NCBI GenBank assembly: GCA_022818135.1
Contig: JAFMSR010000001.1
Location: 1,333,921-1,397,920 of the forward strand
Length of the DNA stretch: 64,000 nucleotides
From: Saxidomus purpurata
Lineage: Eukaryota; Mollusca; Bivalvia; Venerida; Veneridae
Reading direction: 5' to 3'
Positions 1 through 64,000 of this stretch are shown here, piece by piece. Within the stretch, counting starts at the first letter, position 1. Each line of letters opens with the position of its first letter. A model generated the notes under the pieces. The model ran no database searches, was not told the origin of the DNA, and was given only the letters and a program-made list of their open reading frames with translations. The translations under genes and the position numbers were made by a program.

Positions 1-2486
1 TTTAACTGACTGTAGCAAGCGCAGGTAAAGTTGGTAGTAAGCACATTAAAATTAGTGGCATTTTTGTTTTGATTGAAAAAAAAATCATTTTTCATGAACA
101 CTATTTGTAACCTCTTCTCGACTCCGCACTATCATCAACGCTTACTAATGGCTGTTTACTATTAAGTTACTCTTTCATGCAGTAAGTACATTTCTATGTA
201 CCATTTACTAGTATGTCAAATGAAGACTTATATTTTAAATATTGGAACACATGTAATATTCATGTAACCCCGTTCCAAAAGAAAATTATGGAAAATGCAT
301 TTTTTGTATATTAAGGCTGATTGCAATGTTATATGCTTTCCATGTATATTTACTAGCAAAGAAGCTCTACATCATAAGAACTGTAGTTTCTTCTTAATGC
401 TATGTCCTGGTACCGTACAAACTCTGTCTAACAATGTATCAAATAAAAGTGTCAATGTTTCAATCATTAAGACACATTCAAATCGCATTTCTTCTTAGCA
501 TTTTACTTATTACATATGTGACCTGTAGATCAACTGATCAAGTTTGAATTTAACCGTATCGTATTGATTCTGTGAAAACTAATAACCCGCTACTGAAATT
601 AAACTGTTGCAGAGACAGACATAAAATCAAATACGTTTTATATAAAATTTATAAATATTAGACCGGGTAGTATCGTCTTAAGTAGAAATGTTGCTGTTGG
701 ACCTAATTTAAGAGCGCAAATAGTGTATAACAGCTGTTGCGTAACATAATTTATTACTCAATGTTTTGAAAATATACCATTAAATAGCAAAGACCCTTTC
801 GCTAAGAAAAAGATAGGACGACCACTTAAGTGTAGGCTAATAAGAATTTAGAATTTCAAATACAACACGTTTCTCAAAAAAGACGGATTCGTCACGGAAA
901 TGAAAATTATTCTAGAAAATTTCAAAGTAAAAGTTAATAAATGTGTATAGATATAATAAAAGTATTTGGTGTCAAAACAAAATGATATGCATCATCCGAT
1001 GTTCTCTAGTAAGGAAATGTGTAAGACTGATTATAATTTAATGATGTGCTAAAAGTGATATTTAAATAAAGAAAAAGGAGTGCGTAAAATATTGGTACAT
1101 GAAAACATACTTGTTCATATAGTTTTTCTTTTAAAAGGAATATGGTACTATCAAGTTTAGGATATGCTCAAAACTTCTTCAGATAAGTCAAAGGAAGTAT
1201 CACACGTTTAGTGCCATATATACAGTGGGCGCATGCGCAACTTCGATCCCAATCGGGAGTCAGGGTGTTATAAAATGAACAAGTGTGTTTTGTTCCTATA
1301 CCAGATGCTTGTTAAGCACTTTTCCAAATAGTTTTCTTCATACAAGGTAGTTTATATCAATTCAGCCAGGATGAACCAGGAGAACAAACCATTGCCTTTT
1401 TACAGTTTTCAAAGAAATACAAACTTCACTTCCAGTAAAAAACAAAGCCATACGGCAGAATTTTGAACTAAAATAATGCGAATGCGGATTTTGCTTAATT
1501 TTAAGAGTTGTCTTTCATTTATTATTTACGAGTCGATCAAATATGTGGAATCGTTCTACCTTGTTAATAACAACATATTTGGAAGAAATGTGCAAGATTG
1601 CATTATTGATTATATTCCTTCCTATATATATAGCTGAAACACGCACTTGTCTAACATACAGGGTGCTAAGACGTCTTGAAAAATTGATTTTAGATACTGG
1701 TGTAAATCGATATTTAATAATGATGTTGAATGTACTCTTTTTTTATAAAAAAAGTGAAAATGTCAGTCAATCTCCTTTAAGTTAAAGAATACAAATCTAA
1801 GTATTCTATATTATGCCCAAGCAGCCTTAAGATACAACTGACCAGAAAAAAACAACATTAGATTAAAATCATGTCCTATCTTTTGCAATATTAAGGTCAT
1901 TTTCGACATAGCTTTGTATATACAATGACAATAAATCGCATCTAAGCAAGGTAAAGCAATCTACTTAAGAAATGATAGACATTTGCAGACAAAAACGGTG
2001 GCCATATTGCAGGCAAAAATGAAACATTTTAATCCATCCAAATTCAAAAAAATATGCATGCATTATGTCAACTTTAAACAACCATAAGATCACGATGTTT
2101 CCAGCAGTTATTTAGATTTATAACGAGATTAGTATTTTGAGCACACAGCTTTAGAATAGACTGATGAAAAAATCTACGAACTTTCTTAACACCCTGTACA
2201 TATCTTGATCGCGTTATGTATTTGGTAACCATTTTATGAAAATTATTTAAATTCAGAATCAATGAAACACAAAACATTGAACTTGCATCAATTATGTAAA
2301 AAGAATAGAGAAATGGGTAAAGAAATAGTTTTTAATTAAACTTTAGACTACCAGACTGAAACTAAAGCACTGTAGTTCTACTAAAAATAAGTTTTAACTC
2401 TAATTTTATGCTTTGATTCTTTGATATACACAGGAAGGATTATATATAGGAAAACAATTAAAGTGGTTTTGTAGGGGCCAACTGAC
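1..2486. other. Start of the intron before domain IV; no exon seen
   Basis: AT-rich, non-coding. I looked for the domain IV start (WRPxAIVFEIVT-like) on the minus strand and found none. A 10-nt palindrome GCGCATGCGC, the core of an NRF1-type site, stands out at 1229-1238 in otherwise AT-rich DNA. Confidence 0.7.
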
Positions 2487-2591
2487 TGTTGGTCTGGGTA
2501 TAGCTTTCTGGGGGCTCTTAGACTGCATCCGCTTCATGGCATTGTAGTATTTTTTCTGGTCTTCTGTCATGAACATTTCTAGAGAACCGGC
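2487..2591 (-). CDS. Nav1: Nav1 exon 28b: III-IV inactivation gate, alternative version B
   Basis: 35 codons, phase 0 at both ends: [20 protein letters not shown], then [15 protein letters not shown], acceptor ACTACTTCAG, donor GTCAGT, the same unusual donor as 28a. It keeps MFM but has one Gly instead of two in the hinge, and it retains Ser at the PKC-site position (MQSKSPQK; vertebrate LGSKKPQK). The open frame runs on past the donor to a stop at 2406, but the conserved AIPRP end and the shared donor place the exon end here. The next exon (domain IV) is outside the window. Confidence 0.93.
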
Positions 2592-5500
2592 CTGAAGTAG
2601 TAAGACATATAAGTGTGTACATTCCGGGACAAATGACACCGATGGTAGCTTGCCAAGACAAGACATGTAAGCAATGAATCGAGTTGATGAATGATTTGAA
2701 GATCTCCGCCACCTATATGGAAAAGAGACTGTCGACAGAAGCAAACGCTGCAATGCAAATCGCAGTACACACAAGTACGACAGATAGACTTTCTTTTGTG
2801 GCTCAAAAACGTTTGTTCTAAAAATTCTGCAAGAGTATTTTCGATGAAAATCTGTTTCTGAAAAAACTTCCGAATTCATACATGCAGTGACATTTTGATT
2901 GTAGATATCAACATTTTGCTTTAAATGATCAGACTGAATAAATAATTATTTGTAATATGCTTTAATGCAGTAGATTGCATTTTGCTCAAACACTTTCTAA
3001 AGTTATTGGTTTTGAGTCACAAAAGAAATATGTTCTGGATTGCCCATGGCTTCAATTCTCATTCTCTGTAAAATAAGCAGGTAAACTGATTATAGTAAGA
3101 TGGTTTAAAGGATCTATCTACTGCACACAAAATTATAATGTCAACTAAATTTCTTTTTTTACATAAGCATACTTGAAGACATGAGCAAAACCAGAAGTAA
3201 AGACGAGTAAGTTTTACAAGGCTTACACAAAAAGACATAATCGACACTCAATCGCCTTGTAATACACGAGCAAAAGCCGGGCAATACTGTAATACATGTA
3301 CGTACACATGTATATGCTTATAGAAGCCTACGTCCCATTGATTAGCACAACTATTAATCGGAATTAGTGACACACTAGATTACAGTATCGACATGGCACA
3401 TGAAAGACACAGCACGAGCATTTTTGATCCTTTTATGAGAAAATTCTTAACTTGTTTGTTATAATATTTCCCAAACTGTTGTAGTATCCAACGTTAAAAG
3501 ACAAATTTGCATTATCAGTAAAAAAAAAACGTTTCGTCAGATTGTTATTTTAAATAATGCCTTAATTACTATAGACAAACAATAAAGCTCTGTGCTTTGT
3601 TATATATCTTGAACAAAGTTTCTGTATATAATGACACATGTTTCATTTAACTGAATGCAAATACAGTCACGGTGTACATGTACTTTACAAAATGGAATTA
3701 TTTTTGCCGGTGAAAGCGTTTTTGCAACAAAAAGACATGTTTCAAAAGCATCAAATGGGCATATATCTCACCGCTGAAAAAGGATCAAAAATGGTAAACA
3801 ATAGAAAAGACGACAGCCATTAGAAAAGCGCCATCCACAATAAATATGCCAGGATTTAGTTAGACAAAACATATAGTCATTGTCTAGACTGACATTAGGG
3901 CGTGGTATAGCCTTCATTGGACTTCTGCCCTGCATTCTCTTCATGGCTTTGTAATACTTTTTCTGATCTTCTGTCATGAACATTTCCAGCGAACCACCTG
4001 CCTGAACAAATCGAAAATAAGATGGCGAAACATTAATATAAATACTATATCAACGTGACCCTGCATTGTGGAATATAACAGCTACGTAAGGTTTCATTGT
4101 TAAGAAATTTGATAGATTCCGGAGCTAGATCCAAATTTATATGGGACTTCATTCGTCAATAAATTATTTCCACACAGTACTTTACCACATTAGAGTTGAA
4201 GTCTCACAGTATTTTGTTGCACATATTTTAAATGAAATATTTTATAAGGTCTAAATATAGGTTGTGACAGGTTCCTAAAAGGCGCACTGTTCATGTGTTA
4301 AATACTTTCTTGTTCTTTAGTAAGTTGTTAGAATTTTATGACTGTTGCAAACCATGATTAACACCAATAAACACGGGGAATGATAAAATTTTTTTACGCT
4401 GTCCGCTATTCGGCTGTTAAATTTATCTAGAATAAACTATATCATAAGAAGCAACTGGGACTGCCTTAACTAAAAAAATAACATGCATATTGTACAGCTT
4501 TCAGACTTTAGTCATTGATCTGAAGAAAGCAAACGAAAAATAAACTATAAATTGTATCTTTGTAATTTTGATGTATACGCTCGCAGTACCTAGTACGAGG
4601 TTTTACAAACAACTATGTACTGCAACATATTTATGACAGTTCTTTTTTAAATTATAAATGCACATCTGCATCATACATTTTTAAACCCATGCAACTTATG
4701 GGACATAGCAGTACTGTTGGAAATGTATCTCATAACGTTATACTAATTTGCAATGAGACATTTCAATAGAAGTTAAACAAGGGGGCCATGATGGCCATAT
4801 ATCGCTCACCTGAGTACCAGTGCATTTACCTAGAGAAGAGAAGTCAATTGTTGCTACAAGGAGTAAGTAGCTGTTAAGGAAGTCACTGGTTACTAGGGGA
4901 AGTCATTGGTTGCTAAGGAAGTCAGTGGTTGCTTGGTAAGTCAACCGTTGTAAAAGGATCTCATAAGAAGCTAGGTTTCTTCTATAACTCTATATGAAGA
5001 CAACGCCACCCCCAAGTGGGCGTGTTCTATTTTGACCCAAGAAGCATGATTTGAACAAACTTGGTAGAGGACCACTATACAATGTTACATACCAAATATC
5101 TCAGCTCTAGGCCTTGTGTTTTTGGAGATTAATACTTTTAAAGTTTTGCCCATACCAAGTGAACTCCCGGGCAGGGTCAGCTTTGACCCCGGGGTCATGA
5201 TTTGAACAAACTTTGAAACATTTCACTAAACACTGTTACACACTAAATATCTAAGCTCTATACCTTATGGTTTCGTAGAAGGTTTCTAAAGGTTTTCTTA
5301 TATATTATGTCTATGTAAAACAAGTGACCCATAGGCGAGGCCAATGTTGACCCTAGGGGCATGATTCAAACAATCTTGGTAGAGGTCAATTAGACAATGC
5401 TATGTACTAAAATCTTAGCTCTAGACCTTGTGATTCTGGAGAAGAAGATTTTTAAAGTTTTACCAACAGAAACCTATATAAAATGAAGTGATCCCCCGGA

Positions 5501-8500
5501 CGGGGTCAATTTCGATCCAAGGGTCATGATTTGAACAATTTTGATTGAGGGCAAATAGAAAATATTACATGTCAAATATCTTAGCTTTAAGCCTTGTGGT
5601 TTCAGAGAAGAAGATTTGTTTTCCCTTTTTGTTGCCATAGCAACCACCCGAATGGAATGGAATTCTTTGTACAGTATTGGTAGGGCTTCATGCAAGGAAC
5701 ATCCCTGGTAAGTTTCATCAACATTGGCCCAGTGGTTTCAGAGGTGATGTCGTTTGAAGCAAAATGTTGACGGACGACGGCCGACGGCCGACGAACCAAT
5801 GACAATCATCCATCCAAAAAGCTCACCCTGGCACAAAGTGCGAGGTGAGCTAAAAGGAAATACTTCGTCATGGTAACTACACCATCCAAGCGGTATAATC
5901 GATAGTATTATTAAGTAAATAACTATAAAATATGTTGACACTTACCTTTTTCTTCTGTTTGTTAAAGTTATCGATGATGACACCGATGAAGAGATTGAGA
6001 GTGAAGAATGACCCGAAGATAATGAAGAGCACAAAATAGAGATAAAAATAACGGTTTTGCTCATCCTGGGGTTGCTGATCTTTCTGCAATATCAGATATA
6101 AACTTAAATAATTAGATGTTTATAATAATGCAAAACACAGATTGTATATTTCTTTGACGCACAAAACGAAACTGTAAATAAAACAGAGGAACTTTTTAAA
6201 ATAACATTTGAAGTTCTTGTTTTTAAATGATGGTCGTTTATAATGATAACACATGGACTGATGTGTCAATTGTTTCCTATAACAATAATGTTGTGAAAGA
6301 TGCGTCTCTGTTCAACTTTCAAATGTAAGGTTAATGGCAACAAAAGCCTTTTCGACAGCCAGCTCTGTATAAAATATGACAAACCTATATACTTAAAGCA
6401 TAAGAAATAATTATCTTCCGTCCTTACATTATATTGCATACATTCTTGCATGATGGGCTGATGAGAGGACAACGCTAACTGAATATTCTTCGCGATCGGA
6501 TAGACAACAATGTCATACAGCTTAACATCTTTTGAAACACATACAAGATATACTCTTACGATGACACAATAATACAAATAACACAAAAATGGAACATATT
6601 CAACATCAAACACAAAAAGAAATGTTTCTGAAAGCAGCTGGATAACATCAATGAGTAAAATAATAATATTTGCAATTTTTCTTGCGCTTTTAATGTTTCT
6701 AACAACCATATAAAATATTGCCTTATTATGGATGTATTAGCAACTGCAAGGTTTCTTGTTGTGAAACAGCCATTCCGCTTATAGGACGTAGTAAAACTAT
6801 CTGTGTTAATTGTTGGAATGCATGGTAAAGCAATTATTTTATGTCAGTTTTGATAGAAATGAAAAGCATATTTCAAACTGTTACCAAGCTGCCTTTAAAC
6901 GTATACGAGCGACAGAATTTAAAATGGAATTAAAAAGTATGCGATTTATCGAACGTTGAATCAAAATGTTATTTAAACCATAGATGTAACGAAAGGAACA
7001 GAAATAATCTAAGTAAGATAAACGAAAGAAATCAATATTTCAGGATATGGACGTTTCACAAACTGTCACTCGCATCCTTACGTTTACTCATTTGACCAAC
7101 ATCACATCAAGTTTACAATAAGTAGGATTACACACGAAATAGTTATCTTATAAACAGTTCATATCAACAACATTATTCTGGATGACAAAACTGTAAATGT
7201 AAGTAAATATAAGTAAATTGACAAGACTGATAGGTTTACATGTAACTGCTACTTGCTTCATATTGAGGATGACTGCTGATACACACGCTAATTAACGCTC
7301 TACGTTAAATAATACTCATTTAAGTGGTAAAGACCTTTACATAAAATTCGAAGTTCTGAGTTTCGACACTGAAAGTTTTCTTCTAATAACCAGTAATCAT
7401 TGCAAAGGCACGACAATTTTATTTAGATACTTATTGCTTATCAAGGACTATGTCACGTTCGGTTGCATCATGTTCCCAAGCTGATAGCGTGCGGTATAGG
7501 GATTTCCCTACATTACACATTAAATGCCTGAACAATATTTTCTGAAATTACGAATGAAAGAAACCCGTCCATATGTATCAGGCACTGCATTCTCATTCTG
7601 TACTTCTAAGAATATGTTTATCTTTTTTAATTACCAGATTTTACGATTATCATTGCCTAGTGTTTAGATTTACAGAGTCAGTTTCTATGTATAGTCAAGA
7701 AATATGGCTGGAATGTTTTACCACAGTATCTAGTTTAGTGAACTACTTAAAAAAAGGACATAAAACCTACATTTCTACTGAAAAAATCAGGCCATTGTTT
7801 ACTTTTTTGGCATTAAACGCAAGTTGCGTAGTTACATATACACAACCAGGCACATTTATAATACAATTTGCTACATTGTTGAAGGATGTTAAAACAAACA
7901 TCAAGAAAGATATAAACATGTACTAGATTAAAAGAGCTACATATACTATATGCAATCTCAATACAAAGAATCCACTTTGCACTGAATACCAATCTTACCT
8001 TAAAGGGGCTATCAACAGCGTCCTGGATAATAGATATCCAACCTTTATAAGTAGCCTGAAATAGTGATTCATTTTTTTTCCAAGACAAGATCTTTGTCGA
8101 CACACAAATGCCACACACCCTTGTCGCAAGTTCCATAGATAATTATTAAGTTGAAACATAACGACATGCTTTGAGACTAGGGTAGACAGGAATGCTTACC
8201 CAGAATCCAACCAAGGAACAAAACATTGTCGTTATTGTTTCAGAAACGTGCTCTTAGTCATAAACAAATACCTACGTCATTAGGACTGTCCACTGAGTCC
8301 CTTATGATTTCAATCCAACCCTTGTATGTGGCCTGAAAGTAAAGCATAGGTTGCAAGGATGTAAAGCAAGCAACAAGAGAAAGAGAGATCCATACACTAT
8401 ACACTACTAGATCAACAAGAGAAAGAGAGATCCATACACTATACACTACTAGATCAACAATATCAATATACTACAACTATTTAATCTATCTAAAGCTACT

Positions 8501-11500
8501 CTGGCTTCAAAGAACATATTTTCTTTTGGGTATTATAGTAATGTACTTGTAACCCCATCTGTGCAGGTGACATTTGTCCTTGACTATCAATGCCAAAGCA
8601 AACAGCCATGTAAAGAAATCTATTTAATTCGTGGTTGTATACTTTGGCATTGACAAGTATGGATAAATGTCACTTGAACAGATAGGGTTACAACTAAAGA
8701 AGATAACTTAATTCGGGGTGGCGAGGTAGTCGATTGGTTAACGCTCTGGACGATCAATCCGTAGGTCCCCGATTTGAATCCCGGCCAATGCACTGTAAAT
8801 TTCAGAAACGCTTTCCAACGTTTCCAACCAATCTAGAGATGACCTGGTTAGAAACCAAGAGGTAGTCTCATGTGTATCGGTGCTATGTTAACGAACCAAG
8901 TAATCTATTTGTAAAAGAGCTAGGGTCTGGTACCCGTATTCCCTTGTATCTGCATATGTTTCTATTCAACCTGTGCCTATCAGTAATCTTCACATGTTCA
9001 CGTAGGGAGATATCCCAGGGTCGGCCGAGACTATAAACAATCAAAGGAAAAAAACACTATTCGGTGTACACGATTCATATTTCTGTATTTATGAATGGAC
9101 TGTCTTATCGAATAACTCGGCGGAGGCAGACTCCCTTTTTTTGTATGACCAAATAATTGTAACTGTGACTTAGAAAATGGGTCTAGATGAGCATTAATTA
9201 TAATTGCGCAATTGTAAAAACAATTTTCACCAACTTTCAACTAGTCATTATTATCAAAAAATATGTTTATTGAAAGTAGCATTCACCAATAAGCATGAAC
9301 ATGATTCTATCAAGTCTTTATCAATAAGGGATATTACCATAGCAACCACTTTTTCTTTCACATTCGAAAGAGTGCAAATTAGGGTACAGTCATTCAAAAT
9401 TAGGATTTAGTGAAAAGTTGATAAATGACAACAAAATTGAAACAGGCATAATACATGTCGACAAATCACGTGTTATCAGGTGAAGTTTCATGAAAACATA
9501 CCTTCATATGAATGTGTAACATCGTAATCTAGAACGTCAAATATACTGACGTCAAAATTACTGTTTCGACGTTACGGACGTCATTATGAAGAATGGCAAT
9601 GGGTGTTATCTGAAGATAAGCATAACTTTAGAAGTAGTGGGTAGATTCACATGAAATTTTCAATTCATAGTCAACATATTTCACACTTTAAGAAGACAGT
9701 TAAAACAAAATGTGTGAATTTTACTCATCTGGACCCATTTTCTCAGTCACAGTATTTTAATACTAGTATCACAGGTACATCAAGTTTGCATTAACTCTTA
9801 TTGAATCTATGAAGACGTTTCTTGAAAGAAGTATTTAGAATTTAAGCATTACAAGAGTCCATAGCGGTTTTCTGGCTGCTCAGTATACAACGCTTTATAA
9901 ATCTCTAAAACGCCTAAAATTAAATCATTTGTAAACATATAATAAAGTATTAAAAGTCTGATCTGTCAGTTTGGACCAATCATACAAATTAGTTAACAAA
10001 TATGCATATTAACAGATTTTCAACTGGAGCACAGTAGGACATTGGTCAGCAGCTATCTCTTCTAATTTTGAACTTATTGCACGATTTAGAGGTGAGAGGC
10101 ATCTTTAGTTTGAGGAAGGAAAACAACATCATCCATAAATTGTCCACTTTCCATATGCAAAATGCAAGAATCTTCCCCGAGTACCTTTGAATACATCAGG
10201 ATCGAGTTTTGCGGACGGACGAAGGGACAAACATCCAGACAGACGAACAGAGGGTAAACCTATATTCTCCTCCGGTGAAACCATTAAAGCACTAATAAAG
10301 TGCTTGAGTTGTTATATGGCACTGAGAATGTTAGGTATGTTAGAAGCCTTCACCACTCCCGATATATTAACATGAGTATATGCACTAAAAACATGCCACA
10401 GTCGTTCTGATACTACCAACAGTGCGCTGAATTGTCATCCCATACTGTTCTAAATTACCCCAATGAAATGCTACAAGATGAACTGTATCGGTAGTCAGCA
10501 TTAAGCAAAGCTTCAACAGGCAACCTGAAAAAATGCCTGATACATCGGTCAAAGATTAAGAAAAACAATTTTCTTGACTTATTTTCAACGGCGATCTTTT
10601 AATGTACGAACACAAAATGAGTTGCAAATGCTTCTCTGGAACTTTCACGAAATGTGTGATCCCCGCAACTTCGTTTGGATTGTGTATAAAATTGTGTAAG
10701 TCCATCATGCACCTTTACTCTTTATACTGATACTGTTTGCCAGTTGTTGATCAATCTATTAAAAACAATCTTTTAAAAGGTTGAGAAAAAACTGTTTCCA
10801 GCGTAGCGCATGAATAACCGAGCCCTTTACGTCCCACCAAACACTGCTTGCACGCATACAATTAAATCGGGTTTTATACATATTGTCCAGTCTAGTTTGT
10901 GTCTAAATTCTCAACATAAAGTGATTGTGCTTTATAAATAAATCTTCTAAAATTTAAAAAGCTGGACAACATCGAGAGCACATGCTTCGACAAACACAAA
11001 ATAACAAAACTATAAAGCGAACATGCAAAGTGACAGAGAACCCCATACAAGGATTAGGCTCCTTTCCGTGCTTTGATAATTGTTCCACATATAGGAAAAT
11101 TTCATTTTCTGTCAATGAACTAGACCTTAAGGTAACTATTCTTTTTTTTCAAAATAGGTGCCACTGCTAAAGTTTGTATGTGCAGAGCATATAAAAATAA
11201 GTACATGTTGTGTTACTATAAAATACATATCATATGATGTTTAGACTTCATTCAGAGAAATAATGTTGTCCATAAAATGTGTTGGCTACGAAAGAAGAGA
11301 TAATGAACGAAATTGTGTATTCGACATAAACTATTTTTTCTTATATAGTATTTTAGAAATTTATATGGCATTTAAAAAAAGGTATTTATATAGCAATCGT
11401 TAAGCGTTTACAGTCAACCGAATAAACATTTTCATTGCCTGTATACACTCACGAATTGGATAAAAGTATGATTTTACAGGTCCCAAAACAGTTAAGTGAA

Positions 11501-14500
11501 ATATTTAGATTGTCTCTGGATTGAAAAATACGACACTTACATAGCCTTGACGGCATCTGTTAATTTGTAATATACATATATATATAATGCTTGCCGAAGG
11601 GAATTGGCGTCTTTATAGTCCTGGCATATACTATTACAAAAGTCAATTGGTATATAAAGTGAGAATTTTCTAATGTTCTTTTCTTATTACAATATTTATT
11701 CTTACGCGTGTATAACTGTTGTATAATTCATTAATTTTGATTGTTAGTATATCATGTTTAAGCAATAAAAGAAACACATGAAATTTTCCTTTCTGTTTCA
11801 TTGTCGTGTGCAATGCGTTACATAGTGCATTGAAACCATAGTTTTGTTAAAATAGCATTAGTTTAACATAAATGTTTGAAACTGAAACGGTGAATTAGTA
11901 TCATTAATAGTAAAGACCACAGAATGCTATAACCACATAAAATAGTTTTTGTTACCACATAAAATGGTAAACTTTTTCTTCTACATTTCTGTGAAACATT
12001 AAATACGCGGAAGGTAAACAAGACAACTCGTGACATAAAGGTACTGTTACTATGCAGTAATTGAAAGGTTCTGTGGCCTTTGCAATTTAAAATTACATAA
12101 CTGAAATATTGACTGTACAGTCTGATAGCACTGAATAAGAATAAAAAATTCCAAATTCAAACAAACGAGCTTGTTTGGCTGCCGGTACTTGATCAGTCAA
12201 GCAGCACTAATTGATCATAACACAAGGGTGAATATACTGGGTTAAAGTACTCTAAAAGAAAAAAACTTTAGAACTGAAAGGTGTTTGCATTTTGGTTTAA
12301 GGAAAAAACGAAAATTACCATAACTATTTGTGACCATTGTAAAATATGATAAACACTGGACGAGTTTAAACGACTACAGTTCAGAAATTGACCGCAACCC
12401 TGGCGAAAACACACTTAAGTATAGTAATACTCTAATTACCTTAAATATATCATGGGCACAGACACTATTTCTTCAAAACTATTAGTTCGATTTTCTACTC
12501 GTTGTATAGTAATTATAATGGTAAATATATACATGCTTTATCTTACTTACCACTTGAAACAGAGCCAGGTAAGCATTGATGACGTTGTCGAAGTTGATTT
12601 TAGAATTTACCCATGTATAGTTTTGAGCCGCACATTCAGTTTTATTGGGAACTATAGTAGCATTCAATCTATTACCCTCGTCGTCAACACACTTGAAAAA
12701 CTTTCCATTGAAGAATTGGACACCGACGATACAGAAGATTAGCCAAAACACGATACACACAAGGAGTACATTGAAGATTGATGGTATGGCTTTGACTAAT
12801 GCATTCACAACCACCTGAATTAAGAAAACAAACACAAACTCTAAAATTATATCAAAACTTAAATCACTATATGTAATCTTATGTTTTCTTAGTTTTTGAT
12901 AAAAAAATAAAATATTTTGACGATAATTATAAAAAAGTAAGTACAAACTTTTTTAACAGAGCATGTACAATTCAAAAAGATACAATTTTCTTAATTCCAC
13001 AGATTTGCAGGTTATACAAAAAGCGGACGTCTGTTACCTTAGTTAACTAATGTAAGATACTTTAAATACTCACCCTCATTCCTTCCCATCTGGACACAGC
13101 TCTGAGTGGTCGGAGAGCTCTTAGAGTCCTCATAGCTTTGAGGGATTCCGCATCGCCTATGTTGAGAACCTTAGATATGACCAGGACAATTGAAATCTAA
13201 AAATAAGACAGTATTACGAAATAAATAATATTTTCGAAGTCACAGCTTGAATATACAGCATTATTATTATGGTTTTTTTTCTAATACCATAATCAATTAA
13301 TATTCGAACAAAAATATTATGTATTTGTAATTTGTTAAAAGAGAAAACGACCCCGTTATAGATAATGGTTTTGTTTGAGAAATGCTATCTTTGACCAGAT
13401 AGCATACCATAATACTACATGGAATAGTTTTTTTTATTTGTGCAAAAATGCAATTAATATTGAAGGTGTGTGAGTGTGAGTTGGTTAGAATGATAAATTG
13501 ATAAAACGGATATATATATATGATATACAATTGTTGCAGAAACACGCTCTTAGAACCTTCTTTAATTTTCTTATCCAACAATGCATTACTTTTTCAAAAA
13601 TTATTTCACTGTAAAACATGTTTACAATATTTCAAACATTGAATATTATTTTTATCCACCTTATTTACACCTTTAAATTAGTTTTTTTTATTACACATTA
13701 AACATGAGAAAAAAATGGTATCATTACAATCATAAATAAAACTTTCTTCCGGAATCTCCGAATTCAAAATCAAAATATGTTTTTTTAATTGAACTTTAAT
13801 AGAAAATTAAGCAAGTCATTACAGTTAACAATGCAATGTTATTAAACATACTATTTAAACAAAATGCGGGTGTGGGTAATTCCAATATATTTTTCGTCAG
13901 TAAGATAGATGTGTCCGAACATCCTAACCAAATATCAGCTTGTATGTCTAGCAATTTTTCAGTGTGCGCTCGTATGAACGGTGAATGGTACTGTCAAACT
14001 TGAAAGATGCGAAAGTCAATTACATAATGAGGCTAGGACTAACATATACATTAATGATCTGTATTGCGTCACAAAATAGATGGGCATATTCTCATAAAGC
14101 AATGGCATTTAGAACTTCTTATTCCTGCTTATACATATAATCTACAACGATGTTGTATGGCAGGAAGATTAACTACTTCCTAAATTGCTAGAACTGTGAA
14201 AAGCACGTATACGACGACGAAGACCCTAAATTACTTACAGCAACGATGACAAAGTCGAGCCAACACCAGGCGTCGGTAAAGTAGAACTTGAACCCAAAGG
14301 CAAACCATTTGAGAAACATTTCAAAAAGAAAGACAACGGTGAAGACATTGTCCATGTATTGAAGAGTCATGTATAGCCACGGTCTGTCTTCCAAGTAAAT
14401 ATCTTCCATAGCCTTTAATAAAAAAAAATGTTAGTTGTATTACCAATTTTGTAAATTATGTTATATACACAAAGGATTAATCTCTCAGAAGATTCTTTCT

Positions 14501-17500
14501 TTTTTTTGCATTTTGCTGTTATTTCTTTCTACAATATCTACTAAATGGCTATGATTCTAATGATCTAACAATATATAATAATCAAAAGCGTTACATCAAT
14601 TGATAGATTCACATGAATACGAGCCAACAAAACCATACCAATGTGTACATTTTGTATAGTTTAATTGACTTAAATATAGATGTTGTGTTTGGAGTCTTCA
14701 TTACCGCAATGAAACTTACCAATGCCATACTACTAGCCAGGATCATGGTAATGATGAATGTTTCAAAGTATTTATGCTGAGTTACTCTGTAGGCTCTGCA
14801 TCTCCATTTCCACCAGAACTTGCCAGCTTTTGTATTCTCAATTGTTGTACAGCATTTTATCTTCCTTTTAACTATACTACAAAAGCAATCGTCAGGATAT
14901 TCAACGAATTCCACATCTACGTCATTTATTTCAGGCTCCCCATCTAACTCCACCTTCTTTAAACTTTGAGTTTCAGCATCTGACATAGAAGATGCATCGG
15001 AATCCGATGCTATGCTTTTGTTACTTTCAGACGCTCGACTTGGTGTACGTGTTGACGGTTCCGATAGCTTCAAAAGAAGTAGGTAACTTTTAAACATATC
15101 AAAATAGCACATGCAAAATACGAGAGCATAATATGGATGGAATATATAACAAATTGATCTTTGTTCGTAGACATATTTCACTATAGGAATACGGTAATGC
15201 CAAGACACACTGAATAATCAGTAAATACTTGTATTGAAATTGTTTCTTAATTTTCAAATACAGTTAATTCCGTATATAAAGAACTCCTTGGGACCATTTA
15301 AATGTGTTCCTTATATCCACAGTACGTTATATCCATACAACATTTTCATTTTAAATTAAACATTAACAAGAGGGCCATGATGGCCCTTTATCGCTCACCC
15401 GAGTACAACTGCTTTTAACAAAGTTGCTAGAAATCATCGAAACAACCTTTCTGACAAATTTCCAGGATATTTGGGCTGAAAATGTTACCCCTAGAGTGTT
15501 AACAAGGTTTTTTTTCACATTCAGGCTGTGTGACCTAGTTTTTGACCCAAGATGACCCATATTCGAACTTGAGCTAGAAATCATAGAAACAACTCAGGCG
15601 AGCTAAAAAAGGGCACAGAAAATAAATGTGTTCCTTATATCCGGAATCGTTATATACGGAGTTTACTGTATAATATCAAACATATTTTACAAGGTGCCCC
15701 TACACCACTTTCGTTACAAAACAAAAAACAACAAAAAAACAAGACAACATGATGATATTGTCAAACATTTGGGTACTTCTGGTATAAAATTCTAGCTAAA
15801 TTAAAATATATTTGACATATTTCACAACAGTTTCAATGAACATATATTCTTACCATAGCATCAACAGTATCTCCATTTAATTCTGAAAAAGATAAATACA
15901 CATAAGTAATATATAATATATATATGACAATATTGCAGTTTCACATGCACACACGCGTTGAAAAACGTCAGATAGGTTGCAGTAAATCGAAAGATGCAAG
16001 GAAACAAAACATAATTTACACGGTAAATCAAAAGAAAAAAAATCAATAAGAGTCCTAACATAGAGCTTATGAAACAACGAAGCAAACTATCTTTGAGTAT
16101 GAACTACCTTGGGAAATGTAACTGAGGTGACATTTACCTATTCTAAATACTTTATGCAGACCAATTAAGTCGATATAATTATGTATTTATTGATCGAAAC
16201 ATTTTTCCTAATTATCATTTTGTCAAGTTTTAAACCTTTTTACTTATAAGTAAGTCTTTTTGGGCTTAATTCTTAACATGACCAGGCTCGGTAAAAAAGA
16301 ACATAGCCAACTACACTGTTTACTACACAACCATGGTCTCTTTTGATACACGTTTAAGATTGATTATATTCACACTATATGAAAAGTGACATTAAAATAA
16401 AGTTTGTAAATTGCTGGATCCTCTTACATTGTAATAACCGGAATTAATTTAATTAGCGCTGACTTTATTTTAGGAGCAATACAAGAAAACATATAAGAGC
16501 TAACAATATAAAAGTGCAAAAATAGTATCTAATTTACACCAGCGAATATGCAAGTACATTACCATTAAAACAAACAAACAGAAACAAGTACACTTAATTT
16601 GCTCAATGAACATTACAAGGAACGTTTCAAACTCGTTACTTAATTTGTACACAACAAATTTAGCTGTTGCGACATGGGTAACTGACATAAACTTGACCAT
16701 GACCAGTTTCTAGAAATAATTGGAACTGGAGGTATTACTTGAAATCAGCCAACTGAGGATCAGGAACTGCATTATACCATTAAACTAGATAAAGGCATAT
16801 AGGCTAGAGTAAATAACGGAAACAAAAAATCATTACACATGACTGTAAAACCCTGATCGATACATAACGTTTGTCGCGAAGTATGTCACAACGGCGCAAA
16901 TTAACGGAAATTAGAATACATACATCTAAACTCATTAAGTTATTAAGTATTACATAGATAAGATAATACAAGAATCACCATAACGGCAAGAGAACTGGAA
17001 TAATGATTAACATCTAACCTGATTGTTTTTTTTAAAGATCTACAAAAATGTCATATTGGTATATACAAAACAAATGTAAAAGGGTTATTAATATAGTAAT
17101 GTGCACAAGAGGCAGGATTTGCTCTTGTCATGCATCGGCTCTTACGACATCGAAGCACGAGGATGGGAAACAATCCGGCTTCTAGACCACACTTCTATAA
17201 TAATGACCCTTTTATTATATATCATGTGTTTCTTGCCTGCGCAAATAAATCTGAACTGAAGTGAACTTTTAAACATAAAATAGAAGAAAAGCTAAGACGA
17301 GCGACAACTGCATTGTAAGCAGTGGCATTTTATTGATGTCACCGCGTAGATGTAAGGACCCAATGAAAAACGGCGTTAAAAATGCTGTTAACATAAGAAA
17401 TCTTGTATGCATTATAAAAACACTCTTACAAAACTATTATTACCATAAGAGAAATTTAACAAATGAGAAACGATTTGTTATAAATTTCAAAGTATGCTAC

Positions 17501-20500
17501 AGAGGATAGATAGATTTGGTTTTGGTATAAATATATATCAAGAGATATGTATGGTTAAATATCGCATAAGATAACAAAACGTAAAAAAACATATAAAGTT
17601 TTCCTATTGTCTCTACTACTATGAATTGAGACCAGAACCATTAGCCTTTACTCTGCTTGCAAGACATGACTCTGCCACTGCGACTAACGCAGATCATGAT
17701 CAGCCTATACATTATGTGCAATTTGATCATGGTCTGCATTGTTTGCTTTTCAGTCAGTATAATCTTTTTTTTTTTTTAATTTGAGGCCCCCTTTAGGGTA
17801 ACCCGGTGCACGACAATTCGTCGAAAGACACTCGATAGAATATGACATTAAACAGAAAGGACAGGTGGTAGAATGCGACATGTTAAAGAAAGAACAATGA
17901 TAGAAATGTTTTACTGTCGAATGTCGAAAACTTTCGACGACTGGTCGAAAACTCTGAGAACTGAAAACGAAAGTAAGCGGGTACAAAATGTATACCGGAA
18001 GTACTCTAGACGTTGAACTGATTCATTACAAAATCAAAATTTAATCAAATTTATTTTAATCAATCAACAGTCACGCTGTAGGTCACATGCACTTTTCTCT
18101 TTGGTCAGTATCCCCGATATTCCGCTGGGAATGGTCATCAACTCCTTGTTAAGAAGCCTCGATGGGCATTCGTCTGATGTCGAAGCGACTTCCTTTAGCC
18201 TTGCCATTGCCTTTTGCACTTCTATCAGTGGCTGATCAGGCCCATGGTTATGCTCAGTTTCCTTTAAAATCCTATTGTCAAAATTGGTAATATGCTAATA
18301 ATATTGCATAAAAAGAAATCAACAACAGTTCACTCATTTTTCATACTCGTGCATAACTTTCATACACACCATAGAAATCGTGCATAAAATGTGACTAGTT
18401 ATTAAAAGATTAAATGGTCAAATCGCGCGAACATATTTTAAGAGGTAAAAAGGAAATCAAATAGACCACCGATCAATCATAACAAAAGGATAATAATCAG
18501 CTGCGACACTTAGTCGAAATAAAATACACATCATTATTCGGACAAGTGTCGCAGGTTAAAATATTTTTCGACCTTGTGTCCTACTCTATCAATTGCCTAT
18601 TCGACCGCATGTCTATTCTTTTAATTGTCGTATTCTTTCAAGTGTCTTTCGACGAATGGTCGTAGATCCAGGGTAACCCCATTTATTTGAATACAATTAA
18701 AGCAGTACAAACAAGCTCTGAAGCTTTCGAAAAGACTACATTAACAGTCAGTTATAATCTTAATCATCACACCTTTTAACATATAATGGTGATGTCAAAA
18801 ACTGAAAAAACTGTCAAACAGGGTAAGGGTTTAAAATTGTCGTGGATGGACATCAATTGTTTCATTGTGATAATTTTAAGCACTTTGATACATTGTTTTT
18901 TTTAACAAACTATACTTTCATAATTTAAACAACATTCAAATTGGCAAATGCCTTTTTCAAAAATGTCTACACTTTTAAATTCACATGTTATCATATTCAT
19001 GACAAGCTTAAAATAAAAAAACAACAAAACGTCAGGAAAGACGTCACGTCCTAATGACGTCATATACACTAAGCGTCCAAATGACGTTTCCCGTACTTTC
19101 AGGTAAGAGTCCAATCACATGAAGAATACACTTAAAAACTAGAATTCAGTTGAAATTCAGTTGTCATGAATATGATCAACATGTGAATTTAAAAAGTGTA
19201 GACAAATTTCTTGAAAAAGGCAATATTGCCGAAAATTTGAATTAAAGAGTTGTTTTAAATAGAAAAACAGTTATAATTATTATTCCCTGAGGAATATTGA
19301 AAGTATTTATACTTTCATAGTTATAATTGAATGAGATGAGTGATCCAAAGTACGCTCAGGTTATTCGAAATAGGAAACCCTTTTGCTTATGGGATGCTTA
19401 CTGTTATAAGACTACAATCTTATATATATGCATACGGTATATTCAATAATATGTAAAACACACTACTTTCCTATTGTTTATGTAAGTCAGTAATGAAGAC
19501 ATTGAAATTCGTTGAATTGGGATCCCCGCCGTATAGGACCACATTTCTGAAGGGATAAAATTTTGTTTAGCAATTTTGGTAGAGGGCTATTTTATCACTA
19601 TTGCAAAATTAAACGAAGTTATAGAGACTGGGTTGAAAAGAGACTCTTTGAAGTTTCTGTGTAGATTACATTGGGAAGCAGAGTGTATAAGTAAAACTGA
19701 CCCATCGCCTGTGGGGGCGTTATTTCACTGCGTATGCATTTCCTGCTTAAGGATGAATTTCCTTTTGCAGTTTTGGTTAAGGGCCATAAGATAATAAACT
19801 GACCAGATTAAATTCGTTTCGATTCCTTTTTTAATTTTTTTAAATTTCTATAAAGATTATGTAGGGAACTAACCAAACCATCTGGGGCCTCATTTTTAAG
19901 GGATTATCTTTATTTGAAAACTGTTGGTATATAATTATAAGCCTATGATTTGTGTGAAATCAAATAAAACATCTGACGATTACTCGGAGTTTCAAATAAA
20001 AAGAACTTTAAAGTTTTAATTAATAAAGAAGGAGCCCGATCCCATTGGGCCTCATTCCAGAAGAAATCAGTTTTCTTAAATCAGTTTTTATAAATTCCTG
20101 AATATGATTCGTCTTGATGTCAGGCATCAACAATTTACTTGTCTCATTGTGTTTGTTACATTTTTCTTTGAAACAAGACACTGGGGTGTTGGTATCATCA
20201 ATTATACTCAATGAATTTGTTAATAATGTGAAAACAGTTTTGTTTTCTAAAAAAAAAATAGGAAGCTGTCTCTCGGAAGGCAAAACTAAGATTAGAAATT
20301 AATAGGGACTTGGCAATGACTTATTCAAACACAGTGTTCTAAGGCCAGTTTACTTGTGTATTTGACGATTAACGGATATTATTTCATAATTCGATGATTA
20401 TTTGTACCTCATAAATTTAATTCTGACAACTGGTTTCATAGAAAGACAGACGGACGGACGGACAACATAAAAAACAATATCCCTCCACCATCAGCAGGAA

Positions 20501-23500
20501 ATAAGAAGCGTTTTTTTGCAGAATATATCACAATAACGCAAAATGTAGGTAACAGAGTTATTTGGATTTTCAAATTACAAGAAGAATTTTGATTAAGTTA
20601 CAGTGAAGAAATAATTCTTACTTGCAATATATTTTAATAAGTAGGAAATCGGTATCGATTTGTATTTTTCTAAGGATCGTTATCTTCATTATGTCTTGGA
20701 AAAAGGATAAAATAAAAAGACTATTAACACGGGGCTGATAGAGAATGGTGTTAGAGAGTTCTATTTGCTAACTGGTTAATGGTTCAAATTTAAACACCAG
20801 TATGTGAGAAAAAGAAATACAGATACTGTGTTAGACCTTACTACTGTTAAGCCAAATCATGTGTGGTTCGTTTGTGTTTTGCTTTGTTTTCGCTTCTTCA
20901 AAAACAAAATAGAAATGTCCCGCTTGCTTTTTGCCAAACAAAGACCACAGCTTAAAAGTAGATACATTTTCCTCGCGTAGTTTACTTCCTTAAAACGAAA
21001 ACAACACTACACAAAGTCACCACAGTAGTGAAAACTGTTAGTGCAAGGCAGGTGAACCTGGTTTAGTAGTATGTGTCACGTGACCATTCTCATCAATCGT
21101 CACTTTACCAATGCATCTGTCGTCCACAAGTGTTCCATTTTTCCCATTTGTGTCTACAGTTACTGGTAATGGTCTTTTACCTTCTTTAGTTCGTTTCACT
21201 AATACAATCAGATGAACTTTTACCCAGTTTCCGAACCTGCAATTAAAGATGTAAAAACTTGCTAAAACTACATAAGAAATCTTACCAGCTTAGAAGAGAC
21301 TTCAATATCATGCTGCATGTTTATGTGTGTTCAAGAATAACAACAAAGGCACGTTATGATTCGGCGTTAATGTAATTTTCCTATATTCATAGCAATTATT
21401 TAAAACTAAAGGAGGACTACTTGAAATATGTGCAATAGCAATAAACAAACTAATAGAAATGTTTTATTTTAAAGGGGCATAACTCTGCAACACTTTGATG
21501 GCTACACGTCTTGTCATTTACTACTCATGGTGATTGTGTACTAATATTCACTGCGATTCTATCACCACTGAAGGAGAAGTTCGCACCACAAACTACCTTT
21601 ATTATAAAAGTGGACCGACCGACCGACCGACGGACCATCAGACCGACAGGGTGATTCAAGGGGTATAGTTATGTACACTTTACTGTAAGAAGTATCATCA
21701 GGTAACTTTGCATGTCGTCATTTAAGTGTTTTGGACATTTTCAGCAATACGATGAACCATCTATTATTAGATCACAGAGAGAAGAAACACAGAATAAACT
21801 GTAAAAGTATTAACAGAACTGTATTAAGCAAAAACAGTTTTTAAATTAGTATCTAGTCGGTCGAAGAATTATACTTTGTTTTTGTAAAGTCGTGGTGAAA
21901 TGTAAAGAATATACGCAAAATAAATAATAGACCGGCAAATTAAAAAAAGTATTACTTGTATAATTTATGCGTATAAAATCGTTGTCAAAAGTAACGTATA
22001 TGAACACACGGACAGGGTTTATAGCTACCATACATTTACCTAGAAAATCTGTTGAAAGCCTCAGCTAGTTTGTTAGGTGAAGCTTCTTCTTCGCCGGGCT
22101 GATCTATGTTCTCAGTACCAAAAGAGGAGATCAGTAAGGCAATAAATAGATTGAGGACCTATAATATTTTAAAAATAATTAAATTTCACAAATCAAAAGA
22201 AACAATCAATTTACATATTTTCTGATATTTAACTATATGTATATACAAATGCATATGTTGACATAGTATAAATAGTATGTTCCTCACAACATGTTTACAT
22301 ATACAAGACAAGTAAACGAACTAAATTTAAATTTGGAAAAAAATGTGTACAAAATTACCGGATAGTAAATATAGCATCCCTCAATAAACACGATTGGAAC
22401 AAATATTATTTTCTTAAATCAATCAAACGCATATTCTCTTGACGTTTTACCAACGTTTTAATTTGATCACACTTTTCTCAGGTCAGTATAAATACACAAG
22501 TAGTGCATAATCACGTGTACCTACAGAACGTTACGGCTGTCTCCTGTTCGGAACCACAGACTCCCGTTAGTACTTGCTAAAAGCAAGTTGGTCCTTTCAT
22601 TCGGACTTCTCTGCGTTTATCTCTATTTTGTTAACGAATCATGTTTAAATACATTTATTTTCAGCTATGATACTCAGACTGAAAAAACATATTCTGAGAT
22701 CACCTTTTTAATTTGTCAATCCCGATATTCATATTTACGGAGAAGGATTTTTAATTTACACGTGTATGTATTTTTTTCTATATAAGAAACAACGATAAAG
22801 ATTCCAACCGATAGGACCGAGATACACATTTGATCTACCCTCTAATGAATCCAGAATTTGTAATTTTCGCGCACCTGCTATCGACCGGTAATCTGATTGG
22901 ATCTGTAAACCCGTGTATATTCTTCTTACTGCTTCTGTGCACATTATATATAGTTAAAATGTCACGCTGGTCAGTGTTAGGTCACAGTGCTATGATGTCA
23001 AGTGTTATGGTTATTGTGTGCTCAACATGTTTTACTTTTTTAGTTAATTAATTAACTGTTCGGTTACTAGTCTGATTAATAACCATTGAAATGTCATATA
23101 TAAACGGTAAATCAACGGTGTAAGTGGGAAGAATTAAACTATGAATATTTGTCACGTTTGGGGTATGTCTGATTAATAAAATTTAACATTAACTGAACAT
23201 TCTATACAGATTAGCTTTATATAATATGCACAAAACTTACCAGTAAAAGAAGCAAATACACATGCAGGGCGCGTCGTTGATACAGAACAAATGACAGTTG
23301 TTGGTTTCCATACATGGCCATGGTAATGCTAGATATTTCGTGCATGATTTAACTTTGGCAGATTCAATTTAAACTCAATATTTTGTTTGTTTGAAACTAT
23401 CTCACAATATTCACGAATGAAGGAATTCTTAAATGAAACAATCAATTAATCAATCAAGCAATAAATTAGAAGTCTAATATCTTACCACAAGGTTTCCTAT

Positions 23501-26500
23501 CACATAAGTCAGCAAAAAGAAGGGAATACATGACGGTCCATGGGCTCTTATGCAGTACCACATTGAATCTATCCATTCACCACACAAAACTCTAAACACT
23601 ATCATAAACGAATGTAAAAAATCTTTAAAACTCCATCTTGGAAGTCCCTCTTCAGCGTAAAATATTTCATAACTTGGAGCGAATAATTGTTGTCCCATTA
23701 CAGCAAATATGAAAATGACTATCCCTAAGACGAAGGTCAAATTGCCTAAAGCTCCCATAGTTCGAGCAACAATACTCATGAGCATGTTCAATGTTTGCCA
23801 CGACTTTGCAAGTTTAAACACACGCAGCTGAAATATAAATTCAAACATTATGTTTTAGTTTTTTCTTTTACCTGTTTTTCAACTCGTGAAAAGAAAATTA
23901 ATCTGCAAAACGATCACTCAAACAGATAGAAAATTTGAGGTAAGGGATAAATAATTCGCAAAGACATGCATAAATAGTTTTCTTTTGTAAGCTCGTTTTA
24001 AAGTCTTTCAGTAATTTCTTTTGATTTTCAAATGTTCTATTTCATGCACATTGAAGTAGATAAAGTTTATATATTTATCGTGTCGTGTTTGTTGTAAAGA
24101 ATTTATGTTTCATTAGCTTATTTTGTCTTCGTCTATAAAAAGTCAGGAATACATGTGCTAAGAGAAGACACCCATCGTACACATAACGACACAACCAAAA
24201 ATATGAAATTACCAAACGAAACGTCCTCAATACCGACAATCCTTTAACACCTTCCAATAACATTTCTACGAAACTCAGTGCCACAATAAAAAAGTCAAAG
24301 ATGTTCCATCCATCTTGCATGTACTTGAAAAAACCGAGAGCTAGGATTTTCAAGAAAGCCTCTCCCGCAAATATATAGGAGCACACCTGAAAAAAGAGTT
24401 ACTATGACTCAATGATAAAGTGCATCTGGTACATTTGTATATATGTGCTGTTAGTTTTTACTGAGGTACCCTAATAACTCCGTGTAGTTCATGTGTTTTC
24501 TTGTCTGCTACGTATTACAAATGTCGTATATCCAATATGTAATCGATGTGTCAGCTGTTGAAATCCAAATAACATATTCAAATTTATGCTAAAATGTGCA
24601 ATTCTGAAAAATTGTTAGTATTAGTTTACATTTCTACGATATCAAGATACTTTTCAATGTAAAAACGGCATATATATATATAATATATATAATAAATATG
24701 AAAAACTTCAAGTGTTCGTACTTTGTTGCCACTTTCCAGGGTGTTCGCCATCTCCTCTGACATACCGTGTTGATCTAACGCCATGAAGCCCGTATTCGCT
24801 AAAATGCATAGGGTGATAAATAAGTCCACAAAGGCATCCAGGATAATGAACCCTACCCACTCCTGAATTTTCGCAAACCAAGCGGGAACCTCCCAACTAC
24901 ATAGCAACCTTTGTACTTTATCTTTTAAGGGTTCATTTTGTATGCTATATATGCTTCCACTAAATCCACTTTTTCGTCTTGACGCGACTTCCACGTGATC
25001 GATGAGCTCTCTGAGTACCATGACATCTGAAACAGAGCACGTGATTACTTAACACCAGGCTCAAATGCTTTTGAAAAACAAACTTTTAGAAAAAAAGGTA
25101 AACTGCACCTACATAATTATGAGCATGTTGACAACTCTACAGTTATTTCAAGTAGGCATGTTTGGTAATCAACAGGTATTTCAACTTTTCTAAGTGACGG
25201 TCTGGATAAGCACATAAATGCTCATAAATAACACAAGTTTATAATTCATATAACATCACAACTAGTTAACAACTTATCTAAAAAATATTTATCTATGAAC
25301 ATCTTTCATGAAAAGTTCATGTTGTACCTTTAGGGTCGACTTGCGAAGCACTTGGTGTCCGACAAGATCCTTTAGATCGTTTACTTAGGTCGCAATCGGA
25401 GTCCTGAAGAAACAAATACAGGTCAACAGTACCAAGAAAACACAATTTCGTCATTAGTTTTGCTTTCAAACACAACAGTATTGACAGGGCGATGTGTATA
25501 CTTTAAGTTAAGCTTTTAGATAACTCGACCCTTTTGAAAATAAAAATACAAATCAGTATCATTTGTTTTATGTTTTTGAATGTTTTTACTCTTCCGAATG
25601 ACCAACATAATAGATTAATCATGAAGCAAATTAAGCAATGTTTTATACTCTTAAAACGATGAATTATACTACAACTAAATATAAACGAATTTGTACTAGT
25701 TTTAGTTCTAATGAATATAACGAAAAACTGTTTTACCATCATGGTGATATAATTATACAGTAAACTCCGTTTATAACGAATTCTTTGGGACCATTTAAAT
25801 TTGTTCCTTATATCCGGAGTTTGTAATATCTATATAACATTTTCATATAAAATAAATGAAGACATTTTTTTCGGGCAGATAATTGTTTTTTGTAATATCC
25901 TAATTTTCATTATATACGGAGTCGTTCTCAGTTTACTGTACTTTCGTATAAGAGAAAAAAATTTCTCACACGATTTCGAAACATTCACTTTGTTTTTAGC
26001 ATCTTATTTGACCTTTATGCAATATGACCATTTTGATCAGTAATACATTTCTATATAAATAATCTGATTTTAAGTCTTTAACCAAAAAATGTAACCAACT
26101 ACTGCTAAAGTCATATGTGCAGTGATATGACTATTTATAAAATGCTTGGGAAAACATCGAATCCTCACGTATAATTAATGGTTTTCAAGATTAAGACCTT
26201 GTTTGTAATGAAGCGGTATAGGTCAGATCTTGTGATATATATATATGACATCACAGGAACTAATTAATTTTGTGGTATATAGCTGGTATTCAATGCCGAG
26301 AGTGTCCATGCCCTGCACAACCATTCAAAATTCCATTTTTCAAAGCACGGAACAAGTTTAGAGGTGAACTGTCATGGTTCCAAAGAAAACAACCCGACAC
26401 TATAAAGAGTTCGAAGTTTTCTTTAAATGAACTTCGAGTTATTGAGAATACAATATAAAATATACACACTAAGCAGAAGGGTGAAATGTAAACGTTAGTT

Positions 26501-29500
26501 TTTATAAAGCAGTATTTTCCCACATACATAAATCCACATAATATGTGTAAATTAAAAACGTGGACTGCAAGTTTAGTGATACCATCAAACCTAAATGAAA
26601 TTTTAAAAAAGCGGAATACAAGTAGTATGCATACTTTAACATAAATAATTAGTACAAACCCTCACCACAAAATGTAAAGGAAATTTAGCACGCATTACAC
26701 ACGCAAACATAATCCCACATGCATCTGCAAACGCGAACACATGTAGAAAAAACAAAGGAACAAATACAAGACGTTTACGATATAATCAAGATTTGTAAAA
26801 AAAAGAATCGAGTTAAACTATCAAAAGGAGAGTATAAGAAAATTTGACATGTTTAGTTCTAACAATGCTTTGCATGAGCCAGGAAGCTTTATTTCCCTTG
26901 CCTAGCACATACAGGTTAAATATATAACTTTTAACCTTTAATTCCTCTATATTTGAAGAGCATAAAAAGAGCATTTATTTTTGCTTTCAGTGGCTTTCCA
27001 TTCCTTGTTTTATTTTAGAATACTTATTCCACAAATGTCAAGATATATAGTCTTTCTCGATTCTTTTCCTTATGACAACAATAATTATGGCAAATTAATT
27101 AATAAGTTACTGATTTATATTTACGCAACACATTCACTCACGTTGCCTGACTTATCCGAGTAAACGCCGGGCATTAAGTGCTGTCCTTTATTTTTTTCGA
27201 ATGCCATCATTAACATTCTTAACTTGTCTTTATCCGGCGAACGAGGCGAGTGTCTTGGATGAGATGATCTACTTGTCACAGAAGTGTAACTACTCCGCCG
27301 TGAAGAATCGTCGAAATGCCTTCGCATTGTGGAAGCACGTCTTGTTAGTATTGAGAGTTTAGAAGGTAAAGTGCATAGTCTAATATCATCGGAGGAAGGG
27401 GTCACAGCATTGGAATCATCAGCGTAGGGAAGGTTCAGGGATTCCAAGTGCACCAATGGCTGACGTTCAGCGTGATGACGCAGCTGTTTTGGTATTTTGA
27501 TAATTGATTTTCGATGCTTCCCGATGAAAGGGGAACCAGGCAGACTGTGACTAGCCTGTAAATATGAGATGGGTACAGGTACCAGAAACCACACACAAAG
27601 CTGTAAGCTACCCATAGCAACCACAGGCAAAAAAGCATACACATGACGTTCTAGTTATTTTTCATTTCACATCAATATGCAGTTATGTTAGTTTTTAATG
27701 TTACGTCATTAGTGCTACCTTGTTAGAAATGTTAGAATCATCACACATATGTTATAATCATGACAATAAGGCATGAAATATGACCATTTCAGTCCGTTTT
27801 TAATGTAGTAAACACATGTATATAATTAAAAAAATATTTTAAAAAATATGCTCATTCATGGTATAAAATTTCTGGTGTTTATATAACATTCTTCAACAAT
27901 TTTCATTCATTTTTGTCTAAATACTAGTATACAAATCAAATGTAAACTAGTAGTAGCTGACATTTTGTCCACACTCTTATACACATATGAGTAATCTTTG
28001 ATGTCAATATTTGAAAACTCTGTTATTGTATTAGTTCAGTAAATCAATTGCATTATTTCTTCGAACTGTAAATGGTCAATATGGGGAAATAAGAAGGTAA
28101 GTTTTCATATGGTTATACTACATTAAATGTACCTTAGTACCACCCACTCTGAGATGGTGTGGATCACCAGAATGTTTCTCAGACTGTACAGAGATTCTGT
28201 CCACAGCGTCCTCTGTCTTATCGGGACTAAAGGGTGGGTCACTGGCGTTTGAAGCTATACTCGGACTCTTTGTCAGTTCCTCGAGAAATTCGTCAATTCC
28301 CGCCTGTATGTTTTCTCTTTGGTTCTGTAAAGCGAACGATAACACAACTCTTTACGTGTTCCAATTACAAAGCGTATTGTCAAAAATGATAACTGTGAGT
28401 CTACTGGTACAATTAATAGCTTCTGAACAATAACTGACAAACATATTGCAAAGTGGGCTTGTTTACTAGGTGTAATTACGTACTTAATTTCACAATCACT
28501 TAAAATAAATTAAAAAAAACATGCAAGGAATATTTATGGGTAAAACAAAAACAACACATTCTACTAAACACACGAGGATTCTACTTGTACTACATGTATA
28601 TAGACAGTACACAAGAAATTGACTTACAAATAAAAAATACCTATATGTTTAAGAAACGAACATTGTTTAAAACGGGTTGAAAATATTCTTAAATGCCCAA
28701 TATAAATTGACATTTTTCTATTGTTAGGTGTATACATGTGTATTGGCATGTCTTAAAGCTGAATACACTGCTGTTCACGTTGTTGTGTCAAGATAAAAAA
28801 CGAGACAGGGTTACATAAGCATGGGAATTATATAGAATCTCTGTCAATGGGAAAATTGTTTGAAATGGCAAGTAGGTTGTGTGTTTTAAACATATATATA
28901 TATATCAGACTCTAAGACAAGCCATTTGTTTGACGTTGTAAGATTTCGGCATAAATTTGCCATATTTCCAGTGTAAAGAAATGGTATTTTTGTCCTGTAT
29001 GTAAAATATGACATTCGACATACAAAAGATGGCTTTTCTGACACAAATTAAAGTAAATTGACAGATTTTCCGATTGCAGACACCAATCTGATGTACACAG
29101 AAAGCTTCTTACTGCAACTCATGATGTGATTTTGCAGTTCAAATGCTGTGCAATTGTGACTGACATTTTTAAGGGGAAATATGGAGTAATTTTGAAAACT
29201 TGCAATTTTGCATAATTAAGATTTTACAAACAAGATATGCGAATAGATATATACAATCTAGCTTGTGGTTTTCCTCGGTTGGGCTTATATTCCCAAAATC
29301 TCGGTGGTTTTAATGGTTTATATACAATTAATCTACTCTTTTCATGTATGATGGTGTCGATTAAGTTGCTTTTGTGAGCCGGCCGAGGAGAATCACAGAA
29401 ATCCGTTAAATGATAACAAGCATCTTCTTGGTTATGATTAAGAACTCAATTCCCAAAGCGTTCACTATATATTTATAATAAAACAGTACAAATAATACCT

Positions 29501-32500
29501 TTCCCAAGTTTACGCAGCAGACATTTGTGTAACCATCACCAGAAGTATTAATCATGTTGAAATATACTTAACATAAATACCTCTGTGTATAAAAACCAAC
29601 GTTAACCATTTGAGACCAGTATGTGCCTAATTTTGCATCCTGATCTGAATCCAAAATGCTTGTTTTATCCTTCACATACATCCAATACAAAAATTGTATT
29701 ATAGCTCATGTTTATTATGATAAAGTGTTCTACAATGAGACAACATTTCACTTCTTTCCTTCTTTTACAAAAACAAACTCGCGAACGTTGGTTTTTCGCG
29801 ATAAAAAAGAAACGTTCAAGCCTAATGGGGTTAATGTTATATGCTTTTATCTGATTGGCCCAAAACCATGTATTCTAAGATTTGCCAATGTGAGTTTATA
29901 GTGTTTCATTTGTATATATTGTAAATACAGTACGCGATACAGCACCTCCATCCGCTCACTTGAGTAGGAAGATGAACTCCAGGAGTCATTGTATGAACAA
30001 TTCTGTATTAAAAAGACATAAACAAAAAGCTTTTTGCAAACAATTTGCAAACAAAGTATAACCTTAACTATTAAGATCTGTCTACGTTTCTTTTTCAAAA
30101 GTATCTTTTAAGGGTAGTTCATCCGTAAACAACTTGATTTTCATTTTATGTGTTTCTACGGGCTTAGATATGGTTCATTTATTCTCCTGTTTTTTCTCTC
30201 CACTTCTTAAGGGTAACTCATATCGATGATTTGAATAAGGTGTATTGATAAATATTACTGAAAACAAATAAACAATTGTGTTGTAAAACTTATTGAGTTT
30301 TCTTTAAAATAATATAACTGTATGCTTCCAGTATCTTCTCATTCTGAATGAGGTTTTTGAAACGAGCCGAGTATCAGGACATGTTACTCTAGCGCAATGT
30401 GGAAGTTCCCCATTGATACTTGGGGACTTGCTTTACGCTTATCTGTGCACGTTGATGACCATAATGCTTAGGCTATATATGCAGAAAACAGTTCACTAAA
30501 TGTGTTCTAATATAAAGGGATGGGATTTTACAATAAGCAAACAATAGTTTTAACACGTTGATGACCATAATGCTTAGGTTATATATGCAGAAAACAGTTC
30601 ACTAAATGTGTTCTAATATAAAAGGATGGGATTTTACAATAAGCAAACAATAGTTTTAACACGTTATACATAATGCTTAGGTTATATATGCAGAAAACAG
30701 TTCACTAAATGTGTTCTAATATAAAGGGATGGGATTTTATAATAAGCAAACTATAGTTTTAACACGTTGATGATCATAATGCTTAGGTAATATATGAAGA
30801 AAACAGTTCCAGTTCACTAAATGTGTTCTAATATAAAGGGGTGGGATTCTACAATAAGCAAACTATAGATTTAACACTTTTTAGGAATATCGTCTGAAGC
30901 ATTTCTCAAAACTATATCTTACAAAGATAATGTCTTTCTGTAAGAACAGCCGAGTTTTCCAACGACTGTTATGCAAGTAAAACAACAGGAGCAACTTTAA
31001 TTACATTTTCTTTTTCTAGTTCTTTTCTGTCCTAGTTTCAAAATGAATTTCTAGAATTTAATCAGTAATTGTGTAAGGAATAAGTTTGAAAGTAGCCGGA
31101 CTAAGGGTAATATTCTATACTTTTTTGACGAGAGTGTAAATGTAATAAATCATTTCGAACCGGTAAGGTGTTGGTCATGACAACTGGTGAAACGCATCAG
31201 GTTGACAGAATTTACTTAGAAATTTGATGTTGTGGCATGAAATTTACCTTACATTACTAACCCTTGAAAAGGTCAAATGTTAACGTCATTCCTAGCAGAA
31301 AAAGACAATTAAATCCAGGAATGCGACAGGAATGACAAAACTGAATGGAAAACAGAAATATGAAGTTCATGGTTACATAAAAACGTCTTTTGAAAACAAT
31401 AAATGATAAATGGATAAAAAGAATAAGACGCAAAAGAAACAGATAATAAAATTTCAAAAATACGCAAGACAAGAATAAATATGATAAAAAGCGATCACGA
31501 TATATATATATATCTATATTAATTATAAACAACTAAAAGCGAAATATTAATTGTAAGTTATAAATTTCTGAGAGAACTTACAAAATACGAGCTAGTCAAA
31601 GTACTGTTACTAAATTCTCATTTTGGTTATAGTTTTCATGTTTCGTCCTGGCCTAAATATTTAATTTATCATATCTAGTACGTAAATTTATGGACGTTTC
31701 ATTTTAACAACAATGCGGATGCATATGGATGTGTAACTGTGTATTCTGACATGACTCACGATTTTGTCTCTATATACAAAGAGTAGAAAAGTTATGTTAA
31801 TATATTACGCCATAAACAACGCGGGAACCGATATGCCGTCAAAAATGACGTCATATTATGCCGCATGACGTTTAATAAATATCCACATAGAAGATAACGC
31901 TTTGCATTTATTCAACTTTTGTAATATCTGGTCATGATAGAATCGAAATAATATAATTTTAAGCGTTGTTATTGTCTAATTAACAACTCTTTGTCGTTCT
32001 GATGCGCAGTTATAAACCACTCAGGCCGAATTAATCACTGCGCATAACTCCAAATCATTGTTAATTAGACGATGAACAGCGCTGGAACGAATATTATTTT
32101 ATAAATCCACTGTTTCTTGGAAAGAGTCCAAAATTTAAAACAAAGAGTGGCCAATTACACAAACTTACCCACACTCTTCCCCCTTGAAGATTTAAATTTT
32201 TTATTCAAGTCTATCGTCTTTAAGCAAGAATGAAGTTCACGCATTTCTAATGAATATAAAATGAATAAAATCTAGAAGATTAAAAAGTGTACAGTTTCTT
32301 TACCTGTTTACCCCTCACCGCCTAAATAATTTAACAAAACAAAGTCTTACATGCTAACTAATTCATATCATAATAACACATGACTGAAATAACATCACCA
32401 TATTCAAACACAAACAAACTCAATGGGGAACGATCATGCCGTACTATAGACCTATGATAAGCGGATCTAGGAGCGGTAGAAAATGTCTTCAAAAACGAAA

Positions 32501-35500
32501 ATCCGAAAGCAAATAAATCCGGAACCATTTTGAATTCATTATTAATATAATCTAGTACACAAGTTCTTCGCGCTACTTGTCATTTTGAATCTACATTCTT
32601 TAAATCACACAAAGATCCGCTTATATTAACAAAGACATGCTTCTCGGGAAAACACTTCAGATGTAGTGGAACTTAATACAAATTTGATATATAACTAAAG
32701 AAATAATAATTGCCAAATCTTATGACTTTGATGATATTTACACTGAATGATGTCAACATAGGTACACGTATTTAGATGACCTGCTAGTATCTTCTTTACT
32801 ACAGTCAAAAACAGACTCGCCAATGCGATTTGACTTACACGTTATCATTGTATCCAAATTAAGTTTTAAGTGCAGACAGGGCTTGTTGTTTACCTATAGG
32901 ACGCTTGCAATTTAGAAAGTCTTAGAAAAACAGCAAATGGTGAGTAAACTAAGAAATAGAGAAATAGAGCTCTACTGATGATGCTGTCTCATGACGTACA
33001 CATTGCAACAGGGTGTTCGGATAAATAACTAATGCTTAATTTGATTTGTTCTTAGTGAATCCTGTATTTATTGATGTTAAGACTGCTTATTTTTACCTTA
33101 AAATAATTGAAGTGTTGAATATGAAAGTAAAAGTCCAACTGTCATGCAAATACAAATTTAGGCTAAACTTAGATTGAATAATTATGTCATGCTTCTTCAG
33201 AAAATTTGTCAAATTATAATCTAAAAACTGAGTGAATACACTTTTTCTTTATTTCCAGAATTATATAAAAATTATTAAATTCTTTTAGTTATATAAGAAC
33301 TACCATTCATGGATATAGCTATTTGTTCTTAAACTATCTCATTAATTCTTTAGAGGAGCTTAAACGTTTTAAACTGTTAAACAATTTACACAAGTCGAGC
33401 CGAAGTACAACGGCTGTCAAAAATTCACAATTCTGATGCGGACTATTTTACTGTACCTCTTTTTCTTGCGCCAACTCCTCCTCGTCCGCTTTGTCCGACC
33501 GCTGTTGCTCGTCGTACGACATGGCGACAATAGCCAAAATAAGATTGATAAGATAAAAAGAACCTAACAGGATAACAAGAATGAAATAGATACTATGTGG
33601 CAGACCCTCGGCTCGAAGAACCTGAAGAAAAGAAATCGGAGTGTTTCCATTAGCGGCAATTAAATCCAAATTGTATATTCAAACATGTATATTTTAAGCA
33701 CCGGAACAGGCTTCAAAACATCGTATTCACTTTCCTAATCTAAAATTATGGTTAGATCGGAAAATACCCAAATGTCATCTTAAATACTGTATTAGGAGTG
33801 ATGTAAGTGATAAGAGTTTTGCAATTTGCGTCATGATAGAAGAGGAATATCAATATCATGGCGCTTTGACTTTTGGCATACTGCCACCAAGCAGGGATAT
33901 TTATTTTAAATTAAAAATAAATTTGATATTCAATGATATTGCAGAAAAATATCAGAAGAACGTCTAAATATATGATTTGAAGATGTTTAGAAACTAATCC
34001 AGCTTTTGATCTTACCAAGTTCTTTATGCAATAATCGAGTAAAGTAAAAACATGAGCTAAACTACATACTTACTCATTAATATAAAGGTGTTAGAACGAT
34101 GCTGACTAGTCGTACTCAAATTTGTTTCCAAGTTTAATGATTTCTGCGTTCGAACATAAATTATATAAATTTAGAAATAACAATGTACAATGTAGGTGGA
34201 ATATTTTCGAATAAATTTTATTAATGATCTTACCAACATATAAAGATTTTCCCAATAATCTTGGGTCATTAGACGAAAGGCACAGAGCAAAGCCCAACCA
34301 AAGTTGTCAAAACTTGTGAAACCAAAATTCGGGTTATCCCCTATGTTTTCTTGGCAGGTGTAGTTGTCTGGGCATAGACTGGAATAGAATTTCAAACAGT
34401 GAATGCCAATAATATGAACATTTAAACATACACAGAAAAAAGGCACTTCATTAGAATATGAATATATTAATGTTAAGTACAGTTTCGAAAATAAAAATAA
34501 TCGATTCATTACTTTTCAAAATTTGTAATCTACAATAGTCTAAGCTTAATTTTCTTACCACAACTGACAAAGCCATACAACTGTACTTTCTTGCAATACA
34601 TAAATTATGCACGACTTTTGTCTCATGATTCATGCAGACATTATACATATTTCAGCTAGAAATGATTAAAAATAACTTTGCTAAAACAAAAGCAACAGTT
34701 TTAAGTATTCTATTATCAATTGTCCCTTCTGTTACAATCTTTCTGAAATCTGTGTTTAAATCACATAATTAATGTTTACATAATTTTCATGTTCGTGTTA
34801 TAGGATAGAGCTGTTACATTTAACAAACAAAAGAGTTTGTCTATCGCAAATTCAACATCAGAATAACATTAACTATTATAAAGTATAAGTATTATGATTT
34901 TATACAAAATATGAATGAAGCAAAAACTGTGCAAATATAATATAATATAATAAATGTGCATAAAATTGATATAGTATTAGTAGAATTAGTAGGCGACGGT
35001 GAAGATGAAAATAAACAGATGAAAATGATACATGTCTAACTGGTGCGTAAAGCTGTGTCAATGTTAAAAATGTTGCAAATATTAGAAACGCTACGTCTGT
35101 TTTTTCTTTCTAGTAAATCTTCTAAGCAAACTCTTTGCATCGCAATGATACTCGTTCAGCATTAAAAGCAATTTTTTATTTCCTAACTTGAGAAAGGCAC
35201 TTTTATTTTCCGATGTTAATGATAAATCAAAATGGCGAGTAAACATGGTGAAAAGATCGTACGATGAAACATATTCAAGTTTGTCAGATTACACATCTAG
35301 AATACTTAAATATTTTTCATCGTTCATCTGACATACTTTAATATTTTTCATCAAACGAGGATGTTTTTAACCAAATCCATAATGACACTGCAAAAGGTTT
35401 AATTCAAGGATCCCCAGTAAAAACACTTCTAACAGTAAACCTCCAGTTTGTATATATTACTTGATGTCCTAAAAGAACACAAACTTGATATTTAAAGTGC

Positions 35501-38500
35501 CTCGTGCATTGATAAGGTCTAAGATTTCGGGTAGAATTTATTTTCGAAATTGTGTTAAAAGTTGAAGTGATGGAGTCAAATACCAGTTCAAAAATTTATG
35601 AAAGCAGCAAGGGTGCCAATCTCTACGTGTTTCGAACCTGCAACATATCGTTCCATAATTTATGTGTTTGAAGACGTTTGAGAAATTGCACCCTAGAACT
35701 GGTAAGAAAAGCTTCCTTTTACTTCTTTAAATATGAATACATGTATGTTTATGTAATTCATTAATTCACTTCTTGTAGTTTCTTCTCTTTAATGCGGTAA
35801 TATAAATACAATGTAAGTATGATTGAATAAGGTTTAAAGAATAGATGCATTTGACGACAGTTTGCTGACAAAGTCGCATATAATATAAAGCATAAAGAAC
35901 ATATATGACATGCAAAAAGGCAGTACAATTTATGTCCGTAACATTTTGGAACAATCTCTATGTGTTCTATTTTCATTGAAGCTTATACAAGGTTGGATTT
36001 TTAAATTTCTTAAATAAAATATTCGACACAAAATTCTAAACTTCGAGTAAAATAATTTTGCAGCATTTCTGCATAAATACTGGGAGTAAATTTAACGGCG
36101 TTTAGGCCCAAAGCGAAAATAACTAAATTTTGACAGGATATTTAGCGTTCTTAGTTTTGCAGAAAAGTAACAGAATGTTAAAATGCTCTGTTCTGTGTGT
36201 GACTGACATTATTGCAAAAGGACACAATTAACCAGTTACATACAGATACACGTATAAGGCGTTCCATTATTTATTAGGTAGAACATTGGATATTTTTTAT
36301 AAAACTGCAAATAAAACAGAAGTTAGCAGATGGAACATTGCTGAGACAAAACAATGCTTCTTTCAAAATTTAACCATAATGCACATGTTCTCTTACCACT
36401 TATACAAAAACGTACGACTAGTCATACAGTCATATGAAGGGAGTTTTGAATACTTTTTTTTATATCTTTTTGTAGATGTGGTATAAAAACTTTTTTGCGA
36501 TTTTAACAACAGAATGATACATGTACGAGAGTACTATCCACTACTATCTTATTTGACACCAAGGACTTCTGTAGCAAGGTATGAACATGCAGTTCGCTTA
36601 GAAGGCATTGACCCCGAAGATTACAGATGTATTAACGATTTCGAAATATAACTTACCAGCTTTTGAAAGAAGGAAATTTTCATATTTAAAATAGAAAAAG
36701 AGCATGCCAAGAGATAAAAAGTAATCCATCTCGCTAGATTTAGATACTAATACTCGATAGCAAAAGAAAAGGTCTTTGGTTCGCAGGTATAAGTATCTTT
36801 ATGCAAGGAGTAACTAAACAACTGCCACAAAATGTACATATAATTTTTATAACTTTGGTTTTATAGTGTTATTTCAAATTTTAAAGCTTTTTTTTTAATG
36901 ATTACAGCGTTTCTTAATGTAATTATGCCAATGAAAATATGCGAAATAGTATTGTTTGGCGATTGTGTATTTATGAAATATATATGTAAAAGATCGATCC
37001 GGAATAGTAACACATGCGCTGCAAAATATTAGAATACCTTCTATGACCATTTCCTTTGCTTTCAAGTAATACAAAACTTTTACCTTTACTGGTTTTGTTT
37101 GAATATATGACTGCTATTTGACGTTCCGAGTTTTCATTACGGAAAGTAAGAAGCTGTTATTTCTCACTGCAACAAACATGGCCATTCTACCAAGTTTGCT
37201 ATTTATAAACTGACCATATATAGTTTGTCATCCAGAAGACGTTTGAATTTATTATACTGCTAAAGAAATGCTCAGTTTTGATATCATAGCAGTTAAAAAA
37301 AACGAGTTAAGTCAAGAATGAAAAATCCCCATCAATAAAATGGAAAGAATGCATTATGACATGTAAACAAGCAGTAATTACTAGCATACTCAGTAGTTCT
37401 TTCGAACCATTCCTTGTGTGTCCAATAGATATATGATATATAAATTCGACTGGACATACATGTCGGATCCAAGGACTCTAGTTGATTAAAGAAATTGTGT
37501 ACGTTCTTGGGATTGTGTAAAAATATCTATATAGAAGGAACAACAGTCGGTATATGTAAGTTCCTACATATGTTACATTATAATCATTCCCGTTTGTTAG
37601 CAGTATTAAAAATCAATTGTGAATCAGGTCTTATTTTCAAAGACTAGGAGCTGTTATCTGTTTAACTTGACTGCGCGTTTCTACTAGACGAGATGGATTA
37701 CAAGTATTAGTGAAAATTATTAAAAATCTACCGCTGGCAGTCCACTACAATACGTTAGATCAAGAGAAAAGATTAGTACACAAAATGCACAAATTGTGGT
37801 ACGAACGAAAACAACAAGAACTTCTACTATATGGGTGTTTTTCTGTTCACAGACACCATATGTTTTGTTAGATATTTGTCTTCTGTTAGTTGTTACTAGT
37901 GTTGTTTTCGAACCCCAAGCAATCGTGCATTACATACCCCGCGTTTTTTCCACACATAGTTTTTGTTTCCGATTCAGGGGGGTGCCAGTGTTCTACAATG
38001 GATTATTATTGACAATATATTCTATGTCTGTGTATTTAATGAGAAACATGACCAATGACAATTTAAGCCTTAATCTATGTCATGGTGACGACATAATGAC
38101 GTCATAGAGACGTCATTTACTCACCCGCCATAATGATTCATGCTGCAGACAAGAAATTCACCATTGTCCAACTGATAAACGTTACCTTAACAAAAAATTA
38201 ATTTACATAATTAAAGCAAAGGTACATACATATTCAAATCCAATAATACACAATCTGTGATATATTTTTTAGATTTGCTAATGTTATTGTATATAATACA
38301 GTTGTCAATTGAAACTCGATAAAAAAAGGTGCACTTGTATTGTAAAGTGTTTGATGCAACATTTATATTAATTTCTGTACTTTATTGGTTTTGAATATAT
38401 CTATCTATTCATACAGAACAACACAATGTATACTTATACTATTTTCCATGAATCAGCTCAATGTTATTTTGAAATATTGACATGAAACAATATAGATCTA

Positions 38501-41500
38501 TAACTATATTTGTAAAAGTATTTCATAATAAAAATAACAAAGTTGCTGAAATAAAATAATATAAATCATTTTAATTATGGTTATGCAGTATATAAAAAGA
38601 AATTTCATTCGGTAGCACTGCAATATTAAAAACATACAAGAGAGGTGAAATTATCATATATCTTGAAATATTACCCTATGCTCATAATCAAAGAGCAAGA
38701 TACTTAATTTATTTCATTCATTTTATTACAAAATCTTATGTGTTTAAGTTTCAATACAGAGGTAAGTGGAAATTTTAAAATCTGCTACTTCATTTATCAT
38801 TTTCAGCAAAACTCTGATACAATTGTACTTCCTGGATATATTTCATTCAAATCTGTTCTTACTTTTTATATCTATTTTCTACTTAACATCTGACGAACTA
38901 TTAAACTGTTACCACATCAGGCACCTATATAGAAGTGTTTTTATCTCCATATGTAATTATCACCGCTTTTAAAACAAATTTTACCTACGGTAATGTGGTG
39001 CTAGACAAGTTACCTGAAATAAATATTAATGTTTGAATTAAGAAAACATGATATACGTTAACTACAGAGTAGATGACTAACCTGGATTCATTGTAAAATT
39101 GATCTTTTCTTCACCTTCCAGGGTCACGTTAAAAGGGAGGTCCAGCACACATTTATTTCGTAATCTTCCGCTATATAACTGCATACCGACTAAAGCAAAT
39201 ATTGACAACACAAATGACGTCAGAATACCGACGTCACGTAATCTAATAACGGCTTCCAGTAAGGCACCCACGATGGTTTTAAGACCTAGAAAACAAAAAA
39301 TAATATTCTTCTTAGCTTGCTATTCAGTGTTAGGGGATATGGCGAGGTAACGCAATTCTTAATAGTGTACTGGAACTCAAAGTATTTGATGTAAAAATAG
39401 AACGGTTATTCGCATACTTACTGGTTGCTATAGGTATATTAGGGCACTTTAATTTAGGTTATTGCAGCACTAATTAAACGCTACTTTATTCAGCTAAGCA
39501 GCCACATATGGAAATACAAAAGTAACAATTACCAGTAAAAAAAATAATTTGCTATTGACAATGACCGCCATTTACCGAATATTTCACGGAAAGTAGCGAC
39601 ATTGCGCGACATTTGCCTATCCATTAGGAACTTTGTTCCTTAATTTACTTACCAGGTACTACAGCTACGGTTTTTAGGGCTCTCAGCACTCTAAAGGTTC
39701 TCAGGGCAGACAGATTGCCTAATTGCTTGATAAACATTGTCATGTACCTGAAATATTACAGTATAAACTATACAATAATTTGTTAAAATATCGAAAATAA
39801 AGTGTTGTGTGATTTTTTTGCCTTTATCAACACTGAAGTACTTTGAAGAAAGGAAAATATTGATTCAAGATTATTGTGAAATTTCTGCTGTGCAACGTAT
39901 ACAGCTCTGTGCCGAATAATGCACGGTTCCTTTTAATGTAAAGCTACCAAATGCGCATTGTTTTATTGTAATTAAATCTAAAGAACCAATATCGGACTAG
40001 CCATCTAATCACACTGAAAGTTTATGTAAAATTGTTTCCAAATTATTCCATGAATGGCACTGTTATGGTTCGGGCGAAACACTGTTAAGATATTAGCTTA
40101 AATACAAAACAAAGCATTTGAGCTATAGTTCTGGTTTTGTGAAAAACATGTAGGGATACAGTCACACGAAATTATTTTCAAACCATTCTTAAGATGACAG
40201 TAGAAATGGCAAACTACAGCCCTGGCAAGATCGGAAAGACCACCCTATGGACAGACGCACTTACATGCATTCACCAAACCACCATCCACCATATAGCCAT
40301 GATCGGCTTCTCACACAACCCCGGTTTACAGCAACGACATATCTAAGGATACGACTTAAATACTTTGTATTTGTATAACTTTATACCATTATAAAATGTT
40401 AATTATTTTGCATACATACGCTATGGCTATCACACCAAAATCCAGCCAGTTCCATGGATCTCTGAGATATGTAAACGGTTGTAAAACAAATCCTCTGGCT
40501 GTCATTTTAACTACTGATTCTACTGTATAAATGCCCGTGAACACGTACCTGTAAAATGTTCATAAACACCTTGTACACGTTCAGTCGTGGAATATAATTA
40601 TTCGTATCATCATAGTGTATTTTAATATATAACAATGTAGAATAAAGCAGAGTGGAATTAAGACAATATCGAGTTAAACAGTGCCTAAACAATGTGTATT
40701 TTATATGGTGGCATATATCTGCCGTAAGATAACCACTTAAGGTTCGCAAATTAAAGCGTGTTAACAACATAAGCACATCGATGAATATCTGGTTATCTAA
40801 TTAACGTTATTGATACATTAACCGTAAGATATCTGAACAGAAATAATAGTCGAAGTGACAACACAAATTTTATTTAGAAAACCCGTTAACATTTAAATAA
40901 TAAAAGAACTTAACTGATTGCAGTTCTGGGGACTATCAGGGCTTTTACTTCATTTTTGTTAAGATATTTATTGGACGGTGAATTTATCTAGAGCGTTTAC
41001 TAGAAAACTAGATATCGCGATAATTGTGTGTATAACAGGAATTAGTTCATGAACCTTAACTGGTTATTTTACGATAATTGAGCCCATTAAATTCTAAATT
41101 AAGTATAGACTTTGAATAAATAGTGTTTAGCATATCAATGTAATATTTTGTTTTGTAAGGGTTTTGCATCTATATGAATTGTGCAGATACATATTTTTGC
41201 AAACCAAAAATTTGAAAATGAACAACGAGATAAAGCCATTATAATACAAAAAATTCTACTTGAAAGGCATTTTTAAGTGTATATTGTATGTGGAAAAAAT
41301 TCGAGTTATTATGTTTTTGATATAGCGAGCTAAATTGTTATGTAACTAATACACAGGTATCTTCTTTCTTTGGCAACAATATATGGATACAGAAAATACT
41401 ATGTAGAAGAATAGATAAAATATACATAGTCGTTAAGTTCATGTCTGTTTCATGTCTATCATGTTCATACGAAATTTCAATTGTTTTATTTATTATATGA

Positions 41501-44500
41501 AGTGGTTATTATCACTTCATGTTTTACTATGGTTAAATTATTGTTTAAGTGATTTTAACGGCGTTAAATGAAGAAAATAAATTTTTGACGTCACCAAAAG
41601 CATCAATATTTTCGTTTTTTTAAGTACGTCAAGAAACTATTCAGTGTGTTAAATAACTTTGCAATGGTATGTTCTTTGTAATGAAAACAGACGCTGAAAG
41701 AGATGAGAACATTACGACCGTTGGAAGATACCTTCGAACATCGCTTTCGTGGCCTTGATATCTAAGACCAAGTCCGTAAATATAATAAAGACAAGTCAAT
41801 AGTGCTAACACTTGGTGAATGAATTATAAAACCAAATGACGTATGATTTTAAAAAATATCATAAAAATAACGCAACCGGAAGTCATTAAGTTTAGTACTC
41901 GCTTTTGAATATCATCCTTTCCAACATGAGACAACATAATTGCTGATAATTAAATGCTGGTCAAATCTTTGAACACTAGACCAAACTTCGTATTAGAATT
42001 GTATTACCCGGGCCCATCAACATAGTTTCGACTGTCGCAAAGGCGGAATTAATTTCAGAAGATAATGAACAATATAAAGCATAATTTCCATCCAAAACGA
42101 AGTGAAGCACGGAACGATATTCTCAGTTCTGAAAAAAACTAGCAAGTTTGCAGCTTGTTCGAAGGTATCAAGGGACCTAAATACATGTGACTTACTCTGC
42201 CACAGTAGAAACTTCCTTTGTATGGTTAATGGTCATGAACACGCAATTTGCTAGAATGGTGAGCATAACAAAAATACTAAACCATGTGAACATATGTTAA
42301 GGAAATCATAGGTGCACAAATATAAACGTATTACAAAACCTAGGACAAAACAGAACTTTTAAAACAGTGCAAACTTTGGTGGAATGGATGAAACACAAAG
42401 TATATTAATAAATGTAATTAGTAGTCATTCAATTTTCTTTGCATTGATTCTGGTAAACATGTGTATTTTAATGGAAAAATTTGAAAAAGTAAATAATGTG
42501 TTTAAACCGTTTACACCAAAGCGTCAGTTCTTACGTTTAAATGAACGTTTTAAAATCATATAAAGTTATAAGTTACTACTTCAAGAAAAATAAATATTGA
42601 CCTCTAAGTTCGAACTTTACATGTCAAATAAATAGCATGCATATACAATGGTGTAAACAACAAAGCTGGCCAGACAATATTTGTTAAATTCATAAAATAA
42701 ATGTTTGTCTTCGGAATTAATAAGTATATGACGTGATTAATGCAATTTTTAAAGTACATGTACATATTTTTTATGAAAAGTGTGTTGTAATGAACCAACC
42801 CCCCTTAGGAATTTGTTTATTAGATTTACACACGACACTCTGCAAAATGCACGCAGTTAATACTTCTGTGTGAAAACAGGACAGCATTGAACAAAGAGTT
42901 TTGAGTTTTATTAGAATGTTAAACAGAGGCATCAAAACTTCATTTAAGGTATGTATAAAGAGACCAAAACGCTTAATGTTTAACAGACAACGAACGGCAT
43001 TACGTTCGATTATATACCGACTGTTTAAGGATAAAAGCGTGCTGTTCATTTAATGAACTACTGAAATATCTAAGGTTTTTTCCTTTCTATAAGGAAAACA
43101 ACTGCATCAACACGTGTTCCTGTTTGCCAAATGAGAGGGGAAGCACTGTCATTAAGGTACATTTTTAAACCACACGGTAGTACGTATCCCTTTCCACACT
43201 AAAAAGATCGACCCGAATAGACAGAAAATGAATTAGCTAAAAGGAGTTACTGAACAGAAGTATATTTTTTTCAACCAATGATAAAAATAAGTGAAGAAAC
43301 ATAAAAATTATATAGAAAAAAAAGTCAATGCTATTTCCGTGACTATACTATTTCCGTGACTATACGTGCATGCACATGCATCTCATGCATAAAACGTTGA
43401 GACGGGAAAGAACTGTGCACTGGAACTTACTCCGTGTATTCTCCCCCTGGCGTCTCAGTGAACGTCATAAATATACAATTCACAATGATAGTCAGTATAA
43501 CTAATATACTGAACAAAGTAGATATAGTTAAGGAGCGTTTAGAGATACAATAGTATAACCACATGCTAATCAGTCCTCGTTTTGCTTTCCTTATAAGTAA
43601 AAGCAAATGTTACAAGCTGATATGCAAAGCTTAGGCAATGCATTTATGATGTGGAATACTTCAAGGAATGATATATAATACTTTAAATACATTTTAACCA
43701 CCTTTTTGAACATGTGTAGAAAACTTTTGAAAGATTTATCACTTTAAGTACAAAACCTGTATTTCCGTGTATATACTGTTCAATTATTGTCACTCGCAGA
43801 TTTTTTTTTATATATTTGCAGTGGCTTTAATGTGGCTTTGATATACCCAAAAGTCTGTCAAATATATTCAAGACAGAAGAGAAACATATAGAGTTGTTTT
43901 AGAGTTGTGTTAAACAATGTTTGGAAGTTATACCAGTTTGAAATGAACAAAATAAATTTATGTCCGAATGTCTGATGAAAAAGCAAAACGAGAAAAGTCT
44001 CGACACGAACATAAAAAGAAACAATATCTAGGCAGTATCACCAGATACAATATTAGAAATATGTAACCATGGTAACAGTATGTGCCAAAAGGTGTCTGCC
44101 GCTCATCCCGGACGTTGCGGGTTCGAGCCCCACTAGGATCACGGCCGTACCTCCTCATATGACACCAGTACTGGTTTTTCCAGGAAGCGGACTTGAGAGT
44201 GACTCGATAAGCTACAAGCTGTTTTCACAATCGAGCCAAAATTAATTAGTATGATAATAATAATATTCGAAGAACAGTATTGAAAAATATTGATTTCAAA
44301 CTCGGAACCAAAACTTAGTTTTATCAAAACGCCTTTGACATTTACAATGTAGAGGTATCAGAAGCAAACGTACAATTGCAATTTTACACATCCCACGTAA
44401 GCGACCTATTTACAAACACGGACACACATACATTTGGCCAGAATATGCGCTCTAAACGATATTTTCAAAAGCGCCATTCACTTCAGCAAAACACTACATT

Positions 44501-47500
44501 GTGCACAATGAACGTTATACATGAATCGTGTAAATTTGATAAGCGTACAATACAAAACATTCCTGATTTACATAGAACATTGTAAAGCTATATCAAGCTA
44601 TATTATTAAGTTTTGAGCAATGTACCGCCTTAGCAGTAATACTCTCTGTTGCAAAAACGTCGAGTGACGATAGACCTTTATTGACATATTTTCCTTATAT
44701 TCTGCCGAAATTCATTGGTATTACATTATGGGTAGGAATTGTGCAAACATTTTGAGCAAATATTCAAACAAATGATGGTGCTAATACCTAAAATATTATG
44801 TCACTAGATGTTACGAAATATCTTGCTAATCAAGTTCTTTTAACATGACTTACAGCTAGATGTAACCCTAAATCTCAAAATTACTTGAATTTTATACATA
44901 ATTCCTTGCCTTTAGGAACCGTGAAACGGGCTTACATGTTGTTTGTTTTTACTCCATGACCTTTTTCTGTGGTAATGGGGCATAACTTTCTACTATAACA
45001 CTTGTAATGACGTACCAGTAAGATTAATTTGAATACTGGTAGCCAAGATGCGACAGGGAAGTATGTATTAAATTCAACAAAACCTTTCCAATCTAGGGGG
45101 CTATCTCAAGCTGTAAGAATTGAAGAATATAGTAGGTATGACATTTCCCATATCTCTTTTGTAATCAGTAGGCTTGTGATGTGTGTCTCGGAGTTGCCCT
45201 TCCGTAACCTTTAGGTTTCCATACTGTCCATGAACAAGATACATTTATATACTTTTAAACGTAAGATTGCAACGAATGTCTAACGTTACCTTTAACTATT
45301 CAAGCATATTAAACAATGGCATATATTCTGTTTAAATATTTCAAGAAACGTTATAGTTTTGCATTTGCGAATGGCTGTAATCTTTGGTTGGGGGTCAATG
45401 TTTGTGGAAAACAGACAAAAGGTAGAACTACACTTAATTGTCAGTTCCAACAAGAGAAGTGATTTCATGCCAATATATAAATTGTACAAATCACAACTTA
45501 GCGTTTTGAGAAAAAAAAGAAGCAATAAAGTAAATACATACTCGGATTTTTCATTCAATCAGATAAAAAACAGTAAGTTTAACAAATGCTTATAGAAAAT
45601 AACTTTCTAAGAAATAAGCGAATAAAATTTGAAATTTTATAAAGGATATGGATGAACAAGAAGGTAGAGGGCGATTCTACGTAAGATGTTGAATGGACTG
45701 AGAACAAAGAACCCGTCTGTGGCGCTGAATCGGAAAATTGTTTTGTCTCTTCCAATCACACAGAATGTCTGCAAAAAGAAAAACACGAACATGAATCCTT
45801 CAACTTTCTATCAGATATAAGTTAACTCAATGTGGAGACAGAGTATTTTGACCTAAACAAAATTGATAAGTGAATGAGGAAAGTTGATCACGTGATAATT
45901 GTTTATATTTCCTACAAGGCAATTCTCTAATTTCTATGAAAATTATTAAAATTTAAACTGAGGTATACTGGAAATTTGTGACCGACTCTTTTTTATATTA
46001 ATGTATTTTGTACTGTGACTAAAAACACACCTATCAAGGACATTGCAAAAATCCCTGAACAAACAAGATAGTTTTTAAAAGTAAAGCTATACAGAACATG
46101 GGAGCTGTGGGCAAATGTCACGTTATTACAATGATCATTTCCCATGCAACATAAATGTCACAGTTTTGATTCGTTAATTAACAAAATGACTCATATGATA
46201 ATAAGTTATATAATATGACATATAAAGTTAATAATTTTATAAAATTTTGCAACAGACTGCATTTATCATATATTCATGTCGGTACAAACAAAGTTGAGTA
46301 AATAGAGTTTTCGTTCAAAATTACAAATAAACATTCTGTTGAATACAATCTTGTGTTTTCCTGTTTTACAGAAATTTATGTAATATCTTTTGGTTTAAAA
46401 CTAATATAACATGATACTCTCCAATATTCTTTCTCTGAAGTTTACTTGAATTCAGCAATGCCGAAGTGAATCACAATCTTTACAAGTTACTACCGAGGAA
46501 CGCAAAATTGTCAGTACAGTCTCTTTCCAGCAGTTAAAACATCTTTCCTCGTCGACTATTTAATGTAAATGCGTACATTGAGGAGAAAACAAAACACCAA
46601 TAAAACTAAAACATATAGAAATAGAAATGTGTTAACAAGTTTTAGGACACAGAAAAATTTACCTTCTTATTTTGATAAAATTCATCTATATCTTCTAACG
46701 GCCGACCAATATGCTCCGGTTGAAAGAAATCTTCCAAGGTTGGTGGTAGCTTTTTCCCGGCTTCAAGTTTACAATTTGGTTTAATTACTTCTTCCGCGTG
46801 AGCTGGTTCGTCGTCATCGTCGGAATTGGCGGCTGCCTCCTCGGCGGCCTAATGGAAATAGTATCATATGTCAGTAGAAATAATCATACTATAAAATATC
46901 TTAGTCTTACTAACATTACTTTGTAACTCTTTGTTTTCCATTTTTCTGAAGTGCGAAGGTGTGCGTTCAATATTTTTGTCCAGCATGCTTTTTTATCTGA
47001 TCAAGCAAAGCAAACAGGTGAAAAACTGTTAACGTGAGAAAGTCGTCTGCTGTAATGTAATACACATATTAATCAATGTTTATTTTTTCTTCTTAAGTAT
47101 TTATGTATATATATTACTTACAGAATTTTATTTGTATTTCATGTAATTGTGTGCAGTCGATGATATAAATCAAATTTTACTGTCAATTACTTTCCTCGAC
47201 ATACATGTTATTTTAAGACTTAATTTCACCATTGCATCATTATTTTACGATCGGGAACATGCATATATAAATGATTCCGAAATAATAAAAAAACCCATTA
47301 ACTTAATTTTCGTAAAATAAGTTCGCAACAAATTATATTGAAAGCTTATATAAGGCTCCGAATAGTATCTGTGAAAAGCTGTGATGCCTAGAGACTTGTT
47401 GTTTTATAAGTATAATCACTTGAATGTATCACGATCAATATGTCTGCCACGTTAATACTCTATCTGACTCATGCACATCACAAGTGCCGTTAGAAAGATA

Positions 47501-50500
47501 ATACATGTATGTGTAAACAGTATTGCATATACTTTCAAAAACAATTCCACTCTGTGTAATACAAATGCATCTTCTTTAAATTGTTTATCAATATGGTCAA
47601 TATACATATATATTTCTATTTCTTCAAGTTTAAGATACGCCCCCTTACTTTTAGAATACTCCCTGTCCCCCACCCACTGTTCTTTCCTACTAATAAGATA
47701 GGAAAAAAAAGGCGCAACACTTTTCTTGCGATTTTTGTACACAATGGTAACCAAGAAGCTAACACTGACTAACAGTTTACGGGAAGGGCTGTCTGAGGTT
47801 GGTTCACTTATATATCCTGTTTATCAAAAGATCAACTGATTCATTACAAACATTAATACTGGCTTTAACAGTGCCGTTGACGGTTAAGGCATCCATCTGT
47901 CAGGTTAACAAAATAACAGTGTTGATTTTTAAAACAAAAACCTTGAAAGAGTAAGTATTGAAAAGTAACAATTTAAAAGTACATGTCGTGAATTTTACCA
48001 TGTTTTCTTTACTTTAATCGTCACTTTTAAAAACAGTTTTACGATCACTATTTACAATAGGATGTCGCATTAGTGTTTGATATATAACTCATCTATGGCG
48101 TATATTAGTTTAAATGTACAAGTACATAACGTTAGTATTGTCCAAAGCAAATGGTCCATGTCCTTGTTTTTTGTGCATGAAATAAAACTAGAGTGACACA
48201 GGAGTAAAATACGCGATAAATGTCGTCCCCTTTTCTGCTCCAGGTTAACAAAGCAATCTAAGCCAAACATTTCCCTTAATAGTTTCCACCCTTAAAACTG
48301 GTAAAGTACAAAAAAATGTCATGAACATGTTCAGAACTTTTCGTATTTACTACAGAGGTTCAAAATATTGCAAATCATAAACAGACTTTATATCTCTGTT
48401 ACAAACACGGTGGGGAATCACATGATCAAAATAATCTCTAAATAAAAGTAAATACATGAAAACTGTTATAAAATAATGAAAGCAGTTCAGCTGTTATTAT
48501 TTAAAGTAGCCTATGTTATGACAACATCAACGTATTCTAGAACTACTCAGGTCTCAATAACAATCACCTTCTGATTGTGCTGAACACTTCAAAATCGGAA
48601 GGAGACTATAATTCAGACCTATGTTGTTCTAGAATACATTAATGTCGCCATAAGATAGGCTACATTTCATATTTAAAGCTTTCATTATTTTTTAACATTT
48701 TCTTAGATTTACTTTTATTTAGAGACTATTATGATCACGTGATTCCCCACTGCGACAAAAGATGTGTACAAAAACATAAAAACATGAACCATTTGTTTTC
48801 CTGAACCATGTTAATTTCTGGATAATAAGAATAAATATGAAGTTGTAATATTTATTCGGAGGACAATATTATTCATGATATTTTAGATATATTATGGACT
48901 TAATGAACTTAAGCTAGTATTGTGAGAATTTGGCAGTGTGGTACATTTCATAGCAAGAGTATAGCATCAGTATTCACAAAACTAACTTCTCAGTGTAACT
49001 TCAATATGAAATATTCAGTATAAATTCGTAGTATAATAAGGTACAATATGACATAATTTGCCCAGACATCCTCTTCGGTTAAGAGGGCATGAATTTTAAA
49101 TTATGTAAAATCACACTCTACAATATTACAAAGGAATGCTAAACCAATGTTTCCACTCTGATCATGCAAGTAAACATGATACATGTAATATAATAGTTCA
49201 CATAAATGTTCACACACACGCGACGAAACTAAAACAATAAATATCACATGTTTCCAAGTTCAATCAGAAATATTCATTGAAAAATATTTTTGTAATAATA
49301 ACAGTCAGGAAATAAACCAGTCCGAACACCTGCGATTTCTGTGCGACTTTGCTCTTACTGTACGCAACAAAACCTTTGATTTCTGTTTGATTATGCACAA
49401 CACCTTAGATTTCGATGTGATTTTTCATTTACTGTGCGCAACAAAACCTGAGATTTCTTTGTGACAATTATTAAGTGTCCTTAATAAAATCTGAAATTTC
49501 TAGGTGACACTGCATTAAGTGTCCTTAACACTAAGAGAACGCAACGCTTAAATTGAAGACCAAGGACACATTTCTGACTTTTGTAGATATTCTCCCGTGT
49601 AAGTTTTGTATATCAATTACATTTGGAAATAATTTGTATAATTTATTCATTAAACTGAAACTTATTGTTTTGTGAATACCAAGCTCGATCTCATTCCAAT
49701 TGTTGAGGAGCAATATAACATTTCCAATAAAGGTCTGAAGAAAATTATTTGTCTCCGGTTGTAACAGCCTAACTAAAATTAACAAAAACACGCATTGCAA
49801 TATATCTTGGGAAATTAGTTGTGTGTTTATTTTTTTCGGTAAATTTGCGACATTGAATTTTCTTCAGTTCTTTAATGAAATCCAATAAAGTGTTGAAGGG
49901 AGCAATCATAAATAAAGTATTTAAAAATATTTTTCCATTGAATATCACATAAAAAACTGTCTGCCCTTATCGTGTGCAGACTCGGGTAAAATTGACGGCT
50001 TACCAACTTTGCTAACTCTTCCTCCTAAAAGCAGAACCGTTAAGTAATTCAAGTTATTTTAAAACGCAACAGAAGCATTATTCTGTATCAGCTTACTGAT
50101 ATCTCGTAGCTGTTAAATGTAAATGTGGTACACGGACGTGTTTTTGATTTGGCAAGGTCAAGGTCATCCAGGCACTACTGCAAAGGGTGGCGATATGGCG
50201 AAAATAAATGCACTTTTTGACATAAGACAGTGCGAGAAAAACACTAAACTTGTAAGAAAAGCACCACGTGTTCTTATTTATTATAGTGCTGGAGCAAGCT
50301 CTTTTTATCTTTTACAGATGACAATAGATTCAAAACTATTAACACTGCAAATTTTGTAAATTTAAGTATTTAGAACATATTGCATTCTATCATATTGCTT
50401 AAATTGAAATTGTTATAATACTGAAAAAAGTAACTGATTGATTTTCCTGTTCCAGGTTTCAAAGCTGCGTCATGACCCCATTAATGGTAAATTTGATAGT

Positions 50501-51405
50501 GATTTCAATTGTCATTTGAGATTTTCAATGGAAATATTCTAAGTTGTTAAACGCTGAACTAAGAAACGCAAACACACATGCCTATTGTGAAATTTGTTGC
50601 TTAAGTATTAAGTTTACAATCAGCATTGCCTTTACGTGGACCAAGAGACATAACCTTGTCTTGCCAAATCAAACTAACCATGACATATTTGCCATGGCAA
50701 AGTAATATATATATATATTTCATTTCTTGATATCAACACTGAAAGACTCTTGCTGAAGAAATGCATGATATTAAGCACATACAATAGATATATATGTATG
50801 TAAGGCGTTCATAACAATGCACGGGTGTGCATCTCTATACATCTTATAAGAAATAAGCAAAATATAATTATTGTTTTGGCCTGGTTACACGTACTTAAGA
50901 TACAGTGACAAATGTATTATATAACAAAATTGTTAACGACCTGCTATAAAGCTAAAACAAAAGCATCTATAACAAAGATCTCTGTGAGTATTTTAAATCA
51001 AATTACTGCCTTCTATTTCATGGTCAATATTTGTCTTCAGTTAAAGACTAGTAGAGCGAACATTAATATAATCTTATGTTAAGTGCTACTTTAAAAAGAT
51101 GTGCTTTATTTAATTTCATAAATCAATGCATAAACTTCATATGAAAAGATTTCTTAACTCATGCAATAAATATTAAATGTATCAAAAACTAAAGTTTCTT
51201 TTCATTCTTACTTATCGCAATTTCAAGCCTTAGTCTAAACATATCTTAAATTATATTATACAGAACTATAATTAATTAACACACAATACAATTAACACAC
51301 CTTAGCAGCTTTTTCCTCAGCTATTCTCCTCTCGATGTTGAAAAGAGAATCGCGAGTAAAACGTCGGAACGGCGTGAATTCCTCGTTTTCTTCAACGTCC
51401 CCCAT
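2487..51405 (-). CDS. Nav1: Voltage-gated sodium channel alpha subunit (Nav1/para type), 3'-truncated by window
   Basis: Multi-exon gene; individual exons are listed separately. The product is a plasma-membrane channel of four homologous domains that carries the Na+ current of action potentials. Visible in order: cytosolic N-terminus; domain I (S4 with R/K every third residue, pore motif MTQDYWENL); a Ser-rich I-II linker with SLPGSPF and [12 protein letters not shown], shared with insect para; domain II (pore [10 protein letters not shown]); an acidic II-III linker; domain III (S4 [14 protein letters not shown], pore TYKGW); and the III-IV linker with MFM and AIPRP. The D, E and K of the DEKA filter are present, so this is a sodium rather than calcium channel. 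All exon phases agree, giving about 1,472 codons. Domain IV and the C-terminus are missing only because the window ends; no domain IV exon was seen in 1-2486. Three exons occur as tandem alternatives. Confidence 0.97.
3894..4001 (-). CDS. Nav1: Nav1 exon 28a: III-IV inactivation gate, alternative version A
   Basis: 36 codons, phase 0 at both ends: [20 protein letters not shown], then [16 protein letters not shown], acceptor TTGTTCAG, donor GTCAGT. MFM is the invertebrate form of the IFM fast-inactivation particle. It has the Gly-Gly pair that acts as hinge next to the particle. At the position of the conserved linker serine phosphorylated by PKC in vertebrates it has Gly (QGRSP). The sister exon is 1.3 kb downstream. 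Confidence 0.93.
4775..5856. mobile_element. Bivalve-type dispersed repeat with four internal repeat units
   Basis: Begins GGGGGCCATGATGGCC and TCGCTCACCTGAG; ends ACGGCCGACGGCCGACGAACC, CATCCAAAAAGCTCACC and GAGGTGAGCTAAAAG. The ends carry CTCACCT and AGGTGAG in inverted order. Inside are four diverged units of about 150-165 nt, recognised by (G/A)CATGAT(T)TGAACAA at 5045, 5196, 5360 and 5525 and by 'TTAGCTCTA-ACCTTGTG'. A central block of such units is typical of non-autonomous Helitron/Helentron-like elements of bivalves (inference). It lies in the intron between exons 27 and 28a. Confidence 0.75.
5946..6083 (-). CDS. Nav1: Nav1 exon 27: domain III S6
   Basis: 46 codons, phase 0 in and out, acceptor ATATTGCAG, donor GTAAGT. 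Reads [20 protein letters not shown], then [20 protein letters not shown] and NKQKKK. S6 leads straight into the III-IV linker, and NFNxQKKK is the conserved start of the inactivation gate. Confidence 0.97.
7999..8055 (-). CDS. Nav1: Nav1 exon 26b: domain III selectivity filter, alternative version B
   Basis: 57 nt, phase 0 at both ends: [19 protein letters not shown], acceptor TTTCAG, donor GTAAGA. It keeps the DEKA Lys (codon 8044-8046) but has Ser (codon 8032-8034) where 26a has Glu at the outer ring; it also differs at five other sites nearer the C-terminal end. Same length and phases as 26a. The frame, splice sites and filter motif are intact, so it is a usable alternative rather than a relic. 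Confidence 0.92.
8276..8332 (-). CDS. Nav1: Nav1 exon 26a: domain III selectivity filter, alternative version A
   Basis: 57 nt, phase 0 at both ends: [19 protein letters not shown], acceptor ACTTTCAG, donor GTAGGT. Lys (codon 8321-8323) is the K of DEKA, which makes the pore sodium-selective. Four residues on, at the outer-ring site, is Glu (codon 8309-8311), giving an acidic vestibule. A 19-codon sister exon lies 220 nt downstream with identical phases, so the pair must be alternatives; using both would duplicate the pore loop. Confidence 0.93.
8371..8454 (-). repeat. Two exact 42-nt tandem copies, pyrimidine-rich in the transcript, upstream of exon 26a
   Basis: Copies at 8371-8412 and 8413-8454. 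In the transcript each contains CTCTCTTTCTCTTGTTG, like binding sites of the splicing repressor PTB (CUCUCU, UCUU). They end about 38 nt before the exon 26a acceptor, a place where PTB-type proteins commonly act. Binding is inference. Confidence 0.8.
8711..8990 (+). mobile_element. tRNA-derived SINE
   Basis: The head has a polymerase III A box (GTAGTCGATTGGTTAACGCT) and B box-like GATTTGAATCCCGG, spaced as in a tRNA, followed by a non-tRNA body. No cloverleaf stem pairing is kept, so it is not a functional tRNA. Lies between exons 25 and 26a. Confidence 0.65.
8991..12550. other. Intron 25/26, rest: no exon seen
   Basis: AT-rich. Contains a TGACGTCA at 9547-9554 and a dispersed-repeat tail (GCGGACGGACGAAGGGAC) near 10210. 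No coding exon recognised. Confidence 0.65.
12551..12814 (-). CDS. Nav1: Nav1 exon 25: domain III S5 and outer loop
   Basis: 88 codons, phase 0 in and out, donor GTAAGT. Reads [21 protein letters not shown]5 [20 protein letters not shown], then an extracellular loop with N-glycosylation sequons (NAT, NKT, NYT), ending [14 protein letters not shown] at the pore helix. It must be followed by an exon starting AT[FY]KGW; two such exons follow. Confidence 0.97.
13074..13196 (-). CDS. Nav1: Nav1 exon 24: domain III S3-S4 voltage sensor
   Basis: 41 codons, phase 0 in and out, donor GTGAGT. S3 end [20 protein letters not shown], then S4 [20 protein letters not shown] with the conserved Pro. In insects this region is encoded by a mutually exclusive exon pair; only one copy was found here. 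Confidence 0.96.
14239..14412 (-). CDS. Nav1: Nav1 exon 23: domain III S2-S3
   Basis: 58 codons, phase 0 in and out, donor GTAAGT. Reads [21 protein letters not shown]2 [21 protein letters not shown]3 [18 protein letters not shown]. The motif [14 protein letters not shown] is diagnostic of Nav domain III. Confidence 0.97.
14720..15067 (-). CDS. Nav1: Nav1 exon 22: II-III linker and domain III S1
   Basis: 116 codons, phase 0 in and out, donor GTAAGT. A Ser-rich start ([20 protein letters not shown]) is followed by an acidic stretch [14 protein letters not shown], then [20 protein letters not shown] and [12 protein letters not shown]. The last part is the conserved entry to S1 of domain III (para: LIEDKYFETAVITMILMSSLAL). 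The acceptor is TTTTGAAG, less pyrimidine-rich than usual, so the first residues could shift. Confidence 0.9.
15256..15675. mobile_element. MITE with pogo-like termini, split by a later insertion
   Basis: Left end TACAGTTAATTCCGTATATA, right end TATATACGGAGTTTACTGTA; the two are imperfect inverted repeats. Internal 'TGTGTTCCTTATATCC' occurs on both sides of the insertion. A related, uninterrupted copy is at 25757-25941. Confidence 0.7.
15358..15608. mobile_element. Short copy of the same bivalve dispersed repeat, inserted in a MITE
   Basis: Starts AACAAGAGGGCCATGATGGC with TATCGCTCACCCGAGTAC and ends CTCAGGCGAGCTAAAA, the same ends as the element at 4775-5856 but without the four-unit core. 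It interrupts the MITE at 15256-15675. Confidence 0.75.
15854..15882 (-). CDS. Nav1: Nav1 exon 21: 29-nt exon in II-III linker
   Basis: Phase 1 in and 0 out: (E)LNGDTVDAM, with acceptor CTTTTTCAG and donor GTAAGA, both strong. Being 29 nt it cannot be skipped without a frameshift. It links exon 20 (phase 1) to exon 22 (phase 0), which supports it. Confidence 0.7.
17783..18692. mobile_element. Non-autonomous DNA transposon with long imperfect terminal inverted repeats
   Basis: Left arm GGGTAACCCGG, ACGACAATTCGTCGAAAGAC; right arm reversed GGGTTACCCTGGATCTACGA, then CATTCGTCGAAAGACACTTG. The arms stay alignable for over 100 nt (GAATA-GACA, GTCGAA). The interior has no coding frame of note. It lies in the 5 kb intron between exons 20 and 21. 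Confidence 0.75.
18900..19255. mobile_element. Foldback element (MITE) with about 85-nt arms and a CRE-rich centre
   Basis: Left arm about 18930-19012, right arm about 19158-19250: GTCATGAATATGATCAACAT and TTTAAAAAGTGTAGACA recur inverted. The centre (19040-19095) has ACGTCACGTC, TGACGTCA and AAATGACGTTT. Confidence 0.7.
19490..20490. repeat. Probable degraded dispersed repeat ending in GGACGGACGGAC
   Basis: Phrases such as 'ATTTTGGTAGAGGGCTATTT' and a tail AGACAGACGGACGGACGGAC resemble dispersed repeats of bivalve genomes. Boundaries not defined. Confidence 0.35.
21058..21236 (-). CDS. Nav1: Nav1 exon 20: start of II-III linker (3' end uncertain)
   Basis: Phase 2 in: (R)[20 protein letters not shown], then [15 protein letters not shown] and [15 protein letters not shown]; para has RFKSWVKR at the same place. 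Acceptor TAATTGCAG is good. The next exon needs phase 1 out. Three donors fit: GTTCAC (used here), GTAAAG after the CI of DDRCI (about 21104), and GTAAAA after TKE. The open frame and its regular composition up to the first favour the long form, but that donor is weak. In-frame stop follows 20 nt beyond. Confidence 0.65.
21470..21665. repeat. Dispersed repeat with (CCGA)n tail
   Basis: Starts AAAGGGGCATAACTCTGCAA and ends with GACCGACCGACCGACGGACC. The same style of ending occurs near 10205 and 20450. Between exons 19 and 20. Confidence 0.45.
22040..22158 (-). CDS. Nav1: Nav1 exon 19: domain II S6
   Basis: 119 nt, phase 0 in and 2 out, donor GTAAAT. Reads [20 protein letters not shown], then [20 protein letters not shown]6 with its conserved Asn is followed by the start of the II-III linker; KLAEAFNR matches para KIAEAFNR. 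Confidence 0.95.
23486..23827 (-). CDS. Nav1: Nav1 exon 18: domain II S4, S5 and pore
   Basis: 114 codons, phase 0 in and out, donor GTAAGA. S4 finishes [15 protein letters not shown]5 is [20 protein letters not shown], and the pore reads [15 protein letters not shown]. The Glu (codon 23576-23578) is the E of DEKA. The Asp three residues later (codon 23567-23569) occupies the outer-ring site that is Glu in most Nav channels. The exon ends IGNLV at the start of S6. Confidence 0.97.
24213..24386 (-). CDS. Nav1: Nav1 exon 17: domain II S2-S4 start
   Basis: 58 codons, phase 0 in and out, donor GTAATT. S2 is [21 protein letters not shown]3 is [20 protein letters not shown], and S4 begins [10 protein letters not shown]. 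The S2 Glu and the DGWNIFD motif are conserved countercharges. Confidence 0.96.
24722..25026 (-). CDS. Nav1: Nav1 exon 16: end of I-II linker and domain II S1
   Basis: 305 nt, phase 1 in and 0 out, donor GTACGA. Starts [13 protein letters not shown] (para has DVMVLNDIIEQ), then a linker ending in [20 protein letters not shown], then the S1 helix [20 protein letters not shown] and the S1-S2 loop [12 protein letters not shown]. Confidence 0.95.
25328..25403 (-). CDS. Nav1: Nav1 exon 15: I-II linker
   Basis: 76 nt, phase 0 in and 1 out, acceptor TTCTTCAG, donor GTACAA. Reads [20 protein letters not shown], then QVDPK. Short cytosolic linker exon whose phase fits both neighbours. Confidence 0.87.
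25757..25941. mobile_element. MITE with terminal inverted repeats (pogo/mariner-like ends)
   Basis: Left end TACAGTAAACTCCGTTTATA, right end TATACGGAGTCG...CAGTTTACTGTA. Shares GGGACCATTTAAAT and GTTCCTTATATCCG with the element at 15256. Lies in the intron between exons 14 and 15. Confidence 0.7.
27142..27555 (-). CDS. Nav1: Nav1 exon 14: I-II linker, phosphorylation-rich
   Basis: 138 codons, phase 0 in and out, acceptor ATTTACAG, donor GTGAGT. Starts [10 protein letters not shown] and includes [16 protein letters not shown], both nearly the same as in para. It carries basic-Ser sites fitting protein kinase A (RRAST, RRSSY) and several SP dipeptides (HSPRSPDK). In the family this cytosolic linker is the main site of kinase control of current size. 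The reading frame continues past the donor into the intron for 5 codons before a stop. Confidence 0.94.
28133..28324 (-). CDS. Nav1: Nav1 exon 13: I-II linker
   Basis: 64 codons, phase 0 in and out, acceptor CTTTACAG, donor GTACAT. Starts [20 protein letters not shown] and is rich in Ser, Pro and acidic residues ([20 protein letters not shown]). Cytosolic linker with several Ser-Pro sites; sequence is not strongly conserved, but splice sites and frame are clean. Confidence 0.88.
29946..30002 (-). CDS. Nav1: Nav1 exon 12 (candidate, optional): Ser-rich piece of I-II linker
   Basis: 57 nt, phase 0 at both ends: [19 protein letters not shown]. Acceptor AATACAG is good. The donor is weak: either GAG/GTGCTG at 29945 or CGC/GTACTG at 29933, the latter adding VLYR. 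Both keep frame, and exons 11 and 13 join in phase without it. This suggests an optional cassette, a known behaviour of the I-II linker in para genes. It could also be a chance open stretch. Confidence 0.5.
30448..30876. repeat. Four-copy tandem repeat, unit about 106 nt
   Basis: Copies begin with CACGTT(GATGA) at 30448, 30554, 30660 and 30763 (106, 106, 103 and about 112 nt). Each holds ATAATGCTTAGG, CAGAAAACAGTTCACTAAAT and TAAAGGGATGGGATT. The first two differ by only two or three bases. In the intron between exons 11 and 12. Confidence 0.92.
31930..32110. repeat. Foldback repeat, arms about 75 nt
   Basis: Left arm has GTTATTGTCTAATTAACAA and GATGCGCAGTTAT; right arm has the inverted TTGTTAATTAGACGATGAAC and ACTGCGCATAACTCC. 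Likely a small MITE. Confidence 0.7.
33457..33621 (-). CDS. Nav1: Nav1 exon 11: domain I S6 and start of I-II linker
   Basis: 55 codons, phase 0 in and out, donor GTACAG. S6 reads [20 protein letters not shown], then [10 protein letters not shown], followed by an acidic helix ([12 protein letters not shown]). The Asn in LINLILA is at the conserved S6 position. All canonical for Nav1. Confidence 0.95.
34234..34378 (-). CDS. Nav1: Nav1 exon 10: domain I pore loop
   Basis: 145 nt, phase 2 in and 0 out, acceptor TTCCAG, donor GTAAGA. Cys-rich outer loop ([20 protein letters not shown]) followed by [20 protein letters not shown] and YWENLYML. The Asp of MTQD is the D of the DEKA filter. The next residue is Tyr, the aromatic that supports high tetrodotoxin affinity in vertebrate channels. 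The Glu of YWE is the outer-ring acid. Confidence 0.96.
34379..38124. other. Intron 9/10, 3.7 kb, no gene seen
   Basis: AT-rich DNA. The plus-strand open frame at 37796-38107 has no recognisable domain and biased composition. One TGACGTCA palindrome at 38097-38104 lies 20 nt inside the intron after exon 9. Confidence 0.75.
34700..34700. other. Other introns: nothing beyond splice sites seen
   Basis: The introns at 2592-3893, 6084-7998, 13197-14238, 15883-17782, 22159-23485, 27556-28132, 28325-29945, 30877-33456, 40549-42195 and 50025-51300 were read and, apart from features listed here, show no exon, RNA gene or clear repeat. Position given is only a placeholder. Confidence 0.5.
38125..38185 (-). 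CDS. Nav1: Nav1 exon 9: domain I extracellular loop
   Basis: 61 nt, phase 1 in and 2 out, donor GTGAGT. Reads [20 protein letters not shown]. Small extracellular turret exon between S5 and the pore helix of domain I. Sequence here is poorly conserved in the family; the call rests on strong splice sites, phase continuity and one Cys in the expected area. Confidence 0.87.
39082..39285 (-). CDS. Nav1: Nav1 exon 8: domain I S4-S5 linker, S5 and outer loop
   Basis: 204 nt, phase 1 in and 1 out, donor GTTAGT. Begins [20 protein letters not shown] (S4-S5 linker), then the S5 helix [19 protein letters not shown], then an extracellular loop with Cys and two N-glycosylation sequons (NVT, NFT). It contains a TGACGTCA palindrome at 39215-39222, which in the coding strand simply encodes part of S5. 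Confidence 0.95.
39653..39747 (-). CDS. Nav1: Nav1 exon 7: domain I S4 voltage sensor
   Basis: 95 nt, phase 2 in and 1 out, donor GTAAGT. After [10 protein letters not shown] the S4 helix reads [20 protein letters not shown], with positive residues every third position, nearly identical to para. No duplicate copy of this exon was found nearby, although vertebrates alternate at this position (exons 5N/5A). Confidence 0.95.
40420..40548 (-). CDS. Nav1: Nav1 exon 6: domain I S2-S3
   Basis: 129 nt, phase 2 in and 2 out, acceptor TTTTACAG, donor GTATGT. Reads [20 protein letters not shown], then [22 protein letters not shown]. This is the S2 helix, the S2-S3 turn with its basic residues, and S3 with the conserved YLRDxWNWLDF motif whose Asp pairs with gating charges. 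Confidence 0.95.
42196..42285 (-). CDS. Nav1: Nav1 exon 5b: domain I S1, alternative version B
   Basis: 90 nt, phase 2 in and 2 out. Reads (P)[20 protein letters not shown], then [10 protein letters not shown]. It is clearly paralogous to exon 5a (FSI-V-LTI--NC-FMT shared). The acceptor is AC (ATGTTCAC) with a perfect U12 branch site; the donor is GTAAGT. Unlike 5a it contains an NHT sequon in the extracellular S1-S2 loop, so the isoform could be N-glycosylated there. It also has a different loop charge and one extra residue. A dead copy is unlikely: the frame, both splice sites and the branch site are intact. Confidence 0.9.
42296..42305 (-). promoter_or_regulatory. U12 branch site for exon 5b
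   Basis: Minus strand reads TTTCCTTAAC, containing an exact U12 branch consensus, 10 nt before the AC acceptor. The acceptor can therefore pair only with a U12 donor such as the one at 45649. Confidence 0.9.
43369..43389 (-). promoter_or_regulatory. Three TGCATG (RBFOX-type) motifs downstream of exon 5a
   Basis: The plus strand has CATGCA at 43369-43374, 43375-43380 and 43384-43389, so the transcript has three UGCAUG hexamers about 40-60 nt into the intron after exon 5a. UGCAUG is the RBFOX binding site, and when placed just downstream of an exon it usually promotes inclusion. No such cluster follows exon 5b. A 17-nt direct duplication (43331-43364) lies next to it. Confidence 0.6.
43431..43517 (-). 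CDS. Nav1: Nav1 exon 5a: domain I S1, alternative version A
   Basis: 87 nt, phase 2 in and 2 out. Reads (P)[20 protein letters not shown], then ETPGGEYTE. This is the S1 membrane helix and the first part of the extracellular S1-S2 loop of domain I, typical of the family (LFS...NCI). The acceptor is AC (TATATCTAC) with a U12 branch site; the donor is an ordinary GTAAGT. A second copy lies 1.1 kb downstream at 42196-42285 with the same phases, so only one should be used per mRNA. A run of three TGCATG motifs follows the donor. Confidence 0.92.
43527..43535 (-). promoter_or_regulatory. U12 branch site for exon 5a
   Basis: Minus strand reads CTCCTTAAC, 9 nt before the AC acceptor of exon 5a. It matches the U12 branch consensus TTCCTTAAC at 8 of 9 positions. 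Confidence 0.85.
44083..44245 (+). mobile_element. tRNA-derived SINE, copy 1
   Basis: Contains a B box (GGGTTCGAGCCCCACTAGGA) and the body CACCAGTACTGGTTTTTCCA, GGAAGCGGACTTGAGAGTGA. It matches the copy at 61840-62003 over about 150 nt on the opposite strand. The A-box end is poorly kept. It lies in the intron that follows the U12 donor's target exon region (between exons 4 and 5a). Confidence 0.7.
45640..45649 (-). promoter_or_regulatory. U12-type AT-AC 5' splice site
   Basis: On the minus strand the intron starts ATATCCTTTA, identical to the U12 AT-AC donor consensus. It is the only donor available to both alternative domain I S1 exons. Confidence 0.93.
45650..45768 (-). CDS. Nav1: Nav1 exon 4: end of N-terminus and start of domain I S1; ends at a U12 AT-AC donor
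   Basis: 119 nt, phase 0 in and 2 out. It encodes [20 protein letters not shown] and continues to [15 protein letters not shown], the conserved pre-S1 segment. No GT lies at the 3' boundary. The exon is followed by ATATCCTTTA, a perfect U12-type AT-AC donor. Vertebrate SCN genes also carry an AT-AC intron early in the gene, as I recall at this same point before S1, which supports the boundary. The split Pro codon (CC+N) is completed by either alternative exon 5. Confidence 0.93.
46663..46848 (-). CDS. Nav1: Nav1 exon 3: cytosolic N-terminus (residues 43-104)
   Basis: 62 codons, phase 0 in and out, donor GTAAAT. It opens with an Ala/Glu/Asp-rich stretch and ends in the family motif [13 protein letters not shown], which matches para LEDIDPYYSN and vertebrate LEDLDPYY. 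This is the conserved N-terminal tail just before S1, facing the cytosol. Confidence 0.93.
46849..50003. other. Intron 2/3, no gene seen
   Basis: AT-rich, with the MITE at 48409-48752. At 49330-49520 there are four loose repeats of 'CAACAAAACCT(T)-GATTTC-GTGTGA' type. No exon recognised. Confidence 0.7.
48409..48752. mobile_element. MITE, nearly complete foldback of about 345 nt
   Basis: Ends GTGGGGAATCACATGATCA and TGATCACGTGATTCCCCAC. Pairing continues inward through TCTCTAAATAAAAGTAAAT, GTAGCCTATGTTATG and TATTCTAGAAC to ACTCAGGTCT, so each arm is about 155 nt. In the intron between exons 2 and 3. Confidence 0.85.
50004..50024 (-). CDS. Nav1: Nav1 exon 2: 21-nt microexon (residues 36-42)
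   Basis: Reads EEELAKL, in phase 0 at both ends, flanked by CTGCTTTTAG and GTAAGC. It extends the charged N-terminal helix. Because it is 21 nt and phase-neutral it can be skipped without frame change. Exon 1 (phase 0 out) and exon 3 (phase 0 in) join equally well without it, so it may be an alternative cassette. Its small size makes the call depend on the splice sites and on reading-frame fit. Confidence 0.72.
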
Positions 51406-51433
51406 TGTGCTGCAGATTCCAAAATATGCAGCT
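51301..51433 (-). CDS. Nav1: Nav1 exon 1: 28 nt of 5' UTR plus start codon and N-terminus (residues 1-35)
   Basis: Coding part is 51301-51405 (35 codons), beginning [20 protein letters not shown] and ending at a GTGTGT donor in phase 0. The motif FxPFxRxSLxxIExRIAEE matches the N-terminus of para and vertebrate Nav proteins, which fixes the start ATG at 51405. A TTATTTCAG acceptor at 51434 leaves 28 nt of 5' UTR in this exon, so at least one non-coding exon lies upstream at higher coordinates. The segment is cytosolic. Confidence 0.92.
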
Positions 51434-52144
51434 CTGAAATAAAATGAATTATTTGATATCACAGACTACACGCTCTTAAATAAATATATGTGGCAAATTT
51501 AAAGGAAATATCTAGTACAAAGTTTAGGTCATCAATTGAAAACACAATTAAACTTGGAAATCTAAATGATCTAAAATGTTACAAAACTGAATCTATTCTG
51601 CACAAACAAGTTGTTGCATAGTCCAAACATTTTCTCATTTTCTAAAGAGATCAGTACAGTACGTACAAAACCAAATGAAGAATGGAATTGAATTTGGACA
51701 CTGGCGAAACGGGGTAAAAGTTTTTTGTGAAAGTTTTTAGAACATTAAACTCTTTTAGCATAACAATGTAATATCAAGATTTTACACTTTCATTTAACCG
51801 TTGTTCGTTAGACCACTTTACTTTCGTAAGAATTAATACGAATATTTTTCTTCTCTTTTTGTCCCAAAAGATACGATACTTTCGGTGTAATAATGAAGTT
51901 ATGAGAAATGTCGACAGAGGAATTTGTGTACACGTTGCATTGTCACATACAAAGACGGGGACTTAACAGCTTCTTTACCAGCTCAGACATCGACACATCA
52001 GTTGTCTGTCTTGTTAAAAAAGGAATTCAGCGAATTAGAAAACGTCTAACAGTTAACTAGGAATGAATAAGAGTTTTACTTCACACTACTCACTCGTGTA
52101 GACTGAAAAGTGATATAAATTTTAGTCTCTTGCTTTCTTAAGTG

Positions 52145-52440
52145 GTGGTCAGCGAGGTATGAAGCTGAACTTTGTACCAGTGCTGGCTGACTAGCTGGCA
52201 CCCTGGTCAAAATGGCAAAGTAGTCATAACCCTTGAAATTACAAGTGGAAAAGATATTTGAATAGAAAAAAACAAAGTTTTCGCCTAGTTACTTTACTAT
52301 AGGGAATGATTGAAAAAAATTACATTTTTGAAATAAAAGAAAACGCGTCAAAGGGATTATGACTACTATGTCATTTTTGGACCAAGGGATATGACCAAGG
52401 GGATTTTGAGGTCTCCCGGCTGACTAAGAGATTCTTGTGT
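52145..52440. mobile_element. Foldback element upstream of exon 1
   Basis: Left CAAAGTAGTCATAACCCTTG and GACTAGCTGG; right inverted AAGGGATTATGACTACTATG and CCGGCTGACTAAGAG. Probably a MITE. Confidence 0.6.
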
Positions 52441-55400
52441 GGACATGATGTTCAAATGCGATTCAATGTAAATGTTATTCTTTGAAAGACAAAGCTGTTA
52501 AAACATTACCATTCCAGTCTCTTCACTACCTGATATAGTAATGTTGGAACAGTCTGATCAAATTGGCATTACCCTTTTTCGTTCTTGCTTACTTCAATAT
52601 TTAGACAAGTAAACGCATCTTAAGTTAAACACAAAATGATAAAGTACTGAAAAAAATCCTGAACGCAAAATATGGAACTACGGCCATGGCAATACAGACG
52701 ACCTTCATTTGCAAATGTTTCAATCTCATAAAAAACAAGAAATTTCATTTCCTTAAAATCTTTGAACGTTTCATATTTTGAAAGTAAACATAATTTTCCT
52801 CACAAAGATGTGGTGCTGTCAAACAATCGCGTTGAACAGAGTGTATCAAGTAACCCATCTGGCTATAAACACTAACATTATCTGAAGAGGAGGCATCGTA
52901 AATTTCAATATTATATTGCAAGAAAGTATTCCCTAGCGGTTGTCTCTACGCCGCCCTCGATATATCGGAGAAATGTCACTTTTCTGTGAGGGTATAATTC
53001 TTGCTACAAAATTAACCCAAACACAACTGAAAGGCAGTCCGCTCTAGAAATGTAATACAAGTGTCGTCTTGAGCAATATTTAGATTGGTCTTTTGTTGCG
53101 AAGAGGAATGTTTTTTAGTATCTTGTATTAGCTGTGTGAATGAATGGGAAACTGTAGATGTAAACAAGGCTTTGGTAACTTTCCTGATAACTCAAATTCT
53201 TCTAATTCTTCTAAAAGAAAGTTTGCCCTTGCTTAGGTCGATACAGAACCTCTTTCTATAACTAACGTGAAAATACTTGTATAATATGATTGTGTTTGCT
53301 TGAAAGTGCAGACTGGATTTTGTTTGTTTGTATTTAAAAGTGCAGCTGCATATTTTGCGTGCTTGCAGGGGCAGATTGGTCGGTTGTTGGTCTTTCTATA
53401 CTCTACATAAGAAACATTTGCACATCTGTGTATGACAAATCCATAGTTTTGACTAGACATAAACTGTTAATGTTCGTCGACTGGCTTTTTCATCTAAATG
53501 TTTTGATGTTGCAAAAATATTTTTTGATTTCAAGAGACATTATACCATGACATATGCTCTGAACTTCTTGCGCTTAAAAGTAATCTGTCGTCAATAATTG
53601 AAATTACAGTTTTGGTAGCCTCTAATGAACTGAAAACTCGGTTGCTTCTATAGACTTACCATATATATCAATACCTTTACCAAAGTGCAAAGATAATTTA
53701 CAATCCAGCTACAAGAAGGAATTAAAACTCTGCCAGAATAGAACCCATAAACTACGGACTGATCAGTATTAACTGTAAATGAGACGTCTGTACAGAAACA
53801 CGCTATTCAGTAGCTCAATAGGTCTCCTACACAAACCACACAATTACTTTTCTTTAAGTCTAGAGAGCACTTCTGAATATATTTGCATTTCGTATCGACA
53901 ACGTGACCTTTAATAATACCAATGTACGCCTTCTGTGCCTCATACTTTACAAATGAATTGCCTGAAAAAGCTATAACAGAACAATACTTGATACTGTCCG
54001 TGGAGAAACACATATTTCGGTCAATAGGCATGAGAACAAAAATGGTTTTGTCGCTTATCTAAATAAACTTTTGTGATTCTCCATTCCAGAGTTGTGAGGT
54101 TTACCATAACCGTACAAGCAAATTAGTGAAACTGAATTAACTGCCATCCATAGCTGACATAACAACGAAGGCCAAGGACAATGCACTGATATCAACTATC
54201 ATTTTCTGTCGACTTATTTTTTGATCTTACGTAATTATTGTAAAAAACTGTTTAAAGGACCTTACAGCAACATGCTTTCTGAATTCTGAACAGAAACTAG
54301 CATCTTCGAAGTTGGACTTGAATGCTACCTTGACTTTTTACCTGCTGTCCCTAAAAACATTTGAACAATCAGACAAAAAGGTTTATTTAAAGATTGCAAA
54401 ATTTACATCCCCATTTCAAGGGAAATTACTTATACTGACTTATTCTAATCTGGCAAAATGTATCTCCCTTGTTTTAGAGGCACATCACTCTTTTGAAGAA
54501 AACAAACATTTAAAGTACTAGACGAAAGGCCTGTTCTGCTTGTTGAAGTCTCTCAAACAACAATTTGAGCTTTAAGGCGCAAAGTTATGATACATAAGTG
54601 TGTGAAGTTTAAAGACCATGGGGCTTGGTTTAGATAATCTTGATATACAAGACAGGTAAAATGTGGAAGCATTGTTTATAACACGCTGTATACAGTACAG
54701 TCGTATAGGATTTAATAGATGTATCTTTGAAAAACGTAAATTTTGTAACTTCAATTCTTAATATTGCCAATAGAGGAAGTAGTCTGTGTGCTGTGAATTT
54801 GCTTATTGACAAGGCTGACCCAGAATTATGTAATACAGCGCAGTGGTAGTAAAGTAAATCACTTCATCAATTCTAAAACGTTATCTATCTCCCAGCATGT
54901 AGTAGGCAGTAATAAACAGTGGTATCACACTCAATACACTGAACATCCGCCACTGCATTCTCGGTCTTTAAATCTATAGTCCAATACTCAGAGAGGTCGT
55001 TGGGTTTAATTGTATACTCTATGACAATATTACTATGTCTCTTATTAATATTTCCAGAAAATATTTTAATGGAGTCATTACTTGGTCACATGATTTGTCG
55101 TAGTGTTATTGATTAGAGTCGATTAAGCTATTGCATTTGAAGTAGCAGGTGATTTGGTTCTTCCGCTCGTGCTTATTGATGCTGATCTGTATATTCAAAG
55201 ATCCTTGCAACGATCGATTTGATTTGAATTTCATACTGAATCATACTGAATCGATACGTAAAGCACGAAAGATGCAGAAATGAATAAGTAATTGAATGTT
55301 GCATAATTGAGTGCACGCATGCAATTGTTTTGTTGTTTCTTTGCGAAACTTTGCAAGGAATGATCATCACGTTATGTTAAGCCTCTTGTAACAGGAAATG

Positions 55401-56163
55401 TGACTTTTCAAACATTGATTACAGTACAGCAATGATTTTAATGATTCAATGCAGTGAAATATAAAATCTTTACGAAAAGCCTCACACCAACAGCTGTAAG
55501 GTATGTGATTCTATGAAATAATGAATTAAACAGTTGTGCTTTATAGATGTTGCCACTTACACTTTCAAATCCGTTCATTTAAAACACAAAAGTCATTACC
55601 ATCTGCAAAATTATAATTATGGCTCCTTGATGAACCATGTTGAGAAACTGCCAAACCATTTAACATGTTTGTCTTTTAATAAAGAACAGAAAATAAACAA
55701 ATATATGTACTGCATAAGTATAATATAGTTTGTAAAATTGTGCATATGTTTCCCCTATAAGTCGGTCTATGATACAATTTAAATGGTCTTAAATTTGAGA
55801 ATTGTAGCTGTATTCAATAGAGCTGCCCTTATAAATTCTCAGTCACAGACACAATTAGCAACAGAACTACATCGGCAAAAATAGCAAACACTGATACAAA
55901 TAGTACATATGTAAACAGTACTTTTTCCTACCGGCAGAGTCCCTACTTAACATTAATTTGGTTTACTATGGTTTTCTTACTATTATGTACAGCTGGGACA
56001 ACTTAACGCTTATGACCCCCAGTGTCTTCCTTTGGGTTTTTCACAATAAAAATCAACCATGTCCAGTAGGTTTACAAGCTTCTTGAAAAAGGTAGCAAAA
56101 CTGGGAAGCGCACTTAGTCTTGTAGAGTTTGTAAATGATAAAAACATGCGTGGACTTATTAAG

Positions 56164-56311
56164 CAGTGTATGTTTTGCCTTGTTGTTAATGACACTACAG
56201 CGGGTTTTTTTTTTTTTTTTTTTTTTATAAATAATAAATGTTTTTTTTTTTTTTTTTTTTTTAATGAAACTAAACAGTGTATGTTTTGCCTTGTTGTTAA
56301 TGACACTACAC
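56164..56311. repeat. Direct repeat of 36 nt around two T22 tracts
   Basis: CAGTGTATGTTTTGCCTTGT at 56164 recurs at 56275 with the rest of a 36-nt unit. Between them are T runs at 56205-56226 and 56241-56262. The long open frames here come from the homopolymers and are not genes. Confidence 0.85.
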
Positions 56312-57059
56312 AGTGTATTATAACGCCTTTACTGTCTATTATGTTGAGTATATACGGGTGCATTATGTATACGAGGTACAAATTTCATTTGCATTACAAT
56401 ATTTAGATGGGGTCACTTTTGTGATATGCAGTGCTTTTTTTTATATGGGCTGGTTATTTAAAAATACTGCAGTGAAAAGTGTGTGTATACAAGAATAGTA
56501 ACCATTAGATGTTGTACAAACAACGTTAACAAAGGGTTTTTGAATACAAAAAAGATTTTTCCTACCTGGTCAGTAGTCCCTACTTTATACGTTGTATGTT
56601 GATTAATATATGTGGTAGATGTTTAAATATGAAGTGATTTCGTCTATTATTGTATAAGTGGTGAAATATTACTTATACTATTAAACCAATATGTGCGGTG
56701 CATATGTCAATATACATGGTGTCAACAACTTTGTATGTAGTAAATTCCTTTTAATTATGTTTGGTCCAAACAACTGGATAAGATGTACATACGGCATTAT
56801 GTGCTATGCTTTTCCCATTATGATGATTATACTTCAAGACAGTCTCTAAAAATACTCTCGGAAATTAGCGAGTGAGCTAAGAAAAATTTGCCATGACACC
56901 GTACATTCAACATCGAATAGCGCTTGCATGTACCTTAAAGATTGTTTGTCTGCATGGTCACATAACACATGGATATTTCTAAAGTACTGCACAACACACT
57001 AATTACCAATTGCTTACTGCAAATTACTAGATTTAAACAAGAGCACGACCAGCCCAAAA

Positions 57060-57910
57060 AACAATCCCAAACGTTCTTACTATACATCAAGTTGCTACTG
57101 AGATATTGACATAAACGTATTTGCACGCAAAACTTTAACCAGAATGTCTATGTCGAAAAATAAAGGGCCATAAGATAGAGTTATCTAACTTGATTATTTA
57201 CGTAGGTGTGATGGCTTGGAAAGCCTTGTATCAAGTTTAAATACAATACATCACGTAGTTATTGTGATATGAACTTTAACGTTGTTGCATGCAAAACTTT
57301 AACACAGGGGAAAAAAAGGGGCCAACTTTGCTACTGCATTATCTGCCAGATAAAGAGAATCTAGCATGTTCATGAGTTGTGGATAATGAAATCCCATCAA
57401 GGCTGAATACGGCCCAAAAACGAGGATGGGATTTCTATCACAACTCAATGGGACATGGTGGATTTATTTTCTCACCGTTTTAATCGCCTTGCATTGACTG
57501 TATAGTAAAAACTCGGCATATCAATACGCATTAACTGAAACAGGATGGGGGGAAAAAAATGAAATCAAATTTTTCTCAATTTTACTTCAAAACTGCCTTA
57601 GATGGATAGAAAATGATCTAACTAAGAAAATGAATACCAACAACGCTATGTTTATTTCAAAAATAAAAATTTAACAGTCATTTTTCGATGTTTTATGTGA
57701 TGTGCTGGCTGCTTATAATTTACGTAAAATGAGAGTAAGCGGTACTGTAATCAATAAGGGTAAGGTTATCTATCACCGGTAAATGAGCGGAAATATGTAT
57801 CTCATAGGTGAGAAAGAGTTAAGTTATTTAAATAGGTGTGATGGTTTGGAAGCCTTGTTTAAAATTTGAATGTAATACATTCAGTAGTAGTTATTGACTT
57901 ACGGTTTCGG
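57060..57910. repeat. Related dispersed repeat copies
   Basis: GTGTGATGG(C/T)TTGGAAAGCCTTG occurs at about 57206 and 57836, and GCAAAACTTTAAC with 'GAGATATTGACATAAACGTA'-like text recurs at 57100-57140 and 57270-57305. Boundaries not defined. Confidence 0.5.
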
Positions 57911-58504
57911 TAGCGTTATGCTGATGACGTGACCGCTATTTATATCTATCTGCTTACTCGGTATTTTCCGGGGCTAAGTAATTTCGGAGAATGCCGGAAA
58001 GTATGATCATCGTAATGAAAAATGTACTGCATATAATGCTGTATGCACCGGTGTATATAGTAGAATTGACCGAACATTAAAAAAGAAAATGTCGTTTCCG
58101 CCATGTACATTGCCAAAGCATTGCGTACAATGTTTTTTATGAACAAATAAATAATAATCACCACTATAGAATTAATCGCAAGCACTTCATATATTTAAAC
58201 CTATACCTATTGAACAACATACAACGTATAAAGGAAGACTACTACAGAGTAAATCAAAACTTCACCACATGTATCAAACATTGTCTGCATATAAGTCATT
58301 TGTACAGCATATAAGTCATTTTTACACATATGTTTAGTATTGCATATGCCGTTGTTTCACCATATAATGGTTATTCTACTGTATCATACACATTTGTTGC
58401 ACTGCATAGTGATAAAATAACCACCATATATAACGGAAAAGGCACTCATATCATGAAAAATGTACTGTCAAATTTTTAAATAATATATATAAAAAATAAA
58501 AATA

Positions 58505-58510
<6 letters not shown>

Positions 58511-58582
<72 letters not shown>

Positions 58583-58640
58583 CACAAAAAATTCTTTTTT
58601 TTTTTTTTTTTTTAAAAATATTTTTTTTTTTTTTTTAACA
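58511..58640. repeat. Inverted homopolymers A31-G-T38 followed by more T runs
   Basis: A run 58511-58541, one G, T run 58543-58580, then two further T runs. Could be a true extruded hairpin or a sequencing/assembly artefact. Confidence 0.85.
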
Positions 58641-61600
58641 CTGTCATAAATAACACATTATTTTTTTTACGTGAAACTTAGGCTTGTTGATTTTGCAGCA
58701 ACATTACGCTTGATTTAAGGCTTTTGGACATAATGCACTCAAACTTGGAGCAAGTGGGAAAAAGTACATATACACGAAGTAAATTAAATATGGACACTGG
58801 CTGACTGAATTTTGAAGATAAGAGCCAATTTTCAAAATTCAGTTTATGTTGCAACTCCATATGGTATAAAAATCTGGTTTATTTACTAGAAAATCATTAA
58901 CATTTAAAGTATTAATGCCCAGGCAAAACAGTTAGTTTAACAACAGTATACGGTCTGTAAATCTACGGTTGTGGTTATTCAAAGGCGTAGAAAGAGAAGC
59001 TATACCCCCAAACATATTTGTTTTTCAGTTTGTTTTAAAATTTAGATATGTTTGGGCACAATTTTTATAGTTAACGTCCTTAGCACACGGGTTACGACCA
59101 CCGATTTATTGGAAGACTGCTACAATAGAGGCTATTAAACAGTCTCGTGTTTGATGGAATGGAACACAAAAAGGAAACTAGTGGTGTGTCATTGGACAGA
59201 TACATATAGCAATATTGATCAGTCGCCATCTCAAATTTTAAAATTCCTGCAAAAACCCTTTATCTCCAAAACGCAGGATGGGTAAACATTTCGTCAAAAT
59301 GAATGACGTCACTTTCTTTAGTACATCAACACAGAGAATTCTAATGTTTCTGATTTATGCATTAAATTACGCGAATACAGCGTAAAAAAAAACATCGGTA
59401 GAAGTTCTGTGTTCAGTGATTTACTTCAATTTCGTGACAATATATCTCTTTCTTGGCCATGGTGAAATCTAATGGTTCAATCAGCATTCTAGAAAATGTA
59501 AATGATCGGCGGAATAATCCATTTTGCCATTCACTATTCTGTCATGAGTAGTGGGCGCGATCATGCTTAATTTCCTAATAAATAACGATAACTTTGAATT
59601 AACAACTTGCATCTCATACGTAAAACATAAGCTTTTTGGGAAGGTTTGCTTTGTGAAATGACATGAAATATAGCGTTTCTATTTGAATTCTCGCGAAGAA
59701 GTGATGTCTTTCACTGTCTGCACGTGCATCATCAATAGTCTGAAGTAGTGTTTATGACTTGTTTAAGCTCTGTATACTATATCAGCATGATCATACGTTT
59801 GCACATTTATATTCTGCCAATAGAACATAGTCATCATAGCAATCAATGCTATTGTTGTAGATACATTCCCCGTGGAACTAATTAGCGACTGTTTTGAACA
59901 CGAAGGATGTTTTTCTTTCTTTGCCATGTCTTCAAAACCATGTTCAAAGGCTTTTGAAGTTCTGTTTATTGAAGTGGCTAGCAGCTTCTCAATCTTTGTG
60001 CCACGTCAAAGTATATGCCGGTCCTGTTTGACCAGTTGTGGAAGTATATTTACTACATCTGTTTTTTATTTACATTAATTTTATTCATGTTTCCGGAACA
60101 ATCAGACTTAAGAGCGTAATTGTCCCGAAACGTCTCTTCAATGATTGCAAATAAGCTAAATGTTACATGTTTTATGCTTTTATTTGTGCATATACAAAGT
60201 CGCAACCAGTGCCATAATTCACTTATTGTGTAGACGATACATTTGATCAATATAAATATGAGCAGAAAATGAATACCATGATAAATAACCATGAGAAAAA
60301 TAGCAAAATATTTGGTAAAGGCGAACGTGTATAGCTTGTACAGAGATAGCCAACTTTACGTCTCTTGATTTAATGTTATAACAGTGATGGAATTTTGTAT
60401 TTTAGTTTTGTAGTAGCTTACTACAGAAATATGCTGTTTAAGTGTCTTTATTAATTTAGTTGATCAACTTATATTTCAGTATGCTTACTATAATTTGTTT
60501 CAAAACTTGTACATATTTTTGAAAGTGACATAGGTCCGTAGATCGTTTCCAGTTGGTCTACACTTCATTCTATCCCTACAGGTTTCTCTATTATTCTTTA
60601 GTCAAAAAGACCACGTGACTTTCCAACAACTGGAATTAAAAATGTAATTGTGAGATGCTATAGATATTTCCAAATTCCAGTTTCTTCTCAACCAATTTGA
60701 ACACAATTAACTTTCAAATGTTTTGTTAGCGCCTAGGCTCCGTCATATTTCTTTCTCTGTAACATATATATCTGGTATGTAATGATTTGCTTAGCTCTCT
60801 GCAACAGGAACATTTTGCTGTGTTTCCAAATTTGTCTCAATGACATCGATTCAAATACATTCAACTTGTTTGATAAATTGAATTTAAGAATTTGTTTATC
60901 TATTTCTACAGCTGCAGTTAAGTGTTGTGTTGGAGCCACCAAGACGCAATGTCCGTTGTACATTTCTAGTTAATCAAGTCTTGTCATTTCTTACACTAGA
61001 TTTTATATTTGAAACTATAATCGCGGGTGTTGACAGACTGGACTGAGTTAAGTATTTCATTACTGTCAATGAAAATTCTTCAGTAGAATCGGGACTGTTA
61101 TTTTCTGTCTTCAGATTGACTTTATACTTTCGGAAGACCTCGGTCTTAGATTTAATATTTGATGTTATTTTTCTATTGTGAGACTTTTCTTTTCGTATGT
61201 GACTTGGCACATTGTAAGTACAATAAGTATTGAGCAACTTCTATTTCGGTGCTGATTTATGGAGTATAGATTTAAAAGTGATGTTTTGTTAATTGTTTCC
61301 CTCCTTTACTGCCAATATTGTCAAAAAGGTCACCGTGAATAAAGATGGTCGCATTGACATGTCTACTATATTAAAAATTAAGGTTCATTCAATGTAACAG
61401 ATCACAATCAAGAAGGAAAAGTTAAGTCTGTCAATTGCTCCTATCTTGTGGCCAAAGGAAAACTATTTAGGAAGCAGTTGCGGTCACTAACTTGTAATGT
61501 TCGTCTCTTCATATAAATGTTTGACAATAATTGTAGGCATGTACATACTAAACGTTTGGGGTTGTTAATGATTGTATTGTCTGATAACCCTATTGCAAGG

Positions 61601-61839
61601 AATAAACTATAACATATTTGTTTTGCTATCGGAATATAATTGCATCTGACCATCAAATAAAGACTGCCCTCTGCATCAGCATCACATCTTTTGAGATAAA
61701 ACAATATTCATTTGTACAATTTGGTATAAAAGATTTTTTGACAAACATTCGATATATAGTATTTATCACAGATGAAAACATAATACTGCCAAACTGATTT
61801 TTAACAGCTTAGTTTATACTAATTTATTTCAGCTCGATT

Positions 61840-62003
61840 GTGAAGAAAGCTTGCAGCTTATCGAGTCACTCTCGAGTCCGCTTCCTGGAAAAACCAGTAC
61901 TGGTGTCATATAAGGAGGTACGGTCGTGACCCCAGTGGGGCTCGAAACTGCAACCTCCAGGATGAGCGGCCGACAGCTTAACCTCTAGACCACTGCTCCC
62001 CTT
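61840..62003 (-). mobile_element. tRNA-derived SINE, copy 2 (more complete head)
   Basis: On the minus strand the head reads GGGGAGCAGTGGTCTAGAGG, then a B box TTTCGAGCCCC, then the same body as the copy at 44083 (ACACCAGTACTGGTTTTTCC). The A and B boxes are tRNA-like. Confidence 0.72.
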
Positions 62004-62776
62004 ATATGGTCAATGCTACACTTAGTTTCCATCATCTTATGTGTCTTGTTTATATTATTGAAATCAAGAACATCGCTCTAGTTAATATAGTATTTCCTTT
62101 CTCGCATTAATGCTTCTACTGTGTGATCAAACACTTTTTGCACTTATTACACAAGGGACAGAGCAGTAGAGCAAAAAGGTGATAGAAAACCAATACTCCA
62201 TATTTGGTGACGAAGGCCATAGAGGCAAAAATACTTTGCAATGAAATGTCTAATCTTATTAAGAATTCAAAGTGTCGACATATACTATTCTTGTCACAAG
62301 ATTCCTCTACAAAGCAATATTGTTGCCGTTTTTCTAGCCTTTTAGGCATTCTTAAATGACGTCATGGCTACCATAGCAACGAACAGTTCTTGAAAAAGTA
62401 TTGTTAAAAGAAAAAAGTTGTGCTTAACAAAATTTCGATATAAGAAGTAGACTGTAATCACAGACAAAATAAAATCCGTCAAGTTTCATCCTTGCACTGA
62501 AAGTTACTAAGCAACATATTGTATCTTAAAGTTTTGGACTTCTTTCGATTGGAGCTTTGCCATCGACTAAGGATGCACAATATTCTTAATACTGCATAAA
62601 CAAGATTTTACAGCTAACCATTTTATCGATTTATCCCACTATAGGTCAAATGGAAACCTTTTCTACATTTAGAGGTATATTTCTGCGATTCGCCAAAGTT
62701 TTTCTCAAATGTTAGATACAGATATGACTGGATGCCTCAGAAGACAAAACTATGTATTATTATATGTTGAACTTAC

Positions 62777-62866
62777 CAGAAATCAAGATGAAACAACGAG
62801 GATATGACCAACGTTCTGTCTACGCCTCACGTCAACATGAAAAATCTTTCACGCCAACATCTGCCT
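62777..62866 (-). other. Candidate 5' UTR exon of Nav1
   Basis: A 90-nt stretch on the minus strand bounded by a good acceptor (TTTACTTTTTTCAG) and a strong donor (CTG/GTAAGT). It is not open in a long frame. It contains two tiny upstream ORFs with the same layout, ATGTTGGCGTGA and ATGTTGACGTGA. Exon 1 needs an upstream non-coding exon because its 5' UTR starts at a splice acceptor; this is the best candidate, though 11 kb away. Without transcript data it could be chance. Confidence 0.35.
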
Positions 62867-64000
62867 CTGAAAAAAGTAAAACATTCATAAATAACGTGCA
62901 TATAATCTGATTTAGACAATGTCAAAATGATGTTATTATCTTTTTTAATTAAAAGAATGACAACAGAACGTTGTACTATAGGCTAAGTCACTTTCAATAG
63001 TATCTTATCAAACATCTAGACGCATCAGTGTAAGTGTTCAGTTCAATTCCATAACTGGAGTACAACAATACCTCAAGCACACACATTTGTCTTGTTAGTA
63101 TAATTAATATCGATATAAGTGTACAAAATAACTCATAAATAATTAAGTGCCAACAATTAGCCGAATGTTGTTTAAATATTTATAGATCAGCGCCATCACT
63201 AAACCATAATAAGTGGGTCAGAATCCCTACCCCAAGGGCAAATAAATTCTGCCTAATGAGTGTTTTTAATATTTCATGTTAACTGGAGAATAAGGTACAT
63301 TTTTGGTAAACATTCAAGCGTTTCCATAATCTGAATGGTATTATAAACAAAATGTCAATGATAACTGTCTGACTGCATAACTAGATGCTATATTTTGATA
63401 CAACAGAACAGCAATGCGTATAAAAAATATACAACATGTGATACAGGTGTGTCCCCGGCATGTGTTGCATCTGCTAACTGTTGCCAGCAATTACTGATAA
63501 TCTTTCTTACATGTTAGCTTGTCGTAAAACTGTTAAAACAAAAGCTTTTTGCAGTACACAAGGACAATATGAATAACCGAAAACGCATGATTCATTCATC
63601 ACGCTATCTGTGTATTTATCAACATTATGCCCGCAAGTAACTGAATGGAAAATGTCAGCTTTGACGTTGACATAAAGTCAATGAAAAGTAATGGTGTGAT
63701 AGAATTTAGCTTAAAATTCACATTAAGAATGAATAGAAATAAACACACACAAAAAGTTTTAACCCATTTTTGCAGTTTAAATTAACAAATGTATCTAATG
63801 AAATAACTGAAGAAGTTAATGGGTTCAAGGTTTGTGTTGGACAGGAAAGGTTGCAAAACATGTCAAAAGATGTTGCAACATCTTGCAAAAGAAGATGCTT
63901 TTGACAAAGTTTGCCGCAACTTAGAACATATGTCAGTCTCTTTGATCATACAATTATGACTTATATCTTTTTGTTCTTATGAAAATAGACATTTATGATC
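62867..64000. other. No feature recognised upstream of the candidate UTR exon
   Basis: AT-rich. If 62777-62866 is a UTR exon it starts at a splice acceptor, so the promoter would be further right, outside or at the edge of the window. Confidence 0.6.

What the first reader, a model, noticed from the sequence alone, without database searches (positions are those of the whole stretch)
42196..45650. Two alternative domain I S1 exons made mutually exclusive by U12/U2 spliceosome incompatibility
Seen: one ATATCCTTT (U12 AT-AC) donor at 45649 and two downstream exons, 5a and 5b, each with an AC acceptor and a U12 branch site (CTCCTTAAC; TTTCCTTAAC), each ending in a U2 GTAAGT donor. The exons encode paralogous S1 helices and the S1-S2 loop in the same phase. 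Known: U2 donors are not joined to U12 acceptors, and this logic is described for a few duplicated exons such as those in JNK-type kinase genes. Inference: 5a cannot be spliced to 5b, so exactly one S1 is used. S1 lies beside the voltage sensor, and 5b adds an N-glycosylation sequon, so gating and surface expression may differ. I know of no report of this in Nav genes.
Basis: partly seen in the sequence, partly recalled or inferred. Interest (0 to 1): 0.92.

Follow-up and report, generated by a model that had tools for sequence, protein, structure and literature searches.

The report
Either-or S1 exons in sodium channel
A nerve sodium-channel gene of an unnamed animal carries two alternative versions of its first membrane helix, arranged so that two incompatible splicing machines should let each messenger RNA contain exactly one of them; the logic is known from a few other genes, but I found no report of it in a sodium channel.

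Summary
On the minus strand lies a Nav1 gene. Exon 4 ends in a perfect U12 donor (ATATCCTTT). Two downstream exons, 5a (87 nt) and 5b (90 nt), each have a U12 branch site, an AC acceptor and a U2 GTAAGT donor, and both encode domain I S1. A scan for that architecture, made without homology, returns exactly these two places in the 64 kb. Silent sites are saturated but protein is conserved, so neither exon looks like a relic or recent copy. The genome has U12 and U6atac RNA matches.

Double inclusion and double skipping would both stay in frame, so splice-site type is the guard left. The intron is the ancient D1S1 U12 intron of Nav and Cav genes; the S1 duplication behind it is what I find unreported. 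The layout mirrors JNK. Corrections: an in-frame U2-like AG inside 5b makes "cannot" too strong, and the 5b sequon lies close to the membrane. New lead: three UGCAUG motifs 42-62 nt after 5a suggest Rbfox control. No transcripts and no other species could be tested.

The parts
45650..45768 (-). exon 4 (119 nt), upstream constitutive exon, ends in phase 2
45641..45649 (-). shared U12-type AT donor ATATCCTTT
   Evidence: chance level of the string alone
43527..43535 (-). U12 branch site CTCCTTAAC of 5a (one mismatch to TTCCTTRAC), 9 nt before the exon
43518..43519 (-). AC acceptor of 5a
43431..43517 (-). exon 5a (87 nt), S1 and S1-S2 loop, [28 protein letters not shown]
43425..43430 (-). U2 donor GTAAGT of 5a
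43369..43389 (-). three TGCATG motifs, 42-62 nt after 5a, possible Rbfox sites
   Evidence: noticed before it was tested
42286..43430 (-). hybrid intron between 5a and 5b: U2 GT donor, U12 AC acceptor, 1145 nt
42296..42305 (-). U12 branch site TTTCCTTAAC of 5b (exact consensus), 10 nt before the exon
42286..42287 (-). AC acceptor of 5b
42196..42285 (-). exon 5b (90 nt), S1 and S1-S2 loop, [29 protein letters not shown]
42277..42278 (-). AG inside 5b that could act as a leaky U2 acceptor, in frame with 5a
42190..42195 (-). U2 donor GTAAGT of 5b
40420..40548 (-). exon 6 with U2 AG acceptor, common downstream exon (S2-S3)

Best explanation
Exons 5a and 5b are an old tandem duplication of the domain I S1 exon of a Nav1 gene, lying directly behind the conserved U12-type D1S1 intron. 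Shown: the sites, frames, homology and protein-level constraint. Inferred: exon 4's U12 donor can be joined only to a U12 branch site with an AC acceptor, that is, to 5a or 5b, and not to exon 6, so at least one S1 is used; 5a's U2 donor can be joined to exon 6 but not to 5b's U12 acceptor, so at most one S1 is used. The choice is then a competition of two U12 branch sites for one U11/U12-bound donor: 5a is nearer but has the slightly weaker branch site, 5b is farther but has the exact consensus. A UGCAUG cluster just downstream of 5a may tilt the choice to 5a in cells with Rbfox (neuron or muscle). The product is one of two Nav1 channels that differ in S1 and the S1-S2 loop of voltage sensor I.
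For: The architecture is unique in the window. Both spliced models are open. Both exons are Nav S1. Over the first 20 codons 5a and 5b differ at 3, 2 and 15 sites in codon positions 1, 2 and 3; over 30 codons pS is 0.93 (saturated) and pN 0.31, so both have been held as protein. A DNA comparison of the two stretches finds only chance-level matches (best E 1.1), yet branch site, AC and GTAAGT are kept in both. The genome has 2 full-length U12 RNA matches and 3 U6atac matches. Two Cav genes of the same genome (Cav2, Cav3) have the same U12 branch plus AC in front of a single S1. Exon lengths are multiples of three: 4-5a-5b-6 and 4-6 would be in frame and open, so neither frame nor decay can enforce one exon. 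U2/U12 incompatibility is an accepted, rare mechanism (five human cases, 0.79% of clusters, PMC5740500 passages; PMC6071210 passage). UGCAUG cluster.
Against: No RNA evidence. No other species: the protein database was switched off and two contig collections, which are viral and prokaryotic, gave nothing. A U2-like AG inside 5b could allow 5a-5b joining in frame. The UGCAUG cluster was noticed before it was tested, and the sense-strand excess of TGCATG over the window is only 9th of 138 hexamers of the same composition. The single-S1 control rests on 2 of 5 other channel loci looked at; in three the S1 was not found or has no such intron. The passages that I read of the oyster Nav1 cDNA study do not mention S1 variants (PMC5295241), though variants were told apart by size, which could hardly see an 87/90 nt swap.
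Confidence: 0.74

Rival explanations
1. Both exons are used, but the lock is leaky or not the main guard: 5a and 5b are sometimes joined through the U2-like AG inside 5b, giving an in-frame channel with two S1 helices, or the choice is made mostly by protein regulators or RNA structure.
For: AG at 42278-42277 keeps the frame when joined to 5a; its simple acceptor score is at the 69th percentile of 341 AGs in the region, and one of the ten acceptors scored as real (D3 pore b) scores lower, at the 42nd.
Against: A two-S1 channel would break the four-domain topology, so it should be selected against; the AG lies behind a poor pyrimidine tract. The AC acceptors and U12 branch sites have been kept in both copies.
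Confidence: 0.13
2. One of the two exons is an unused relic, and the gene makes a single S1 in practice.
For: No transcripts were seen. Many duplicated exons are lost in evolution (general knowledge).
Against: Protein-level constraint between the copies with saturated silent sites, open frames, intact branch site, AC and GTAAGT in both, and Nav similarity of both.
Confidence: 0.09
3. An assembly error or two alleles laid side by side mimic a duplication.
For: A search for allelic copies in the assembly did not complete.
Against: Silent sites are saturated (pS 0.93) and the surrounding sequence is unrelated, which alleles would not be.
Confidence: 0.02

Closest known systems
Mutually exclusive exons of the JNK genes (MAPK8/9/10)
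   Same: A hybrid U2/U12 intron between two alternative exons prevents joining them, and the choice is tissue-specific (PMC3584512 passages; Mapk9 and Tmem87b in PMC6717393 passages).
   Different: Mirror image: in JNK the hybrid intron has a U12 donor with U2 branch and acceptor, and the shared U12 site is the downstream acceptor. Here the hybrid intron has a U2 donor and U12 AC acceptor, and the shared U12 site is the upstream donor. JNK sequences were not compared here.
D1S1 U12-type (AT-AC) intron of Nav and Cav genes (intron 2 of vertebrate SCN genes, recalled)
   Same: Same segment, same donor ATATCCTTT and branch TTCCTTRAC (PMC6259924 passages).
   Different: The passages read there mention no second S1 exon; here there are two. 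In this genome Cav2 and Cav3 show one.
Other mutually exclusive exons of Nav genes (vertebrate 5N/5A in D1 S3-S4; insect para sites; recalled)
   Same: Tandem duplicated exons that swap part of a voltage sensor.
   Different: Different segment (S1, not S3-S4); as I recall those are ordinary U2-type exons. Exon 7 here, the 5N/5A counterpart, shows no second copy.
Rbfox-controlled mutually exclusive exons such as C. elegans unc-32 exon 7
   Same: An intronic UGCAUG guides the choice of one exon (PMC3585155 passages).
   Different: There the motif lies in intron 7b and favours 7a; here the cluster lies after 5a. Binding was not tested.

Membership tests
Voltage-gated sodium channel, Nav1 type | Four-domain channel with Nav sequence similarity in order | tested here: met
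   tblastn with a recalled Nav bait finds N-terminus to D3-D4 linker collinear in the window and D4 on the adjoining stretch L009; best PDB matches are Nav.
Voltage-gated sodium channel, Nav1 type | DEKA selectivity filter | tested here: met
   MTQDYW (D1), LCGEWID (D2), ATYKGW (D3); TSAGW (D4).
U12-type AT-AC intron | Donor ATATCCTT | tested here: met
   starting at 45649.
U12-type AT-AC intron | Branch site TTCCTTRAC about 10 nt before an AC acceptor, for each acceptor | tested here: met
   5a one mismatch at the first consensus base, 9 nt before the exon; 5b exact, 10 nt.
U12-type AT-AC intron | Minor spliceosome RNAs present in the organism | tested here: met
   U12 RNA, U6atac. U11 and U4atac were not searched.
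Mutually exclusive exons by U2/U12 incompatibility | Exactly two neighbouring homologous exons with a mixed-type intron between them | tested here: met
   no third S1-like copy stood out between 46.5 and 40 kb.
Mutually exclusive exons by U2/U12 incompatibility | Transcripts hold one or the other, never both | not testable with these tools
   No RNA data at hand.
[quoted passage not shown]
   87 and 90 nt; double and zero inclusion stay open.
Mutually exclusive exons enforced by steric hindrance | Very short distance between donor and next branch point | tested here: not met
   The intron between 5a and 5b is 1145 nt.
JNK-type layout | U12 donor on the upstream alternative exon and shared U12 acceptor downstream | tested here: not met
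   Both exons have GTAAGT donors and exon 6 an AG acceptor.
Rbfox-regulated exon | UGCAUG close downstream of the exon | tested here: met
   Three copies 42-62 nt after 5a; binding and effect not testable here.

The most novel reading that the evidence does not exclude
A single Nav1 gene makes a family of channels by combining three tandem exon swaps: S1 of voltage sensor I (locked by the minor spliceosome and steered by Rbfox), the domain III pore loop, and the D3-D4 inactivation linker. The ancient D1S1 U12 intron thus serves as a logic gate that guarantees exactly one S1, which would give this rare intron a regulatory role beyond being conserved.
Probability: 0.35. Interest if true: 0.75.

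Novelty: new variant of a known kind. Interest (0 to 1): 0.6.

Why it matters
The U12 intron in domain I S1 has been kept in almost all animal sodium and calcium channels (PMC6259924 passages), without an agreed reason that I know of. Here is a gene in which that intron would do something concrete: force a one-of-two choice of a voltage-sensor helix that reading frame could not force. It predicts that the levels of the minor spliceosome and of Rbfox set excitability isoforms, and it can be tested with a few cDNA reads and one minigene. It also adds S1 to the parts of a Nav channel that may be swapped by splicing.

Tried and rejected
Frame, decay and steric hindrance as causes of exclusivity: rejected (the intron is 1145 nt).

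Significance of the donor alone: rejected as evidence (2 on the minus strand and 0 on the plus strand, 2.75 expected per strand).

A third S1 copy: none stood out (the next best matches between 46.5 and 40 kb have E 0.14 or worse).

Similarity of the DNA around 5a and 5b as a dating aid: nothing beyond chance.

Relatives in viral contigs and prokaryote genome contigs, searched for stray host DNA: 22 and 198 pattern matches, none confirmed.

Same-genome control: five other channel loci were looked at. C2 (Cav3-like) and C6 (Cav2-like) show a U12 branch plus AC before one S1. S1 of C11 (Cav1-like) was not located. C18 (Nav2-like) has S1 in one piece with no intron at that point. C185 has an S1-like segment in one piece and its domain was not settled. 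So the control is 2 of 5. A stricter S1 motif filter found neither the C2 nor the C6 exon, because it forbade charged residues; those two rest.

A first version of the cryptic AG calculation in 5b cut one base short and wrongly showed a frameshift; one search corrects it.

Search for an allelic copy and for paralogous S1 exons in the assembly: not completed.

Papers: 10 searches. The statement that I found no report of duplicated S1 exons in a sodium channel rests on nine of them (one search was for Rbfox). Four of the nine were answered with capped or loose lists: one search showed 20 of 393, one search showed 12 of 41, one search showed 15 of 84, all ranked by the tool; the other six showed every paper found. 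It also rests on passages, not whole texts, of PMC6259924, PMC4436565, PMC5295241, PMC9741552, PMC5740500, PMC6717393 and PMC2831892. PMC9013439 was looked up and held none of my terms. Most subscription journals are not held and supplementary files could not be read, so the five human U2/U12 cases could not be named.

Correction to the paragraph above: the capped lists are three of the nine; some searches listed every paper found.

Full report
What was checked. The window's minus strand holds a sodium channel gene. A tblastn with a Nav bait (recalled, used only as bait) finds, in order, the N-terminus (51.4 kb), domain I, domain II, domain III and the D3-D4 linker (2.5 kb). Domain IV follows on the neighbouring stretch of the same contig. 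DEKA residues are in place in all four domains, so it is Nav1.

The finding itself. Exon 4 (45768-45650, 119 nt) ends in front of ATATCCTTT. Exon 5a (43517-43431, 87 nt) and exon 5b (42285-42196, 90 nt) each follow a U12 branch site and an AC, and each is followed by GTAAGT. Exon 6 has an ordinary AG acceptor. Models through exons 2-8 with either exon are open and in frame. Against solved structures the two versions of exons 4+5 match 31 sequences each, all sodium channels. Pfam Ion_trans begins at profile position 1 with 5a (128.2 bits) or 5b (133.4 bits) and at position 39 if both are left out (105.2 bits).

Is it more than chance? The donor alone is not (2 on the minus strand, 0 on the plus strand, 2.75 expected per strand). 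The combination of branch site, AC, open exon of the right length class and strong U2 donor occurs twice on the minus strand and never on the plus strand, and those two are 5a and 5b. Loosening the branch site by one mismatch adds none. Random sequences give a mean of 0.00 and 0.05 per strand (100 sequences). This scan used no homology, so it is independent of the S1 match.

Are both alive? Aligned, 5a and 5b (with the flanking split codons) share 15 of 31 aligned columns, 13 of the first 20 residues. Differences fall at 3, 2 and 15 sites in codon positions 1, 2 and 3 over the first 20 codons, and at 9, 8 and 23 over 30. Silent sites are saturated (pS 0.93) with pN 0.31. A DNA comparison of the two stretches gives only chance-level matches (best E 1.1). 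The duplication is old, and both copies have been kept as protein and as U12-acceptor exons.

Why splice-site type must be the guard. 4-5a-5b-6 and 4-6 both read through without a stop, so decay would not remove them. The intron between 5a and 5b is 1145 nt, so crowding does not stop it. What is left is that 5a-5b would need a U2 donor with a U12 acceptor (GT-AC), and 4-6 a U12 donor with a U2 acceptor (AT-AG); such end pairs are described as disfavoured and the two site types as generally incompatible (PMC3584512 passages). If 5a's intron is simply left in, translation stops at once, because GA|GTAAGT reads GAG TAA (for 5a; 5b has the same letters there). So retention is exposed to decay, and the two errors that decay cannot see are the two that spliceosome type forbids. 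That step is inference from established splicing rules; no RNA was seen.

Conditions. The genome has two full-length U12 RNA matches and three U6atac matches, all over the family cut-offs. U11 and U4atac were not searched. In the same genome the Cav2-like and Cav3-like loci carry the same branch-plus-AC signal in front of a single S1. Of the three other loci looked at, the Cav1-like S1 was not found, the Nav2-like gene has no intron there, and C185 was not settled.

A weak point. Inside each exon the F-S codons create an AG (last base 43509 in 5a, 42277 in 5b). In 5a it scores like a fair U2 acceptor (93rd percentile of 341 AGs), but exon 4 has no U2 donor to use it. In 5b it is weaker (69th percentile), but joining 5a to it would keep the frame and make a two-S1 protein (the score is a rough matrix of my own).

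Regulation. Three TGCATG motifs lie 42-62 nt after 5a. It is the only place on either strand of the window with three in 40 nt; random 64 kb sequences had such a place in 1 of 200 (order 1) and 0 of 200 (order 3). None lies in the 250 nt after 5b. UGCAUG is bound by Rbfox proteins and guides a two-exon choice in C. elegans unc-32 (PMC3585155 passages). I saw the cluster before testing it, and the sense-strand excess over the whole window (33 to 14) is only 9th of 138 composition-matched hexamers, so this is a lead.

The protein consequence. In the first 20 residues, S1 of sensor I changes at 7, and the S1-S2 loop changes almost wholly. Both keep the NC pair and the FMT motif seen in human Nav channels. 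The 5b loop has N-H-T, but its N follows directly on FMTI at the end of S1. From memory, N-glycosylation needs roughly a dozen residues of clearance, so I would not rely on it.

What is known. The D1S1 U12 intron is published as conserved in almost all Nav and Cav genes (PMC6259924 passages). U2/U12 exclusivity is published and rare: five human clusters (PMC5740500 passages), "quite uncommon" (PMC6071210 passage), JNK (PMC3584512 passages), Mapk9 and Tmem87b (PMC6717393 passages). JNK is the mirror layout. I found no report of a duplicated S1 exon in a Nav gene in nine searches of an open-access library (three of them with capped lists). The oyster Nav1 study told variants apart by size (PMC5295241 passages), which a swap of 87 for 90 nt would easily escape.

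Verdict. A real, well-supported instance of a known but rare logic, in a new gene, a new channel segment and the reverse layout from JNK; unproven at the RNA level. The same gene has two more tandem exon pairs (domain III pore loop and D3-D4 linker), which makes the wider reading, a single Nav1 gene diversified by three exon swaps, worth testing.

Noticed in passing
window 8332-8276 and 8055-7999 (minus): The domain III pore-loop exon is also duplicated: [19 protein letters not shown] and [19 protein letters not shown], 57 nt each, AG acceptors, silent sites saturated, 14 of 19 residues equal. They differ (E or S) where human Nav1.5 has D two residues after the W of KGW, an outer-vestibule position (recalled).
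   Followed up: partly
window 4001-3894 and 2591-2487 (minus): The D3-D4 linker exon with the inactivation motif (MFM here) is duplicated: 108 and 105 nt, AG acceptors, GTCAGT donors, 30 of 35 residues equal, pS 0.83, pN 0.10.
   Followed up: partly
window 23827-23483 (minus), domain II pore: The outer-ring residue of domain II reads D (LCGEWID) where the human-like bait has E. As I recall, the same E to D change is the natural saxitoxin-resistance variant of softshell clams; the oyster paper reports Q in its domain II site (PMC5295241).
   Followed up: no
window about 44180-44090: A stretch resembling a tRNA-derived short repeat (GGTTCGAGCCC-like B box on the plus strand) lies in the intron between exon 4 and 5a, seen by eye.
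   Followed up: no
G000 contig C18:19618547-19618733 (in locus L020): The Nav2-like gene of the same genome has S1 in one uninterrupted stretch, so the D1S1 intron seems lost there although it is described as conserved in Nav2.
   Followed up: partly
whole window: TGCATG is more frequent on the gene's sense strand (33) than antisense (14); rank 9 of 138 hexamers of equal composition.
   Followed up: partly
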